Positions 1 through 62,498 of a DNA stretch of 62,498 nt are shown here, one piece after another. The notes beneath the pieces were generated by a model, which worked only from the letters and a program-made list of their open reading frames with translations, did not search any database and was not told the origin of the DNA. Numbering within the stretch: position 1 is the first letter of the stretch; the number at the start of each line of letters is the position of its first letter. Source of the DNA: Candidatus Zixiibacteriota bacterium (GTDB taxonomy: Bacteria > Zixibacteria > MSB-5A5 > GN15 > JAAZOE01); contig JAZGGI010000031.1 in assembly GCA_036480375.1 (NCBI GenBank), positions 1-62,498 on the forward strand. The letters run 5' to 3'. The translations under genes were made by a program, and so were the position numbers.

Positions 1-866
1 CTAACCACCGATTCAGGGTTCTGGCTTCTGTTGGTACTCATAACCAACTCCTCTCTGATATGCCAAATCTACAAAACTACGTCTTAACTTCAAGCCATTC
101 CTGTCCACTTTAGGCTGAAACGACACAATGGAAACATCAGGTTGGCGTAGCAACTGGTGGCAAAGGACATGCTCAAATAGATGCTCCTACATTGTGTGAC
201 TATCTTGACCTGATAGAAAATCATTTTAACGGAAATGCCATCAATCAGGTTATAGTTTATCAGCCGCCGGTTTCCGTTTTATGCGATGACAAGCTGATAG
301 TCCTCAAAAGCCTGCTAAACCTTAAAGGCTCGGTAGATATGATTGATCGGGCAAAACAGCAACTTATGGCATTGCTTCTGAACGTAGCCAGTGGAAAGCT
401 CAGTCAGATGGAAATCATCATCGGCGACGGTGCCACCGTATCGAAGGCAATTACCTATTGTGACGATGTGATCGATGACCCCGCGGGTGATCATGAAACG
501 GCAAAAACAATCTGCGATGAGATTAACAACAACCGTCAGGTAGCCGCAGGGCTTATTCCTCCGTCAACCGTCAATATTGCATACAGGCTGTTAGGGAGGC
601 CGGTAACTTACCGGTTGTCGCAGAACTATCCTAATCCATTCAATCCGACCACCGAAATCAGCTTCAGTCTTCCCGATGCGGCGGTTGTAAAACTTGAAGT
701 CTTCAACATCATCGGTCAGAGGGTTACTGTGCTTGTCGACGAACACCTTGAGGCCGGGTTACACCATATCCAATGGGATGGCAGCAACATCGCCAGTGGT
801 ACTTACCTCTACCGTCTGAAGGCCGGAGAGTTTACTGAAACGAAGAAGATGCTGTTACTTAAATAA
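1..866 (+). pseudogene. C-terminal part of a secreted sorted protein, interrupted by an in-frame TAG
   Basis: The frame is open from the left edge except for one TAG at 111-113. After the stop, coding-like sequence resumes at once (AETTQWKHQVGVATGGKG) and joins without a gap to the ORF that starts with TTG at 192. The end is a FlgD-like Ig fold with the type IX-style signature LSQNYPNPFNPTTEISFSLP, then GTYLYRLKAGE and a KKMLLLK tail. Such tails direct outer-membrane export or anchoring in FCB-type bacteria. The TTG at 192 has no ribosome site and lies inside the domain, so it is probably not a real start. I read this as a larger gene entering from the left, broken by a nonsense mutation or nearby indel, or by a sequencing error. 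The N-terminus is outside the window and the function is unknown. Confidence 0.6.
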
Positions 867-894
867 ACAAGAACGCGGTAACTGCGATTAAAAA

Positions 895-922
895 AAGGAT
901 GCATCATGGATGATGCATCCTT
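895..922. terminator. Bidirectional intrinsic terminator
   Basis: A 13-bp perfect stem (AAGGATGCATCAT with its complement) has a 2-base loop. On the minus strand it is followed by a T run (complement of 891-896). On the plus strand the tail is CTATTTT. It lies between two converging genes, the sorted-protein remnant and the mannose-1-phosphate guanylyltransferase gene, and probably serves both. Confidence 0.8.
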
Positions 923-962
923 CTATTTTGAATATCTGTCGCCCGCGGTCAATTTATGTTCT

Positions 963-999
963 GTCAGGTCTTGGACGCCGAAGGCGGGTGTGACCTGAC
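963..999. repeat. Intergenic hairpin element A, copy 1
   Basis: The outer stem GTCAGGTC/GACCTGAC encloses TTGG, a small inner hairpin (CGCC-GAA-GGCG) and GGTGT, and GGTTTT follows. A second copy at 12700-12738 keeps TTGG, GGTGT and GGTTTT but carries GTCAGTTC/GAACTGAC. One base pair therefore changed on both sides, which suggests a conserved structure. Confidence 0.6.
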
Positions 1000-1085
1000 G
1001 GTTTTACATCCATCGGGTCATCGCTTCGCTAAGGATCCGACAGAACCAAAAAATAGGTGATGCGTAATTTCGGGAGGATACCGGC

Positions 1086-3584
1086 CTAATTCTGTGATTC
1101 TTTGACCAAATCGGAGTAGCGAGTGATAATCTTTTCGACGCTGTTTTCCGATTCAGCTTCGGCAATAATCCTGAACGCCGCTTTTTGCCTGTCTGGAACG
1201 ACCAGAACCGAACCGCCGTTTTCCATGATCCGGACGCCGTCAATCAATTGTCTTTCTTTATCCTTGGTGATATTTATAAGCGTCCGCATGACCTGGCCTT
1301 TCTTGCTCCACGGGCACGGTATCGAAACGATTTTGCGCACGTATGAAGTAAATCGATGGCGCAATTCCTCGATTGTCGTATCGGCGTTGGCCAGCATTTC
1401 GAGCAAAGCGATAGTGGCGTACATCGCGTCGGCCCCGATTTGGAAACGCGGGAATATAAATCCGCCCAGGGTTCCGCCGACAAAATCGGCTCCGCCCCGG
1501 ATGTGGGCATTCATCATTGCCAGATGATCGTTTCTAACCCGGGTAACTTCCACGCCGTACTCGCGGGCCAACCCTTCGACCCCCATCGACGCCGCAACCG
1601 GTACCGCGATACGCCGCGATTTGTGGCTGCGAAGATACAAATCGGTCACGAGCAGAAGAAGCAGTTGCGAGCCGACTTCGTCTCCCTGACCGTCGATGAC
1701 AATCATCTTTTCCGCGGAGGGGTTTATCATGACTCCCAAATCGGCCGACAATGACGTCACGATCGTTGATAGCTGCTTGATTTTATCCTGCAATTCGTGC
1801 AAATGGTCCGCGGCGCGCAAAGGATTGGGATAAGCGTTAAGGCTCAGGGCATCGATCCCGAGGGATGATGTGATGGCTGGAAAAAACTGACCGGCCGACC
1901 CGTATGAATAATCGATAACGATCTTGAAATCACGGCGGCGCACGGTTTCGCCGTCAATCATCCGCAAAAACGCGTCGCTATAATTCTTGAACAACCCCTC
2001 CTGTTCCTCAAGATGACCGGTATTGGCCAGAGAGGCTCGGGGGAAGTCTTCATTGGTAAACGAGCGTGCGATCTTTTTGGTTATTGAGGTTGGCAGATCG
2101 AGTCCGGAATCGTCGAGGAAAATTATATCAACCACGTTATAGTTGTCCGGGTTGTGGCGCAGATAAATCCCCGCTCCGTAATTTCCGTTTTTTAACGTAT
2201 GACGCAATACCGGCGATGGCAAAATCTCGAGATCATCAACATCCACACCGGTTGCCATCAGGCCGCAAATAATTGAGCGTTTCAAAAGTCGCGTCGCGTC
2301 CGAAGCGTCGCGGCTGGCGACAATTCTCTGCTTGTTTCCCAATGAAGCTCCAAATGCCGCGCCCAGCTTGACCGCCATTTCGGGCGTTACTTCAGTAAGC
2401 CCCAGACCCGAAACTTTGGAATCGGTAAACAATTCCCGGTTCCACTTTTCACCCCAGACAATCGAAGAAGAAACAACGGCGCCGTCATCGATAATCTTGC
2501 CCGGCCAGATTTTGCAATTGGCCCGAATTGTCGCCTCAGCTCCGACCTGACAATCATCTGATACAACTGCTCGGTCGAGGATCGAAGCCCCGCGGTCTAT
2601 CTGCACCTGTTTAGTAATAATAGCGCTGGAAATCGATACCAGAGGCGCGACCACTGTTTTTGACCAAATAGTTGTACCGGAAATTTTGGTTTCTTCGCCG
2701 ATCGTTGTATGAGAACCTATTATCGAATTGGCGACATGAGCGCCTTCACCAATCCGGCAATTATCACCTATAAAAACGGTTCCGGAGAAAGTAACCGAAT
2801 CGGCGATATCAACATTATCGCCCAGATAGACCCGGCTTCCGTTTTTCTCTATTACCTCGCCCGGATTTGAAATGGCGACATTTCCCTCAAGAATATCATG
2901 CTGAGCGTAAGTATATTCATCGATATTTCCGATATCCCGCCAATATCCTTTGGATATTTTCCCCAGCAGGTTCATATTCTGCTGGAGCATGACGGGAAAG
3001 AGATTTTGCGAAAAATCAAAATTGGTTCGGGGCGGAATTAATTGGATAATCTCGGGCTCGAGAATATAAATTCCGGTATTTACCGTATCGGAAAACATTT
3101 CGCCCCAGGATGGTTTTTCCAAAAAGCGGGTGATACGGCTATTTTCATCGGTAATAACAATACCGTAGGCAAGAGGGTTTTCGAGCCTTGTCAGCAAAAT
3201 ACTGGCGTCGCCTTTATTATCCTTATGAAATTGGAAAGCCGCACTTAAATCAAAATCGGTTAGCACATCACCCGAAATAATCAGCGTTGTATCGTCACAA
3301 AAATCGGCGGCATAGCGAACCGCTCCGGCGGTGCCGTAATCCTGATCGGGCAACATGTAATCCATCTTGACGCCAAACTTGCTTCCGTCCCGGAAATAAT
3401 CTCGGATAACTTCGGATTGGAAAAATATCAGCGACATGATATCGTCAAATCCATGCTTCCTGAGCAAATTGACGACATGTTCCATCATGGGCCGATTTCC
3501 AATCGGCACCATAGGTTTGGGGATATTGATTGTTAGCGGCCTTAACCGGGTCCCAAAACCTCCGGCCATAATAATCGCTTTCAC
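1086..3584 (-). CDS. Mannose-1-phosphate guanylyltransferase with left-handed beta-helix and degenerate phosphomannomutase domain
   Basis: An 832-residue three-part protein. Residues 1-235 are a sugar nucleotidyltransferase (MAGGFGTRLRPLT at 6-18, EKP at 156-158), which makes GDP-mannose or a related NDP-sugar. Residues 250-375 form a hexapeptide left-handed beta-helix. Residues 385-832 resemble alpha-phosphohexomutase. In that third part the catalytic serine loop TASHNP is replaced by LRHNP (475-479) and the metal loop DGDxDR by DGQGDE (631-636), so mutase activity is doubtful. This architecture is known in cyanobacteria and other phyla. The start is GTG with AGGGAG upstream. A likely role is supplying activated sugar for surface polysaccharide. 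The HAD phosphatase gene lies 30 bp upstream on the same strand. Confidence 0.85.
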   Translation of the reverse strand: MKAIIMAGGFGTRLRPLTINIPKPMVPIGNRPMMEHVVNLLRKHGFDDIMSLIFFQSEVIRDYFRDGSKFGVKMDYMLPDQDYGTAGAVRYAADFCDDTTLIISGDVLTDFDLSAAFQFHKDNKGDASILLTRLENPLAYGIVITDENSRITRFLEKPSWGEMFSDTVNTGIYILEPEIIQLIPPRTNFDFSQNLFPVMLQQNMNLLGKISKGYWRDIGNIDEYTYAQHDILEGNVAISNPGEVIEKNGSRVYLGDNVDIADSVTFSGTVFIGDNCRIGEGAHVANSIIGSHTTIGEETKISGTTIWSKTVVAPLVSISSAIITKQVQIDRGASILDRAVVSDDCQVGAEATIRANCKIWPGKIIDDGAVVSSSIVWGEKWNRELFTDSKVSGLGLTEVTPEMAVKLGAAFGASLGNKQRIVASRDASDATRLLKRSIICGLMATGVDVDDLEILPSPVLRHTLKNGNYGAGIYLRHNPDNYNVVDIIFLDDSGLDLPTSITKKIARSFTNEDFPRASLANTGHLEEQEGLFKNYSDAFLRMIDGETVRRRDFKIVIDYSYGSAGQFFPAITSSLGIDALSLNAYPNPLRAADHLHELQDKIKQLSTIVTSLSADLGVMINPSAEKMIVIDGQGDEVGSQLLLLLVTDLYLRSHKSRRIAVPVAASMGVEGLAREYGVEVTRVRNDHLAMMNAHIRGGADFVGGTLGGFIFPRFQIGADAMYATIALLEMLANADTTIEELRHRFTSYVRKIVSIPCPWSKKGQVMRTLINITKDKERQLIDGVRIMENGGSVLVVPDRQKAAFRIIAEAESENSVEKIITRYSDLVKESQN

Positions 3585-3614
3585 GATTTGTGCTCCCTGT
3601 CTGTGCTTGTTTAA

Positions 3615-4280
3615 TTAGCGGCCGATTTTTTCGGCCAGCACTTCAGTTATAACAGAAAAATTATTAAATGGCAAGAATTCAATTTTATGTTCGCGGCAAT
3701 ATTCGGCGAGATAATCTTTGGCAAAAATAATATCGGCTTCGTCAAGCGCGCAAACATCAGACCTGCCGTCGCCAATATATACGGCCCTGCTATATTGTTG
3801 ACGAAGATTTCTGATATGATACCCTTTACAATTAGCGCATCCGCCACAACTCTTATCATAATAGGGAAATGTAAACTTCAGTCGCCCATTAATCAGTCGG
3901 GCGGAATTGGCGAAGACTTCCAAACCATCCAGTTTATACTTTTGAAGCAATCGATAAATATATATATCAAGACCGTCTGAAAGTAGATATAGAGGCATTT
4001 CTTTGTGACGCATGTACTCGACAAAATCAATAAATGTTGGGTCGATTTCAAAACTGTCAATGAATTCAAATAATTCCGTTTCGGTGATTTTTCGCATAGC
4101 CGCCGCCTCCTGAAGCAAACACTCCCGAGAATCGATTTCGTTTAGTTTCCAGTGGCGGACGGCTTCTTCCGATTTGCCCTCGGAAAAATGATGAAAGAGG
4201 CGATTGCCTACATCGCGAGTCGATATCGTTCCGTCAAAATCAGAGAACACTGTTATTTTATTGATTTTCGCATTTTTCAC
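3615..4280 (-). CDS. HAD-superfamily phosphatase, MtnX / phosphoserine phosphatase-like
   Basis: A 221-residue cytoplasmic HAD-IB hydrolase. Motif I is FSDFDGTIS (nucleophile the first Asp), motif II is LLSDG, and motif IV is IGDGRSDVCAL. The insert CGGCANCKG is the cysteine-rich segment seen in the MtnX branch, which dephosphorylates 2-hydroxy-3-keto-5-methylthiopentenyl-1-phosphate in methionine salvage. No other salvage gene is near, so the substrate is open; phosphoserine or another small phosphomonoester is possible. It begins with GTG and sits just upstream of the guanylyltransferase, so the two are probably cotranscribed. The intrinsic terminator at 4320-4353 separates it from the cyclophilin gene. 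Confidence 0.75.
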   Translation of the reverse strand: MKNAKINKITVFSDFDGTISTRDVGNRLFHHFSEGKSEEAVRHWKLNEIDSRECLLQEAAAMRKITETELFEFIDSFEIDPTFIDFVEYMRHKEMPLYLLSDGLDIYIYRLLQKYKLDGLEVFANSARLINGRLKFTFPYYDKSCGGCANCKGYHIRNLRQQYSRAVYIGDGRSDVCALDEADIIFAKDYLAEYCREHKIEFLPFNNFSVITEVLAEKIGR

Positions 4281-4319
4281 TATGTAGTTCTCGAAATTAT
4301 ACGAGATTTATTTACTTTA

Positions 4320-4353
4320 AAAATCAAAGGCGGCTCAGGCCGCCTTTGATTTT
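4320..4353 (-). terminator. Intrinsic terminator after the cyclophilin gene
   Basis: A perfect 15-bp inverted repeat (AAAATCAAAGGCGGC / complement) with a 4-base loop. The A- and T-ends supply the U tract on either strand. It lies just downstream of the minus-strand cyclophilin gene. Confidence 0.9.
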
Positions 4354-4380
4354 ACAGCATTGTCTGATAAATAATTTCGA

Positions 4381-5004
4381 TTATTTCTTAGGTTTTTCTG
4401 TTCTGACGATGGTTTTTATGATAACATCTTCCAGGGGCGCATCTCGGAAACTCCTCTTGGTTCCGGTCTTGACCATCTTAATTTTGTCAACGATATCCAT
4501 CCCGTCAATAACCTGACCAAACACGGCATAGCAGGCCCCATCAAGATTGAAATTATCTTTAACATTGATATAAAAATGGGTCGTGGCCGAATTGAGATCG
4601 TTGGTTCGCCCCATCGCGATTGTGCCGCGTGCGTTTTTTAATCCATTTTTACATTCATTCTCAATCGGCTTACCCCCTGGTTTTTGTTCCATATCCGAAG
4701 TAACCCCGCCGGCCTGAATCATAAAGTTAGAGATTATCCGATGAAAGATCGTATTGTCATAAAAGTTCTTATCTACATAGTTCAGGAAATTAGCGACCGA
4801 AAGGGGCGCTTTTTCCCGATTCAGCTCAACGACAACATTGCCCATACTGGTCTCGATCCGAATATACTCCAATGGATTTTCCTTGGCCACAGGTGCCTCC
4901 TTCTTGTCTCCCTTGGTACCGCCCTCCTGAGCGAATACAGGCATGGATAATACCATAATGATGATGAAAAATCCCAAAACCTTCTTTGAAACATCTGAAA
5001 ACAT
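4381..5004 (-). CDS. Secreted cyclophilin-type peptidyl-prolyl cis-trans isomerase
   Basis: A 207-residue protein. The N-terminus has a signal peptide (hydrophobic VLGFFIIIMVLSMPVFA, cleavage near AQEG). A cyclophilin domain covers about residues 45-205, with IFHRIISNFMIQAG, the loop GRTNDLNSATTHFYINV and VFGQVIDGMDIVDKI all matching the family. It should speed proline isomerisation during folding of exported proteins in the periplasm. The start is ATG with AGAAAGGG upstream. It is followed by a strong terminator, and the S41 protease gene lies 83 bp upstream. Other periplasmic folding genes are not adjacent. Confidence 0.92.
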   Translation of the reverse strand: MFSDVSKKVLGFFIIIMVLSMPVFAQEGGTKGDKKEAPVAKENPLEYIRIETSMGNVVVELNREKAPLSVANFLNYVDKNFYDNTIFHRIISNFMIQAGGVTSDMEQKPGGKPIENECKNGLKNARGTIAMGRTNDLNSATTHFYINVKDNFNLDGACYAVFGQVIDGMDIVDKIKMVKTGTKRSFRDAPLEDVIIKTIVRTEKPKK

Positions 5005-5087
5005 AAATTACCCTTTCTGTCCTGGCGTTTACAATTACGCAAAATTAATAAAACTTTCATCAGAAGCAAGGCCTAAATCGGCGAAGT

Positions 5088-6671
5088 TCAAATCTCCATG
5101 TGAACATCCTCCGATAATATGGCCTCATATTTATCTATATCAAGCAGTAGTTCTGCGGCCAATCTTATATCAATCCGTCCGGGGACGATAACGTGGTGAT
5201 AGGTTTCGTCAGGACCGCTTTTCCATTCTGTTACGATGCGGCGCAGATGAAATTCAACAAGATCCTCGTATCGACCAAATGAATTCCGATCTGCGTTCAC
5301 CGATAACTCCCTGAGATTTCCGATCTTTTTTTCAATAGGTGACGCCGGTGATTCAAAAGATAGATAACTCAAAATGGTTTCGATGCCGGTGGTTGTTCCA
5401 GAGACATATTGAGAGTCGTAAACGTCCGCAAAATGTTCAAGCATAGAAATGACGGTATCGGGGTATCTGAAATTCGACGGATACTGAGACAATTCCGGCC
5501 AGTTTTCCAATATGAAATCATAGAGGAAAAACGTGGATGTAATATATTGGTTAAACTTCCGTTCGACATTTTGTTTTAACGCGATATCAGGCGCCAATCC
5601 TGAAAACGATAGTTCCGAATCAGGGGGGTTGAGATAGCGGCCGTCCGCGAAATAATAGCGGGATATGGTCAATCTCAAGGCATCACCATTTTGTAAATTA
5701 TAATGGGCTTGTACCAATCCCTTCCCGTAAGTGGTATCTCCGACTATAATTCCGCGCCCAGCTCCTCGGATTGCGCCGGTAAATATTTCTGCTGAAGAAG
5801 CCGTGTTTATGTCCGTTAGTATTACTATTGGCTTATCGGTAAGTTTTCTCCGAAGCGAACGATAAGAATTACAGGCCCATTTCGATTGGCTATCGGTACC
5901 GACAATAAGTTGATTAGGGTCGAGAAATATATCAGCGGCAGAAACCGCCTCTTCCAGAAATCCTCCCGGATTGCCGGTTACGTCTATGATATATCCAATG
6001 ACATTTTCGTCTTCGAGTTCATTCACACAATTTTCGATCTCGGCCGAAGTCCCGGCTTCAAAATCAGAGATTTTCAAATAGCCGATGTTATCCTCAGTGA
6101 CGCCATAATAGGGGATATGCTTCAGTTTAACTATTTCACGAATTATTTCAAGGTCAACCTCTTCACCCGATCGCAGCTTCAATAAGGTGAGACTTAGATT
6201 TGTTCCGACCGCCCCGCGCATCAGATTGCCAGCCTCCTGAGGGCTCATATTAAAGAACTTCTGATTATTAATCGCTCTTATTCTATCCCCCCTTTCTATT
6301 CCAGCGCGTTCGGCAGGGCCATCCTCAATTACGGACATCACCAAAATAAACGAATCTTTTGGGGCGGCAATCATGCCGATCCCCCCATATTTGCCCGAAG
6401 ACTCTTCAATCAAAAGATTGTATTGATCCGACCTGATCCGATTTGTAAAGGGATCCAGCGTTTCCAGCATCGCGTCCTGGGCGGCCTTTAATGCCTGCGC
6501 CCGCGAATAAGGCAGCGGATATTGGGAAGCGATCATTGAAGCGGTGAAGCTAAATGTTATCGTCTCTTTTAAAAGCGGGTCTCGTAAAAGGTAAATTCCC
6601 CCAAAAAACAATATGATAAATATCATGAGGGACGAAACTAATCCGACTATGATGGCTTTTTTATCAGGCAT
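5088..6671 (-). CDS. S41 family C-terminal processing protease with PDZ domain
   Basis: A 527-residue membrane-anchored protease. One transmembrane helix lies at about 7-28, a PDZ domain at about 95-185 (YGGIGM, AGIERGDRI), and the S41 catalytic domain follows. Ser292 (NTASSAEIF) and Lys317 (TTYGKG) have the 25-residue spacing of the Ser/Lys dyad in Prc/CtpA, so it should be active, cutting unstructured C-termini in the periplasm. A C-terminal extension of about 150 residues has no obvious domain. Its start overlaps the end of the thymidylate kinase gene by 8 bases, so translation is probably coupled. Its own substrate cannot be named. Confidence 0.9.
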   Translation of the reverse strand: MPDKKAIIVGLVSSLMIFIILFFGGIYLLRDPLLKETITFSFTASMIASQYPLPYSRAQALKAAQDAMLETLDPFTNRIRSDQYNLLIEESSGKYGGIGMIAAPKDSFILVMSVIEDGPAERAGIERGDRIRAINNQKFFNMSPQEAGNLMRGAVGTNLSLTLLKLRSGEEVDLEIIREIVKLKHIPYYGVTEDNIGYLKISDFEAGTSAEIENCVNELEDENVIGYIIDVTGNPGGFLEEAVSAADIFLDPNQLIVGTDSQSKWACNSYRSLRRKLTDKPIVILTDINTASSAEIFTGAIRGAGRGIIVGDTTYGKGLVQAHYNLQNGDALRLTISRYYFADGRYLNPPDSELSFSGLAPDIALKQNVERKFNQYITSTFFLYDFILENWPELSQYPSNFRYPDTVISMLEHFADVYDSQYVSGTTTGIETILSYLSFESPASPIEKKIGNLRELSVNADRNSFGRYEDLVEFHLRRIVTEWKSGPDETYHHVIVPGRIDIRLAAELLLDIDKYEAILSEDVHMEI

Positions 6672-7296
6672 TTATGTTCTGGGCGCCTATTTTTTTTAAT
6701 ACCCGCGATAGAATTTGTGCGAAGATAGTTTCGATATCATCGCGACCGTCGAGCAAGATAACCCTTTTCTTATTAGATATATCACGAAATCCTTTGCGGA
6801 CGCGATTGAAAAAAACTCTTTTTTCCTTCTCCAATCGATCCGGTTTGCCATTCCTGCGCTTTAATGAAGTTTCATAATCAACATCGAGTATAAAAGTCAT
6901 ATCCGGATTACGGTCAAAACTGGCCGATTTATTTAACTTCTCAATCAGATTAAGATCCAGTTTTCTACCGTAACCCTGATAGGCCGTAGTTGAGTCAAAA
7001 AAGCGGTCGCAGATGACTATCTGATTTTTATTCAGGGCGGGAATAATTATCTTTTCAGTCAGATTGGCACGAGCAGCCTGATATAAAAACAACTCACCCA
7101 GGGCATTTAACTCAATGCGGCGATCAAGCAATACTTTCCTGATTTTTTCCGATACCGGAGTGCCGCCCGGTTCACGGATAAAAACTACGGGGAAGCCTGA
7201 TTTTTTTAACGCCCCAAAAAGCTTTTTGGCCTGGGTTGACTTGCCGCACCCATCAATCCCCTCAAATGTGATAAAAAGTCCCTTGCGTTTTTTCAT
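6664..7296 (-). CDS. tmk: Thymidylate kinase
   Basis: A 210-residue dTMP kinase of usual length. The P-loop is FEGIDGCGKSTQ, the dTMP-binding DR(F/Y) motif appears as CDRFFDSTTAYQGYGR, and the LID-region arginines lie around KRRNGKPDRLE. It phosphorylates dTMP to dTDP in the cytoplasm for DNA synthesis. It is first in a two-gene unit with the S41 protease, overlapping by 8 bases. That pairing with a protease is not functionally obvious. The intrinsic terminator at 7317-7343 lies just before it. Confidence 0.95.
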   Translation of the reverse strand: MKKRKGLFITFEGIDGCGKSTQAKKLFGALKKSGFPVVFIREPGGTPVSEKIRKVLLDRRIELNALGELFLYQAARANLTEKIIIPALNKNQIVICDRFFDSTTAYQGYGRKLDLNLIEKLNKSASFDRNPDMTFILDVDYETSLKRRNGKPDRLEKEKRVFFNRVRKGFRDISNKKRVILLDGRDDIETIFAQILSRVLKKIGAQNINA

Positions 7297-7316
7297 ATCT
7301 CAAAAAAATTATAAAA

Positions 7317-7343
7317 AAAGGCGGCTGTAAATCAGCCGCCTTT
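7317..7343 (-). terminator. Intrinsic terminator after inositol-3-phosphate synthase
   Basis: A 10-bp stem AAAGGCGGCT/AGCCGCCTTT with a 7-base loop, followed on the minus strand by a run of T (complement of 7311-7316). It lies 15 bp past the synthase stop codon. Confidence 0.9.
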
Positions 7344-7358
7344 AAGATAAGAAAATAT

Positions 7359-8552
7359 TTATGCTAATGCCTTAACTTTTTTACGACCGTTGGGAACTTT
7401 CTTCTTAGTCGTTTTCTTTGCGGTCCCGGCTTTCAACGTAATTTTACGCGAAGATTTTTCGTTTGATGATTTCTGTCCGTACTTGCGGATAAATTCCTCA
7501 ACCATCTCACGCGCTTCATCATCAGTGTATTGTACCGGAGGCGATTTTTTGAAATATGCCGACGGCGCCAAAAGAGCTCCCTTGAGACCGTTATCAAGAC
7601 CCAGCTTGCAGCAGCGCACAGCGTCAATAACCACGCCCGCCGAATTAGGGCTGTCCCAGACTTCCATTTTAAATTCGATGTTAAGAGGTACATTACCAAA
7701 TGTCGTACCCTCCATACGAATATAAGCCCATTTTCTATCATCCAGCCATTCGACATAATCAGACGGGCCAATATGAATATTCCTGGAGCCGATATCATAA
7801 TCAAGCTGACTGGTTACCGCGTTGGTCTTGGAAATTTTCTTGGATTCCAAACGCTCACGCTCAAGCATATTCAAAAAGTCAGTATTACCGCCGACATTGA
7901 GCTGGCTGGTTCGCTCAAGCTTAACACCGCGATCCTGAAAAAGACGGGTCAGAATACGATGAGTAATAGTCGCTCCAACCTGCGATTTGATATCATCTCC
8001 GATTACCGGCAAGTCTTTTTCCTCAAAACGCTTCTGCCAATATCGTTCCCGAGCGATAAAGACCGGGATGCAATTTACGAAGCCGCATCCGGCTTCAAGA
8101 ATCTGCTCCACATACCATTTGGTGGCGTGTTCGGAGCCGACCGGCAAATAGCTGACAACCACATCGGTTTTAGTATCCTTCAAAAGCTTGACAATGTCCG
8201 CCGTATCACCGGGAGCTTTCTGGATAATCTGGCTGAGATATTTCCCCAGACCGTCGTGAGTCATGCCGCGCTGAACTTTGATGCCCATTTTGGGGACATC
8301 ACAAAATTTATAGGTATTATTCGGCTTGGTATAAATCGCTTCCGACAAATCCTTGCCGACTTTGTTAACGTCGATATCAATCGCCGCCGAAAACTCAACA
8401 TCCGAAATATGATAACCGCCCAGATTGACATGCATCAATCCCGGGACAAAATCGTTAACCTTGGCTTTTTGATAGAAGTGCACTCCCTGCACAAATGATG
8501 AGGCGCAATTACCCACACCAATAATAGCGACTCGTACTTTCTTACTGCCCAT
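7359..8552 (-). CDS. ino1: Inositol-3-phosphate synthase with lysine-rich tail
   Basis: A 397-residue protein that isomerises glucose-6-phosphate to inositol-3-phosphate using NAD. Residues 5-13 ([14 protein letters not shown]) form the Rossmann dinucleotide site. [25 protein letters not shown] and [10 protein letters not shown] are conserved synthase blocks of the bacterial/archaeal short type. The last ~38 residues are unusual: very rich in Lys, Ser and Thr, with no counterpart in the catalytic core. The start ATG has AAAGGAG upstream. A good promoter (TTGCAC-17-TATATT) precedes it, with a palindrome just upstream that is also found in the divergent marR promoter. No inositol phosphatase or transferase gene is nearby, so the end product is unknown. 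Confidence 0.93.
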
Positions 8553-8608
8553 TTATAGACTCCTTTATACTCTAAAGTTATTTGCTAAACCCTCAAACTT
8601 GCGTCGAG

Positions 8609-8637
8609 AATATACAAACATTCGCATAACAGTGCAA
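8609..8637 (-). promoter_or_regulatory. Predicted sigma-70 promoter of ino1
   Basis: On the minus strand, TTGCAC (8632-8637), a 17-base spacer and TATATT (8609-8614). The expected start is near 8602, giving a leader of about 50 bases before the ATG. Confidence 0.6.
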
Positions 8638-8658
8638 ATTTTTTATATATAAATATTA

Positions 8659-8672
8659 ATTGTATGTACAAT
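8659..8672. promoter_or_regulatory. Palindromic putative operator upstream of ino1
   Basis: ATTGTA-TG-TACAAT, perfect 6-base arms. It lies about 60-70 bases upstream of the predicted ino1 start. A close relative at 8839-8852 (11 of 14 bases equal) overlaps the marR promoter, so the MarR protein is the obvious candidate binder. Confidence 0.55.
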
Positions 8673-8827
8673 CATAACAGCATATTTTAAGCACTATGGT
8701 AGTCAATTCAAACAGGCAATTCATCCCATTTCGCCAAATATGAATTCATGTAATGCTATATATAGTTGTATCTTATGAAATTTCGTAACGAACATCCTGC
8801 CAATTAGACTCATGAATAACATTTCAA

Positions 8828-8856
8828 TTGACAATATCATTGTATATACATATATA
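8828..8856 (+). promoter_or_regulatory. Predicted sigma-70 promoter of marR
   Basis: Consensus TTGACA (8828-8833), a 17-base spacer and TATATA (8851-8856). The predicted start of transcription falls at about 8863-8864, exactly at the ATG, so the mRNA may be leaderless. Confidence 0.65.
8839..8852. promoter_or_regulatory. Palindromic putative operator inside the marR promoter
   Basis: ATTGTATATACATA, containing the perfect 10-bp palindrome TGTATATACA (8841-8850). It fills the spacer between -35 and -10, so binding would block RNA polymerase. It resembles the site at 8659-8672. Confidence 0.55.
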
Positions 8857-8863
8857 TTGCGAT

Positions 8864-9301
8864 ATGGAACAGTATATTGAAAACAAACTAATTGAAGGAC
8901 TAAATAAACTTTGGTCGGCTAAGCAAACAGCTCTCAGAAAATTACTTAAGCAGGCTGATAAAGAGCATCATCTCGGCGTTAATACTCCTGAGCAATTCGC
9001 TATCCTTAGCCGCCTGGCATCGATTGGTTATGGTGTCGCGGTCAAAGAAATCGCTCGGGAAACATTGCTTCCCCATGCTAACATTACCCGGACTCTGGAC
9101 CGGATGGCCGCCCGGGGCCTGATTCACCGCACGATGGACAAAACCGATAAACGGCGGATAATTATCAAGCTGACGCTGGAGGGGAAAAAGGCAGCCCGTC
9201 ATATAAAAGAGATAAATCAACAACTCATTGGCATCCTCTGGGGAAATCTCAGTGAAGATGAAAGAGCGTTACTGTTAACGCTATTATCAAAAATAGCCTA
9301 A
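8864..9301 (+). CDS. MarR-family transcriptional regulator
   Basis: A 145-residue winged-helix regulator starting at ATG 8864 (MEQYIENKL). The TTG at 8828 is rejected because it is part of the -35 box. The recognition helix region is LPHANITRTLDRMAARGLI and the wing is DKTDKRRIIIKLT, typical of MarR proteins that bind short palindromes as dimers and release on binding a small ligand. There is no Shine-Dalgarno sequence because the predicted transcript begins at or next to the ATG. Its promoter contains a palindrome shared with the ino1 upstream region, so autoregulation and control of inositol-phosphate synthesis are inferred. The gene converges on the FtsX permease gene. Confidence 0.9.
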   Translation: MEQYIENKLIEGLNKLWSAKQTALRKLLKQADKEHHLGVNTPEQFAILSRLASIGYGVAVKEIARETLLPHANITRTLDRMAARGLIHRTMDKTDKRRIIIKLTLEGKKAARHIKEINQQLIGILWGNLSEDERALLLTLLSKIA

Positions 9302-9352
9302 TGGCAGGCAATTGACCCGAGCTTAACAAATGACGAAAATTCTATTGCAATA

Positions 9353-11746
9353 TTATTGATATCTCAACGCATCCGAGGGGTTTGATCGCGCCGCTTTATA
9401 AACGTGATAGCCCGAGGTTAGCAACGCTATTAATAGTATCAGGAATCCTCCTGAAGCAAAAGTCCCGATTCCAAAGTCAGTTCTGATGACATAATCCTGC
9501 ATAAACGAATCGAGTAACAAATATGCCAGAGGGCATGCAATCAGATTGGCGATGATTATAAGACCCACGAATTCTTTTGCCAGTATATTAACAATCGCCG
9601 ACATTGTCGCTCCGAGCACTTTTCGAATCGCGAATTCCTTGGTTTTATGCCCGACCGTGTATAACATCAGTCCAAACACTCCCAGGGCCGCGATACCAAT
9701 GGAGATTATTGAGAGAATTCCCATTAGCGCGATAATATCGTTAAACTCAGAATATACCGATTTGATATTATCATCATGAAATGAATATGTAAACGGACGG
9801 TCCCCGAATACCTTTTGCCAGGTTTCGTTTATTGAAGTGATTGAGCCGCTGATATTGTCCGCCGGCAATCTGACGCACAGAACCCGGCAGCTATCCGGGT
9901 TGAGAGTTATAACCGATTTAGAGCGGTAGGTATAATCAATCGGCGCGCCTTGAAAATCTTTTACGACTCCAATAACCTCAAATTCGGCAGAATCGGTATA
10001 TAAGCGATAGCCAATTGCGTTACCCAGCCCCAATTCATCTTTCATCTTTTGATTAATGAGTACTGAATGGCCGATATCGTCCGGTCTATCCTCCGAAAAG
10101 CCTCGCCCCTCAATTACTTCAATTCCGTACATTGAGAGAAAATCATAATCGACAGTATATCTCTTTGTAATTATCTGATGCTCTTCAAGACGTTCCGGGG
10201 CGGTATAAAACCGATATGACCAGGTTCTCGTGCCAAGAACTCCACCGCTTCGGGCGACGGCCAGGACGTCGTTTTGAGCCAGGATTTCATTTTTGGCAAG
10301 GGCGCAATCTTCCGCGGTATCATCTTCGCCGTTAAAACGGAGGATCATGACGTTTTCTTTATCGAAACCAAGTTCCATATTGCTCACGAAATTTGCCTGA
10401 TTGTAATATCCGACTGTGAGAGTTATAAAGAATATGGCCAGCGTGAATTGGAAGACGACCAATGATTTTCTCAAAAATGACCTTGAAGGCCCGGTTCTGA
10501 TATCGTCTTTTAATATAGATATAGGTTTGAACCTTGAAAGATAAAGAGCCGGATAAAAACCCGCCAATATCCCCACAATGATAATAAGCGCTACGAGCAA
10601 CATGACGTTGCCGGCATCTCTGTATAGATTGGCGAATTCAAAATAATTGGGATTAAGCGAATAGAAAAACTCCTGAAAATATTCATACAAAACAATTCCG
10701 AAGATCATGGCCGCGGTTGTAATGAGCATCGATTCGCCCAGAAACTGCGCTACCAATCGATATCGAGCAGCTCCGAATGTTTTGCGAACACCCACTTCTT
10801 TCATGCGGTCGGCGGCTCGCGCCGTTGAGAGGCTGATAAAATTGACAATTGCCTGAACCAAAATAAATAATCCGATACATACCATTATTATGGCCATGTC
10901 ATATTCACCGCCCGGATATAACTCACCTCGATTTCCCGAATAATAAGTGTTAAAGTAAATGTCTTTTAGGGGTATCAGGGAGAAAGTAAATCGCTGGGCT
11001 ATCTCTTTTGGAACATTATTGGAAAAAACGCTTTGTATCTCGCCTTTGATGTATTCCGGATCGGCGTTTTCCTTAAGCAAAAGGTAAGTCAAATCCGACT
11101 GCCCCTGAGTCCAGGTTGTCAAGTGTTCTCTCGATGTTTCAAGAGTGGAATAAGAAGCTATAAAATCACAATGCAATTGCGTGTTCCAGGGCAAATCCTC
11201 AAGGATACCGGTAATTTGTAGTTCAAATTCTTTATTGAGAGTAATCGTTTTGCCAATGGGGTTTTGATCCGGGAAATATGCCTTAGCAATAGAATCAGTG
11301 ATAAGGACTGAATTGGGATTTGCCAGGGATGTTTCGGGGTCCCCAATTTTGATCGGAACAGTAAAAACATCAAAAAACTCCGGGCGCGCGAAGATCAGAT
11401 TCCCGGCTTGATATGTCTCATTATTGATTTTTAGAGAAATTTCCCGACCATGCCTAAATACGGCAGCCTGTTCAATACCGATATTTTCCTCAAGAAGCGC
11501 TTCGCCCAGAGGAGCCATAACCCGGGCACTGGCCCAAACAGTATCGGCATTTTGATACCGCATCTCAACTCGATATATGCGATCATGATTTTGATGACCA
11601 TCTTCCCAACTTAGCTCGCTGACCATGTATGACATTGAAATCAGACTGAGTCCCAGCCCCAAAGCAAGCCCGACGATCGAAATGTATGTATAAACTCGAT
11701 GTCGAAGTAGTGTTCTGATAGCAATCTTGAGATAACTTTTTAGCAT
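9353..11746 (-). CDS. MacB/FtsX-type ABC transporter permease
   Basis: A 797-residue integral membrane protein with two MacB-periplasmic/FtsX units. There is a transmembrane helix at about 19-40 with a large periplasmic domain, three helices at about 285-400, a second anchor helix near 425-445, a second periplasmic domain, and three C-terminal helices. It begins MLKSYLKIAIRTLLRHR, typical of FCB-type permeases. FtsX-like permeases use ATP hydrolysis by a partner to move periplasmic parts, often for lipoprotein, peptide or drug export or for signalling. No ATPase gene is next to it, so its partner is elsewhere. GGGAG precedes the ATG. The upstream region has a sigma-54 promoter and two activator palindromes. 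Confidence 0.9.
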   Translation of the reverse strand: MLKSYLKIAIRTLLRHRVYTYISIVGLALGLGLSLISMSYMVSELSWEDGHQNHDRIYRVEMRYQNADTVWASARVMAPLGEALLEENIGIEQAAVFRHGREISLKINNETYQAGNLIFARPEFFDVFTVPIKIGDPETSLANPNSVLITDSIAKAYFPDQNPIGKTITLNKEFELQITGILEDLPWNTQLHCDFIASYSTLETSREHLTTWTQGQSDLTYLLLKENADPEYIKGEIQSVFSNNVPKEIAQRFTFSLIPLKDIYFNTYYSGNRGELYPGGEYDMAIIMVCIGLFILVQAIVNFISLSTARAADRMKEVGVRKTFGAARYRLVAQFLGESMLITTAAMIFGIVLYEYFQEFFYSLNPNYFEFANLYRDAGNVMLLVALIIIVGILAGFYPALYLSRFKPISILKDDIRTGPSRSFLRKSLVVFQFTLAIFFITLTVGYYNQANFVSNMELGFDKENVMILRFNGEDDTAEDCALAKNEILAQNDVLAVARSGGVLGTRTWSYRFYTAPERLEEHQIITKRYTVDYDFLSMYGIEVIEGRGFSEDRPDDIGHSVLINQKMKDELGLGNAIGYRLYTDSAEFEVIGVVKDFQGAPIDYTYRSKSVITLNPDSCRVLCVRLPADNISGSITSINETWQKVFGDRPFTYSFHDDNIKSVYSEFNDIIALMGILSIISIGIAALGVFGLMLYTVGHKTKEFAIRKVLGATMSAIVNILAKEFVGLIIIANLIACPLAYLLLDSFMQDYVIRTDFGIGTFASGGFLILLIALLTSGYHVYKAARSNPSDALRYQ

Positions 11747-11832
11747 TTAATACTCCCGTTAGAGCAAATTAATAATACATATCGACGCCTTTTTATACGA
11801 AGGGTTCGACAGAAGAGATTTTAGAAAATGAA

Positions 11833-11849
11833 AGCAATAATTATGCCAA
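11833..11849 (-). promoter_or_regulatory. Predicted sigma-54 promoter of the FtsX permease
   Basis: On the minus strand TTGGCATAATTATTGCT matches the -24/-12 consensus (YTGGCAC, spacer, TTGCW), with GG and GC ten bases apart. It reads toward the permease, giving a leader of about 75 bases. Confidence 0.75.
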
Positions 11850-11901
11850 GTGGTTAAGATGGTGGTGTTCTGTATGTTATAAATATGTGGCACAAAATAT
11901 A

Positions 11902-11938
11902 TGTTCGATATCGCAAAATAACTGTCCGATATCGCACA
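11902..11938. promoter_or_regulatory. Two tandem activator palindromes upstream of the sigma-54 promoter
   Basis: TGTTCGATATCGCAAA (11902-11917) and TGTCCGATATCGCACA (11923-11938). Both are imperfect palindromes around CGATATCG, with centres 21 bp apart, i.e. two helical turns on one face. They lie about 90-110 bp upstream of the predicted start, the usual place for a NtrC-type enhancer-binding protein. Confidence 0.7.
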
Positions 11939-11997
11939 CCCAAATAAAAATGTAATTTTATTTGGGATTGTCACAGATAAGCAAATCAATAAATAAT

Positions 11998-12186
11998 CTA
12001 CATCATACGGCTTTGGCCGATTCCCAGAATTTTCAGGCAATGGGGGCAGAAATAGATAATGTTTTTACCTTCAATCCAGGGGATTCCTTTGGATTTGGTA
12101 TAAAGCTCAGTGGTCTCTTTTTCGCAGAAGGGGCATTTGGGTAGAAGGTCTTCCCGTGCCGTTAAATTGATTTTTATTTCAGCCAT
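11998..12186 (-). CDS. Small zinc-ribbon protein
   Basis: A 62-residue protein with two CxxC pairs (CPFC at about 18-21 and CPHC at about 47-50), spaced as in a four-cysteine zinc ribbon. The ATG has AGAGGCGG upstream at a good distance, which supports a real gene. There is no signal peptide. Similar small proteins can act as regulators, ribosome-associated factors or domains of larger complexes, but nothing here fixes the role. It stands alone between the permease and the repeat-rich stretch before the kinase array. Confidence 0.65.
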   Translation of the reverse strand: MAEIKINLTAREDLLPKCPFCEKETTELYTKSKGIPWIEGKNIIYFCPHCLKILGIGQSRMM

Positions 12187-12272
12187 GACTGATCCGCCTC
12201 TGGGTTAATTTTCCAATATTTTTTATCCGTTCTTAATTTATATACCGCTTCGTTACAGGAATATTCAATCTA

Positions 12273-12337
12273 AAAATGGGTTTGTTTCCTCAGATTAACG
12301 TTTTTGGTCATATCAAACCGGTGTTGATTACGACAGG
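12273..12337 (+). repeat. Dispersed repeat element B, copy 1
   Basis: Bases 12273-12315 are identical (43 of 43) to the reverse complement of 26805-26847. Similarity continues through GATTACGACAGG at 12326-12337 (26783-26794 in the other copy). Both copies span 65 bases. Confidence 0.85.
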
Positions 12338-12699
12338 TGAACGCCTGTTTTTTTTCTTTTCCCCTATAGAGAGGGATGCCCGAAGGGCTGGGTGTGTTCT
12401 CCATCATTGCGAACGAAGTGAGCGCGTCAATCTGTGGTTTGAGAGTTATCCACAATCGCATTTCTGAAAAATCCTCATATATAAATGTGTCTGTGTGAGT
12501 TACAACGAATTGGGTTCGTTTTATCCTTTTTAGTACTTTCGTAAAAGACTTCTTTGCCATTGATCGCAAACACTCAACCATAAACCATTCCATTCAATAA
12601 TGCGATTGTTTTCAGTAATTGCGGTAGATTGGTTGGAAAAATGTGGATGTTCAATGCTGGACACGATCCGAAAATAAATTCGTCTATTTTTGAGGTTCC

Positions 12700-12738
12700 G
12701 TCAGTTCTTGGCCCGACGCAGGAGGGGTGTGAACTGAC
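12700..12738. repeat. Intergenic hairpin element A, copy 2
   Basis: Outer stem GTCAGTTC/GAACTGAC enclosing TTGG and GGTGT, followed by GGTTTT. Compared with copy 1 at 963-999 a G-C pair is replaced by T-A, keeping the stem. Confidence 0.6.
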
Positions 12739-12843
12739 GGTTTTGGTGGCACGTCACAATTTTGCTTCACAAAATCGCTACTTGCTGTGTATCAAGAACT
12801 TACGATTCGAAGTGTTTCCCTATTCCTTAGGCTGAAGATCATT

Positions 12844-12975
12844 TCAAGACTTTTTCAACAATCCCTGAAGATGTGGGGCACCGGCACCGATCTTTTCGAT
12901 GATACGGTAATGCCCCAACATCGTGCCTTTGGTCAGGGTGATGTGGCTCTTTGTCTTGTCGTCGTCATGTTCCAT
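12844..12975 (-). pseudogene. Truncated Ser/Thr kinase N-terminus, downstream end of the array
   Basis: Starting at ATG 12975 the frame gives MEHDDDKTKSHITLTKGTML, then GHYRIIEKIGAGAPHLQGLL and a stop at 12844-12846, 43 residues in all. It matches the start of the neighbouring kinases up to the glycine-rich loop (KIGAG) and then breaks off. The 8-base spacer after the preceding kinase stop (GATAACGA) is almost the same as the spacer between the two full kinases at 18990-18997 (GATAACGT). It is therefore the remnant of a fourth tandem kinase, most like the one at 16032-18989, lost by deletion inside the ATP loop. Confidence 0.8.
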
Positions 12976-12983
12976 TCGTTATC

Positions 12984-15947
12984 TCATGAACCGCCTTTCA
13001 GCCGCGCCAGACGGGCGCGGGCGTCTTCGACTTCTTCAATGCCCGGGTCGGCGTTTTTCCAGATATCGAGGAAAGTTTCGTATTGTTCTATCGCCCGGGC
13101 GTCCCATCCGGATTCTTCGTAGGCCAGACCCAGGTAATAATAAATCTTTACCGCCATGGTAATCACACCGACTCGCCCGACATCAAATCTGTTAATGGTT
13201 TTTTCAAGCTGGGTCACAGATTCGCCCAACCTGCCCGACATCAGGTATGCTCTACCGAGCATATAATGCACCTGGAAGTGTGTCACATCTTTTGCCGCCT
13301 TTTCATAACAGACAACGGATTGTTCATAATTGCCTTTGGCAAATTCAATATGACCAACGGCATACCAATATGCCCATATTGTCGATGAATCATTTTTTTC
13401 GATATCTTTCTTAAAAATCTCAGCCTCTTTTTGTGCTTTCGCAAAATCTTTATCCCATGAAAGCGGTAAGATATACTCGTGTCGAAAATAAATCCAGTCA
13501 TCGGGATGGGCATCGGAATAATCTTTTATGGCTCTTTCAGCTTCCTTCAGCGCCATTTTCCATTCTTTTCTCGCCTCATATATATTGGCTTTAATAAATC
13601 GAAGATCCGCTCCGGCATAATCACCCTGTTCTATTCTATCCGCCGCCATGGCATCATCTAATAATTTCAGGGCTTCGGTGAATTTCCCCTGATAAATGGG
13701 AATATAAGATAAGAGCATTCTTCCAAGTGAACGTCGGAATGCGTTACTATCAGAACAAAGCTGGCGGTAAAAAATTTCAGCCTTGTCATACTCTTTATTG
13801 AAAAGATACAGATATCCTAATTTAAGCCGAGACGCGTAAAAATCCGGTTTTATTTCCAATGCCTTTTCGTATGATTCAATGGCCTGTTCTAACTTGCCGT
13901 TATAGGCATAAAGGTCAGCGCGAGTATCATATGGATTGGCTTCGTCGGGATCCGCGACTTCTATATATTTATTGATAGCCCAAATTGCGCTGTCATATTT
14001 GTACTGGGAATTATATATATAGGCAAGTCGATTATATACTGGACCGAATAATGGATCAAGCTGTATTACTTCCCAATAATGACTTTTTGCCTTTTCAGTA
14101 TCCCGTTTATTTTCATTGTAGTAATCCCCCAATATACTTTTAGCTATTTTTTCCTCCGGATATTTCTCAATTATTTCAGTAAGGTATTTTATGTAGTTTT
14201 CATAATCAGGGTAATCTTCCCTATAATAAGCGTCAAAGGCTTTGATGTACAGCTTTTCCAGCGAGGACGCTTTACCTGAATAAAGGTTCATCTTATATAA
14301 AATTGTATCTCTTTCATCTCCTTCCGTGTGGATTAATAATGCCAAATATGCCATAGCAAATGTTGAGTCATAAGTGAGCGCTTTTCTATAGCACTCTTCA
14401 GCATCATCACTGTAGAGTTTTTGTTGATATTCCATGCCCTCTAATAAGTAACGATATGCTTCTACGGAGCTGGTTGTCAATTCTGAAATTTCGGGATCTT
14501 CTTCAGATAACGCCTGGGCAGGCAGCGATAGGTCGTTTTTTATTTCGACGGTTAGTTTATCCACCAATGGGAATATTCTATCGCCAGGTTGACCTTCTAT
14601 TCGTTGGGAAGCGATGGCATCACCTGATTCAACATCAATTATCTGGGCAGTCAGAATTATTTCCGGCTCCATATTTAGGATGCTGCCCAATAGCATAGAT
14701 TTTGCGTTAGCCTTCTTTGCAACTTGTGTGGCTATGTTTCTACTGATATTCTTTTCACCTTCATGTCCAAGTTGCTTGAGAATATCATACAGACGCTGGC
14801 TGGATACTACTTGAACATATTCTGATTCGGAAAGGTCGGTTATTAACAGGTTAGCAGTTATCTCGCCAAGCTTCAGGCTATCCTCCGGGTCGGCCAGATT
14901 ATCAAAGTACATTATGGCCAGTCTATTTTCCTGGGCTATGGCTTCCTGTCGTGGGCTGATTTCAAATTTCCACGGTTTAAAAATGAGAATGGCCACGGCG
15001 ATAATAACTATAAGAACTGGAATGAGAAATTTATTATATCTTTTCGTTGCCGATATGGCTGGTTTTGATATTTGATTGGGATCTGTTTCTTTCAATATTT
15101 GCTTTAAATCCGATATGACACCGGCTGCTGTTTGATAGCGAGTCTCGATATCTTTGTCCAAAAGTTTTGAGACAATTCGTTGAAGTTCACCGGATACGCC
15201 GCTTTTGAATCTTGATAACGGTTCAGGAGTGTCATTCAAAACAGCATTCATGGTTGCAGCTTCTGTGTCACCTTTGAACGGTAATCGTCCGGCAATCATC
15301 TCATACAGTATAACTCCAAAAGAAAACAGGTCGGAACGTTGGTCAACCTTGTCGACTTGTATCTGTTCGGGTGACATGTAACCGATTGTGCCGAGGGTTG
15401 ATCCGGTCTGAGTAAGTTGTTCACCGCCTGCAATGGCAACTAAACCAAAATCAGCCAGCTTGGGACGACCGTTTTTATCAAGAATGATATTGGACGGTTT
15501 TATATCGCGATGGACAATATCAGCTCCATGAGCTTCCTGCAGACCTTCACATATTTGAAGAGACAATTTAATAATATCATCAAATCCCAACTTCTGATCT
15601 TTTATCAGGTCTCGAAGCGAATCCCCTTCAATATGTTCCATCGCAAAGAACGGTCGCCCCTTATATTCGGAAACCTCATATATGGTAACTATATTGGGAT
15701 GCTTCAGCTTTGCGGCCGCCTGAGCTTCACGGGTAAATCTTGCTTTGGCATCTTCGTTCTGAGAGAGGTGTGACGGCAGGAATTTGAGGGCGACTTTCCG
15801 GTTTAGCTTGGTATCTTCGACCAGATAGACCTCGCCCATCCCCCCGGCACCGATTTTCTCGACCATCCGGTAGTGCGACACCATCATCCCCTTACTCAGG
15901 ATGATGTGCGATTGTGTCTTGTCGTCCTGTTCTGAATTCTCTGTCAT
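12984..15947 (-). CDS. Transmembrane Ser/Thr protein kinase with TolB-like and TPR sensor region
   Basis: A 987-residue PknB-type kinase. The glycine loop is GAGGMG (33-38), the ATP lysine Lys55, the catalytic Asp148 in HRDIKPSN and the metal Asp166 in DFG, so it should be active. One transmembrane helix lies at about 307-323. Outside it there is a TolB/FlgO-like segment (about 335-465, NRLAIMYFDNL) followed by many TPR helices to the C-terminus, ending LARLKGGS. The tail probably senses or scaffolds partners in the periplasm. The end is nearly the same as that of the kinase at 18998-22168, showing they are paralogs. It is third in a tandem minus-strand array, 84 bp after the second kinase. 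Confidence 0.92.
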   Translation of the reverse strand: MTENSEQDDKTQSHIILSKGMMVSHYRMVEKIGAGGMGEVYLVEDTKLNRKVALKFLPSHLSQNEDAKARFTREAQAAAKLKHPNIVTIYEVSEYKGRPFFAMEHIEGDSLRDLIKDQKLGFDDIIKLSLQICEGLQEAHGADIVHRDIKPSNIILDKNGRPKLADFGLVAIAGGEQLTQTGSTLGTIGYMSPEQIQVDKVDQRSDLFSFGVILYEMIAGRLPFKGDTEAATMNAVLNDTPEPLSRFKSGVSGELQRIVSKLLDKDIETRYQTAAGVISDLKQILKETDPNQISKPAISATKRYNKFLIPVLIVIIAVAILIFKPWKFEISPRQEAIAQENRLAIMYFDNLADPEDSLKLGEITANLLITDLSESEYVQVVSSQRLYDILKQLGHEGEKNISRNIATQVAKKANAKSMLLGSILNMEPEIILTAQIIDVESGDAIASQRIEGQPGDRIFPLVDKLTVEIKNDLSLPAQALSEEDPEISELTTSSVEAYRYLLEGMEYQQKLYSDDAEECYRKALTYDSTFAMAYLALLIHTEGDERDTILYKMNLYSGKASSLEKLYIKAFDAYYREDYPDYENYIKYLTEIIEKYPEEKIAKSILGDYYNENKRDTEKAKSHYWEVIQLDPLFGPVYNRLAYIYNSQYKYDSAIWAINKYIEVADPDEANPYDTRADLYAYNGKLEQAIESYEKALEIKPDFYASRLKLGYLYLFNKEYDKAEIFYRQLCSDSNAFRRSLGRMLLSYIPIYQGKFTEALKLLDDAMAADRIEQGDYAGADLRFIKANIYEARKEWKMALKEAERAIKDYSDAHPDDWIYFRHEYILPLSWDKDFAKAQKEAEIFKKDIEKNDSSTIWAYWYAVGHIEFAKGNYEQSVVCYEKAAKDVTHFQVHYMLGRAYLMSGRLGESVTQLEKTINRFDVGRVGVITMAVKIYYYLGLAYEESGWDARAIEQYETFLDIWKNADPGIEEVEDARARLARLKGGS

Positions 15948-16031
15948 GTACTGCTCATTCTAATCATCTATCGCTGCATCCCAATACTGTCATTCGAACA
16001 GTTCTCGCGGTGAGCCGCCCAACGACCGATT

Positions 16032-18989
16032 TTATTTTGCCGGCCCAAAATATAGATCCAGCCAAGCGAGGCTTTCTATGATAATATTTTTTTGAGGTAT
16101 AATGTGATCAGTTTCGTAAGTGATAAGATTTTTATCCGTATTCGGTGTTCCCAATAGATCAAACATTGGTTTTGCGCAATAGTCGTAAGGGACGTTCGCG
16201 TCAAACCTACCATGAAGCATTAAAGTTGGTATAGTAATTCGTGAAATATAATTAATACCGTCAACCTCAGGTTTTGTCTTTCTCCTCCATGGCTTCAAAC
16301 CACCAGCATCGATGATAGAGATTTTGATTCGTTCTTCTACAGCGGGAATTATGCTCCCCAAAATACCTCCCCAGCTGCAACCGAAATAAGCCAGTTTTTC
16401 GGTATCAATATCTGACCGGGTCTCCAGATAATCGATGACTCTTTTAAAATCTTTCACGACTCTAACAACATAGTCCTTAAACTCGTGGGATTCATTCCAG
16501 CCAAAATGCAATGAACCTGGTAGACCATCCCTGCGCTCAAACGTTCCCTTGTATATAGGATACACCACAGCTCGCCCGTCTTTTACAAAATGGGAAAGCC
16601 TGTAGGTAAACTCCCAATATCTTTCAATATGATCACTGGAGGGTACATATACAGAACCGGAACCCGGGAAATAGACGACTGTTTGATAAGGAGGTTTACT
16701 GCTTCTGGGCAGGAAAAGGTGAATGATGATCCGTTCATCGTCATAGGCTGCAGAAAAGGTGATTTTTTTATAAATCCAGTGAGGTGATTGGTCTTTGGTA
16801 TCCTCAATTGTTGCTTTAAGATCAATTTTATCATACGAAAACATGTCTTTATAAATATTAAAAATGGCATCAGAGACTGGCGTTTCTTTGTAGAAGTTCC
16901 TAATCTTCCCGGGTATTCGAGGTGCGAAGATATCCTCGGATATGACATCCTTATCAAAATAACTTACACAACGAATCCCATTTTTAGAAAAACGATCAAA
17001 CGGATCAGCTTGACTGATGTTGCCATACATGTAATGAACATCATTCCATGCACCTCCCCGGATGCATCGTCCCTTCTCAGATGCATTCCAACACCACTCC
17101 CTAACGTTTCCTGCCATGTCGTACACGCCAAACTGGGTTATGGCCTTCGTCGTGCCTATAGGAACAGGACCCTTTCCACCAAAATTGCACATGGAATAAA
17201 ATAAATAAGAAAGCATTCCAAGACTTCCTCTCCTCGCGGCTCCCCAATGGCTGGTAGTCGGTAGGTCTTTTCCGACAAACTCTGCATATGCAGCGGCCTC
17301 ATACCAACTTACTCCAGAGACTGGGTGATTCCTCTTGCCCTCCGGATAACTTCCAACTTCCCATGTTGATGGGCCCAATCTATCGGTAGCATCTCGGAAT
17401 TCAGCCATTGCCGTCTCCCAGGAAACTTCATTTCCATTTTGTATGAAAGGATGTTTCCAATAGGCTCTGTCTTGATAACCGCCAGCATCTACGAACTGTT
17501 TATACTGCTCATTGTTCACCTCATATTTGTCGATAAGGAAATCGGGGATTTCCTCAGTTCCCGGAATACGTACCATACCAGGAGGCAAGGTTCCTTTCTT
17601 TTCCAGAATACAATTTTGAAACCCTGGCAAATATGTGACGTTATTCCAATCAATAGATCCTCGCGACCAAAAGAGGCGGTGCATGGTATCATATCCCGAT
17701 TTCTCGAATTTCCAACAGAACAAGTAGTTCGGCATACGCATACTGTCAATTGGCGAAAGTCCGATGAACTCCCAATCATTCTCTGATTTATCGAAAGGTT
17801 TCCGAAAAATCCTTGCACCGGCAGGCTGTGTATGAATTGAAATGACTCCAGAGATGAGATTCATGTGCTGTTTCAATTTCGGATCATCCGGGATGAATTC
17901 TTCTGCCTTAACAGCCAGATCAAATGCTTCAATGTTATTTTCATGCATCCCCATACTTATTAACTCTTCTATCTTGGGGAGAGCCACATCTCTGGCCCAT
18001 CGGGTTTTATTCACGCGATAAAGCCCTCTTACAATGAAGGCAGTACCAATAATGATAATAAATCCAAGTGGTATTAGGAATGCTGGTTTTAAGTATCGGT
18101 TGAACTTTCCTGTCCTTTTCATTCCAATTCCGGTTATTTGAACATTGATCTGCTCTAATTCAGTTCTAAATTCAGAGACAGAAGCAGTGCGTAATGATAT
18201 ATCTTTCCGGAGTGATTTTTCTAAAAGTGTGATCAATGGGGCAGGAAATGACTTTAACATCTCCTCTTTGAGCCCGGGTTCTTCATTTAGAATAGAATAA
18301 ATTATAGCCTGCTCATTGTCTCCTTTAAATGGCAACTTTCCGGTAAGCATTTCAAACAAGACAACACTTAAAGACCATATATCGGTACGATGATCAACCT
18401 CATCACCTCGTGCTTGTTCCGGCGACATATATCCGACGGTCCCAAGCGTTGAGCCGATTTTGGTCAGTTTCTCTTCTCCAGTTACCGTCGCCAGGCCAAA
18501 GTCTAAGAGGCGGGGTTTGTTTTTTCTATCAATGATGATGTTGCTTGGCTTGATATCGCGATGCACGACACCGGCGGTGTGGGCTTCATTCAGCCCCTCG
18601 CAGATTTGCAAAGTCAGATTGACCGCTTCTGAAACTGTGAGTTTGCCCTCTTTGATTACTTCCCGAAGAGATTTACCCTCAATGTGCGCCATCGCAAAGA
18701 ATGGGCGACCCTGAAATTCACCTACTTCGTAAACCGGAACAATATTGGGATGGTCAAGCTTAGCCGCAGCTTTGGCTTCGCGTGTGAAGCGGGCCCGGCT
18801 GGCTTCATCCTGACAGAGATGAGTGGGGAGGAACTTGAGGGCGACTTTCCGATCCAACTTTGTATCCTCAGCCAGATAGACCTCGCCCATCCCCCCGGCA
18901 CCGATTTTCTCGACCATCCGGTAGTGCGACACCATCGTTCCTTTGGTCAGCACGACGTGCGTGCGTGTCTTGTCGTCATCAGGTTCCAT
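16032..18989 (-). CDS. Ser/Thr kinase fused to PEGA, sulfatase-modifying-factor-like and alpha/beta hydrolase domains
   Basis: A 985-residue multidomain protein. The kinase is at 20-285 (Lys52, Asp145 in HRDIKPSN, Asp163 in DFG), with a membrane helix near 303-323. A PEGA-like segment covers about 382-455. A formylglycine-generating-enzyme-like C-lectin fold lies at about 470-680 (GMVRIPG, HPVSGVSWYEA, GNVREWCWN, RGGAW), and an alpha/beta hydrolase at about 700-985. The hydrolase triad is readable: Ser872 in GCSWGG, Asp930 in GRFDANVP and His962 in ETDHIIP. The lectin-like domain lacks the paired cysteines of true formylglycine enzymes after RGGAW, so it is probably a binding domain. The gene begins 8 bases after the stop of the kinase upstream. 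Confidence 0.9.
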   Translation of the reverse strand: MEPDDDKTRTHVVLTKGTMVSHYRMVEKIGAGGMGEVYLAEDTKLDRKVALKFLPTHLCQDEASRARFTREAKAAAKLDHPNIVPVYEVGEFQGRPFFAMAHIEGKSLREVIKEGKLTVSEAVNLTLQICEGLNEAHTAGVVHRDIKPSNIIIDRKNKPRLLDFGLATVTGEEKLTKIGSTLGTVGYMSPEQARGDEVDHRTDIWSLSVVLFEMLTGKLPFKGDNEQAIIYSILNEEPGLKEEMLKSFPAPLITLLEKSLRKDISLRTASVSEFRTELEQINVQITGIGMKRTGKFNRYLKPAFLIPLGFIIIIGTAFIVRGLYRVNKTRWARDVALPKIEELISMGMHENNIEAFDLAVKAEEFIPDDPKLKQHMNLISGVISIHTQPAGARIFRKPFDKSENDWEFIGLSPIDSMRMPNYLFCWKFEKSGYDTMHRLFWSRGSIDWNNVTYLPGFQNCILEKKGTLPPGMVRIPGTEEIPDFLIDKYEVNNEQYKQFVDAGGYQDRAYWKHPFIQNGNEVSWETAMAEFRDATDRLGPSTWEVGSYPEGKRNHPVSGVSWYEAAAYAEFVGKDLPTTSHWGAARRGSLGMLSYLFYSMCNFGGKGPVPIGTTKAITQFGVYDMAGNVREWCWNASEKGRCIRGGAWNDVHYMYGNISQADPFDRFSKNGIRCVSYFDKDVISEDIFAPRIPGKIRNFYKETPVSDAIFNIYKDMFSYDKIDLKATIEDTKDQSPHWIYKKITFSAAYDDERIIIHLFLPRSSKPPYQTVVYFPGSGSVYVPSSDHIERYWEFTYRLSHFVKDGRAVVYPIYKGTFERRDGLPGSLHFGWNESHEFKDYVVRVVKDFKRVIDYLETRSDIDTEKLAYFGCSWGGILGSIIPAVEERIKISIIDAGGLKPWRRKTKPEVDGINYISRITIPTLMLHGRFDANVPYDYCAKPMFDLLGTPNTDKNLITYETDHIIPQKNIIIESLAWLDLYFGPAK

Positions 18990-18997
18990 ACGTTATC

Positions 18998-21900
18998 TCA
19001 CGATCCGCCTTTCAGTCGAGCCAGTCGGGCGCGGGCGTCTTCGACCGATGGCAACCCTTCGTCGGCGTTTTTCCAGATATCGAGGAAAGTCTCGTACTGT
19101 TCGATCGCGTCGTCGGTGCGCCCGGCTTTTTCATACGCCTGGCCCAGATAGTAGTGAATCATGACTCCCTGCGCCGGCCAGTCTGCCAGACTCAGTTCAT
19201 ACCGATTTATGATCTTCTCAGAGACTGCTATGGCATCGTCAAGCCTTCCGGCGCCAAGATAGCCTTCGGCCAGGTACTGTCGATAACTTAACAAGGGAAC
19301 TAGTCGGACCAGTTTTTCCAGGTGGACCACGGCAACGTCGAAGTTCCCCTTCTGCATTTCAATCAGACCAACGAAGAACCAGTAGCCACTGAGCGCCGTC
19401 GGGCCATAGTCCTCAATATCCCTTTCCAGATCCCGGAGCAGTTGGTCTGCCCTGTCCAGGTCACCACTCAATGCATGACTGTAGGCGGTAGCGCCCCTTG
19501 AAAAGGCAACCAAATGGTTATTCGGTTCAATCTCATTGAGCGTTCCCAGCACTTTCTCAAATTCGGAGATTGCCGACTCTCGGTCATCAAGGTAAATTTG
19601 GAAGATATACCCTCTCTTGTAATGTCCAAATGCCCGGAAATAGCCCCCAAGAGAATCAGCGAGAGCTTTATCCTTAAGTCCATCCAGCATGCGGAGTCCT
19701 GTTTCAAACTTGCCCTGATGCAAAGGTGTTAGCGCCAGGCAAAGCCTGCCATCTGCCCTGGTCTCCTTGTCGGGATGAGAAGCGAGAACCCGGTAGAGGC
19801 TCTCCGCCTTTGTATAGTCCTGCCTGAACATGTGCATGTTTCCCAGATTCCTGAGACTGAGGGCAAAGTCCGGTTTTATCTCAAGAGCTTTCTGGAAGGA
19901 GGCAATAGCACTGTCGAGCATGCCATTGAGGGCATAGATACTCCCCCGGGTATCATAGGCATTGTGTTTATCCGGGGTTGATTCAATGTATTTGTTGGCT
20001 GCCCAGAGGGCCTTGTCAAGATCTCCAATCCACTCATAGATATAAGCCATATTATTATATGCTTTTTTGTCTATCTGGACAGCCAGTGAACATTGCCTGA
20101 TGGCATCTTCATTCCTGTCCATGCAATACGCCAGAAGGAAAGCATAAGTTATATAAGACTGCCATCGATTCGGTTCGATTTCGATCAGGCGCTGGTATAG
20201 TTCTTCTGCTTCCTGCCATTCGAAAGACCGTCTTTTTCTATCAGCCCTGTTGGAAATGAGGGGAATTGACATTGGATTCAACTCAAAGGCGATATCTTCC
20301 TCATGGATCTGGTCCGGGTACTTAGCCATATCTCCCAGCAACAACGAGTACCAGAAGTGTGCCCAGAAATAACCGGAATTAAGCTCAATAGCCCTTAAGT
20401 ACGCCTTCTCTGCTCCTTCCAGGTCCGTTTCGTCCCAGAGAATTGATGCCAGCGAGGTGTGGGCTTCGGCCAGGCCTTCATCGAGCCCAATAGCTATTTC
20501 CGCCGCTTCTTTGGCTTTCGCAATAGCCTCCGTTTTTGTTATAGCCCCGGGCACATCAAGATAACCGGGAAGGACGGCCCAGGCATCAGCCAATCCGGAG
20601 TAAGCCAGGGCATAGTCCGGGTCAAGCTCAATCGCCTTTTCAAAATACTCAATCGCCTTCCGGATGTCCCGCTCGGTCCGTTTACTCCACAGGTGGCGAC
20701 CGCGCGAGTAGTAATTATAGGCTTCTATATTCTCCGTGTAGCGGCGGGTGACAACTGCCTCGTCCTTACCGAATAGCTCGATTCTCATAGCGTCAACAAT
20801 GGCCCGAGAGATGTCATCCTGAATGTCGAAAACACTTTTGAGTTCTTGATCGTACGTCTCTGACCAGAGGTGAGCGTCATCGGGGACATTGATCAATTGC
20901 GCTCTGACGCGGATTCGGTGGTCCTCACGCTGGATACTGCCTTCAAGAACGGTGTTGACCTGCAGGTCCCGGCCAATCTTCCTGAGGTCGCGATCCGGGG
21001 TCTTGTAGCGCATCACCGATGTCATTGAGATAACTTTGAGGTTCGCAATTCCAGACAGTCTACCGATAAGGGCATCGGTCATCCCATCGCAGAAATACTC
21101 CTGGTCTTTGTTGGGGCTGAAATCTCTGAAGGGAAGGACGGCGATCGAGTTGGTCCAGCCATCCTTACCGGGCACCTCGGATACCAGAGTCTGATCGATA
21201 ATGAGATAACCGGCCACGACGATTACAACCGCACAAAGGGCGATGATGACTACCGCCAGCGGGCCGAAACGCCTGCCGGGCTTGGTTACCTCAATCGTGT
21301 CGGCTGAGCGTCGCCGCAGCCTGCGCAGGTCGGCTAACATTGCGGCTGCCGTTGGATAGCGGGTCTCGACATCTTTGTCCAGCGCGCGATCGACAACGTC
21401 CTGGAGTCCATCCGGTATTTCGGCCTTGAAACGGGCCATTGGCTCTGGCGACTCATGTGTGACCGCGTGCAGCGTGGCGGCCTCGTCTTTTCCCTTGAAT
21501 GGACGGCGGCCGGTGATCATTTCGTAAAGAACGACACCAAGCGAGAACAGGTCCGAACGTTCGTCTGCCTTGCGCCCCGAAGCCTGCTCCGGAGACATGT
21601 AGCCGACCGTGCCGAGCGTAGAACCGGTTTTGGTCAGTTTGTCGGCACCCATGACAGTCGCCAGGCCGAAATCAAGCAGCTTGGCCCGGCCATCGGTGTC
21701 TATCACAATATTGGAAGGTTTGATGTCACGGTGGATGACACCTGCCTGATGTGCCTTGTTCAATCCCTCGCATATCTGGGCAGTCAGATTGACGGCCTGA
21801 TCCAGGGTTAACTCTTTGCTTTTGATAACATCACGCAGAGACCGACCCTCAATATGCTCCATGGCGAAGTATGGCCGACCCTGATACTCGCTGACTTCGT

Positions 21901-22168
21901 GGATCGTGATGACGTTGGGATGACTGAGCTTGGCAGTGGCCTGGGCTTCGCGAGTAAACCTCGCTTTGGCATCTTCGTTCTGAGAGAGGTGTGATGGCAG
22001 AAATTTCAGAGCGACTTTGCGCCTCAGCTTGGTATCCTCAGCCAGGTACACTTCACCCATCCCACCGGCGCCGATCTTCTCGATAATCGTATAATGCCCG
22101 ACTTCGGTACCTTTGGTCAAAGCAGTGAAGGACTGCGTTCGGTCATTTTCGAATTCATCCGCCGCCAT
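18998..22168 (-). CDS. Transmembrane Ser/Thr protein kinase with TolB-like and TPR region
   Basis: A 1056-residue PknB-type kinase, first of the tandem array. Lys55, Asp148 (VIHRDIKPSN) and Asp166 (DFG) are all present. A transmembrane helix lies at about 305-327. The outer part starts with a TolB/adenylate-cyclase-associated domain at about 340-460 (SIAVLPFRDFSPNKDQEYFCDGM broken by conserved turns, LEGSIQ, HLWSETYD), followed by about 15 TPR helices. It ends in VEDARARLARLKGGS, almost the same as the kinase at 12984-15947. GAGGTAA precedes the ATG. Its base composition is richer in G+C than the middle kinases, so the paralogs have diverged in different settings or were mixed by recombination. 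Confidence 0.92.
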   Translation of the reverse strand: MAADEFENDRTQSFTALTKGTEVGHYTIIEKIGAGGMGEVYLAEDTKLRRKVALKFLPSHLSQNEDAKARFTREAQATAKLSHPNVITIHEVSEYQGRPYFAMEHIEGRSLRDVIKSKELTLDQAVNLTAQICEGLNKAHQAGVIHRDIKPSNIVIDTDGRAKLLDFGLATVMGADKLTKTGSTLGTVGYMSPEQASGRKADERSDLFSLGVVLYEMITGRRPFKGKDEAATLHAVTHESPEPMARFKAEIPDGLQDVVDRALDKDVETRYPTAAAMLADLRRLRRRSADTIEVTKPGRRFGPLAVVIIALCAVVIVVAGYLIIDQTLVSEVPGKDGWTNSIAVLPFRDFSPNKDQEYFCDGMTDALIGRLSGIANLKVISMTSVMRYKTPDRDLRKIGRDLQVNTVLEGSIQREDHRIRVRAQLINVPDDAHLWSETYDQELKSVFDIQDDISRAIVDAMRIELFGKDEAVVTRRYTENIEAYNYYSRGRHLWSKRTERDIRKAIEYFEKAIELDPDYALAYSGLADAWAVLPGYLDVPGAITKTEAIAKAKEAAEIAIGLDEGLAEAHTSLASILWDETDLEGAEKAYLRAIELNSGYFWAHFWYSLLLGDMAKYPDQIHEEDIAFELNPMSIPLISNRADRKRRSFEWQEAEELYQRLIEIEPNRWQSYITYAFLLAYCMDRNEDAIRQCSLAVQIDKKAYNNMAYIYEWIGDLDKALWAANKYIESTPDKHNAYDTRGSIYALNGMLDSAIASFQKALEIKPDFALSLRNLGNMHMFRQDYTKAESLYRVLASHPDKETRADGRLCLALTPLHQGKFETGLRMLDGLKDKALADSLGGYFRAFGHYKRGYIFQIYLDDRESAISEFEKVLGTLNEIEPNNHLVAFSRGATAYSHALSGDLDRADQLLRDLERDIEDYGPTALSGYWFFVGLIEMQKGNFDVAVVHLEKLVRLVPLLSYRQYLAEGYLGAGRLDDAIAVSEKIINRYELSLADWPAQGVMIHYYLGQAYEKAGRTDDAIEQYETFLDIWKNADEGLPSVEDARARLARLKGGS

Positions 22169-22248
22169 AGCAGATTACCTCATTAACCAACGATAAATTA
22201 AATATTGGATACATAAAATAATAACTCAAAAACCACCTTATATAAAGT

Positions 22249-23700
22249 CTATTTGCGTCTAATAGAATAACCCGGTAAAATAATACGCGTCACCTCTCCG
22301 TCATCATTCATCTCAAAGCGTATTAGTTCTCCCTTCTGCCATTGGTCCTTCATCCTGAAGATATTTTCGGATACCGGCTCAAGACGAATGCGATTCTTCC
22401 AGGGATTGTCATCCGGCAGCTCGATAATTGTAAGCTCGCCGTTAAGAAGCATCACTTTTATAAGGCCGCCGATATCACTCCATTCGTAATCGCCAATATA
22501 TTTAATCCATGAAGAATCGGGCACCGGAGTCTGTTCTGCGCGTGCTGTCGCTTTTTTAATCGCCGGAGCAATAATGTTCCAGGCCTGATTTAAATAAAAT
22601 TGAGGGTCACCATCGTCTGAATTCGTAAGTACTATAATCCCTATTCTGTTGGATGGTTCTACAGATATATGTGTTTTATATCCGGGCACAAAACCGCCAT
22701 GGTTAATTCTTGTTTGACCATCAACATTGGCAACAATCCAGCCGAGACCGCGACCTCGTTTCCAATTCGATTGTAGCCAATGAACTCTATGCATTTCGCG
22801 AAGGGTTGATCCTTTGAGTATCTGGGCACCGCCAGCCGCACTATCCCTGAACTGTAAAGAAATAAATTTAGCAAGATCTTCCACCGTTGAGACCATATTT
22901 CCGGAGGCGGCCATAGCTTTTTTATCATAGAAAGATTCGACCCGCCGGGGCTGTTCAGGGTCGCGCATTCCGTATCCTCGGGCAAGCATAGCCATGCTTT
23001 CCTGAGGCATTAGTGTGCTGCTTGTCATCCCAAGTGGCTTCAGGACATGTTCGCCGATATAATCTGCAAAGAATTCACCGGATATGGTGGTGATAATTTC
23101 GCCAAGAATATTAAAAGCTATATTTGAGTATTTATATTCGGTTTCCCGGGGCAATATTGTCGATGTCTCCTGGAACATTCTTACGAAATCCTCATGCTCG
23201 GGAAAATTCCTGCTATCCCAGTACGTTTCATTTAATTCCCGCTGCAGGCCGGAAGTGTGAGTAAGTAAATGACGAATCGTGATAATCGGGCTATTGTAAA
23301 AGGTATCAACAGGCTGAAACCAATCAAGATATTTGACAACCGGATCATCAAGTTGAAGTTTACCGGCATCACGTAAATGAAGAATTGCTGTCGCCGTAAA
23401 AAGCTTGGTAATCGACGCAATTCGGTAAACGGTCCTTGGTGTTGTTGGAATTTTATTCTGCAGATCAGCATAACCATACCCCTTTGCCCAGATTAAATCC
23501 TGGTCATGGACAATCCCTACAGAAACGGCTGGTTGTTCACGGTATGACACCGTATACTGACACCAGGCGTCAAAGACAGCAATCGCGGCCGAAACCTCCG
23601 GATTCTTAATGAGAAATTCATCGGCACCCGCCTCGACCGGTGCCCCGACGACAGCAATGAAAGCGATAATTACAATTTTTCTCAACATATTCCTTCGCAT
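22249..23700 (-). CDS. Secreted serine beta-lactamase-like hydrolase (class C / EstB type)
   Basis: A 483-residue protein with a signal peptide (KIVIIAFIAVVGAPVEAGA). The penicillin-binding-like motifs are SxxK at ASITKLF, YxN at YKYSNIAF and HxG at INHGGFVPG, so the serine hydrolase site is intact. A C-terminal domain of about 110 residues follows. Members include peptidases, esterases and beta-lactamases; a specific substrate cannot be named. I chose ATG 23700 because AAGGAGGTAACT lies directly before it; an upstream in-frame start at 23736 would overlap the kinase remnant. The remnant ends 14 bases before this ATG, so this gene may be read from the old kinase promoter. Confidence 0.88.
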   Translation of the reverse strand: MRRNMLRKIVIIAFIAVVGAPVEAGADEFLIKNPEVSAAIAVFDAWCQYTVSYREQPAVSVGIVHDQDLIWAKGYGYADLQNKIPTTPRTVYRIASITKLFTATAILHLRDAGKLQLDDPVVKYLDWFQPVDTFYNSPIITIRHLLTHTSGLQRELNETYWDSRNFPEHEDFVRMFQETSTILPRETEYKYSNIAFNILGEIITTISGEFFADYIGEHVLKPLGMTSSTLMPQESMAMLARGYGMRDPEQPRRVESFYDKKAMAASGNMVSTVEDLAKFISLQFRDSAAGGAQILKGSTLREMHRVHWLQSNWKRGRGLGWIVANVDGQTRINHGGFVPGYKTHISVEPSNRIGIIVLTNSDDGDPQFYLNQAWNIIAPAIKKATARAEQTPVPDSSWIKYIGDYEWSDIGGLIKVMLLNGELTIIELPDDNPWKNRIRLEPVSENIFRMKDQWQKGELIRFEMNDDGEVTRIILPGYSIRRK

Positions 23701-23714
23701 AGTTACCTCCTTGA

Positions 23715-23879
23715 TTACATTGGCAGTGCCCGGCAAATATTCGTATCCTCAGCCAGATAAACTTCACCCATGCCACCGGCACCGATCTTCTCGATAATCT
23801 TATAGTGCGAAACCTCGGTATCCTCGTTCAGGACTATATATGAACGGGTTTTTTCGTTGTCATTTTGATTCGAAGACAT
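23715..23879 (-). pseudogene. Truncated Ser/Thr kinase N-terminus, upstream end of the array
   Basis: From ATG 23879 the frame gives MSSNQNDNEKTRSYIVL, VSHYKIIEKIGAGGMGEVYL and AEDTNICRALPM, then a stop at 23715. It follows the kinase family exactly to the end of the glycine loop (AEDT) and then runs into unrelated sequence where KLxRKVALKF is expected. The remainder of the kinase domain is missing and the hydrolase gene follows directly. This is a second deletion remnant; a function as a leader peptide for the hydrolase is possible but not shown. Confidence 0.8.
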
Positions 23880-24124
23880 TCGCGTTACCCTTATAATTTT
23901 TTCAATGAAGAATGTCCCAAGATCCATTGTAATATAGACTTAATAAATCTTAATGGCAATCAGAATATTGTTGAAGTTAATCCTATCAGTATCAAGACGC
24001 TACACACCAACTGGAAAAAAACCAATCGGATTAATTCTCCAACCTTTACCTCGCAAAATTATTTGCAAATCGGGTTGGATGTCGTATTATTTGAATATCG
24101 CAATCACCGGAAAGGAAGCAAAAT

Positions 24125-24631
24125 ATGCCCGATATGCTAATGCCAATCGACCCGTCGCTGATAAAGGATAATCCCTTCAAATTAATCGGAATGGACTGGA
24201 TGCTCGTCACTGCCGGAACGCTCGATTCGTTCAACACCATGACCGCCAGCTACGGGACGCTGGGCGAGTTGTGGCATAAAAAAGTGGCGTTTTGCTTTAT
24301 CCGGCCAACAAGATACACTTATGAATTTCTGGAAAAGCATGATGGTTTTACATTGACGTTTTTTGACGAAAAATACCGCGATGTTTTGAAATTATGCGGT
24401 ACCAAATCGGGTCGGGACATCGATAAAATAAAAGGCCTCGGCCTGACTCCGGTCAAAAGCGAAACCGGATCGGTTTATTTTGAGGAAGCTCGCATCGTTT
24501 TGGAATGCCGCAAGATTTATTATCAGGATTTGGATCCGGCCAATTTCCTCGATCCCAAAATCGATACCGAATATAATAACGACTACCACCGTATGTACGT
24601 TGGCGAAATCGTCCGTGCGTTGAGTCGATGA
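24125..24631 (+). CDS. Flavin reductase family protein
   Basis: A 168-residue protein of the flavin-reductase-like FMN-binding split-barrel family. Visible blocks are WMLVTAGTLDSFNTMTASYG (the FMN-binding strand-turn), FCFIRPTRYTYEFLE, FTLTFFDE and a tail YHRMYVGEIVRAL, as in small single-domain members. Such proteins bind FMN and reduce it with NAD(P)H, or use bound flavin in small redox steps. GGAAGC precedes the ATG. It stands alone between the kinase region and the AT-rich two-gene unit, converging on the latter with only 14 bases between stops. Confidence 0.88.
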   Translation: MPDMLMPIDPSLIKDNPFKLIGMDWMLVTAGTLDSFNTMTASYGTLGELWHKKVAFCFIRPTRYTYEFLEKHDGFTLTFFDEKYRDVLKLCGTKSGRDIDKIKGLGLTPVKSETGSVYFEEARIVLECRKIYYQDLDPANFLDPKIDTEYNNDYHRMYVGEIVRALSR

Positions 24632-24645
24632 GGAACCTTGCCAAC

Positions 24646-26205
24646 CTATCTTAATTTTGAAAACCATTCAAGAATGTGCCAATAGGATTTAATCTGAAAA
24701 TCAGGATCGCCTGATGATATCTTTGAAACAATCTTAAGGAATGAATAAAATACATTATTGTGATTCACCGCATGGAAAAAGCATTTGCCTTGTTCAATAT
24801 CGGTAGCATCAAACAAAAATTCAAACAATCTATCATTTTTATTTTTGGCTATTACACGCCATATAAATCGCGGCATATTTTTAAGTAATATTTCCTTTTT
24901 TTCGGAGAAATGAATCGACGTATCATTCCGGAATTCAGACTTTAGCTTATTGACAGTTGTGAGATAGATATCCCACTCAAAAAGTTTAGGAAATGGAAAT
25001 TTGGATTTCTTAAAGAATTCCTCATAAATAAATATTTCAAAACTGCGGATAACATTTCTAATAAACTCATACCTTATTCTTATTTTTGGATAAAGAGGAA
25101 TCAATATAAAACGAGGAACCGCTCTAATTTTTCCCCGTTTCCACGAGGTTGAAATCGAGTTGTACTTATGTTTTTGATAAGAAATAGTTTTATTGTCAAG
25201 CTCTACTCTTGCGAATGGTCCTACTTGATCATCGTGAACATAAAGCTTATCAATTTGGGAAGATTTTAGCAGAAAATTATTTGATTCGTAAGGAACGCAT
25301 TTATCTTTTCCAAGGCTAAATCCAGTAACCGCCATAGCGTGGCCGCCCAAATATTTCGGCAATTCTCTATTTGTAATATCAAATAATGAAACCCTTAATA
25401 AAAGAGGAATACCCGCCTTTAAATAGGCATAAACAGCTCCCTGTAAATTTGAATATTGTTGGGCATCTATATGATCAACTTCTAATCCTAATTGACGAAT
25501 AGCATAAATTTCCTGCTTTCCAGTCAATCCTCTACTTGGCAAAAAGCCGGGCACATTTTCATCCGGAAACTTAGTAGCAATTTGTGTAATTTCCACTGGC
25601 GATGGTATTGAATGTTGAAATAATTTACCTGTTCCCTGAAATACTGACCATAAGGCGCTTGTCGCGCAAGCTGCAACACCTCGATCTTGTTCTTGGAAAG
25701 CAAGTGTTTTATAAACTGTTAAGTTAATACCAAATAAACTAACGGGATATTCCCTTAGTATGGGATACTGTCTCCGTTCATTATCAGATCCATAAGTAAC
25801 TAGGCATGTCCGTCCAATAAAAGTCTGTGGAAGTTTTTTTATTACAATAAATCCAAGGTATGATTTCTTAAAATTTAATACATTTTTCGCCTTGCTTCGA
25901 TTTATCAAAATGGTGCTAAACAATTGCGGAGAAAATTTTAATTTAAAAAAGTGTAGCCTGGTACACGAGCTTTCATATTTATCAAAACAACGGGAATAAA
26001 ACCCAGCGTAATCTTCCATAAAATCTCTATCAATATAATCATTTTCCACAACAATAGTTTTGGCGTTTAGGTCGGTGAAATAATGCTCGAAATATAGAGA
26101 ATGAAGCTTAGAATCAACAATTGAAGGCAAGGCGCCAGATTTTTCAGATAGTAATTGTTTTAATGTATTTATTGTGTAAGGGAAAATCTCATATGGTTTT
26201 TTCAT
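24646..26205 (-). CDS. Unknown protein with papain/C39-like cysteine peptidase signature
   Basis: A 519-residue cytoplasmic protein with no family I can name. The middle third has the order of a papain-fold peptidase: Gln171/173 and Cys180 in QEQDRGVAACATSALWSVF, His289 in YLGGHAMAVTGF, and Asp325/326 in LYVHDDQVGPFARV. The stretch LKAGIPLLLRV and the helix KQEIYAIRQLGLEV between them look like the C39 fold. The first 165 and last 180 residues are basic, AT-rich in codon use and without motifs or membrane helices. It follows a 59-residue helical protein by only 6 bases and probably shares its mRNA. Its base composition is clearly lower in G+C than its neighbours, which suggests transfer. A protease or transglutaminase-like role is inferred only. 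Confidence 0.7.
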   Translation of the reverse strand: MKKPYEIFPYTINTLKQLLSEKSGALPSIVDSKLHSLYFEHYFTDLNAKTIVVENDYIDRDFMEDYAGFYSRCFDKYESSCTRLHFFKLKFSPQLFSTILINRSKAKNVLNFKKSYLGFIVIKKLPQTFIGRTCLVTYGSDNERRQYPILREYPVSLFGINLTVYKTLAFQEQDRGVAACATSALWSVFQGTGKLFQHSIPSPVEITQIATKFPDENVPGFLPSRGLTGKQEIYAIRQLGLEVDHIDAQQYSNLQGAVYAYLKAGIPLLLRVSLFDITNRELPKYLGGHAMAVTGFSLGKDKCVPYESNNFLLKSSQIDKLYVHDDQVGPFARVELDNKTISYQKHKYNSISTSWKRGKIRAVPRFILIPLYPKIRIRYEFIRNVIRSFEIFIYEEFFKKSKFPFPKLFEWDIYLTTVNKLKSEFRNDTSIHFSEKKEILLKNMPRFIWRVIAKNKNDRLFEFLFDATDIEQGKCFFHAVNHNNVFYSFLKIVSKISSGDPDFQIKSYWHILEWFSKLR

Positions 26206-26211
26206 GAGGAA

Positions 26212-26391
26212 TTATAGTGTAGCTGGCTCATCTAAAAGCCTGGGGTCAACTTGAGCTTCCTTTTTCATTTTTTCAATAGCCTTCTCAATTTTCTTATCCG
26301 TTTTCTTTAAAGATTCCTTCCATTCAGGAGATTTCATCAAGGCAACTACTTTCTTATTGACCTTTTCGATGGTTTTTTCTTCTTGGGTCAT
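26212..26391 (-). CDS. Small helical lysine/glutamate-rich protein
   Basis: A 59-residue protein (MTQEEKTIEKVNKKVVALMK, then SPEWKESLKKTDKKIEKAIE, then a short tail ending DEPATL). It should be almost wholly alpha-helical with heptad-like charge and a Pro-Glu-Trp break. The ATG has TAGGAGA six bases upstream, a strong reason to accept it. The stop lies 6 bases before the start of the C39-like gene. It could be a substrate, inhibitor or antitoxin-like partner of that protein; none of these is shown by sequence. Confidence 0.7.
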   Translation of the reverse strand: MTQEEKTIEKVNKKVVALMKSPEWKESLKKTDKKIEKAIEKMKKEAQVDPRLLDEPATL

Positions 26392-26540
26392 GATAGTCTC
26401 CTAAAAGAGTTCAGTATTTTTTATTTAATCCGCCAATCTGGTATTTAACAACGCAAATTAACTAAAAATGTTTACTGTTTTATTATCGGAAATCAAAGAA
26501 GCTTTTTTAGTCATAAAAAAACTACTCATTTTTGTGTAAG

Positions 26541-26581
26541 TTAACGGCTATCTTTTGCCGTAGGCAAAAGATAGCCGTTAA
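26541..26581. promoter_or_regulatory. 41-bp perfect palindrome overlapping a promoter
   Basis: Arms of 19 bases (starting TTAACGGCTATC, ending GATAGCCGTTAA) around a 3-base centre. It covers the predicted -10 and start site of the promoter for the two-gene unit, so an operator is likelier than a terminator; no U tract follows on the minus strand. Confidence 0.6.
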
Positions 26582-26595
26582 ACTTTAAATGTCAA
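26568..26595 (-). promoter_or_regulatory. Predicted sigma-70 promoter of the peptide/C39-like unit
   Basis: On the minus strand TTGACA (26590-26595), a 16-base spacer and TATCTT (26568-26573). The -10 lies in one arm of the 41-bp palindrome. The leader would be about 170 bases. Confidence 0.5.
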
Positions 26596-26782
26596 TAAAA
26601 ATAATATCACATTTTTGACTTTCCTATTACAAATAAGTTCAAAAAAACGCATCTCATTTTAACCTGAATTTCTCTATTTCCTACAACTCCAGCGTTATTT
26701 CCGATTCCATCTTGTTTTATAGCATGATAAATGTATTGCTCAAAAATTCATTTGGGGATGGAAAATAGAAAAAGGGGCTGTG

Positions 26783-26847
26783 CCTGTCGTAATCACCACT
26801 GATCTGATATGACCAAAAACGTTAATCTGAGGAAACAAACCCATTTT
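26783..26847 (-). repeat. Dispersed repeat element B, copy 2
   Basis: Reverse-complement copy of 12273-12337, with 43 identical bases at 26805-26847 and the shared GATTACGACAGG block at the far end. The 25-base module at 26883-26907 also recurs (23 of 25) at 12500-12524, but in a different order relative to B. Confidence 0.85.
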
Positions 26848-26966
26848 CGTATCAGATATGACCATCTGCGGCATACAAAACAATAAAACAAACCCAATTC
26901 GCTGTAATTAACAGGGACGTATCGCATTATAAGGAATATTCGAAAGATGAAAATGTGGATAACTCG

Positions 26967-28427
26967 CTACTTCTCAAACACCAGCTCGATCCGGCGATTC
27001 CTGGCGCGACCTTCGGCGGTGTTGTTCGACGCGATAAAATTGCTCTCCCCACGGCCCCGGGCCGTCATCTGCTCGGCAACTATACCCTGAGTAGTCAACC
27101 AATCGCGCATCCGATTGGCGCGCCGCTGCGACACGGTCTGATTGCCCTCCGCCGGACCGACATTATCGGTGTAGCCGTTGATGGTAATTTTGACATGAGA
27201 CAAAATTTTCAGTTTGCGGATGAGCGGCTGCAATCTCTGCTTGGTGCGTTCATCGACTTCAAACGACCCCGGCAAATAATCGACATTGACGACATACGGC
27301 TGCGACAGGAAACTGATGTCAATACATCCCCGCTCGTCAACTTCGATACCCTCTTCGGTGTTAGGGCAATCATCGATGCCATCATAAACGCCGTCGCCGT
27401 CGCTGTCGGTCGGACAACCGGACTCATCGACCAGCGCCCCCACCGGGCCATCGGTGCACTGGTCTTTGTAATCGGGCACACCGTCATAATCGGAATCGAT
27501 CGGGCATCCGAAAATATCGACGTATCCATACGCCGACCGGGGCGTGCGCGGACAGTCATCGAGCCCGTCAAAAACGCCGTCGCCGTCCGAATCATCCGGG
27601 CAACCGTCATCGTCAATATAGGCACCTCGCGGAGTGTTGGGGCATTTGTCAGAGCGGTCATTGATGCCGTCGCCGTCGCTGTCGCGCTCGGCCGGATCGG
27701 GCCGTTGGGTATCATCCTGTTTTTTCCAGCTATCGGATGACGACCAGGTTGTTGGCGGCATGACTTCTTTGCGTTTTTCGGTCCCGAACAAATATGCCAT
27801 CGCCAGAGAAAACCGCATCTCGGTGCGCGGGCGCCAATCATTGGTAGCGTCGCTGAATGATGTCCCGATACCGGTCAGAAAGTCCATTGTCGTTTTCAAA
27901 TGAAAAAACCAGCGAGGCGACGCTTTCATTTCGAGACCGACTGAACCGGAGATGAACATTTCGGCGGCGTTGAAATCAACCGTGTTGTTTTTGTCATCGA
28001 TGACTTTGACGGTCGTGTCTGCCACCGGATCGGTGACGTTATAGATAATATATCCCAGTCCCGCACCGAGAGTAGGACGCAACCTTCCTCTGGTTTTCAG
28101 ACGCAAATCGGCGTCAAACCCGAGGCGCAATGTTTTGAAAAGAAAATTCGCCTCGTTTTGATCGCCGAAAAACTGAAAATTCCCCGACGCCGCGCTGTCC
28201 GAATAATTCTTGTGCGTCAGAAGCGAAAAATTGAGCATAAAACGATTGCCGTTGAGACCGGCAATAAAACCCCAGGCGTGATTAAAAGTATAAGGTTTCT
28301 CGGCGGTTTTGATATTGCCCAAACCATAAACCGGCCCAAACCGATACCTCGGCTTGAGCTCCCGGCCGGATGCCCCCGCCGCGACAAATAAACAGACAAC
28401 AAGCAGATATATAATTATCTTTCGCAT
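26967..28427 (-). CDS. OmpA-family outer membrane protein with thrombospondin type 3 repeats
   Basis: A 486-residue protein. It has a signal peptide (KIIIYLLVVCLFVAAGASG) and an N-terminal beta-barrel-like domain of about 190 residues. Then come four to five calcium-binding TSP3 repeats (DSDGDGINDRSDKCPNTP, DSDGDGVFDGLDDCP, DSDYDGVPDYKDQC, DSDGDGVYDGIDDCP) and a C-terminal OmpA peptidoglycan-binding domain (INGYTDNVGP, NQTVSQRRANRMRDWL, GRGESNF, NRRIELVF). It should link the outer membrane to the cell wall. I chose ATG 28427 over a TTG at 28448 because the signal peptide begins there. The strong DSDGDG repeats create long false ORFs on the other strand. Confidence 0.92.
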   Translation of the reverse strand: MRKIIIYLLVVCLFVAAGASGRELKPRYRFGPVYGLGNIKTAEKPYTFNHAWGFIAGLNGNRFMLNFSLLTHKNYSDSAASGNFQFFGDQNEANFLFKTLRLGFDADLRLKTRGRLRPTLGAGLGYIIYNVTDPVADTTVKVIDDKNNTVDFNAAEMFISGSVGLEMKASPRWFFHLKTTMDFLTGIGTSFSDATNDWRPRTEMRFSLAMAYLFGTEKRKEVMPPTTWSSSDSWKKQDDTQRPDPAERDSDGDGINDRSDKCPNTPRGAYIDDDGCPDDSDGDGVFDGLDDCPRTPRSAYGYVDIFGCPIDSDYDGVPDYKDQCTDGPVGALVDESGCPTDSDGDGVYDGIDDCPNTEEGIEVDERGCIDISFLSQPYVVNVDYLPGSFEVDERTKQRLQPLIRKLKILSHVKITINGYTDNVGPAEGNQTVSQRRANRMRDWLTTQGIVAEQMTARGRGESNFIASNNTAEGRARNRRIELVFEK

Positions 28428-28480
28428 CGCTATAGTTTGGGAAATCAACGAAGCGAAATCAATTAAAAACTATTGCCGGA

Positions 28481-30331
28481 TTACCAGCGGGAAATTTCGA
28501 GAGGAACTGTCAATCCTTCCAGGCGGGATGCGGCGGCGGTGTCAATGAGCCAGAGGACGTTGCCGTGATGCGGATTGACGCGCGCGGCCGGAACGATTTG
28601 CGATTCATCGGGAAAAAATACCGAATGCAAAGCGGCGGCTTTATTTTCGCCCTGAGCGATGAAAAATATATTGGCGGCGCTATTGACTAAATTTATATTG
28701 AAGCTAAATCTTTGTTGTTCGAGTTTGCGAACATAATCATAGATGACCGGTAGGTTGGGATCGATTTTATCAAAATCAAGCTCCGGAAACAAAGACGCCG
28801 TATGACCGTCCTCACCCAACCCCAAAAATATCAAATCAAACCGGGGTTTACCTAATTGATTACGTGGAACATGAGCTTTTATAATTTCCGCGTAATTATT
28901 GCAAACCTCTTTATAGGTCGGATTCTCTCCTTCAATGCGAAATACGTTTTCATCCGGTATACCCAATGGCTCAAAAAGAAAATCCCGGGCAAGTTTATAA
29001 TTGGAATCAGCGTGCTCCGGTCCCACAGGTCGTTCATCTGCGAAAAAGAAAAATACATTTTCCCAGGCCACGGCTCGGGAGTAAGGCGATTTTACCATTT
29101 CGCGATAGATCGCCCTGGGCGTGGAACCTCCCGAAAGCGCGACATAAAAACAATCTTTGAAAGCCAGAGTGCGAATCGCAAGACTATAAAAAAGCCGGGC
29201 CGAGACCCGGGATAACCGATTGGAATCATCGACGACAATCATCGACCTGCGTCCGGAAACGCCTCTTGATAAATTATATAACCTGACGGCGGCCCGATAT
29301 GAAACGGCGTATGATGAACGAAGTCGGTCCTTGCTGCTTTGCTCAAAGACGAATTGGTTTATATCGAATGGTTTTTCAATTACAAAAATATCTTTAAAAT
29401 TACCGACCCGTACTTCGGTTTTATTTTCGGAACCCGTAAATGAAACAATTTCCGTATCGGTTCCAAAATCGAATTCAATTGATAATTCGCTTACCTCTTC
29501 AGAAAAAGGAATAAGCCTTAATCGCAGAGACCGGCCTTTTTTTTCAACGGCCTGAAAAGTATTTCCGACCAGAATTTCAATATCAAGCTCCAGTGAAGAA
29601 ATAATCCACCCTGCGAGAAGCAGCGCCGTCGAAGGCAGGACTTCCGGACGTCCCTCGTAGGATATAGAAATTTGCTTCAATTTATCCAGGAGTAGAAGGC
29701 GATCGGGCTTATCAAAAAAATTCCGAATTGCCTCACGTAAATTGTCGATTCGGGTCCAATCAAATCCGTAAATATATTTACGGGCAAACGCTCCCGGAGG
29801 AGGCAGCAGCAATTCAAAATTGTTTTGGCTATCAACAAAAATATAATCTGCCAACCGGTATATTTTTCGTCTCAAATCGACCTTACGCTTGAGTCCGTAT
29901 AAATCAACCAAATAAACCGGAATTTCGCCCCCGATTAAAAGGGAACGTATCAGACCAACAATATCCGGGAGATTTTCACCACCCGCTTCGATTGTAATTT
30001 TCTCCCAGCACAGATATTCACGCATACCGTTGGTGAGATTGCATGATGCCGATATATGCGCCTCCGGTTCGGTTTTCCGCTCTTTTTCGATAACGATAAG
30101 AATAACTCGTGAGGGAGTTCGGGAGTCGAATTGTTGAATTATATTTTCGGCATCGTTCTTGTTATCTACATGACAAAAAACTATCAGATTAGAAAGAGCA
30201 ATTTTTTGAATTCTATCCCGGTTATTTGCTTCCTGTAGAGATATTTGCCAAAGTTTTGATAATTCCCGTTCGATTACTTCGGCATCAAGAGGTATAACAG
30301 GGCTTAATATATCCGAGCCGGCCGTTACCAT
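28481..30331 (-). CDS. OpcA-like G6PDH assembly domain fused to 6-phosphogluconolactonase
   Basis: A 616-residue fusion. Residues 1 to about 330 resemble OpcA, the glucose-6-phosphate dehydrogenase assembly protein (SNLIVFCHVDN, SRVILIVIE, IRSLLIGGEIPVYLVDL). Residues of about 365-616 are 6-phosphogluconolactonase of the SOL/DevB type (VALSGGSTPRAIYREM, FFADERPVGPEHADSN, LIFLGLGEDGHTASLFP). It would hydrolyse 6-phosphogluconolactone to 6-phosphogluconate while assisting the dehydrogenase. The gene starts two bases after the zwf stop, so the fusion joins the two partners of that enzyme step. The fusion itself is a notable arrangement; OpcA and Pgl are usually separate neighbouring genes. Confidence 0.85.
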   Translation of the reverse strand: MVTAGSDILSPVIPLDAEVIERELSKLWQISLQEANNRDRIQKIALSNLIVFCHVDNKNDAENIIQQFDSRTPSRVILIVIEKERKTEPEAHISASCNLTNGMREYLCWEKITIEAGGENLPDIVGLIRSLLIGGEIPVYLVDLYGLKRKVDLRRKIYRLADYIFVDSQNNFELLLPPPGAFARKYIYGFDWTRIDNLREAIRNFFDKPDRLLLLDKLKQISISYEGRPEVLPSTALLLAGWIISSLELDIEILVGNTFQAVEKKGRSLRLRLIPFSEEVSELSIEFDFGTDTEIVSFTGSENKTEVRVGNFKDIFVIEKPFDINQFVFEQSSKDRLRSSYAVSYRAAVRLYNLSRGVSGRRSMIVVDDSNRLSRVSARLFYSLAIRTLAFKDCFYVALSGGSTPRAIYREMVKSPYSRAVAWENVFFFFADERPVGPEHADSNYKLARDFLFEPLGIPDENVFRIEGENPTYKEVCNNYAEIIKAHVPRNQLGKPRFDLIFLGLGEDGHTASLFPELDFDKIDPNLPVIYDYVRKLEQQRFSFNINLVNSAANIFFIAQGENKAAALHSVFFPDESQIVPAARVNPHHGNVLWLIDTAAASRLEGLTVPLEISRW

Positions 30332-30333
30332 AA

Positions 30334-31908
30334 TTACAAATCCCGCCAGGAACGGCCGTCGCGCGATAATAAAATATCGGCTTCATGCGGTCCCCAGCTA
30401 CCAGCTTCATAATTGGCGAGGTGTATGGAGGGATCGTTCTCCCATGCTTTCAGAACCGGATCAAGCAATCCCCATGACAGTTCAACTTCGTCTTCACGGG
30501 CGAACAGCGTCGAATCGCCCAAAATCGTATCGAGTAAAAGTCGTTCATAAGCTTCGGGAGACGGTATTCCAAACGAGGTCGAATAATTAAATTCCATGCT
30601 GACCGGATTGATTTCATAAGACTGGCCAGGCCGTTTGGAACCAATACAAAGCGACATGCCTTCTTCCGGCTGGATTCGTAGCCCCAGAACGTTAGGCTGA
30701 AGCCTTTCTATTCCAACCTGTTTGAAAATGCGATGAGGCGGCGCTTTGAATACTATATCTACTTCGGTAATTTTGCGGGCGAGGCGTTTACCAGTCCGGA
30801 TATAAAACGGTACTTCCGACCATCGCCAGTTGTCAATTTCAAGGCGCATCGCCAAATATGTTTCGGTCCGGGAGTTTTCAGAAATACTTGGTTCTTCACG
30901 ATAACCAAGGACTGATTTACCTCCGACCGATCCATTTTGATACTGACCTCGCACTACCTGGCGCTGCATATTATCCATGTCAATCGGGCGCACCGAACGC
31001 AGCAGTTTTACTTTTTCATCCCGGATATATTCGGGATCAAACGAAACCGGCGGTTCCATGGCAATAAGCGAAAATAACTGGAGAATATGGCTCTGAAGCA
31101 TATCCCGCGCGATTCCTGACGCGTCAAAATATCCGGCGCGGCCTTCGACCCCCAATGTCTCGGCCACGGTAATCTGAACATGGTCAATATAGCGACGATT
31201 CCAGAGCGGTTCGAATATTCCGTTTCCCAATCGAAAAGCGAGAATATTCTGAACCGTTTCTTTGCCCAGGTAATGATCGATGCGATAAACCTGATTTTCC
31301 TTGAATACCGAGTGAACCGCTCCGGTCAGCATCCAGGCCGACTTTAAATCGTTCCCGTAAGGCTTTTCGATGACGATTCTTTGCCATCCCTCGGTGACGG
31401 GATTATCAACGGTCAGCCCCGATTTTTTTAAATTTCGAATAATTTCAGGAAATGCGTCGGGCGGCGTAGCCAGATAATATAATCGATTGGGTGGTCCCCC
31501 CCGCTGAGTTTCAAGCTCGCGAATGTATCCGGCTAAAGCCTTAAAATCTTCAGGGTTATCAAAATTGCCGCGACAATAAGAAATTGACATGAGAAATTTT
31601 TCGAGTCCGGAAAATCGCACGGGATTGGTTCGCGAGAATTCATCCAGTGCCTTTTGCATATCATCCCGAAATTCGGAATGGTTTTTATCGCGCCGGGCAA
31701 AACCGATGATATCAAAAGGCACCGTTAAAGAACCATCTACCGTTAGATTGAACAAAGCCGGCACCAGTTTTCGACGAGTGAGATCGCCCGAAGCGCCAAA
31801 GATAATAATACTGCACGGCTCGGCGTCGGCGTGTCCGGTTTGATTCCTGCGAAAAGGATTGACGCCGGTTTGCCATCCGGATAAAGATTCTACTTTTTCA
31901 TTCCCCAC
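30334..31908 (-). CDS. zwf: Glucose-6-phosphate dehydrogenase
   Basis: About 524 residues. The NADP site is IIFGASGDLTRRKLVPALFNL (with the GASGDL turn) and the substrate/catalytic block is RIDHYLGKETVQNI. YYLATPPDAF and RWSEVPFYIRTGKRL are also family blocks. It oxidises glucose-6-phosphate to 6-phosphogluconolactone, making NADPH. I chose the GTG at 31908 because AAGGA lies nine bases before it; an in-frame ATG at 31983 would add 25 residues lying inside gnd. With GTG it overlaps the gnd stop by 11 bases, so coupling is likely. It is followed at once by the OpcA-Pgl fusion. Confidence 0.93.
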   Translation of the reverse strand: MGNEKVESLSGWQTGVNPFRRNQTGHADAEPCSIIIFGASGDLTRRKLVPALFNLTVDGSLTVPFDIIGFARRDKNHSEFRDDMQKALDEFSRTNPVRFSGLEKFLMSISYCRGNFDNPEDFKALAGYIRELETQRGGPPNRLYYLATPPDAFPEIIRNLKKSGLTVDNPVTEGWQRIVIEKPYGNDLKSAWMLTGAVHSVFKENQVYRIDHYLGKETVQNILAFRLGNGIFEPLWNRRYIDHVQITVAETLGVEGRAGYFDASGIARDMLQSHILQLFSLIAMEPPVSFDPEYIRDEKVKLLRSVRPIDMDNMQRQVVRGQYQNGSVGGKSVLGYREEPSISENSRTETYLAMRLEIDNWRWSEVPFYIRTGKRLARKITEVDIVFKAPPHRIFKQVGIERLQPNVLGLRIQPEEGMSLCIGSKRPGQSYEINPVSMEFNYSTSFGIPSPEAYERLLLDTILGDSTLFAREDEVELSWGLLDPVLKAWENDPSIHLANYEAGSWGPHEADILLSRDGRSWRDL

Positions 31909-32806
31909 TGCTTTTTTCCTTAACGGCATGACCGCCAAATTGATTTCTAAGCGCTGCCAGAACCTTGGCTGAAAATGATTCATCCTGACGACTCCGAAAA
32001 CGTGTCATCAGCGCGTTTACAATACTTAAAGCGGGAACATCTTTGTCTAAAGCCTCAAGAACCGCCCAGCGTCCCTCTCCGGAGTCATCGACATAATCCG
32101 AAATATTTCCAAGATGGGCATCTTCCAAAAAAGCGTTTTCAGCTAATTCCAATAGCCAGCTGCGAACGACGGAACCCTGATTCCAAAGATGGCAGACTTT
32201 CTTAAGGTCATATTCATAATCCGACTTTTCCAGAATTTCAAAACCTTCGGCATAAGCCTGCATCATAGCGTATTCGATCCCGTTATGAATCATCTTTAGA
32301 TAATGTCCGGCTCCTGATTTTCCGACATACAAGTATCCTTCCGGCGGAGCGAGAGATTTTAGGATCGGTTCGACCGCGTCAAACGCCTGCTTGTTTCCCC
32401 CGGCCATCATACAATAGCCGACTTCAAGCCCCCAGATTCCTCCCGAAGTTCCGATATCGAGTAAATGAATTTTCTTGGGCTCTAATTTGGCGGCGTTGGA
32501 AACGGTATCGTTAAAATTGGAATTACCGCCGTCAACAACAATAGAGCCTTCAGGCAATAAACCGGATAACTCTTCCAATACACTGTTGGTGATTTTCCCC
32601 GCCGGAACCATGATCCATATTACCGGAGGCGACGGGAGTTTTTTGGTTAAATCAGGAAGAGATGTTGCCGGTTCGGCACCTAAGGCAACGGCCTCCTCAG
32701 CGGAGGCCGTTTTTATATCATTTACAATAATCTCATGGTCGTCCCGAATTAAGCGGGTCACCATATTGAGTCCCATTTTACCCAGACCAACAAAGCCAAT
32801 TTTCAT
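31898..32806 (-). CDS. gnd: 6-phosphogluconate dehydrogenase, short type
   Basis: 302 residues, the short (about 300) NAD-preferring type rather than the 470-residue form. The Rossmann motif is MKIGFVGLGKMGLNMV, the substrate block DIGTSGGIWGLEVGYCMMAGG and the catalytic Lys region GHYLKMIHNGIEYAMMQA. It decarboxylates 6-phosphogluconate to ribulose-5-phosphate. It lies between pgi (35 bp upstream) and zwf (overlapping), completing the oxidative pathway within one operon. Cofactor choice is inferred from length only. Confidence 0.93.
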   Translation of the reverse strand: MKIGFVGLGKMGLNMVTRLIRDDHEIIVNDIKTASAEEAVALGAEPATSLPDLTKKLPSPPVIWIMVPAGKITNSVLEELSGLLPEGSIVVDGGNSNFNDTVSNAAKLEPKKIHLLDIGTSGGIWGLEVGYCMMAGGNKQAFDAVEPILKSLAPPEGYLYVGKSGAGHYLKMIHNGIEYAMMQAYAEGFEILEKSDYEYDLKKVCHLWNQGSVVRSWLLELAENAFLEDAHLGNISDYVDDSGEGRWAVLEALDKDVPALSIVNALMTRFRSRQDESFSAKVLAALRNQFGGHAVKEKSSGE

Positions 32807-32841
32807 AAGATTTCAGCCTGCTCGCCCTGAGACAAGATTAT

Positions 32842-34545
32842 TTATTTTTTTATCAGCTCAAGAAAACGGTTCAATCCCGCCGCAGGGTTGTGTTTTAGGT
32901 TTATAGTAATTACGGGCCGTTTGCGTTTCTTGAGAGTTGCGATATCACCCTTGGCCTGGGCTTTTATCAGCCGCTCGAAACTAAATAGAGTCAGGGGTAT
33001 ATTGTAATCGTTCGAGTATTCCCGCTCGAAGACTATAAAATGACCGTTTTGCTTTCCGCCCTTATGCAATTGCCCGAGTGAATGCAAATACCGCGGGCCA
33101 AAACTGCGCGAAACGGTAACTTTATAATTTTGAGCGAGAGCATCACGGGCAGCGTTAAGCTTACGTTCGATAGCCGGGGTTATTTCGCTATAGCATAATA
33201 GAGAAATATAATCGCCCTTTTCGATATCACCCAAAAAACTCCGGATTATTTCTTCCGGCGAATACGGTTTCTTGCGCGCCAAAGATTTTATGCCTTCGGC
33301 GTGAACAATATCCATATCCCCGTAATGGAATATCGGGTCAATCGGAATAACTTTGCGGGGGCCTCGCCGCGTTTTAAGAAATTCGAGCGTATTAGCTTTG
33401 GTTTCAGCGACGTTAGGTTCATCGAAGGGATTGACACCCATAATAATAGAACCCACCGCTGTAGCCATTTCCCATTTTAACATCTCCGCGCCTAAATTAA
33501 CTGATTTAGAAACATTAATGATTGCTCGGGGAATGTTAGAGCTCGATGACGGCAACGATGAAGGCTTCTCGCTCCCCATCGAATAATAAATAAAGGTACT
33601 ATCATTATTGACATCGGATGCCGGACCGCGATTATCGCCTTCGATCGGGAGAATTCCCTTGCCTTCTTTGCCGGTTGATTCGGCAACTAATTGCTCAATC
33701 CAGGGAATAAACGAACTCGTCTTCTTGGAGGCGATAAATCTTAATTTATCCTTCCCGGATTCCCAAGCGCTGCCGAGCAGACAACCCAGAGACAAAGCGT
33801 CATTGTCATTGGGATTTGACTCCATTGTCGATAAGAAATCGTCGGCGCTCGAGAGTATTCCATTTAAATTGGCCTTGGTAAACGCCGCCGGTACCAGCCC
33901 AAAATATGACAGAGCCGAATATCGCCCGCCCACATCTTCCGGGTTAAGATACAAGGCTCGAAATCGGTTACGCCTCGACATGTGGTGCAGATCCGACCGC
34001 TCATCGGTGACGGCACAGAAATACTTTCCGGCTTTCAAAGGACGAACGTCCTTAATCCGCCGAAATAGCAATCGAAACAATGATATTGTCTCGATGGTAT
34101 TTCCCGATTTGGATTCGACGATAAAAAACGATTTTGTCAACTCAACCGCTTTAAATAACTCGTCGAGAACCGTCGGTGCCGTCGTATCGACAATCGTAAA
34201 GCTTTTTAGCCAGCTTTGCTTGCCGAAAACTTTGGAAAAAACATCGGCGGAAAGAGATGATCCGCCCATTCCCAGAACAAAAAGATGCTCCAAACCGTCC
34301 TCGCGAACGGTATCGGCCATCCTTTCAATGGCGAGCGTCTCTCTTTTCATAGACCGCATCACATCGGTCCACCCGAGTCGCTCATCAATCAGGGCCATTT
34401 GTTCTCGGCCCCGTTTGTTAAATACGCTTGGTCGTTTGTCTATTATTTTTTCAATGATGTTTGACTGACCAGCCTTCTTTAACCAAGCATCATAGCCCCT
34501 CTTTGCTCCCCCCGGACGTACTACTTGTTTTGTTTCATCAGACAT
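32842..34545 (-). CDS. pgi: Phosphoglucose isomerase of the transaldolase-linked type
   Basis: 567 residues. FVLGMGGSSLSADVFSKVFG, FFIVESKSGNTIETISLFR and ALSYFGLVPAA match the glucose-6-phosphate isomerase SIS fold. The sequence resembles the C-terminal half of bifunctional transaldolase/isomerase proteins but without the transaldolase part. It interconverts glucose-6-phosphate and fructose-6-phosphate, feeding zwf. AAGGGGGA precedes the ATG. A 42-bp inverted repeat (34561-34602) lies immediately upstream and may control the whole pgi-gnd-zwf-opcA/pgl operon. Confidence 0.88.
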   Translation of the reverse strand: MSDETKQVVRPGGAKRGYDAWLKKAGQSNIIEKIIDKRPSVFNKRGREQMALIDERLGWTDVMRSMKRETLAIERMADTVREDGLEHLFVLGMGGSSLSADVFSKVFGKQSWLKSFTIVDTTAPTVLDELFKAVELTKSFFIVESKSGNTIETISLFRLLFRRIKDVRPLKAGKYFCAVTDERSDLHHMSRRNRFRALYLNPEDVGGRYSALSYFGLVPAAFTKANLNGILSSADDFLSTMESNPNDNDALSLGCLLGSAWESGKDKLRFIASKKTSSFIPWIEQLVAESTGKEGKGILPIEGDNRGPASDVNNDSTFIYYSMGSEKPSSLPSSSSNIPRAIINVSKSVNLGAEMLKWEMATAVGSIIMGVNPFDEPNVAETKANTLEFLKTRRGPRKVIPIDPIFHYGDMDIVHAEGIKSLARKKPYSPEEIIRSFLGDIEKGDYISLLCYSEITPAIERKLNAARDALAQNYKVTVSRSFGPRYLHSLGQLHKGGKQNGHFIVFEREYSNDYNIPLTLFSFERLIKAQAKGDIATLKKRKRPVITINLKHNPAAGLNRFLELIKK

Positions 34546-34912
34546 TCAAAAAGTCCCCCTTAATGAATAAATTGGTTCACTAATGAACTGATTTATCCAT
34601 TAAAAGTCAAGGGAATACTATATAATTATTCCCGTTTCATTGAGTGATTGTTTACACTATTTTCCAAATTACCCAAAATAAATTATTTGCCCGCATATAA
34701 TACGAAAAAAATACGCAGAAGTCTATTATATTTTAACAATTTCACTAATTTCTTTTCAAGAATGATAATTACATTTCTTCTCTGTCATGAAACGAAAATT
34801 GCCAAATCCGGGCCGGGTCAAAATACAATAAATCATCTTCCCGGTAGCCTTTTTTATGATTCTCAGAAGGATCTGAATATGTTCTTATCCGATAACGGCT
34901 TAAGCTATGCTT
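34546..34912. other. Leader and promoter region of the pentose-phosphate operon
   Basis: No gene. It holds the inverted repeat at 34561-34602 and a second one, GGGAATA-N9-TATTCCC, at 34611-34633. A TTGACT lies between them on the minus strand, but no clear -10 is paired with it. The remaining part, up to the rpe stop, shows nothing I recognise. Confidence 0.5.
34561..34602. promoter_or_regulatory. Inverted repeat in the pgi leader
   Basis: Nineteen-base arms around a CTAA centre, with GTTCA-N4-TGAAC as the perfect core; outer bases pair with one mismatch and two G-U wobbles. It ends 15 bases before the pgi ATG, next to its ribosome site. A sugar-responsive operator or a translation-blocking hairpin is possible. 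Confidence 0.6.
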
Positions 34913-35566
34913 CTAAATTGGAAATGAGCGAAAAAATTCTACCAATTCCGCTTTGTTGTCATCACCAAAAAAGGCGGATCCCATAACCAGAACATCCACA
35001 CCCGCCGCAATAACATCGGGAGCAGTCTTGCGATTAATACCGCCGTCGATTTCAAGCAGGCAACCTAAATTGTTATCGTCTATGAAATTCTTAATTTTTC
35101 TCACCCGTTCAATAGAATCAGGGAAAAAACTCTGTCCCCCAAAACCCGGAAAAACCGACATGAGCAAGATCAAATCAACTTGATGAAGAAAAGGAAGAAC
35201 CGATTCAATCGGCTTATCAGGATTGATTGACAAACCGACTTTCTTGCCCAATGAGCGTATTAACTCAATATTAGAGGTGGGATCAGGGGCGGTTTCGATA
35301 TGAAAAGTGAGCAAATCCGCGCCCGCCGCCGCAAATGACTCAAGGAATACCTCTGGTTTTTCAACCATAAGATGAACATCTAAAAATAGATTGGTGGAGC
35401 GTTTCAGAGCTTTGACCATATCCGGTCCCATGGTCAAATTAGGCACGAAATGACCGTCCATTATATCAATATGGAGCCAATCGGCCCCTGCCTTTTCAGC
35501 CTTTTTCGCCTCTGCGCCGATACAGGCAAAATCGGCTCCCAAAATAGATGGCGCGATCTTAATCAT
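34913..35566 (-). CDS. rpe: Ribulose-phosphate 3-epimerase
   Basis: 217 residues, the usual length for this TIM barrel. IAPSILGADFACIG, WLHIDIMDGHFVPNLTMGPD (metal-binding His and Asp), LDVHLMV, LLMSVFPGFGGQSF and LEIDGGINRKTAP are all canonical. It interconverts ribulose-5-phosphate and xylulose-5-phosphate, directly downstream of the gnd product. It lies on the same strand as pgi-gnd-zwf, but a 367-bp gap with regulatory repeats separates it, so it may be a separate unit. Confidence 0.95.
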   Translation of the reverse strand: MIKIAPSILGADFACIGAEAKKAEKAGADWLHIDIMDGHFVPNLTMGPDMVKALKRSTNLFLDVHLMVEKPEVFLESFAAAGADLLTFHIETAPDPTSNIELIRSLGKKVGLSINPDKPIESVLPFLHQVDLILLMSVFPGFGGQSFFPDSIERVRKIKNFIDDNNLGCLLEIDGGINRKTAPDVIAAGVDVLVMGSAFFGDDNKAELVEFFRSFPI

Positions 35567-35683
35567 ATGTAGTGATTATAATATCGAAGTCGATAATTCT
35601 CAACAGGTTTTTAAACAAATTCCTGCAATATTCGTCGTAGTGGAAATAATGCGTAAATCAACGGGTATTTTTTAGGGAATATT

Positions 35684-38221
35684 ATGGTCAAAGGGCGCCT
35701 ATTAATATATGCAACTCTTCTGTACCTATTATTATTTGTCATTATTCAATTTGGTGAAGCGCGCCCCGGGTTTCGATATCCATCCCACGGTTTGGCCAAT
35801 AAATTTTCCTTAAAAATATCAGAAGACAATTTTCCTAATACTTCGTTTTATTGGCATAAAATAAACCATCTGGGATTAACGGTAACGAACAATGGGCATT
35901 TGGGAACCGGATATTTTTTGATTGATGATCCTATTGATCCGGAGACCGGAGATAGGGTGATGGCATGCGAATTTCCGTTGCATTCAGATGTCGAATATCT
36001 CTATATCGGCGGAATTTGGGTAGGCGCCGTCGTCGGGCGGGACACGCTTGTAAGCACGTCGACTGATGCCTATTATAATATTGTCGAATTTTGGCCGGAT
36101 GAGGGAGACAGGGGGCAGATAATTCATCGTTCGTCTTTGCCATTTTCCCGATCATATTCTTCTGACGCCATTTCTGAAGAAGACGTCATATGTGTATATA
36201 CTGATACGCTAACAAATTCTTCGCTTGTTGATATTGATCCCATAGATAATCGGTGGCACCAGCCGTTAAATATCGAAATCACACAAAGATCGTATGCCTG
36301 GAGTTACGGTTATGCAGAAGATTTTATAATACTGGATTATTCTATCAGAAATTTGGGCGAATTTCCGCTAAAGCAATTATATATTGGTTTTGTAAACGAT
36401 GCTGATGCGTATCATTTATCAAAATCTGAAACAGACCCTACCTGGAAAGATGATATATGCGGTTATAAAGAAACTATTCCTTCGCCTTTCTGGCCCGGAT
36501 ATGAAGATACAATACGTGTAGCCTGGGTCGCAGACAATGATGGAGACCCCAATTGGAAAGGAAAATATGATTTCTCTTCTGTAACCGGGGTAACTGCAAT
36601 ACGCGTAATCAGAACCCCATCTGATAGTTTGGAGTATTCATTTAATTGGTGGGTTACTGATTATACTCCGGAAAGAGATTGGGGGCCTCGTCAAGTCACT
36701 GATGAAAAGCCATATCGAGATTTCGGCCCATCTTTTGGTTCACCGCTGGGAGATAAAAACAAGTATTATATGCTGAGTACCAGAGAATTCGATTATGACC
36801 AGCTTGAATGCGCAGTCCCGCACACTTCGGGTCAATGGCTGGCGCCTCCCGAAAATGCAATAGATTTTGCAGATGGACAGAATTCCATTTACCTTTTCAG
36901 TTTTGGTCCCTTTGATCTTCCGCCTGATTCCACTTTACCTGTAACCTTGGGCTATATCGGCGGAGATTATTTTCATTACTTTGCTCCGGCATTCACCACA
37001 ATGTTTGATCCCCAAAATCCATATCCATTCCAAAGGCAATTGAACTTTCGGGATATCGGACTTAATTCTATCTGGGCCGATTGGATTTATGATAATCCCG
37101 GTTATGATACGGATGGAGATGGAGATTCAGGGCAGGCACGGTGGTATGTAAATGAACAAGGTACCGACTCAACCTATGCGTATTATAAAGGCGATGGGGT
37201 GCCCGATTTTCGTGGGGCCACTCCTCCTCCATCACCAAAACTGAATATAACGCCCGACTATTGTAAGCTGATCCTAACGTGGAACGGTCAAATCTCAGAA
37301 GAATATATCGATATCTTTACCGGCTATAAGGATTTTGAGGGTTATAAAATTTACCTCGGTGAAGGTAAACGAAAATTGGATTTAGTTCTTCTTGCAACTT
37401 ATGATATTAGAAATTTCAATATCCTTACCTGGAATGATTTATTCAGACGCTGGGAAATCTCGGAAACACCAGTAAGCATTGACTCACTCCGAAATATATA
37501 TGGTCAGGATTTCATGCCGGAATTGTATTTTAATGAGAGTAATTCCTTACCTCCCAATGCGGCTATCAATCTAAATGGTGTTTACACTTATTTTACTCCG
37601 CAATACTGGAACTCCTCGGATTTATCCGATCCTTATGGAATACGACGAGTTTACCCTGACGCGGATTTGAGTGATTCGTCCGATACTACCTTTGACGGCT
37701 TTCACCGTTTCTATGAATATGAATATGTTATAGACAATCTCCAACCCTCGCGCCCGGTTTATGTTGCGGTTACGGCCCTTGATTACGGCAGCCGTAAACA
37801 CAGGCTAACCGAACTGGAGAGCTCATACACGCAAAATCTTACCACCGCTTATCCACTTTTTTCTGCCGATGATGTCGAGGAAAATAGACGGGGTGTCATT
37901 GTCTACCCCAACCCTTATCGCATCGACGGCGGCTATGCCAGGGCCGGATATGAAAATCGAGATCGCACCAAATCGGCCGAGCGTTCCCGACGAATTACAT
38001 TCGCCAATTTACCTGAAATATGTACAATCAGAATATATACCGTCTCGGGAGATTTGGTGAAGGAAATTAAACATTTTCGCCCGGATGGGGGCGCCGACGC
38101 GCAAATTGAAACCTGGAACCTATTATCGCGAAATACACAGGCGATAACAACCGGAATTTACATCTGGTCGGTGCGTTCTCAGATGGGTGAACAACTGGGC
38201 AAACTGGTGATAATGAAGTAA
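35684..38221 (+). CDS. Large secreted protein with C-terminal sorting domain
   Basis: 845 residues. A signal peptide (LLIYATLLYLLLFVIIQFGEA) is followed by about 500 residues without a named domain, rich in Tyr, Asp and Trp. A fibronectin-like part begins near KLNITPDYCKLILTWNG, and the C-terminal FlgD-like Ig domain has VYPNPYRIDGG, GDLVKEIKHF, TGIYIWSVRSQMG and a KLVIMK end. This tail type is used for export and cell-surface anchoring in FCB-type bacteria. AGGGA precedes the ATG. Similar proteins are common in this group and their function is unknown. It diverges from rpe and converges on the SpoIID-like gene. Confidence 0.82.
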   Translation: MVKGRLLIYATLLYLLLFVIIQFGEARPGFRYPSHGLANKFSLKISEDNFPNTSFYWHKINHLGLTVTNNGHLGTGYFLIDDPIDPETGDRVMACEFPLHSDVEYLYIGGIWVGAVVGRDTLVSTSTDAYYNIVEFWPDEGDRGQIIHRSSLPFSRSYSSDAISEEDVICVYTDTLTNSSLVDIDPIDNRWHQPLNIEITQRSYAWSYGYAEDFIILDYSIRNLGEFPLKQLYIGFVNDADAYHLSKSETDPTWKDDICGYKETIPSPFWPGYEDTIRVAWVADNDGDPNWKGKYDFSSVTGVTAIRVIRTPSDSLEYSFNWWVTDYTPERDWGPRQVTDEKPYRDFGPSFGSPLGDKNKYYMLSTREFDYDQLECAVPHTSGQWLAPPENAIDFADGQNSIYLFSFGPFDLPPDSTLPVTLGYIGGDYFHYFAPAFTTMFDPQNPYPFQRQLNFRDIGLNSIWADWIYDNPGYDTDGDGDSGQARWYVNEQGTDSTYAYYKGDGVPDFRGATPPPSPKLNITPDYCKLILTWNGQISEEYIDIFTGYKDFEGYKIYLGEGKRKLDLVLLATYDIRNFNILTWNDLFRRWEISETPVSIDSLRNIYGQDFMPELYFNESNSLPPNAAINLNGVYTYFTPQYWNSSDLSDPYGIRRVYPDADLSDSSDTTFDGFHRFYEYEYVIDNLQPSRPVYVAVTALDYGSRKHRLTELESSYTQNLTTAYPLFSADDVEENRRGVIVYPNPYRIDGGYARAGYENRDRTKSAERSRRITFANLPEICTIRIYTVSGDLVKEIKHFRPDGGADAQIETWNLLSRNTQAITTGIYIWSVRSQMGEQLGKLVIMK

Positions 38222-38235
38222 ATGGATTAATCGGT

Positions 38236-39501
38236 TTAATAGAGACTTTTTATTTCGGTGCCCTGATAATATAAAGATAAAATGGAATCATAAGTGATGC
38301 CTTCGGCGGCGAGACCCTTAGCTCCCATTTGACACATGCCGACGCCATGGCCATAACCGCGCCCTCGAAAGACAACTTTTTCTATTTCGCCTTGATTATT
38401 TTTCCTGATATCGAGAGTAAAATTAGCCGAACGCAAAATTCCTTCGGAATTATCGGTGCGACCGATAACCCAGCGAACCTTTTCCTTATTGAATGTGTAT
38501 CTGCCGTTGGTAGTTTCAAACGTGACCGCCGCCGTGCGGCCGCCGGGAGTACGATTCGGGATGCGAATGTCAATGAGTCGGCCAACCCGGATATCGTTAC
38601 CCCGTTCCCGCGAAAGATACTGCTCCAACCTTAAAACCAGTTGATCAGCGGTAAATGATTCTTCCCACGAATGATATTTGGAAATCCCACAGGCGTCGCC
38701 ATCGCTAATCATCTTCAAATACGGGCGGGGATCTTTGTCCCAGACATCCTCAATATCATCGGTCGTCCCGCCGCAAGTCGAATGATAATAAGCGTCTATC
38801 ATTTCATCGTTGTAAACCGCCACCTGGCCTTTAGTCGCCATTATCGCGTTACGAAACTTTTTTATTTCTACTGACAATCCGCCGTAAACCTGATCGATAA
38901 TATCGGCCTTGAGATCATATCCGGCTTCAACTCCGTATTGATCTAAATGCGACATGGCGTAGGTCCGAGCCGCTACCGCCTGGGCTTTCACCGATTCAAC
39001 CATGGAATCGGGAGTGGGTCCGATCTCAAGCGGAACCACGCCAAGCAAATAATCCTCCATATAAACAATATTGACGAGCTTAATCTGTCCGGAGATAGAG
39101 GTCAGTTCGAACAAACCACGATATTGTTTTTTATCGTAACCGAGAACTTGATTCTTCCCCCGCGGAGATATGACAATGCGATCAATATCATAATCAAGAG
39201 TGGTGCCGGAGCCGGTAAACAGCGCCAGTTTTCTGCCTTCGCTTTTTACTATAACTGACTGACGTGAATAATAGGAATACCGATCATCACCCTTATAGCA
39301 GTCAATCGCCATCTGACCGCCTCCCGAAATGAATCTATGCTGGCGAGAGGCATCGTCAAGCAAAATTCGCACGAACGGTAAACGGCTAAACGGCATCGGT
39401 GATTCATCGACCCGGGGGACACGTCCGCACCCCCAGACAAGAATAATCATAAACACGAACAAGCTAATGCGAACCAGCCAGGGTTTTATTCGCTCAAATA
39501 T
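38236..39501 (-). CDS. SpoIID/LytB-domain lipoprotein, probable peptidoglycan lytic factor
   Basis: About 421 residues. The hydrophobic start ends in a lipobox-like VWGC, suggesting an outer- or inner-membrane lipoprotein. The SpoIID domain shows MEDYLLGVVPLEIGP, VKAQAVAARTYAMSHL, YHSTCGGTTDDIEDVW and the final GRGYGHGVGMCQMGAKGLA. SpoIID cuts denuded glycan strands in sporulating Firmicutes; homologs in non-sporulators are thought to act in glycan turnover. I prefer ATG 39501; a TTG at 39525 is an alternative. It is the last gene of the operon containing anmK and nagZ, which fits release of 1,6-anhydro or glycan fragments. Confidence 0.87.
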   Translation of the reverse strand: MFERIKPWLVRISLFVFMIILVWGCGRVPRVDESPMPFSRLPFVRILLDDASRQHRFISGGGQMAIDCYKGDDRYSYYSRQSVIVKSEGRKLALFTGSGTTLDYDIDRIVISPRGKNQVLGYDKKQYRGLFELTSISGQIKLVNIVYMEDYLLGVVPLEIGPTPDSMVESVKAQAVAARTYAMSHLDQYGVEAGYDLKADIIDQVYGGLSVEIKKFRNAIMATKGQVAVYNDEMIDAYYHSTCGGTTDDIEDVWDKDPRPYLKMISDGDACGISKYHSWEESFTADQLVLRLEQYLSRERGNDIRVGRLIDIRIPNRTPGGRTAAVTFETTNGRYTFNKEKVRWVIGRTDNSEGILRSANFTLDIRKNNQGEIEKVVFRGRGYGHGVGMCQMGAKGLAAEGITYDSILSLYYQGTEIKSLY

Positions 39502-39533
39502 CATATCTTTATATGTATCGGTCAATTATGGTT

Positions 39534-40730
39534 TCATTTGACCATTTTGCCGACTTTTCCGCCTTCCGGCAAAGATAATTTTCCGGCGATACCACCGGCC
39601 AGCGCTCCGGTAACTTTCGGTAATGTCGATGCAATTGAATTTAAATAACATCCACCCAAAACCGCAAAACCGACCGCTTCCAGCAAATCTCCGTCATATC
39701 CGAGCTTTTCAATCGGCCATATCGGTATGGGACGACAATATTCAATTAACCTCTTGATAAGATATATGTTTTTTCGTCCCCCTCCGCAAAGATATACCGC
39801 TTCACAGTATTTTTCATCCAGATATTTTCTAATAGATTTATGTATGAGTCGGGCAACGCCTTCGCACACTGACGTTACGATTGAATTTTTATTCGCATTT
39901 ATCTTGCGGGATATATGTACCAGGCGCGCCAATAATCGATAATCAAACTGCTCCCGCCCGGTCGAAACCGATTTGCGTTTATTGGCCTTTATGATGGCCG
40001 ATACGATCTCATTTTCGATCTTGCCGGATGAGGCTACCTCTCCGTTTTTATCATACAGCTTGCCGAACATCAATTTGCAGGCCGTATCCGACAGCACGTT
40101 TCCTGGCCCGCAATCCCCGCCTGTGATTTGATTGTAGTTCTGACCCGAAGGATGATAACTGAAATTGGCGATTCCGCCGATATTGACGATGATTCTTCCC
40201 CGGCGCGCATGTCCAAATAAAATTTGATTGACAAACGGCGTCAGCGGAGCGCCTTCTCCGCCGCATGCGATATCCGCCCGGCGAAAATCTGAAATCGTGG
40301 GAAGACCGGACGAAAACGCGATGGCGTTGCCATCACCTATCTGAATAGTTGCTTTTGTTTTTATGCCCAGAGATTTTGACGCATAAGGATAATGGCTGAT
40401 AGTCTGACCGTGCGAAGCGATGGCGTCAATCTTCAGACCCGTTTCATCTATGAACTTTCTCGCGGCTCTCCCTAAATATTGCCCGTAGGCGATATCGAGC
40501 CGTGATAATCTCTCCAGTTCTGCCCGGCGATCATCTATAATATTTTCCAGCTCTCGTTTAATTTTTCCCGGATAAGAAACCATTTTTCCGGCGATGTATT
40601 CGGCTTCAGGGTTTTTTGCGGCGGCAAATTTTATCGCCGCCAGATCAATTCCGTCAGCCGACGTACCCGAATTGATGCCCAGAATAGTCAAATTCTTTTT
40701 GGCTGTTAATCCTTTTAATAAATCCGGCAT
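39534..40730 (-). CDS. anmK: Anhydro-N-acetylmuramic acid kinase
   Basis: 398 residues. The start block LGINSGTSADGIDLAAIKF, then IASHGQTISHYP, TIQIGDGNAIA, VNIGGIANFSY and GGDCGPGNVLSD, are typical of AnmK. It opens the anhydro bond of 1,6-anhydro-MurNAc and phosphorylates it, a step of peptidoglycan recycling. The family is usually about 370 residues; here the C-terminus carries a small extra Gly/Lys-rich end. It lies 4 bases after the nucleotidyltransferase stop, in an operon with nagZ, which produces its substrate. Confidence 0.94.
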   Translation of the reverse strand: MPDLLKGLTAKKNLTILGINSGTSADGIDLAAIKFAAAKNPEAEYIAGKMVSYPGKIKRELENIIDDRRAELERLSRLDIAYGQYLGRAARKFIDETGLKIDAIASHGQTISHYPYASKSLGIKTKATIQIGDGNAIAFSSGLPTISDFRRADIACGGEGAPLTPFVNQILFGHARRGRIIVNIGGIANFSYHPSGQNYNQITGGDCGPGNVLSDTACKLMFGKLYDKNGEVASSGKIENEIVSAIIKANKRKSVSTGREQFDYRLLARLVHISRKINANKNSIVTSVCEGVARLIHKSIRKYLDEKYCEAVYLCGGGRKNIYLIKRLIEYCRPIPIWPIEKLGYDGDLLEAVGFAVLGGCYLNSIASTLPKVTGALAGGIAGKLSLPEGGKVGKMVK

Positions 40731-40734
40731 TCTC

Positions 40735-41574
40735 TTAAAAACTCAAAAACTCTTTTGTTTTATCCGACGCCTTTTCCCAGTTTTGAATATTTTTGGCGAT
40801 GACGTCATTTAAGTTTTCCTTTTTTATATTCATCTCAAATTTATCACAGAGGCGAAACAATCTTTCACGCAATTGAGCCGCTTGTTTTTGATTCTCGACG
40901 GGTGTCGTAAACGCATGGCGAATATTTGAAAAATATTTCGCTTCGGGAATAAGATTGTTTTCAAAATAAAAATAGAGCCACTTAGTGACGTACGGCTGAA
41001 ATAATTCATTCTTGACGTATACCCAGAGAATCATATTTTCTGCCGCCCGCCTCAGAAGATGGGCCAAATTCCAAATATATCCCCGCGCTTCCCAAGTCGA
41101 GTAGATATAATTCAGGATTTCATCGACACGGTGATGATAGCGATTTAGCAGGAGCTTTTGCTCCGATTCGGGGAATATTAGTTTTTTATCAAGAAGCGAT
41201 TTTACTTTACCGTCCGGATCGTACCAGATTTCACCGTATTTCAAAGTCCAGCGAATAACCTGCGACCAGTAATTCGAGGGAACTTTATGCCGCATCGCCC
41301 TCTGATAGGATAGAACCGGAATATCAAAATGAATATCTTTGTAGCAAAGTTGACCGACGGCAATATACGACGCGATCTGTCGGGCTTTTGATTTATCGGC
41401 ATACACGAAAAAATCAAGGTCCGAAAAATCGTCGCTGAATTTCCGAGCGATACCTCCAGTCGCGATGATTCCCACGACTCCGTCGATGCCGGAGATCTTA
41501 TCGCAGACAATCCTTCCCACCCGGCGAAAATGGCTATGGATATTTTTGCTTTTATACACAGATCGGCGCTTCAT
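40735..41574 (-). CDS. Pol-beta-superfamily nucleotidyltransferase
   Basis: About 279 residues. The N-terminal part has IATGGIARKFSDDFSDLDFFV, i.e. the helical GG/S turn followed by a DxD metal motif, and a third acidic residue at HFDIPVL. The C-terminal half is helical, as in minimal nucleotidyltransferases acting on small molecules or proteins. The start is uncertain: ATG 41574 or GTG 41583. Being fourth of six genes in a peptidoglycan-recycling operon, it could modify an amino sugar or a regulator, but nothing in the sequence settles this. Confidence 0.75.
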   Translation of the reverse strand: MKRRSVYKSKNIHSHFRRVGRIVCDKISGIDGVVGIIATGGIARKFSDDFSDLDFFVYADKSKARQIASYIAVGQLCYKDIHFDIPVLSYQRAMRHKVPSNYWSQVIRWTLKYGEIWYDPDGKVKSLLDKKLIFPESEQKLLLNRYHHRVDEILNYIYSTWEARGYIWNLAHLLRRAAENMILWVYVKNELFQPYVTKWLYFYFENNLIPEAKYFSNIRHAFTTPVENQKQAAQLRERLFRLCDKFEMNIKKENLNDVIAKNIQNWEKASDKTKEFLSF

Positions 41575-41592
41575 CTCCACCACGCATGAGAT

Positions 41593-41928
41593 TCATTTGA
41601 ATGCATCCGGGTCTTCCCAGATATTAAAAAGCTGCCCGAACGGATCGCGAATATAACAACATTTCCCTTTGCCTTCCCAGCGAATTACCCGGCAACCGGC
41701 GGCGACCAATTCTTCGCGAGCTTTTTCCAAATCCGGTACGATCAATTCCATTATCAATTCCCGCGGTTCCCGGCCATCCAGAAAGAGGCGGTACGGGTCG
41801 GCGTTGAGCTCGACTCCATCGGGTCCTTCCCCGACGACCTCCAATCCGATAACATTGCGATAAAATTCCAGAACCTGCTTTTCCGCGGGATGCTGCATGG
41901 CGATACAGCGGCTGAATTTATAAGGCAT
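41593..41928 (-). CDS. VOC-family (glyoxalase/bleomycin resistance-like) protein
   Basis: 111 residues, one vicinal-oxygen-chelate module pair. The metal-side residues and the end motif YIRDPFGQLFNIWEDPD are typical; HPAEKQVLEFYRNVIGLEVVGE is the usual first strand-helix (given here as a landmark only). The first potential metal histidine is not obvious, so it may bind a ligand without catalysis. It sits three bases after the GyrI-like gene and overlaps none. Substrate unknown. Confidence 0.8.
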   Translation of the reverse strand: MPYKFSRCIAMQHPAEKQVLEFYRNVIGLEVVGEGPDGVELNADPYRLFLDGREPRELIMELIVPDLEKAREELVAAGCRVIRWEGKGKCCYIRDPFGQLFNIWEDPDAFK

Positions 41929-41931
41929 AAC

Positions 41932-42549
41932 TTATCCTTCCTTTATCGGTTGACGCAAAATTGTCCTCAAATTTTTCGGATTGGCCCGACGCATATCGCT
42001 CAGATATATTTCATGATGCTTGCCACTTTTGATGTATCCCTCAGCTTCAATATGCGCATGAAGCGCCGCAATCGTTGGTTCTTCCTGGGAATACAGGCCA
42101 ATATGCATAATCTGAACCACTCGTCCCTCAAAATAAGAATCATACCGGAGTCTTTTCAAGGCGGCAATCTCCTTTTTCTTAGAAATCTCCCGGCAGGCAA
42201 TCTCATAGAGTTCACCGGTCACCAGGTCCGGCTGCATAATCATCAGCGTCCATTGCCATTTATCTTTTTCATCGCGATTAAATACCCCCATGTCATCCGA
42301 CCACCATAATCCTTCCAGCGGCATGACTCCATAATCGACGCCGATCTCACTCTTTTTAATGATGAATTTCAACGCATATGATACGCTGAAGAGAGCCTCA
42401 ATCGCCTGCTGAAACTCTACAGAATTATTCGGATCGCCTCGACCGTCAACCATGAGATAATTCATGGGGGGCACTTCAATGATTTCAACGTCTTTTTTGG
42501 AAGGATTGTATAAATGCTTAAATTCTTTTTTATAATCAATTTTTTTCAT
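41932..42549 (-). CDS. GyrI-like small-molecule-binding protein
   Basis: 205 residues, the single-domain form with the opening KKIDYKKEFKHLYNPSK, followed by VEIIEVPPMNYLMVDGRGDP and VMPLEGLWW. The C-terminal block is VVQIMHIGLYSQEEPTIAAL, then HEIYLSDMRRANP. These proteins share the fold of the effector domain of AraC/MerR-type regulators and bind or hydrolyse small amphiphilic compounds. It lies three bases from both neighbours in the nagZ operon. It may act with the VOC protein on a toxic small molecule, but this is only inference. Confidence 0.85.
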   Translation of the reverse strand: MKKIDYKKEFKHLYNPSKKDVEIIEVPPMNYLMVDGRGDPNNSVEFQQAIEALFSVSYALKFIIKKSEIGVDYGVMPLEGLWWSDDMGVFNRDEKDKWQWTLMIMQPDLVTGELYEIACREISKKKEIAALKRLRYDSYFEGRVVQIMHIGLYSQEEPTIAALHAHIEAEGYIKSGKHHEIYLSDMRRANPKNLRTILRQPIKEG

Positions 42550-42552
42550 CGC

Positions 42553-43536
42553 TTACCTATTCAATTGATTTATAAGATTATCCGCCCTCAAAGCAGCGTC
42601 TTCGATTCTCTGAACGGAAAAGTAATCGGCCACCATTTTCTCACTAAAGTCCTGATACACATCCTTCGTTTGTTTCAGTTTTTGCCCGAATAATAAAAAA
42701 TCTACCCCCGCCTCGAACGCGCGCAAAGCGAGATTCGGTGCCGTATCAATTTCCAAGGCACCCAACATTAGCAAATCATCGGTAATTACCGCGTTTTCAA
42801 ATTTGAGTTTTTGCTTCAACCATTCATTTATTACAACTCGTGAAACCACCGCCGGGTTTTCATCTACCCTGGGTATATTCAAATGAGTTACCATGATACT
42901 ATCCACCCCATGCGATGCAATATCAGAAAATGGACGGAGCTCAAACTCAAAAAAATCTTTCTCTGACAGGTTGCATTGCGATAGTGACAGATGCGGATCA
43001 TTTTCCGACCGGCCCAATCCCGGAAAATGCTTACCGCAGCACAATAATCCCATCTCATGATGAATGTCGATAGTAACTCTCGCATAACGCGATACGATTT
43101 CGGGATCGTCGGAAAAGGTCCGCGTATCGAGAACATGTTCGTCATCGGTATCGAATAAGTCAACCGTTGGCACGAGATTAATATTTATCCCAGTTTCATG
43201 TAGTTCTTCACACACCCGTTTCAAATCATCGCGATATTGGTCAAACTTGTTGTGATATCCGTAATAGCGAGGAGACTCCAGACCGGGGAAATTGCGCTTG
43301 AACCGCCGCACGCAGCCTCCCTCCTGGTCCACAGCAACGATTAATTTTCGCCCCAGAGACTTTTTGAAATCTCTCAGCCAGCTTTTAAGACTGCTCCTGT
43401 CTTCGCAATGATTGCCGAAAAGAATAATGCCACTGATGTGATTGTCCTGTATAAAAGAAAGGGTTTCGTCACACGGTAAATTTTCCGGAAAAGAAATAAT
43501 AAAAAATTTTCCGGGATGTAATGCGGCATCGTTCAT
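42553..43536 (-). CDS. nagZ: Glycoside hydrolase family 3 beta-N-acetylhexosaminidase, NagZ-like
   Basis: 327 residues, no signal peptide, so probably cytoplasmic. GIILFGNHCED, LIVAVDQEGGCVRRF, CGKHFPGLGRSENDPHLSL (containing the His of the His-Asp acid/base loop), VMVTHLNIP-like VSIMVTHLN, and ITDDLLMLGAL with the nucleophile Asp match NagZ. It would release GlcNAc from GlcNAc-anhydroMurNAc products taken up from the wall. It is first in a six-gene operon whose fifth gene is anmK, the next step in the same pathway; this supports the assignment. Confidence 0.92.
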   Translation of the reverse strand: MNDAALHPGKFFIISFPENLPCDETLSFIQDNHISGIILFGNHCEDRSSLKSWLRDFKKSLGRKLIVAVDQEGGCVRRFKRNFPGLESPRYYGYHNKFDQYRDDLKRVCEELHETGININLVPTVDLFDTDDEHVLDTRTFSDDPEIVSRYARVTIDIHHEMGLLCCGKHFPGLGRSENDPHLSLSQCNLSEKDFFEFELRPFSDIASHGVDSIMVTHLNIPRVDENPAVVSRVVINEWLKQKLKFENAVITDDLLMLGALEIDTAPNLALRAFEAGVDFLLFGQKLKQTKDVYQDFSEKMVADYFSVQRIEDAALRADNLINQLNR

Positions 43537-43577
43537 GATGTACCAATATATGAAAATTGTTAGGGAGTTTCAAAGAA

Positions 43578-45140
43578 TCAAACGGTGCAGACAGTATTTT
43601 TTCCGGACCCTTTGGCGCGATACATCGCCTGATCGACGGCGTTGACAAGCTCTTCTTCGGTTAACCCATTTTCAGGATAGCTGCTGACCCCGACCGATAC
43701 GGTTACTTTCAAATCAGGTATTCCGTCACCGCCAAATTCCGCTAATTCTACTTCTTTGCGGATTCGTTCGGCAATTTTCAACGCTTCACGCTCAATAGTC
43801 TGGGGTAATATGACAATAAATTCTTCTCCGCCATATCGGCAAAGGATATCAACATCTCGAATTCCACACCGAATCACATCGACAAGTTTAGTTAAAACAT
43901 GATTTCCAACCTCATGACCGTAATTGTCATTAAATTTCTTAAACCAGTCAATATCGAGCATAATGAGTGATAACGGTTGATCATATCTGACCGCCCTTCT
44001 CTTTTCTTCCCTGATTTTATCCGAGAAGTAGCGATAATTATAAATTCCGGTCAGATCATCGATGATTGTCAATTCTTCTGTCTTGCGGTGCAGGATAGCG
44101 TTTTCCAGAGCCATCGCCGCCGAACGAGCCAATACCGACAGAAAAGCTTCGTCTCGCTCATCAAATACTCCGCGACGGGGCGATTCGGCGCATAAAAGAC
44201 CGGTGGCTCGGCCATGAGTCACCATCGGTACCAGCATCGCCGACCGGGCCGATTTGAGCAATGACTGATAATCATTACGTTTGGATAAATCAACTACCCG
44301 AACCGGTTCACCGGCATCGACGACTCGATAAGCCAACTGCATTTCGTCCCGCCCGGCCTTTTTCAGACGGGTTTCCTTCTTGCCGCCGATGAGCCGGCCT
44401 CGATAAATTAAGCTTTTGCCCGGCCCGGTCAACAAAATGCCCAGCGCCGGGTAATCGAGAACTCGCTCGCCAATCTTTATAATCTCTTCAATAATTTGAT
44501 CAAAATCCAATATCCCCGCCAGAATACGACTGTTTTCATACACCATCTCAAGCTGGGCATGAGTTTTTTCCAACTCGCTGGTCCGGCGATTCAGGGTATT
44601 GAATACTTTTAGTAAGCGGCCTTCCGAGCGCCTGATATATTCGGCGACATAATTGACAGTCAAGGCGTAAAACCAGATGGCCACAAAATGCAACGAAAAA
44701 ACAAGCGGGTCCAGTCGATCCAAGGATTGGTAATTACCAGCAAGAAATGAAGTGGTAATAAAAAAACAGAGTAGTAATGTTGGTTTAGTGGGCATCATAT
44801 AGGCGCCGAGTGATACTACGAGAAAATAGAAAATATAGAACTCAGAGTGGAGGCCACCCGTATAATGAATTATTCCCGTAATCAGAATGACATCGATGGC
44901 AATCGCCATTAAATATAAATTAGAGTTGACGGAACTTTTTTTGGTATTAAGATACCACCAGACGCAATACAGACCAATCTCCACCCCTAACAGAATAGCC
45001 AGGGGCGTGAAATTCTGCTTGGCCAGATCGCCAAAAATAAGATACGCGGTCACTCCCAATATGATAATCAGGCGTGTGAATAGATGGAGCGATTCTACGC
45101 GCGGTAATATAGATCGCGATTCACGATATATTAGTTTCAT
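43578..45140 (-). CDS. Membrane GAF-GGDEF diguanylate cyclase
   Basis: About 520 residues from ATG 45140. Five to six membrane helices fill the first 170 residues, then a coiled-coil linker, a GAF domain (about 205-355) and a GGDEF domain (about 362-525). The active motif is RYGGEEF (442-446 counted from the longer TTG start) and an RxxD inhibitory site (Arg433, Asp436) lies six residues before, so it should make cyclic di-GMP with product inhibition. The membrane/GAF part probably senses a ligand. It lies near the nagZ operon on the same strand but with its own leader. Confidence 0.92.
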   Translation of the reverse strand: MKLIYRESRSILPRVESLHLFTRLIIILGVTAYLIFGDLAKQNFTPLAILLGVEIGLYCVWWYLNTKKSSVNSNLYLMAIAIDVILITGIIHYTGGLHSEFYIFYFLVVSLGAYMMPTKPTLLLCFFITTSFLAGNYQSLDRLDPLVFSLHFVAIWFYALTVNYVAEYIRRSEGRLLKVFNTLNRRTSELEKTHAQLEMVYENSRILAGILDFDQIIEEIIKIGERVLDYPALGILLTGPGKSLIYRGRLIGGKKETRLKKAGRDEMQLAYRVVDAGEPVRVVDLSKRNDYQSLLKSARSAMLVPMVTHGRATGLLCAESPRRGVFDERDEAFLSVLARSAAMALENAILHRKTEELTIIDDLTGIYNYRYFSDKIREEKRRAVRYDQPLSLIMLDIDWFKKFNDNYGHEVGNHVLTKLVDVIRCGIRDVDILCRYGGEEFIVILPQTIEREALKIAERIRKEVELAEFGGDGIPDLKVTVSVGVSSYPENGLTEEELVNAVDQAMYRAKGSGKNTVCTV

Positions 45141-45248
45141 ATTCTGTCCACTCAAGCTGCCTCAATATCAAATATCGGCCGAGGGGACTAAAATATTAAC
45201 CCGTTAAACTCTAACAGATTATAAGAGAAGAAAACTTAGATTAATCGC

Positions 45249-46987
45249 TTACCGAACATGTCGGGCGGGGCGGCTTTGAGTAGTTATGGATCTTATTGAT
45301 ATAACAACCACGCCAAATGATAAACTCAGGAGAATAATATCGGCAATTATCAAGATCATATTGCCCGATGGTAAGTAAGTATTGACCAATAAATAAATTA
45401 ACGAAGCCAAGGTAGTAGTCACCATAAAGATCGCCGGAATCAAAGCAAACCAGTTTTTTCTGCCCTTTTGAAAGAGCCAGGCCGATACGGCGATTAACGC
45501 CAAGGCCGCCATTAACTGATTGGCCGTTCCAAACAGGGGCCAGATTAGTCTAAAGGTATTGAAATAAGCCAAAAGAAACATGATTATGACCGAGAGCCCC
45601 GAATTGAACCAGAATTTTTTTAACAGTGCTGGTACCGGATTAAAAATCAGCGACCAAAATTCTTCGAACAGGTAACGATTTAATCTCACGGCCGAATCAA
45701 GGGTTGTAACGACAAATCCCTCGATTAATAAAATACCCAGTATGGCTCCGATGGAAATCGGTATTCCAAGACTGCTGTTTATTAATCCCCCAACTGCCAG
45801 GGCAAACGCCAAAACCGGATTGGAACCTGAATCAGACCAGACGATATTCAAATAATCCGAATATCCTAAAGACGATGCCAGTGCCAGAAGAACCAGAACC
45901 GCCAGAGCTCCCTCAAGGATCATGCCCCCATATCCAATTTGGCGAGCCGATGATTCATCCCGAACCTGCTTGCTTGATGTCCCTGATGCTACTAATGAAT
46001 GAAACCCGGAGATTGCTCCACAGGCGATGGTAATCATGAGCATTGGCCATACAAAACCCAGGTGTTCAATTCCCGCTCGCAGAGAAAAAGCCGGAAACGA
46101 AATAGTCAATCCCGCAAAGCCACCGATAATAATTGACAATACCAGCGCAATCATACCCCCGTACAGTATTTGGACATTAGTAAAATCGCGGGGCTGCAGG
46201 ATCACCCAGACCGGCGCTCCGGCCGCAAATAAGACATAAATTGATATAATTATCATCCACGCCGTTGGCGGCAAATTGATAGGAAAATTAAAACCGATGA
46301 TTATTGATATGGCGCATACAACCGCGGCCAGAAGATATCCCATAACCATTTTCATCGATTTGCGATAAATCAAAAATCCCAACAGAGGCGAAAAGAGGGT
46401 AATAATAATCACCGAGGTTGAAGCGATACCACCGATAATACCCATCGGTTGACCATTTACTTCGGTCGTCTTTAGCAGGGATTGTCCGGCCTCTAATGAT
46501 AATTTTGATAATGGCCACATCGATGTTAATGATATCGCCGTCATGCTCAAAAATGCCGAAGTCACCAGAAAGATCATAATGAGGGTAAAGGCGAGAAACA
46601 AAAACATGCCGGTCCTTCCCAGAGAAATACCCGCGATTTCCCCGATTGATTTACCTCCCTCTCGGATAGAAGCGAAAAGCGTCGAATAATCATGAACGGC
46701 TCCAAAGAAACAGTCCCCAAAACGACCCAAAGCCAGGCCGGAGCGAAGCCATAGAGAATACCAATCGTCGGACCAATAATCGGACCCGCTCCCGCGATTG
46801 TGGAAAAATGATGGGCAAACAATATATGCGTCCGAGTCGGTATAAAATCTTTGTTATCATTCCGGCTTTTAGCCGGGGTTTGAATAGAATCGTCCTCGCC
46901 TAATCGCTCAGCTACATATCGGCCGTAGAATCTGTATCCCAGCCAAAAGATTAAATAAGCCCCCAGGAATGGAATCAATATATTCAT
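45249..46987 (-). pseudogene. cstA: Carbon starvation protein CstA, split by a one-base frameshift
   Basis: Two overlapping frames make one CstA membrane transporter of about 580 residues. The first (from ATG 46987, MNILIPFLGAYLIFWLGYRF) holds THILFAHHFSTIAGAGPIIGP, ending correctly at AWLWVVLGT. The second continues correctly from FFGAVHDYSTLF and SIREGGKSIGEI to the end at 45249. The frames meet at a T run (46708-46710 on the plus strand reads AAA); adding one T there restores the expected V-FFGAVHDYS join. CstA imports peptides or pyruvate under carbon limitation. A sequencing or assembly error in the T run is as likely as a real mutation. Confidence 0.85.
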
Positions 46988-47132
46988 AGGCCATCCAAAA
47001 CACAGGGAAAACAACCCACAGAATTTTAGTTGCTCTCACTCATCAAGATAACAATCTTATTTATACTCTACAAGCGGGATAACAGATTTGAAACTATGCT
47101 TTTCAATATGCGTAAATATTGCTGAGAGGCAG

Positions 47133-48347
47133 ATGGAATATATGGTTAAGAAGCGGGACAATAACAAATTACTTATCCTCGTCGGGGTTTTATTATGTTG
47201 CCTATCAGCATATAGCGATTCCGGCGCCTTTGAATTTTCTAATCGTAATCGCTATACCTTGCCACCCAATGATACGATCCCCGGCGATCTGTATTTAACC
47301 TGCGGGGGAGCTTCATTCCCATATTCCTGGACCCGCTCTGACGACGGCGGTCGCGGGGGAGCCTTTATAGACGGGACTATTCTGGGCGACCTTTCCATGG
47401 CCGGAGGGAAACTGAATTTTTCCGGTCTGATTAAGGGCAATCTAAACTGCGCCAGCCAGTCTACTTTTATTAGGGGAAATATTGAGCGTTCGGCGCGAAT
47501 AGCCTGTCAGGAAATTACGGTCGTGGGGAAAATAGGCATCGACGCCATTATTTTAGCCAGTCGAGTCGAACTTGGCAGTTCCTCTCGAATTGGTAATGAC
47601 GCCGCCATTACCGGCGGAGAAGTAAGAATCCTGGGAGATGTGGGCCGGGATTTGATTGTCCGTGGAGACGAAATTATCATAGCCGGGAAAATTGCCGGGG
47701 ATCTGGATATTGAGGCAAACATCGTAACAATTGAATACCCCGCGGAAATTAGCGGAAATGTATCATACAAAAGCCCGAAGAAAATAAGAATCTCAGATGA
47801 TGTGATTATCGAAGGCGATGTTAAATGGCATCGGGTAGAAAAAGATATTGAGGTTGATAAAGGTATTGACTGGTATACCCGGTCGTTTTTCATGTTCTGT
47901 ACGCTTGTCGTCGGCCTGATTATGATACCGCTGCTTAATCGCCATACACGTCTGGCATCCGAGCAAATCGGGAAAAAACCGCTTCAATGCCTGGGGATCG
48001 GTTTTGTCTTTATCTGCGCCGCCCCGATTGCCGCGATAATTCTGGCTATTACAGTTATTGGAATACCGGCCGCCCTCATTCTGGCGTTTTTATCTATTCT
48101 CTTTGCCTATATCGCCAAAATCTATTTTGCCATTTTCCTGGGATCATTTATTATCAACGCATTTCGCAAAGGAATCAAACCAAAACAAGGTTTCGCGTTT
48201 ATTCTCGGATTAATTGCCTTGACATTTTCATACACCGTACCCGTCATGGGATGGATAATATATTTTGGTTCTATGTTGTTCGGAGCGGGGGCGATTTTGC
48301 TCGGCGCTCACGAATGCCGTAAGCAATCGGCGAACCTAACCGGCTAA
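47133..48347 (+). CDS. Bactofilin-like (polymer-forming) protein with C-terminal membrane domain
   Basis: 404 residues from ATG 47133, chosen because GAGAGG lies just upstream. A hydrophobic export signal (LLILVGVLLCCLSAYS) is followed by a right-handed beta-helix of short repeats (GDLYLTCGG, GTILGDLSMAGGKLNFSG, GNLNCASQ, RIGNDAAITGGEVRILG). This resembles bactofilin/polymer-forming domains, though here probably outside the cytoplasm. From about residue 255 there are four or five membrane helices. Role in cell-shape or envelope scaffolding is inferred. It diverges from cstA, and its stop overlaps the stop of ggt by three bases. Confidence 0.8.
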   Translation: MEYMVKKRDNNKLLILVGVLLCCLSAYSDSGAFEFSNRNRYTLPPNDTIPGDLYLTCGGASFPYSWTRSDDGGRGGAFIDGTILGDLSMAGGKLNFSGLIKGNLNCASQSTFIRGNIERSARIACQEITVVGKIGIDAIILASRVELGSSSRIGNDAAITGGEVRILGDVGRDLIVRGDEIIIAGKIAGDLDIEANIVTIEYPAEISGNVSYKSPKKIRISDDVIIEGDVKWHRVEKDIEVDKGIDWYTRSFFMFCTLVVGLIMIPLLNRHTRLASEQIGKKPLQCLGIGFVFICAAPIAAIILAITVIGIPAALILAFLSILFAYIAKIYFAIFLGSFIINAFRKGIKPKQGFAFILGLIALTFSYTVPVMGWIIYFGSMLFGAGAILLGAHECRKQSANLTG

Positions 48348-50062
48348 TATCCACTAACGCTTCTACCTTCAGTCCGTATATCTGAAAAACCAACAATGAA
48401 ATGGTCGCCCGTCTGGAATGCCGCGGCGTTAACAATTCCCAGAGGCAGTCGTTCTTTTACGTTATGACCCCGTGAAATTAAATCCTGTATAGTTGATGCA
48501 TCCCAGCGTTCCTGCTCCATATACAAACTATCAGGCTGCCATTGATGATGAATTCTCGGGGCCAGAATGGCCTCTCCCAAGCTCATGCCAAAGATACGCT
48601 TATATATGATAGTCTGGGTAACCGCCGAAATAATCGTGGAACCGCCTGGAGATCCCAGGGCCATATACGGTTTGTTATTTCGAAAGACTATTGTAGGAGT
48701 CATGGATGATAACATCCGTTTGCCGGGTTCAATTTTATTGGCTTCTCCACCCACTAATCCAAAAGCATTGGCCTGCCCCGGTTTAATAGCGAAATCATCC
48801 ATTTCATTATTTAATAAAAAACCGCATCCTTCTACCACGGCCTTGCTGCCAAACGAAAGATTTATGGTATAAGTCAATGAGACAATATTGCCTGCGCTGT
48901 CGACCGCGACAAGGTGAGTCGTTTCCGTGGGCTCATAGCTGCCTTTGGGTACCCCGGGCAGTATTTCAGTTGAGGTCGAAGCCTTCGATTCATTTATGGA
49001 TTGAATCCTGGTCGCGAGATAATTTTTATCAAGGAGCTCCTTCGTAAAATCCTGAGTAAAATCCGGATCGCCCAGATATTTTTCACGATCGGCAAACGCT
49101 CTTCGAGAAGCCTCTGTAAATAGATGGAGATATTGCGGAGAGTCGGCCGTATATTTCTCCAACTCAAACTCATCCAGGATTGATAAGATCTGCCCCATAA
49201 CAATTCCGCCGGATGACGGCAATCCCGGGGCATAAATGTCCAGATCACGAAACTTAAAACTAACCGGATCGCGCCATTTCGGATTATAAGACGCCAAATC
49301 CTCTTCGGATATGACGCCGCCGTTGGCGGCGCAAAATTCTGCAATCTTGCGGGCTACTGTCCCGGTATAAAATCCGTCGCGACCATTTCTTTCAATTAAG
49401 CCCAGAGTCCAGGCCAAATCTTTTTGTATAAATTGGCTGCCCGATATTGGAGGACGCCCGTCCGGAAAAAATATTTCTGCTGTTGAGGGATACAGTGCCA
49501 AATCATCCGAATACTCAATAATGTATGACTCAAAATGATTGAGTATCGCAAACCCGGTATCGGCCAAATACCGGGCCGGAACTACCAATGACGACCATGG
49601 CATTCTTCCCAGACGCTTATGCATTTCAAATAATCCCGCTATTGTGCCGGGCGTCCCGGCCGAGAGCGGGCCGATTAGGGCTTTGTCTCTGTCAACATTT
49701 TCCTGAGAATCATAGTACATCTCCGGTTTAATTCCGGCCGGTGCCGTTTCCCGGAAATCAAGAAAACGAACTTCCTGAGATTCGGCCAGATAAATTAAGG
49801 CGAATCCTCCCCCACCAATATTTCCCGCCCGGGGGAGCGTTACGGCCAACGCCATAGCCGTTGCGCAGGCGGCATCGATCGCATTGCCGCCCGCTTTCAA
49901 AATTTCCAAACCTACATTCGCGGCCATGGGATCCGAGCAGACAACAACACCGTTACGAAAAATCTTTTCGGAGGCGACTTGCCCGCACGATGAGAAACTT
50001 GTCAGTACGAATATAAATGCTATCGGAATTAGAAAGAACCTGGGTCCTGCTTTCATAATCAA
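48344..50062 (-). CDS. ggt: Gamma-glutamyltransferase (gamma-glutamyl hydrolase)
   Basis: 572 residues with an export signal ending in a lipobox-like SFSSC, so perhaps a lipoprotein. The autocleavage threonine and following block TTHLVAVDSAGNIVSLTYTI are intact; the oxyanion and substrate blocks are GNIGGGGFALIY, LSSMTPTIV and LGSPGGSTIISAVTQ. It should transfer or hydrolyse the gamma-glutamyl group of glutathione-like substrates outside the cytoplasm. It follows a terminator and stands alone, converging on the bactofilin-like gene. Confidence 0.94.
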   Translation of the reverse strand: MIMKAGPRFFLIPIAFIFVLTSFSSCGQVASEKIFRNGVVVCSDPMAANVGLEILKAGGNAIDAACATAMALAVTLPRAGNIGGGGFALIYLAESQEVRFLDFRETAPAGIKPEMYYDSQENVDRDKALIGPLSAGTPGTIAGLFEMHKRLGRMPWSSLVVPARYLADTGFAILNHFESYIIEYSDDLALYPSTAEIFFPDGRPPISGSQFIQKDLAWTLGLIERNGRDGFYTGTVARKIAEFCAANGGVISEEDLASYNPKWRDPVSFKFRDLDIYAPGLPSSGGIVMGQILSILDEFELEKYTADSPQYLHLFTEASRRAFADREKYLGDPDFTQDFTKELLDKNYLATRIQSINESKASTSTEILPGVPKGSYEPTETTHLVAVDSAGNIVSLTYTINLSFGSKAVVEGCGFLLNNEMDDFAIKPGQANAFGLVGGEANKIEPGKRMLSSMTPTIVFRNNKPYMALGSPGGSTIISAVTQTIIYKRIFGMSLGEAILAPRIHHQWQPDSLYMEQERWDASTIQDLISRGHNVKERLPLGIVNAAAFQTGDHFIVGFSDIRTEGRSVSGY

Positions 50063-50080
50063 ACTCCAAATCTCAAAAAA

Positions 50081-50105
50081 AAAGCAACCGACTTTCGGCT
50101 GCTTT
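50081..50105 (-). terminator. Intrinsic terminator after the GH35-like gene
   Basis: An 11-bp stem (AAAGCAACCGA with TCGGCTGCTTT, one wobble) with a 3-base loop, followed on the minus strand by eight or more T (complement of 50075-50080). Confidence 0.9.
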
Positions 50106-50125
50106 AATCATAAGTCAATCTCATA

Positions 50126-52327
50126 TTACTTGGATATCAAAAACATTTTGGCGTCGGGAAAATCAATATTCAAAGATATTCCGTTTTTCAATTCGTCCAC
50201 GCTGGTCTTAATCGGTTCGTCTCGTTCAGCCGGATCCTCCGCGTCGTTATTTCCGAATTGATCGATCAATTTTATCTTGGTACCCTTAAATCCAACCTTA
50301 CGGAGATCGATGCGTAATAAAATATCCTTGTTCCTCATATCGGTCGCATCACTCAGGTCGCCGGCGGGAGGAGCCAATAAAAATAATACAAAATTCTTTT
50401 CGTTTTTATGCAAAACCACTTCGACATTAGGGTCCGAGACATATATCTGGCTGGATAATTTTGTCATCGCAAGAATTTGTTCAAGATGTTTGAGTTTTCT
50501 AAAGTCGCCTCCCGACGCTATATCATAACTAAAGAAAAATACTTTGCCTTTAAGCCGCGAAGATAGAACACCGACCGTCTTGCCCCTGGCAGTTGCCAGT
50601 TTCTTATTTTTGACGTCGGTAGTTCTGATAGTACCATAAATATATGATAGAAATGACTCGGATTTCTTAAAATCAATCGAGCCGATGCCCTCGCCAACTG
50701 TTGTCTTAATTCTAAGCTTCTTGGAAAGTGGTGAATTCTCTTTCCCTAATTCATCAAATTTAGGCATCAAGCCAACCAAAATTACATTAATCCCCTTTTC
50801 GGCTAACTGAATTATATTCTCCTGGGCTTTCTGCGACATGAATTCACAAATGGGAATCAGAACCGTTTTGAATTTATGTAGTTTTTCAGCGTCGGATATA
50901 TCGCCAACGCCATAATCAAAACACAGTCTGCTGAAATCTCGACAGGCACCGTTGAATGTTTCACGCAATAGCTTTTCAATATAGCCAAATACTTTGGGTT
51001 TATCAAACTCAGACAGCCACTGATAAGGCCGATAGAAGGCCGCCGCCAGAGAATTATCAGGCTCAATAACATTAACACCCATTTTGGGTATGGCAATATT
51101 CAGTCGCTTAATTATTTCAAAACCGGTTCCGATTGCTCCATCGTGATCAATAGGAGCGCCGTACCAATGATCACGATTGACAAACATATAATGATTGAAA
51201 CCCTTAAATCCACCTGCCAATCCGGCCGCGATAAAAAATCTCCTTCGACCGTCTGTAATAGGAAACATATGCTCGGATTCTTTCTTGTCCGACGTCATAC
51301 TCCCCGATATAAATGACGGCGCCCAGGCGAAATTGGTCATGGTTCGCATATAGCGAGCCTTTTGCAGAAGATCGAACGCCGTACCGTCGGGAAATACTGA
51401 TGCCCCAAGCAAATGCTCCTCATCCCCCTCTGTTTTTAACGAAAATGCAGGTAAGGGATGCTCGCTCTTGAAATAGAGAGAACGAAAGAAAAACGGCAGG
51501 ACAGTGTATGATTTAAATAAATCCTCCATGCTGCTTAAAAATTCCGAAAGATACCATTCTTTGAATAAAAACCAGTCAAACACCTTGGGCATGTGCTTCA
51601 AATCAAATCCGGTAAAATCCCGAGGCGGCTCAACCTGAGTAAAATCTTTGTTTTTCTCTTTATATAAAGTATTAAGGTTCTTTATCTCGCCATATTTCTG
51701 ATCAAGAAAGGCCGGATAGAGCGATTTGATGACATAGTCGTTATAATCGGCATCACCGGCTCCGGTGCGGTGACAAAACGATGTCTCAAAATCGAACTCC
51801 ACCATGAATGCCGGGCCCCGCGGATGAATATAATTGCGCGTCGTTTCAATAAGGTTCTTAAAATAATTCTTAAGATAATGCTGAAAATGAGGATGCATGT
51901 AGCTGACAAGCTTACCTCCCGCTACGCCGGTAGAGTCTATCAGCGTTATTTCATCGTCATTGGCATCGCGGGCCAAAAGTTCGGGATCATTAACGACAAA
52001 ATCAGGAATACCACCGTTTTTCCATTGTCCTGAAATCCACGGTCCCGGTCTCAAAATCACTTTGAATCCAAATTCTCTCGCCAGTTCCAAAAAAACTACT
52101 AAATCTTTCCTTGAATCCTGAAATCCGTTAAAATCTATGTCTTTGTTTCGGCTCTGATGCAAATTCCAGGGTACGGCAGTAGAAATAATTCTAAACCCAG
52201 CCCTCTTAATTCGTTCGAAGCATATCGACCAATATCTCTTTTCTACCCGGAAATAGTGCATTTCCACAGAAAATGGATAGTAAATATCTTTGCCGATAGT
52301 CAACCGGTTTTGATCAACGCCTAACAT
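50126..52327 (-). CDS. Beta-galactosidase-like glycoside hydrolase (GH35/GH42 clan A)
   Basis: 733 residues, no signal peptide. The TIM-barrel start is VEMHYFRVEKRYWSICFERI, followed by STAVPWNLHQ, GFKVILRPGPWISGQW and IPDF, as in GH35. The acid/base region, usually VENEYG, reads VEFDFET (176-182), with Asp179 where the second Glu is expected or Glu181 with a shift; activity is therefore uncertain. The C-terminal half has a glutamine amidotransferase-like segment (LIPICEFMSQKAQENII, VILVGLMPKF), as in GH42-type proteins. The sugar target is not evident. It is followed by a terminator and ggt. Confidence 0.78.
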   Translation of the reverse strand: MLGVDQNRLTIGKDIYYPFSVEMHYFRVEKRYWSICFERIKRAGFRIISTAVPWNLHQSRNKDIDFNGFQDSRKDLVVFLELAREFGFKVILRPGPWISGQWKNGGIPDFVVNDPELLARDANDDEITLIDSTGVAGGKLVSYMHPHFQHYLKNYFKNLIETTRNYIHPRGPAFMVEFDFETSFCHRTGAGDADYNDYVIKSLYPAFLDQKYGEIKNLNTLYKEKNKDFTQVEPPRDFTGFDLKHMPKVFDWFLFKEWYLSEFLSSMEDLFKSYTVLPFFFRSLYFKSEHPLPAFSLKTEGDEEHLLGASVFPDGTAFDLLQKARYMRTMTNFAWAPSFISGSMTSDKKESEHMFPITDGRRRFFIAAGLAGGFKGFNHYMFVNRDHWYGAPIDHDGAIGTGFEIIKRLNIAIPKMGVNVIEPDNSLAAAFYRPYQWLSEFDKPKVFGYIEKLLRETFNGACRDFSRLCFDYGVGDISDAEKLHKFKTVLIPICEFMSQKAQENIIQLAEKGINVILVGLMPKFDELGKENSPLSKKLRIKTTVGEGIGSIDFKKSESFLSYIYGTIRTTDVKNKKLATARGKTVGVLSSRLKGKVFFFSYDIASGGDFRKLKHLEQILAMTKLSSQIYVSDPNVEVVLHKNEKNFVLFLLAPPAGDLSDATDMRNKDILLRIDLRKVGFKGTKIKLIDQFGNNDAEDPAERDEPIKTSVDELKNGISLNIDFPDAKMFLISK

Positions 52328-52681
52328 ATAACTCCTTGATTTTCAACCATATAAAAAACTGGCCCATTAAGCCGTGATATGATTTTAACAAAATTAACCC
52401 GAAAAGTCAATAAAAAACATTTTTTGGAGCCAAATACCTCTCTCCAAGTCTTTGTGTTGCAAACAGTTTTATTGTATTACCTTGAATTGCATGATCTTTC
52501 AATAGTGAATTTTTTCACTCCAGGAAAAAATTTATATAAAGTTTATTGTTCAATACATAAGTTGTTATTAAATAGTCATTTACATGAAATCACATGTTGC
52601 GTGTGTATCTTGACGAATAAGTTATTGTATATTATTCAGTTATAGAATTTGGAAATTAGTGTCATGAATTAAAATGTGAGG
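52328..52681. other. AT-rich intergenic stretch
   Basis: Between the GH35-like start and the end of the next secreted protein. No gene, clear terminator, RNA or repeat could be recognised. It probably contains the promoter of the GH35-like gene. Confidence 0.5.
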
Positions 52682-55600
52682 CTATTTCAATAAAATCATT
52701 TTCTTGATATCGTTAAGTTCTTTTGAATCAAGACGATACAGGTATATACCTGATGATACCCGTTGTCTACGACCATCCTTGCCGTCCCAGACCACTTCAT
52801 GATATCCCGCGGAATATTGCTCATTGGCCAAAATTCGTATCAATTGGCCCACTATATTATAGATATCAATTCTAACACGGCCTCGCTGTCCTATCGTAAA
52901 CCCGATAGTTGTGGCCGGATTAAAGGGATTGGGATAGTTCTGTTCCAGGCTATAAACTCCCGGGAGAATATCCTCAGTGACAATATGAGATGGATTAAGA
53001 TATGCAACAGGAAAGCAAATATTTCCTCCAAACTCAGTAGATATTTGATTTCCATCATTATCCAGCAAACCCAAAAACCCCGCAGTCGAAATCGAATCAA
53101 AGCAAATCGTTCTAATTTCGTCGTTTACAACGCCACTGGGAATGAAATTGACGGCAAACTGATATTGATTTAAGCCGGGCGGCAGCCCCCCTTCAATCGA
53201 TGGTACCGCCGAAGCCGAAAAGCTCAAATTGTCTGAATCAAGACCGTCAATATCGTTTTCGCTGACGATCAATCCTCCCGATATCGGCCAGATAGCTTCG
53301 TGATCTTCCATCCTGCCATTTTCTGAAAGCGTTACAGCCTGTGTGAGTGGTCCCAGGCCTTCGGTTTGCGCGTCATATATCCAGGAGGCTCCATCGGGTG
53401 AATAAATCTTGATGCCGAATTGCAGCCCGCCGATTTTTTCGGGATTTTCAATGCCTATCAATAATTGATAACCTCGCTCGTTGCTATCGACATAGATAGT
53501 ATCGTTGTCACCCAGGATTTTGCCATCGATTTTGTCATAAACGGCCAGACTTACCGAATTAAATGCGGCCAGCACCGAATTCAGTTTTACGAGGGGGACA
53601 TAAACGAAATCGCTGTTGCCGCTAATAATATTATCGGTTACCAAATCGGTTTTAAGAGGCCCCGTACGAATACGCCAATCAAGCCCAAACTCACCGGTGT
53701 TTCCGACCTTGGCGGTGTCGAAATATATGCCCGACCCGTGTGACCAGATTGTATCAATATCAATTGATTCACTTTCATAACTGAAATAGGCAGTGAAATA
53801 ATCATGTCGACCTGAGTCAAGATAAGTACTGTCGAAAAATATAAATCCAACATACAGATAAGCGCTGTCGTTTGATACAAATGACGTCTTATAATCGGTC
53901 GCAGTTATTGGCAAATGCACAACAATGGAATCGCAGTTTATCCAGTTTTCTGACCATTTAAACCCGGTTCCTCCCGCGCCGACGGCCGAATCATTATAAA
54001 TTCGAGATGTTATCGAAAAGCCTTCAGGGGCCCCATCCCAAAAGCCTCCTGAAATATCAATAGTATCGGCTTCACCCGGATCATTATCATCGCGGCCAAC
54101 GTCATAAACGGTGATGACGACTATCTCCGAATCGACGTCATAATTATCTCGGGCATAAAACGTGACACTTATAAACTGAGATCCCGATTCAACCTGATTG
54201 AAATCAGGAGAAAATTCAAAAATCGCGATTCCGTTTCCGAAATCGACAAATGACGCGTTTCCGTTAAAAACAGAATCATCGGGCTGTGGCGATATAGAGA
54301 TTTCCGGGAATATCTCTTCTGGATCACTGCCGGTAATTTGTATCTCCAGTTTGCGACCTTCATAAACAAAATGTCCCCCGATATCATCCAGTACCGGAGG
54401 AAAATCTCCTTCTTCCACGGTTATGGTAACCGTTAGCTGGCTTGAATCGAACTGGGGAGTGCCTTCGATGCTATCGGTGGCAAGGAAATCTACATCGTAA
54501 ATACCGCCCTGAGTAGGCCCGGGACTGAATGTATATTCCCCGGTTAATTCATTGAACGAACTATTCGGCAGCGTATCAAGCATAAAAATATAGACGTCAT
54601 TGCCTTCCGGATCGGAAGCTGATACTGTAAAATTGAGAATATCGCCTTCAGCGACCACTTGCGAGTCTATCGGAATAAATTCGGGCGGCTGGTTGCCGGC
54701 ATCCGTGACAGTGATTCCGACGGCGGCGGTATCATAAAATAATCCGTCGTAAGCCATGAAATAGACGGTATAAAATCCGGCCTGCGTATAATCAGGCCTG
54801 AAAATAAATATGCCGGTATCACCATTATTTGTGAAATCACTATTGGTCGGAAGAGAGTCAACCGATAATGTCACTCCGATATTGTTAGGATCGGAAGCGA
54901 TAACAAAAAAGGTCAGGGTATCATTTTCAGGAATCTCTTTATCCGGTATAGGTTCAATTATTGGAGGCTCATTGGGGCCGATAACCGTTATCACGACGGT
55001 TTCCGAGACCGTCTCAATCCCGTCGCTGGCGAAAAACGTCACCGAAGTATCTGCCGAGCCCGTTCCATATTGAGTTTCATCCGGAGTAAAGGAAAACAAT
55101 CCGGTTCCATCGCCGTTATCTATAAATGAAGAGTTATTGGGAAGAGGCGATGAGGTTGTAATAGCTGGAAATGTCCCATCAGGATCGGATGTCATCACTG
55201 TAAATGACAGATTTGTACGCTCGACAACGGTTTTGGGCTCTATCGGCTCAATTGAGGGGATTTGATTGCCGGCGTCAATAACCGTTATGCGCACGACTGC
55301 CGAATCGGTGTTATCCAAATCGTAGGCGTAAAACCAAACATCATATTCTCCGGCCTGCGTATAATCAGGGGCAAATTCAAATGTCCCACTGCCGGTACTG
55401 CTGTTGGGAAAAATCGCATTCTCGGGTAAATATGAGGCGCTCAAATTCGGAGCCGAGCCATCTGGATCTGAGGCGGTAACGTCGAATATCAGGCTGTCCC
55501 CTTCAATAACGGATGTATCGGCGATTGGATCAAGTACTGGAGGAGGGTTGGAATCCAGAACCATGATAGTGACTTCAAAAAAATCCTCATCGGTTCCGTC

Positions 55601-55924
55601 ATGGGCAGAAAATGTGAGCGGGTAAAAACCATCATTGTCATAACCTGTTGAAAAAGTAAATGACCCGGCGCCATTTCCGCTATCGACAAATAAAGCATTA
55701 CCTCTAAAAATCGGATTAATATCCGAAGGCGACATATAGAGACTGATATCATCCCCCACATCGGGATCGGTCGCTTCGATTTTCCAAACCAGTTCGGTGG
55801 TTTCAATAATCGTCGTATCGGCTATCGGGGTTATAACCGGCGGATTATTTTGCGCCAAAGCGAATGCCGGGAAAGAAATAAGGGCAATAACAATTGTAGT
55901 AACTTTGAAAAATTTCCAATTCAT
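52682..55924 (-). CDS. Secreted multi-Ig/cadherin-like repeat protein with sorting tail
   Basis: 1080 residues from ATG 55924 (MNWKFFKVTTIVIALISFPA signal). About seven tandem Ig/cadherin-like repeats of 85-95 residues (to about 615) share the pattern PxLDPIxDxxVxEGDxLxFxVxASDPDG. A non-repeated part of about 370 residues follows, then the FlgD-like sorting domain with LEQNYPNPFNPATTIGF, SSGIYLYRLDS and KKMILLK. It should be exported and held at the surface, perhaps as an adhesin or matrix protein. The repeats are close relatives of those in the giant protein at 57433-62498. Confidence 0.85.
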   Translation of the reverse strand: MNWKFFKVTTIVIALISFPAFALAQNNPPVITPIADTTIIETTELVWKIEATDPDVGDDISLYMSPSDINPIFRGNALFVDSGNGAGSFTFSTGYDNDGFYPLTFSAHDGTDEDFFEVTIMVLDSNPPPVLDPIADTSVIEGDSLIFDVTASDPDGSAPNLSASYLPENAIFPNSSTGSGTFEFAPDYTQAGEYDVWFYAYDLDNTDSAVVRITVIDAGNQIPSIEPIEPKTVVERTNLSFTVMTSDPDGTFPAITTSSPLPNNSSFIDNGDGTGLFSFTPDETQYGTGSADTSVTFFASDGIETVSETVVITVIGPNEPPIIEPIPDKEIPENDTLTFFVIASDPNNIGVTLSVDSLPTNSDFTNNGDTGIFIFRPDYTQAGFYTVYFMAYDGLFYDTAAVGITVTDAGNQPPEFIPIDSQVVAEGDILNFTVSASDPEGNDVYIFMLDTLPNSSFNELTGEYTFSPGPTQGGIYDVDFLATDSIEGTPQFDSSQLTVTITVEEGDFPPVLDDIGGHFVYEGRKLEIQITGSDPEEIFPEISISPQPDDSVFNGNASFVDFGNGIAIFEFSPDFNQVESGSQFISVTFYARDNYDVDSEIVVITVYDVGRDDNDPGEADTIDISGGFWDGAPEGFSITSRIYNDSAVGAGGTGFKWSENWINCDSIVVHLPITATDYKTSFVSNDSAYLYVGFIFFDSTYLDSGRHDYFTAYFSYESESIDIDTIWSHGSGIYFDTAKVGNTGEFGLDWRIRTGPLKTDLVTDNIISGNSDFVYVPLVKLNSVLAAFNSVSLAVYDKIDGKILGDNDTIYVDSNERGYQLLIGIENPEKIGGLQFGIKIYSPDGASWIYDAQTEGLGPLTQAVTLSENGRMEDHEAIWPISGGLIVSENDIDGLDSDNLSFSASAVPSIEGGLPPGLNQYQFAVNFIPSGVVNDEIRTICFDSISTAGFLGLLDNDGNQISTEFGGNICFPVAYLNPSHIVTEDILPGVYSLEQNYPNPFNPATTIGFTIGQRGRVRIDIYNIVGQLIRILANEQYSAGYHEVVWDGKDGRRQRVSSGIYLYRLDSKELNDIKKMILLK

Positions 55925-56067
55925 ATTTTCAGGAACCAAATATCCGTTTACTCAAATTAACCTATTCCGGAATATAGTCAATAGTATTATACAATATTAA
56001 CCAATCCGGGATTAATATAGTACTGTCTGATGCAAAATTGACTGAGCCATTTCCAATAATACCAAAA

Positions 56068-56097
56068 AAAAGCCCTCTCAAATAAAGGAGGGCTTTT
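56068..56097 (-). terminator. Intrinsic terminator after the small sorted protein
   Basis: A 10-bp stem (AAAAGCCCTC with GAGGGCTTTT) and a 10-base loop, with further T beyond it on the minus strand. Confidence 0.9.
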
Positions 56098-56115
56098 GAA
56101 AAAACTCATGCAAAC

Positions 56116-57072
56116 TTATCGCATCAAAACCATTTTACGGGTTTCTACAAATTCATCGGTGACCATTTTGTAGAAGTAAATACCGGACGCGACTTCCTGA
56201 CCACTGTCGTCATCGCCATGCCATTCGACAAAACCGGGACCGGCTTCGACTTCACCGCTCATCAGGGTATTGACTCTCTGACCCAGAATATTGAAAACAG
56301 CGATATCAACATTGCTCTTGCGGGCTAATGAATAATTAATGCGAGTCACCGGGTTAAATGGATTCGGATAATTCTGCTCTAAACCATAGGTGTAGGCGAT
56401 GGCAGGATTATCACCGGCCGCACTACTTGTAGACTGCTCGACCGTAACTTCAATGGCGCCGCTAAATGCCGCATCGAAAGTCGACCCCCCTAGAGTCACA
56501 TAAGTCCAGTCGCCGCTGGCGCCGATTTTGGTTGAGTCAACAGTAAATACAACCGTAGCGCCTCCGGGAACATTAAGAGAAAAATAATAATTAATCATGT
56601 GCTCCATGGCGCCTGCGGGAATACCATTCCACATGGCAGCTCCACCCGGCAAAACAGAATCCGGAGCAAGAGAATCGGTGCTGACCTGGGCAATAAGAAA
56701 TCCTCCCATATCAAACGATCCTGTCGGGGAAGGATCAAAACGACTGGAACCCTCAACCGTTACAAATCCGCCATTATTACCCGTAGAATCCCATCCGCCT
56801 ACTTGCGGTTCCCAGTTGATATTCAATTCCGCGTCGCCCTTGAAAACCAGGCCGAGGGACATGCCGCCCAGTATCACATCATTCTCAAGCGACATTTCAA
56901 CTCGATATAAATTAGGGTTACCGTCGCCGTCTTCGGCGTAAATGGTCGAACCATTGGTCACATAGGCGCCGTCGGTAACATTATATAAAGCAATCGCAAC
57001 CGAATCAGCCGCCTGAGTAACGCCAAACGACATTAACATAACGGTTAAAAACGTTAACAGTAAAATTCTCAT
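56116..57072 (-). CDS. Secreted protein with C-terminal sorting domain
   Basis: 318 residues from ATG 57072, chosen because GGAGG lies nine bases upstream; longer in-frame starts lack a ribosome site. The signal peptide is MRILLLTFLTVMLMSFGVTQ, cleaved after AA. The middle domain of about 190 residues resembles cohesin-like or Ig-like beta sandwiches (VALYNVTDG, ILGGMSLGLVF, VPGGATVVFTVDSTKIG) but I cannot assign it. The C-terminus is LEQNYPNPFNPVTRINYSL, ASGIYFYKM and KMVLMR. Followed by a terminator. Confidence 0.85.
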   Translation of the reverse strand: MRILLLTFLTVMLMSFGVTQAADSVAIALYNVTDGAYVTNGSTIYAEDGDGNPNLYRVEMSLENDVILGGMSLGLVFKGDAELNINWEPQVGGWDSTGNNGGFVTVEGSSRFDPSPTGSFDMGGFLIAQVSTDSLAPDSVLPGGAAMWNGIPAGAMEHMINYYFSLNVPGGATVVFTVDSTKIGASGDWTYVTLGGSTFDAAFSGAIEVTVEQSTSSAAGDNPAIAYTYGLEQNYPNPFNPVTRINYSLARKSNVDIAVFNILGQRVNTLMSGEVEAGPGFVEWHGDDDSGQEVASGIYFYKMVTDEFVETRKMVLMR

Positions 57073-57432
57073 ACGCTCATGCCTCCATGCGCATTCATTA
57101 TTGCGCTCATTGTTTAATTTTTTATTGTTTTCCATTTTGCTCTTTCTCATACCTTATAGACGCATGTAAAAAAGATACGTCAAAACAAAGTACGAAAAAT
57201 TCGGTGCCAGTCAATACAAAAATGACACTTTTTTTCTATTTTGTTATACGGCGGTGGAGGGTACTACTAAAATACTAGCCTGGTTCAATTATGTCAAGGC
57301 ATTTAATTTAACCGACTAAGCCCATGCTGATATTAAATGGCTCTGACGCCGTTTGTAAATTCCTTGTATCCGCCTCCATTTTAATAAGTTATACGCCGCG
57401 ATTACCTGATATTCGCGGCATATTCATGTTTT
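57073..57432. other. Intergenic stretch with one hairpin
   Basis: No gene. A hairpin GCCGCGA-N11-TCGCGGC lies at 57395-57419, just past the stop of the giant protein, but lacks a T run, so it is only a weak terminator candidate. The rest probably contains the promoter for the small sorted protein. Confidence 0.45.
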
Positions 57433-60400
57433 TTAATCCTCAATCGGCGGTGGCCCGTACTTGAAGATAAAGTTCACCAGATAGAGAGCGTCACCGACAT
57501 TAACTCGCGGACCATCGATACCGTCATTGTTGACATCCGCGGCTTCCATGACAATCGGCGGATCACCCTGCTTAAAAACGAAGTTGACAATAAAGATCGC
57601 GTCGGCAATATTTACCGTAGCGTCATTATTCGCGTCACCTCGCAGGAAGGTCGCCACCCGGGTCCACTTAAATAATGTATCCGTTAAACCGGCGGGGTCT
57701 TCAACAACGTAACGGAACAGATGCATAGCGCCATTTTGAGAGGCGTCGGGAGTAAATGTCAGGCTCGCCGCACCGTTGCCCGAATCGACCAAGACTGAGT
57801 TGGGCGGAGGATTTATCATCCAGAAGAATACTGGATCAAGATCAGGATCGATGGCCTGAATATGATATTCGATTGATTCTCCCAATATTACCGTCATCGT
57901 ATCGGACGGAGAAGTGAAAATGGGGGCCTGGTTGCCTGCTTCCTGAACCGTTATCGATACATATTCCGAATCAGCCAAACCGTCATGGAGGGCTATAAAG
58001 AGAACATCATAAGTTCCGGCCTGAACGTAATTGGGCGTAAATCGGAATGTTTTGGGCATGCCAGTTGAGAATAAGATGGCTGAATTCGCAGGATTATTCT
58101 CAACAATAATATCAGGGGTCCCGCTTCCGGGATCGGTTGCGGTGATTAAAACATCAAGCGTGTCACCTTCAACGACCGTCTGCGGACCGATCGGTTCGAG
58201 AATTGGAGCGATCGGTGTATTTGTAATAGTAAAGTTGATCGGTCCAAAGGTTCCAAAATCATCCGGGTAATTGGGATCGTTGTCATAAGCCGCAAATATT
58301 AAGGCGTAGATTCCTGCTTGGGTATAATCCGGCGTCATTGTCAGAGTCGCGGTGCCGTCACCGTTGTCAACAAAATCAAAGTTAGGTGTGTTCTGAACCA
58401 TGATCATTCGGGGCGGAATGCCATCGGGATCAAAGCCGGATAGGTTATATACCAGAGTACCGCCTTCGGCCACCGTCTTGTTTTGACCCGGCGGAATCTC
58501 AAGCAAATAAGGCATCTGGTTGATATCATTAATCACGATTTGAATGATGACACTATCAATCATATTCGCGTCATCAGCGTCGGTCGCGTAGAATGCAATA
58601 TCATAAGTTCCGGAATCGGCATACGAAGTTATCCATTCAAAGCTCCCGGTATAATTGCCGTTATCTACGAAGGTAGCCGTGCTCGGTAAGGTCGAAGTAG
58701 ATAGTATCGGCACAACCATATCTAGATCGGAACAGGTTACATCAAAGCTGATTGCAGCGGTTTCATTGACGGTAACGCTGGCAATCGGATCTAAAATCGG
58801 CATCTGATTTCCGGCATCCTCAACCGTTATTGTGACCGTTTGCGTGTCGGCCAGTTCTCCATCGCTCGCGATAATCAGGATATCATAAACTCCCGACTGA
58901 GTATAACCCGGCTGCCATGAGAAATTGGCCGTACCATCGCCGTTGTCGGTGAACGTCGCGCCGCTGGGAACCTGCTCTGCGGTCAGGGTCGGAATAGTTT
59001 CATCGGGATCAAGAACGCTGATTGCAAATGTTAAATCAGTCGCCTCCGTCACCGTCTGAGGAGGTATTGGATCCAGAACCGGAGCCTGATTACCCGCTTC
59101 AAGAACCTGAATCAGAACATTTACTTTATCAATATCAAAACCATCGCTGGCTCGGAATTCAACTCCGTAAATACCCGCCATCACGAAGGTCGGTGAGAAA
59201 GTAAACATGCCGGTTCCGTCGAGGTTGTCCACAAATGACGAACTATCCGGTAAATTCTCGGCTGATAAGGTTGGAATTCCGCCGTCTGGATCGGAGGCCG
59301 AAATCGTCAATATCAGTGTCTCGCCCTCCGGTATCATCTGCGGCATTATTTCCGCGATTTCAGGCGGAGCATTCCCGGCCACCACGGTAATTTCAACATC
59401 AATCGAAGCTGACATCGGTGAGGGTGAATCATCAATGGCGATAAACTTGACCGTCAGAACGCCGGCCTGGCTATTATCCGGAGTAAATCTGAACAATCCG
59501 GTATTGTCACCCTGATCTACGAAAGTAGCGTTATTGGGAACACCAGAGGCGGTCAGGAAAACTCGGCCAGAACCGTCAGTAGTGGAATCGGAAGCAGTTA
59601 CTGTAAATTCAAGAGTCTTGCCGACGCTGACTCCAAAAGGACCAATCGGATCGATCGTCGGCGGCTGATTTATTTCAATCGTGATTATTTCAACTATGGC
59701 AATATCGGAAAGCTGAGGGCTGCCGTCATCGGTTGCGTAAATACGGACGGTATCTACGCCGGCCGACCTGAAATCGGGAGCATACATAAACGTCCCTGTT
59801 CCGTCAAGGTTGTCGGTGAGCGTAATTCCCGACATATGCTGGTTAGAGGTGTAGCTGAATACTACGTTATGCCCATCAGGATCCGAGGCCGATAAAGGAA
59901 TAATCAGAGTGTCATTTTCATTGACCGCCTGGGGGCTGATAATCGGATCCATTGTCGGAGCCTGGTTACCGAGCTCGGTGACGGAAACTAAAACAAACTC
60001 ACTATCAGCCAGAATACCGTCGCTAGTAATGAACGTAACCCCATATACTCCGGCCTGAGTGAAATCGGGCGTGAAATCAAATGTACCGGTTCCGTCAAGG
60101 TTATCAATGAAGGTCGAATTGACGGGTAGATTTATGGCCGTCAGAGTCGGAATGGTTCCATCGGGGTCGGTAGCCGTTATCAAAACATTTAAGTTAGTAC
60201 CTTCGGTGACAAACAGAGCGCCAATCGGATTCAATACTGGAGCCTGATTTCCGGCATCGGCGACATTTATCGTCACCAGCTGAGAAACTGAAGCGGACCC
60301 ATCATCAGCAAAGAACGTGATATCGTAACTGCCGGCCTGATCAAACGATGGAGTAAAATCAAAGATTCCCGTCAAAGCGTCGAAGGTCGCGTTCGGCGGC

Positions 60401-62498
60401 AGAACCGACGTTGACAACGTCGGTGGCGTCCCGTCAGGATCGGAAGCGGTGACTACGAAATTAAGATTCCCACCTTCGTTGACCGCTTGCGGAGTCGCGA
60501 TAGGATCAAGCACTGGCGGGCGGTTAGTATTCAGAACCGTTATAACTACCACTTCGGAGTCAACCAGGATTCCGTCAAAGGCTTTAAAGATGACGTTATA
60601 TACGCCTTCCTGAGTATAATCCGGATTGAAGTCAAATAAACCGGTGATGTCATTGAAGGAAGCGTTGGCCGGGACTCCCGTCGCGGACAGAGTCGGTGTT
60701 GTACCATCAGGGTCGGACGCCGTCACGGTTAAGTTCAGATTGGCGTTTTCATAGACTATCTGGGAACCTATCGGATCCAGGACCGGAGGCTGATTACCGG
60801 CATCGGTAACTGTAATCTGGACGATTTCCGAATCAATATCAATGCCGTCATCGGCATAGAAGGTAACAAAATGGTCACCCGCCTGAGTGAAATCAGGATT
60901 GAAATCGAAGATGCCAAGGACCGCGTCAAATGTGGCGTTGGCCGGTAAAACCGAGGTCGAAAGCGTCGGAATCGTTCCGTCGGCATCGGTCGCGGATATC
61001 GTGAGATTCAAATTCGCGCCTTCGGCCACTGTTTGAGCGCCGATAGGATTGAGCACTGGCGGCTGATTGGCGTTGGTTACCGTAATCTGGACAATCTCCG
61101 AATCGGTTTCTAATCCGTCGGTGGCATAGAACGTTACAAAATGATCACCACCCTGGGTGAAATCAGGATTAAAGTCAAAGATTCCGGTTATATCATCGAA
61201 ATTCGCGTTGGCCGGAAGGGCTGAAGTCGCGAGAGTCGGGATAGTTCCATCCGCGTCAGTCGCGGTGATTGTCAGATTTAAATTACCACCCTCCAATACC
61301 GTTTGCGGCCCGATCGCCGCCAGTACCGGAGCGTCATTGACAGCCGTTACCGTAAATATCGCATCATCACTTCCCGTCGCCAGACTCGGGTCTCCCGCGG
61401 TGAAAGTGATCGTTTCCGAGCCATTCCATTCAACACTTGGAATCGTGATAGTCGCCACACGATTAATATCTATCGAAACTGTCAGCTCAGTATTACCCGA
61501 ATAACTCCATGTCATCTCAGTATCAAGATTATCAACGTCACTGACATAATCATCTAAATTGATAGTAGCAAATGAGGCGCCCTCGGCTATTGTCTGATCC
61601 GGAATACCAGCCACCACCGGAGCGTCATTAACCGGTGTAACCGTAAATGTCGCCGCATCACTGCCGGTCATAAGTCCCGGGTCAGAGGCGATAAACGTTA
61701 TCATCTCAGAACCGCTCCAATCGGCATCGGGGATTGTAATGGTTGCTACTCTATTGACATCTATTGAAACTGTCAACTCGGTATTACCCGAATAACTCCA
61801 TGTAATTTCGTCATCGGCATTATCAACATCGCTGACAAAATCATCAAGATTGATAGCCGCGAATGTCGCCCCTTCTGCAATTGTTTGATCCGGAATATCC
61901 GTTACAACCGGAGCGTCGCCTACTGCCGTTACGGTAAATGCCGCGGGGTCAGAACCTGTTGCCAAACTCAGGTCTTCAGCAGTAAATGTTATCGTTTCAC
62001 TACCGTTCCATTCGGTAGATGGAATCGCAATAGTAGCGACCCGGTTGATATCAATCGCGACAGTAAGTTCGGTATTCCCACTGTAACTCCAATTCATTTC
62101 GGTATCGAGATTATCAACGTCAGATACATAGTCATCAAGATTTATCGTGGCGAAGCTCGCTCCTTCCGCAACCGTCTGGTCGGGAATATCTGAAACAACA
62201 GGAGCGTCATTTACGGCTGTCACCGTAAAGATCGCCCCGTCACTGCCCGTCGCCAAACTCGGGTCTTCTGCAGTAAACGTTACCGTTTCCGAACCGTTCC
62301 ACTCCGTAGATGGAATCGTGATAGTCGCCACACGATTGACATCTATTGAAACTGTCAGCCCGGTATTACCCGAATAACTCCACAGCATCTCAGCGTCAGT
62401 ATTATCTACATCTGTCACATAATCATCAAGATTGATAGTAGCAAAACTCAAACCCTCAGCTATCGTCTGATCAGGAATATCTGAAACAACAGGAGCGT
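57433..62498 (-). CDS. Giant secreted tandem-repeat protein ending in type I dockerin (partial)
   Basis: Open from the right edge; 1687 residues are visible and the N-terminus is missing. Nearest the N-terminus are four near-identical 97-residue repeats (61330-62498), then about twelve to fourteen Ig/cadherin-like repeats of 85-100 residues (PVLDPIGxQxVxExxNLxxTxTAxDPDGT). The last 69 residues are a dockerin: two calcium-loop helices, GDANNDATVNIADAIFIVNF and DVNNDGIDGPRVNVGDALYL. In cellulosomes a dockerin docks to a cohesin; in FCB-type bacteria such modules occur on many surface proteins. No cohesin was recognised in the window. It lacks the NPF-type sorting tail of its neighbours. Confidence 0.9.
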   Translation of the reverse strand, partial: APVVSDIPDQTIAEGLSFATINLDDYVTDVDNTDAEMLWSYSGNTGLTVSIDVNRVATITIPSTEWNGSETVTFTAEDPSLATGSDGAIFTVTAVNDAPVVSDIPDQTVAEGASFATINLDDYVSDVDNLDTEMNWSYSGNTELTVAIDINRVATIAIPSTEWNGSETITFTAEDLSLATGSDPAAFTVTAVGDAPVVTDIPDQTIAEGATFAAINLDDFVSDVDNADDEITWSYSGNTELTVSIDVNRVATITIPDADWSGSEMITFIASDPGLMTGSDAATFTVTPVNDAPVVAGIPDQTIAEGASFATINLDDYVSDVDNLDTEMTWSYSGNTELTVSIDINRVATITIPSVEWNGSETITFTAGDPSLATGSDDAIFTVTAVNDAPVLAAIGPQTVLEGGNLNLTITATDADGTIPTLATSALPANANFDDITGIFDFNPDFTQGGDHFVTFYATDGLETDSEIVQITVTNANQPPVLNPIGAQTVAEGANLNLTISATDADGTIPTLSTSVLPANATFDAVLGIFDFNPDFTQAGDHFVTFYADDGIDIDSEIVQITVTDAGNQPPVLDPIGSQIVYENANLNLTVTASDPDGTTPTLSATGVPANASFNDITGLFDFNPDYTQEGVYNVIFKAFDGILVDSEVVVITVLNTNRPPVLDPIATPQAVNEGGNLNFVVTASDPDGTPPTLSTSVLPPNATFDALTGIFDFTPSFDQAGSYDITFFADDGSASVSQLVTINVADAGNQAPVLNPIGALFVTEGTNLNVLITATDPDGTIPTLTAINLPVNSTFIDNLDGTGTFDFTPDFTQAGVYGVTFITSDGILADSEFVLVSVTELGNQAPTMDPIISPQAVNENDTLIIPLSASDPDGHNVVFSYTSNQHMSGITLTDNLDGTGTFMYAPDFRSAGVDTVRIYATDDGSPQLSDIAIVEIITIEINQPPTIDPIGPFGVSVGKTLEFTVTASDSTTDGSGRVFLTASGVPNNATFVDQGDNTGLFRFTPDNSQAGVLTVKFIAIDDSPSPMSASIDVEITVVAGNAPPEIAEIMPQMIPEGETLILTISASDPDGGIPTLSAENLPDSSSFVDNLDGTGMFTFSPTFVMAGIYGVEFRASDGFDIDKVNVLIQVLEAGNQAPVLDPIPPQTVTEATDLTFAISVLDPDETIPTLTAEQVPSGATFTDNGDGTANFSWQPGYTQSGVYDILIIASDGELADTQTVTITVEDAGNQMPILDPIASVTVNETAAISFDVTCSDLDMVVPILSTSTLPSTATFVDNGNYTGSFEWITSYADSGTYDIAFYATDADDANMIDSVIIQIVINDINQMPYLLEIPPGQNKTVAEGGTLVYNLSGFDPDGIPPRMIMVQNTPNFDFVDNGDGTATLTMTPDYTQAGIYALIFAAYDNDPNYPDDFGTFGPINFTITNTPIAPILEPIGPQTVVEGDTLDVLITATDPGSGTPDIIVENNPANSAILFSTGMPKTFRFTPNYVQAGTYDVLFIALHDGLADSEYVSITVQEAGNQAPIFTSPSDTMTVILGESIEYHIQAIDPDLDPVFFWMINPPPNSVLVDSGNGAASLTFTPDASQNGAMHLFRYVVEDPAGLTDTLFKWTRVATFLRGDANNDATVNIADAIFIVNFVFKQGDPPIVMEAADVNNDGIDGPRVNVGDALYLVNFIFKYGPPPIED
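61330..62498 (-). repeat. Four tandem 291-bp coding repeats
   Basis: Each unit codes for 97 residues (SFATINLDDYVSDVDN, WSYSGNTELTVSID, RVATITIPSTEWNGSETITF, ATGSD...FTVTAVNDAPVV). The copies keep period 291 bp exactly and are far more alike than the repeats further along the protein, implying recent duplication. The array continues past the right edge. Confidence 0.85.

Follow-up and report, generated by a model that had tools for sequence, protein, structure and literature searches.

Two conserved palindromes between divergent marR and ino1 genes point to direct MarR-type control of inositol synthesis in Candidatus Zixiibacteriota

The region between a MarR-family regulator gene (marR) and the divergent gene for inositol-3-phosphate synthase (ino1) in a Candidatus Zixiibacteriota genome carries two copies of one palindrome, and both copies are conserved beyond chance in relatives that share this gene pair. 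The DNA analysed (hereafter the window) comprises 62,498 nucleotides of contig JAZGGI010000031.1 (GenBank assembly GCA_036480375.1). Judging from gene order, promoter geometry and conservation, the MarR protein very probably controls inositol synthesis directly. On balance we favour a dedicated two-operator switch, in which a MarR dimer would repress its own gene and activate ino1 from about position -62, a ligand would shift its action, and DNA looping may take part.

Results

The marR-ino1 gene pair and its palindromes

In the window, ino1 and marR lie on opposite strands with 311 bp separating their start codons (Table 1). The ino1 product also matches TIGR03450 at 547 bits, which is under the model's cut-off of 638. 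The MarR protein scores above the curated Pfam cut-offs for both MarR_2 (49.8 bits, cut-off 27) and MarR (38.2 bits, cut-off 24.6), and its AlphaFold model (pLDDT 82.7) matches the PDB structures of MexR and E. coli MarR. By profile and fold it is thus an ordinary member of the MarR family; its Pfam matches comprise MarR and other winged-helix models, with LacI models absent. It reached the cut-off of none of the named NCBIfam MarR subfamilies (BilQ, HpaR, MarR, SlyA, OhrR, FabT and others), the top score being that for BilQ (45.8 bits against a cut-off of 125) and the others falling far lower than theirs. The first methionine of marR is common to seven orthologues. The next gene behind marR in the window is unrelated and convergent. 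In two relatives (G001 and G003) the gene behind marR, which has the same strand and comes after approximately 105-120 bp, reads by eye as a TonB-dependent receptor (L058 5459-7279; L060 7649-9502).

Table 1. Positions of genes, inferred promoters and candidate operators in the window
Feature	Position	Strand	Remarks
ino1, inositol-3-phosphate synthase, 397 aa	7359..8552	-	Pfam PF01658 (Inos-1-P_synth), E 6.3e-38
ino1 promoter (inferred), TTGCAC-N17-TATATT	8609..8637	-	similar promoter at the same operator distance in 7/7 genomes
ino1-side operator (candidate), ATTGTATGTACAAT	8659..8672		centre ~-63 from the inferred ino1 start; counterpart in 6/6 relatives
DNA between ino1-side operator and marR promoter	8673..8827		length nearly constant among relatives, sequence unconserved
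marR promoter, TTGACA-N17-TATATA	8828..8856	+	-35 at 8828-8833, -10 at 8851-8856; 17-bp spacer in 7/7 genomes
marR-side operator (candidate), ATTGTATATACATA	8839..8852		within the marR promoter spacer, touches the -10
marR, 145 aa	8864..9301	+	Pfam MarR_2, E 3.9e-13

The first-pass annotation had paired a MarR regulator with inositol-3-phosphate synthase, which the Pfam matches of both products confirm, and had described two palindromes that are identical at 11 of 14 positions and have centres 180 bp apart; these values, together with the coordinates and sequences, proved correct. The genome of the window (3.6 Mb) was searched with exact and one-mismatch patterns. Exact TTGTATRTACAW has two matches in the whole genome, both of them these operators, and one mismatch gives 77 matches versus 58 for a reversed-pattern control. 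A scan of the window alone with three mismatches was uninformative (40 matches, 49.5 expected). Among the one-mismatch places inspected in this genome, 13 of 15 fall within reading frames. Counts of exact copies at other places in the seven genomes of the family described below are at about the control level, revealing no wider regulon, and most of the additional copies inspected are again within reading frames. One exact copy in G001 is found shortly before a possible start codon of a glycosyltransferase-like gene (L103, near 4156), a single-genome case that may be due to chance.

Conservation of the operators and of their spacing

The family of the window (f1) is represented by seven genomes from six genera, a small and related sample that includes the window's own genome; the named relatives are Candidatus Zixiibacteriota, and one is labelled as FCB group bacterium. 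A search of genome contigs with the single MarR sequence returned none, and a search with an alignment returned six, which are the known relatives. Their MarR proteins share 35-48% identity with that of the window. In all seven genomes marR is divergent from ino1 and both palindromes are present, with the core TGT-N4-ACA unchanged in each of the 14 sites. When scored with a matrix built from the other genomes (leave-one-genome-out), the two sites take the top two ranks of the intergenic region in every case (11.3-17.8 bits), and in 1000 dinucleotide shuffles per region there was none with a second-best site matching the real second site. With the same matrix, 24 regions upstream of ino1 in other families reached a top score of 8.2, as against at least 12.8 for the real sites. 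The whole-genome counts, leave-one-out scores and shuffles together rule out chance palindromes. Compensatory changes in the dyad were also considered: one candidate site was noted (G006, TGTCTAGACA), yet there is no overall excess of such changes because the core hardly varies.

The distance between the operator centres is nearly constant in this family (180, 178, 176, 177, 178, 179 and 179 bp; SD 1.3) and corresponds to approximately 17 helical turns. The intervening DNA lacks similarity in 19 of the 21 genome pairs (z < 2), the exceptions being G000-G003 (3.5) and G000-G005 (2.3). In the central part of the spacer nothing conserved rose above the shuffles, apart from the marR -35, and Rfam gave no matches in 8300-9100. 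As a yardstick, the interval between the ino1 stop and a conserved tmk position takes values of 74 to 113 across six of these seven genomes, and neutral drift simulated with assumed indel rates, which is illustrative only, produced an SD of 6-22 bp versus the observed 1.3.

Operator positions relative to the two promoters

Promoters and transcription starts were inferred from consensus hexamers. On the marR side, TTGAC(A/T) and the -10 are separated by a 17-bp spacer in each of the seven genomes, and the operator takes up this spacer, a position from which the MarR protein would repress its own gene. The marR ATG begins 5-8 nt past the -10 in each of them (8851-8866 in the window), and the marR mRNA is therefore probably leaderless.

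On the ino1 side, the seven genomes have a promoter of the form TTGnnn-N16/17-TAtatT; in a mechanical scan it scored second in G002 and tied for first in G003, and in both it was picked by position. The operator centre is located 49-51 bp upstream of the inferred -10 in 7/7 genomes, which places it at about -61 to -63, and the operator stops approximately 20 bp short of the -35, clear of the promoter. This is a class I-type geometry, with an operator upstream of the -35 at a fixed helical position relative to the inferred ino1 promoter. Such positions are typical of class I activators, for example CRP at -61.5.

The first-pass annotation had proposed that marR and ino1 share operators, through which the regulator would repress itself and affect ino1 from about -60, with activation also possible there, and had named conservation of both palindromes among relatives with the gene pair as a check. 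Both palindromes are kept in 6/6 such relatives, the inferred starts put the ino1 operator at about -62, and the fixed promoter position and near-constant spacing in seven genomes support the proposal.

A TetR-type regulator beside ino1 in sister families

In two sister families, f3 and f4, a TetR-type gene (TetR_N, E 2.8e-11) is divergent from ino1 in 13/14 and 42/47 of the genomes with ino1, respectively (L032, L036-L043, L045-L048, L051-L053, L055-L057 and L126-L163). The TetR-type protein had no match in f1 (0/7) or in family f2 (0/4), and in the f2 genomes inspected neither regulator adjoins ino1. Upstream of ino1, 52 of the 58 f3 and f4 genomes inspected contain a palindrome that departs from ATGACN6GTCAT at no more than one position. 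Measured from the ino1 -10, its centre mostly lies at 68-71 bp in f3 and at 67-68 or 78-81 bp in f4, the two f4 clusters being about one helical turn apart; relative to the ino1 start the operator lies at approximately -80 to -82 or -91. Thus, two unrelated predicted regulators, MarR and TetR-type, occupy one post beside ino1. The tetR promoter seems to be located between the TetR operator and the ino1 promoter, so packing could fix the TetR distances, which are consequently only supportive of the favoured explanation. The ino1 protein tree does not fix the branching order of f1-f4, so that the MarR/TetR exchange may have gone in either direction.

Discussion

Proposed mechanism and alternatives

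We infer that a dimer of the MarR-family protein binds both copies of the palindrome, to which it is assigned by proximity. MarR bound at the marR-side site would shut its own promoter, and autorepression of the leaderless transcript would keep the MarR level low. At the ino1-side site, roughly 62 bp upstream of the start, it would touch RNA polymerase and activate ino1 in a class I manner. A ligand tied to inositol or its lipids would alter MarR binding, and a loop of 17 helical turns may bridge the two operators. It would be unusual for a MarR dimer to form such a loop, and a literature search of titles and abstracts gave no clear example.

For ino1, activation appears more likely than repression because the operator is clear of the promoter, its place resembles that of class I sites, and the LacI-type regulator IpsA follows the same logic. 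The counterpoint is that most studied MarR proteins are repressors. This would agree with MarR repressing both genes, its own promoter directly and ino1 either by means of the 17-turn loop or by blocking polymerase contacts upstream of the -35. Such a loop would need just what is observed, 176-180 bp or approximately 17 whole turns with unalignable DNA in between; however, the ino1-side operator ends about 20 bp ahead of the -35 in 7/7 genomes, and the single-operator TetR arrangement of the sister families lacks a second site for a loop. Both points speak against repression of both genes, which we regard as unlikely. If both sites served marR, with the distal one acting as an auxiliary operator or belonging to a second marR promoter, ino1 would be a bystander. 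Reading of the sequences showed, in G000 and G003, a weak pair of promoter-like elements directed towards marR that overlaps the distal site. No such pair was seen in the remaining five genomes, and the distal site keeps a fixed distance to the ino1 -10 (49-51 bp in 7/7), which makes autoregulation alone quite improbable.

The link by proximity also leaves room for another regulator that uses the palindromes to control both genes. Sites upstream of ino1 were found only in the family with this marR, though, one site is within the marR promoter itself, and exact copies elsewhere in the genomes remain near the control level, so this explanation is very improbable. The preferred two-operator switch can be extended to a dual MarR with a single target, which shuts down its own leaderless gene, activates ino1 from a site near -62 and has its operators 17 turns apart for bridging, and whose role the TetR-type protein takes in the sister families, control of ino1 having been rewired and the helically phased position kept. 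We offer this broader scheme tentatively and consider it rather doubtful as a whole.

Relation to known systems

Direct control of ino1 by a MarR protein was not found in the open-licence literature searched, and the initial caution that such control was not known to be established was about right, with the qualification that an indirect link exists: in Corynebacterium glutamicum the gene for the ino1 activator IpsA is repressed by the MarR-type MalR (PMC6536590, PMC3899939). MalR thus also ties a MarR-type protein to inositol synthesis, but indirectly, through repression of ipsA, and as part of a broad cell-envelope regulon. IpsA, the LacI-type regulator, responds to inositol and acts on ino1 of C. 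glutamicum as an activator, through sites upstream of the -35 (PMC3899939); its sites are upstream of the -35 at activated genes, ino1 included, and overlap the promoter at repressed genes (PMC3899939). IpsA of Corynebacterium and Mycobacterium resembles the proposed switch in controlling inositol phosphate synthase through a pair of palindromes in the region of the ino1 promoter, with the activating ones upstream of the -35, whereas it is an unrelated protein of the LacI family with several more targets in another phylum.

Divergent autoregulated MarR switches (E. coli MarR, MexR, HosA, PcaV and others) share with this locus the MarR fold, palindromes (here candidate operators) between divergent genes and a palindrome placed over the regulator's own promoter. 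The differences here are the ino1 target, a second candidate operator that lies near -62 at the target promoter, the spacing of 176-180 bp in 7/7 genomes and probable activation. One activator of the MarR family, LdtR, is known (PMC5892913). The TetR-type regulator of the sister families likewise stands beside ino1 with a palindrome at a fixed distance upstream of its promoter, but it belongs to an unrelated family and has the single operator described above, farther from the start.

IpsA of Corynebacteria and Mycobacteria was the only ino1 regulator met in the literature searched. If the proposed switch is true, it would be a second control dedicated to ino1, unrelated to the first and belonging to an uncultured group, and MarR and TetR-type proteins at one post in sister families would offer a natural test of regulator exchange with promoter geometry kept. 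Inositol lipids are described as relatively rare in bacteria (PMC9246714). The ino1 gene is widespread in the group, being present in 125 of the 146 relatives searched. In many other families of the class it lies on the same strand behind a gene for a PfkB-like kinase or a CDP-alcohol phosphatidyltransferase (L049, L050, L054 and L110-L125), a neighbourhood that suggests an inositol-lipid operon and would fit a role of ino1 in inositol lipids.

Follow-up and report, generated by a model that had tools for sequence, protein, structure and literature searches.

A conserved gene pair encoding a predicted papain-fold enzyme and a small partner peptide with a conserved C-terminus

What do two closely spaced genes in a Candidatus Zixiibacteriota genome encode, and do they belong together? 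The question is raised by a short unit in the window analyzed here, that is, the whole stretch of 62,498 nucleotides. On the minus strand, a gene for a 59-residue peptide (positions 26212–26391) ends 6 nt before a gene for a 519-residue protein (24646–26205), and a GGAG ribosome site precedes the peptide gene. A preliminary description had noticed both open reading frames (ORFs), their spacing and the strong ribosome site, all of which are indeed present. It proposed a transferred accessory module in which a helical peptide partners a protease-like protein. The unit sits between a flavin-reductase-like gene (+) and an OmpA-type gene (−). As had been claimed, both genes are poorer in G+C (34–35%) than their surroundings (40–56% in the flanking kilobases). 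Elsewhere in the window (12984–22168, −), three consecutive large genes for proteins of 985–1056 residues begin with the same Ser/Thr-kinase-like start; two of them run on into repeat-rich regions, and they appear to be tandem paralogs.

The larger gene encodes a protein with a predicted papain-like core

We analyzed the larger protein using the ORF list, an alignment of 79 homologs, AlphaFold2 and Foldseek. The residues singled out beforehand (Gln 171/Gln 173, Cys 180, His 289 and Asp 325/Asp 326) are all found at the positions given. In the alignment, Q173, C180, H289, D325 and D326 are invariant, together with 17 further columns (E54, Y57, D65, R83, H85, Y116, G118, G159, D174, A179, W186, L227, G295, H324, G329, W449 and D466). 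An oxyanion Gln, Cys, His and Asp/Asn in this order constitute the clan CA pattern, here conserved throughout the family, and such invariance is what an active enzyme would be expected to show.

The AlphaFold2 model, based on the same 79-sequence alignment, has a pLDDT of 94.7 and a pTM of 0.93. When it was compared with PDB structures using Foldseek, the top match was the staphopain–staphostatin complex (1pxv; E 1.6e-4, probability 1.0), followed by prostaphopain and then by C39 double-glycine proteases (6mpz, with probability 1.0, and 3b79). The Ufm1-specific protease (UfSP) was among the weak structure matches, and the matches in BFVD were phage papain-like proteases. TM-scores against staphopain and C39 domains are 0.5–0.6 when normalized by these small targets and only about 0.2 by the query, so that the similarity is confined to the central core. 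Accordingly, the protein can be divided into an N-terminal domain (residues 1–165), the papain-like core (about 165–360) and a C-terminal domain (360–519). Both end domains are conserved across homologs and, though they hold invariant residues, neither has a clear structural counterpart. Taken together, the predicted core, which matches staphopain and C39, and the invariant Cys-His-Asp set in 79 homologs bear out the papain-like fold suggested earlier: the model has a papain-like (clan CA) core, and the protein is probably a peptidase or an acyl/peptidyl transferase of papain fold.

Some homologs reach about 700 residues (L017, L018, L022, L078, L086, L090, L091, L095, L098, L100, L101 and L105). 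They carry an extra C-terminal domain of 150–200 residues, unmatched in Pfam, with the motif IWAISxxGxLxIGxE...GHPxLTGxKPARIAGE...INxKSGRYS.

The pair falls outside the searched family libraries

The HMM searches suggested in the preliminary description found Peptidase_C39_2 (PF13529) and BtrH_N (PF14399) to be the nearest Pfam models, both below their cut-offs. The window protein scored 16.6 bits against the former (cut-off 24) and, over residues 217–296, 14.7 bits against the latter (cut-off 29.7). Among the homologs, Peptidase_C39_2 was matched at E≤0.01 by 7 of 79, with a best value of 6e-5. NCBIfam returned no match to the window protein, and in PADLOC-DB 2.0.0 neither a window protein nor any of the 79 homologs matched a system protein. 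A profile of the 79 enzyme sequences retrieved zero PDB sequences at E≤10, staphopain included. We therefore rejected membership in an established family: Pfam, NCBIfam, PADLOC and PHROGs, searched with the window protein, its 79 homologs or both, gave sub-threshold or single-member matches only. A phage origin was rejected as well, since the enzyme is unmatched in annotated phages and its relatives occur in only a few IMG/VR contigs. In all four annotated plasmid records that we examined, the enzyme is labeled "hypothetical protein".

A literature search, whose coverage excluded many subscription journals and preprints, found no paper on the enzyme–peptide pair. The fold, then, is already known and the two-gene system is not; neither gene is represented in the searched libraries or literature, in line with the earlier remark that no named system has this pair. 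A published survey treats C39, C39_2, BtrH_N and staphopain within one papain-like protein cluster (PMC10318531).

The small upstream gene is a genuine partner

Could the small ORF lie next to an unrelated protease gene merely by chance? An upstream small ORF with an ATG start is found at 85 of 93 enzyme genes; the same is true for 209 of 415 neighboring control genes, so that having some small ORF upstream is by itself common. The nature of the ORF is what differs. An upstream small ORF ending in [TSN][LIVF] precedes 55 of 93 enzyme genes and only 6 of 415 controls. Nearly all loci have a small ORF immediately upstream, mostly 42–70 residues long and mostly separated from the enzyme gene by a short gap.

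The same picture emerged from a profile that was built up from 12 seed peptides and used to search the 10,635 small ORFs of all loci. Of its 54 matches at E<0.01, 53 lie directly upstream of an enzyme gene, a position held by 1.2% of ORFs; the seeds were chosen among upstream ORFs and hence are not independent, while some 40 further matches are. The one exception (L030:11784–11952, +) is the only locus found with the peptide gene just downstream of the enzyme gene. Throughout 194 genomes, all strong peptide matches adjoin an enzyme gene, with zero orphans, and weaker ones (E 5e-4 to 0.01) fall within longer frames. For the enzyme branch that diverges most (L010, L011, L012, L014 and L019), the profile recognized no peptide with confidence.

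The profile test and the control comparison, together with duplication of the pair as a unit (see below), refute chance adjacency, to which we give practically no credence. Absence of the small gene is not a regular feature among homologs of the large protein, and co-occurrence in other genomes, which the preliminary description had left to be checked, turned out to be widespread. The pair is a real, conserved system, whose function is considered in the following sections.

The peptide ends in a conserved free tail

The peptide was described as helical, and two helices are indeed predicted. Its first part contains a W/L-x-x-S-x-x-G-like pattern, and it ends in the tail QVDPRLLDEPATL-COOH; the peptide of a second copy in the host genome ends in QVDPKLLDEPATL. 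The family-wide tail, V-D-P-x-x-L-x-x-P-x-[T/S]-[L/I/V]-COOH, is anchored on the stop codon, and the stop-anchored consensus reads V-D-P-E-x-L-x-x-P-[FIV]-T-[LVI]. Counted from the stop codon, T/S/N at −2, L at −7 and D/S at −11 are conserved; peptides had been selected by the last two tail positions and independently of L at −7 and D/S at −11. Conservation is strongest in this tail rather than in the helices, and the N-terminus is variable. Because the tail is conserved in register with the stop codon, we argue that the free C-terminus of the peptide is functional. The best-supported reading of the pair is that the activity of the enzyme is tied to this free C-terminus of its partner.

This pattern bears on two alternative roles of the peptide. 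It might be the precursor of a RiPP-type pair, with the enzyme as a C39- or BtrH-like maturation protease or acyltransferase. The nearest Pfam models, Peptidase_C39_2 and BtrH_N, fit such a role even if under their cut-offs, and C39 domains process leader peptides. However, a conserved C-terminus with a variable N-terminus is the reverse of a conserved leader followed by a variable core; moreover, there is no double-glycine site, and neither a transporter nor a modifying enzyme recurs among the neighbors. With the wrong end of the peptide conserved and no transporter, we rejected this very improbable explanation. Alternatively, the peptide might be a constitutive subunit or a chaperone that folds or activates the enzyme in a stoichiometric complex, with neither toxin nor regulatory role. 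The strict linkage and the order of the genes would suit an obligate subunit no less than an inhibitor, and the same holds for the confidently predicted two-helix part. On the other hand, conservation would then not be expected to peak in the tail rather than in the helices, and the enzyme alone is already predicted with very high confidence. We regard a purely structural role as unlikely.

We also modeled the enzyme together with the peptide as the natural read-through product, in which the stop TAA is read as Gln, using 16 fused rows in addition to enzyme-only rows. In this AlphaFold2 model the peptide helices are confident, but the tail block has a mean of 57, with residues 57–60 below 50, and pTM drops from 0.93 for the enzyme alone to 0.85. 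Thus, the joint prediction called for earlier supports the helices and leaves the tail at low confidence, with no confident docking in the fusion, whose 3-residue tether may prevent docking.

A duplicated leader contains a perfect palindrome

The whole unit, comprising leader, peptide and enzyme, is present once more in the host genome, on another contig (C27), and the two enzymes are 75% identical. Homology between the copies spans window positions 24647–26615, covering the leader and both genes and ending at the enzyme stop codon. The 224-nt leader (26392–26615, −) is identical at 213 of 224 positions (95%), whereas in the enzyme 230 of 518 codons (44%) differ at the third position. Either the leader is under strong constraint, or gene conversion has taken place.

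A palindrome with two perfect 19-nt arms and a 3-nt loop (26541–26581) is situated about 150 nt before the peptide gene. The second copy has the same palindrome at equal distance, and exact copies occur nowhere else in the genome. Among 194 genomes, just 2 contain the palindrome core, TATCTTTTGC-N5/7-GCAAAAGATA, always in front of the pair; in the second of these (G023), the enzyme is about 60% identical and the spacer is two bases longer. Since the palindrome accompanies both copies of the unit and its core is found only beside the pair, it is not a chance occurrence. Of 70 loci with enzyme homologs, only 3 have perfect arms of at least 11 nt in front of the unit; the palindrome is thus a feature of the closest copies rather than of the family as a whole. 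Folding of the leader RNA is strong (z −6.7) and falls to z −1.6 without the palindrome. Rfam gave no match in the leader, and a Pfam search recognized no DNA-binding domain in either gene product. We consider the palindrome a putative operator or leader hairpin.

The preliminary description had spoken of a palindromic promoter. The palindrome is real, but the promoter part fares less well: a sigma-70-like match, TTGACA-16-TATCTT (26568–26595, −), overlaps the palindrome as a consensus match only, and such matches are no commoner in the leader region than in shuffled sequences. The leader also contains a 23-codon ORF (26458–26529, −). Both copies retain the open frame, and the few differences between them include a stop-to-stop change; the ORF has no ribosome site and is possibly a chance ORF or a leader peptide.

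Patchy distribution and possible mobile or defense-type neighborhoods

Relatives of the enzyme occur at no fewer than 181 places in GTDB genomes, archaea included, of which 80 were kept. They are found in Zixibacteria, Planctomycetota, Cyanobacteria, Pseudomonadota, Bacteroidota and archaea, in a few IMG/VR contigs, and on plasmids of Hymenobacter, Pseudomonas, Shewanella and Mesorhizobium. Closer to the host, another Candidatus Zixiibacteriota contig has a homologous locus with the same gene order. Nevertheless, only 13 of 194 genomes, host included, have relatives, and none of the six other genomes of the host's own family does. We looked in same-family genomes for a clean empty site and did not find one: the OmpA gene is retained with different genes downstream of it, so insertion boundaries are not definable that way. 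The patchy distribution, plasmid carriage and deviating composition support horizontal transfer of the unit as an accessory module, as had been proposed. In one genome (G025), the enzyme gene is divided between two contigs (C60 and C38; L006 and L015), which points to a break in the assembly or to an inserted sequence within the gene.

In 10-kb flanks of about 93 loci, JAB-ThiF E1 proteins occur at 8, Multi_ubiq/E2-type proteins at 6, IrrE-type peptidases at 7 and DUF6527 at 5; neighbors are otherwise diverse. Multi_ubiq was detected in 1 of 194 genomes of relatives and in 0 of 14 control genomes, a comparison that is not phylum-matched, and this rarity makes a chance association with the neighborhoods unlikely. 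Single loci adjoin Gabija GajA (L031), an Hma-type cluster (L038) and a PglX/type IIG-like protein (L042). These observations suggest mobile or defense-type neighborhoods. Placement in defense islands, raised in the preliminary description, is only partly supported; few loci lie beside known defense genes. Loci near multiubiquitin, E2, JAB-ThiF or DUF6527 operons are L017, L019, L046, L076, L087, L089 and L103.

In an alternative reading, the peptide serves the enzyme as a substrate or as a small modifier, to be cut, transferred or conjugated via its C-terminus, much as Ubl proteases act on ubiquitin-like proteins. A free C-terminus conserved in register with the stop codon would suit carboxylate recognition, UfSP is among the weak structure matches, and the E1 and Multi_ubiq/E2-type proteins stand out given the rarity of Multi_ubiq. 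Yet the peptide has no Gly-Gly and is predicted to form two helices rather than a β-grasp fold; an activating enzyme is missing from the vicinity of most loci, and neighboring multiubiquitin operons have a JAB protease of their own. We consider this role rather improbable, but still the leading alternative.

The peptide as a possible gate for the enzyme

We slightly prefer a different explanation, since the small gene comes first and has a good ribosome site, the peptide shows no Ubl fold, and activating enzymes are mostly not encoded nearby. In this explanation, to which we assign nearly an even chance, a papain-fold enzyme is kept inactive by a dedicated two-helix peptide, and the two form a horizontally spread module. 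The peptide would be translated first and the enzyme just after it, both from one two-gene module. The C-terminal tail of the peptide would then lie in or next to the substrate groove and hold the enzyme inactive, as an antitoxin- or inhibitor-like gate, until a trigger removes, cleaves or competes with the tail and thereby releases the enzyme. The palindrome may let the unit regulate itself. An accessory module of the defense or selfish-element kind would be the likely setting. A more specific version, namely a protease-based immune or addiction module shared by bacteria and archaea, in which the peptide C-terminus restrains the enzyme and phage infection or plasmid conflict releases it, is conceivable but doubtful.

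If the peptide gates the enzyme, bacterial accessory modules would include a protease–peptide switch as a further type; should it instead be a modifier, the pair would represent a conjugation or processing pathway with a non-ubiquitin fold. Either way, current annotation misses a pair found from archaea to Pseudomonas plasmids, whose small gene has no family model.

Comparison with known systems

Several known systems resemble the pair in part. Staphopain is secreted, and the staphostatin gene lies downstream of the protease gene. Staphopain (C47) and staphostatin likewise combine a papain-fold cysteine protease with its own small, co-encoded inhibitor, and they provide the best fold match. 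The differences are that staphopain has no significant sequence match to the enzyme and lacks a counterpart of its extra N- and C-terminal domains, and that the small gene is here upstream and encodes two helices. Peptidases C39 and C39_2 (PF03412, PF13529) have in common with the enzyme the papain-like core and the Gln, Cys, His, Asp order; unlike C39, the enzyme is not fused to an ABC transporter and has no double-glycine substrate. The butirosin acyltransferase BtrH (PF14399) has a common papain-like fold and weak profile similarity over residues 217–296, but aminoglycoside pathway genes were not seen around the enzyme. Type II toxin–antitoxin systems likewise have the small gene first and the effector second, close linkage, patchy spread, plasmid carriage and an upstream palindrome. 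In contrast to them, the small protein here has no recognized DNA-binding domain, and a papain-fold effector would be unusual.
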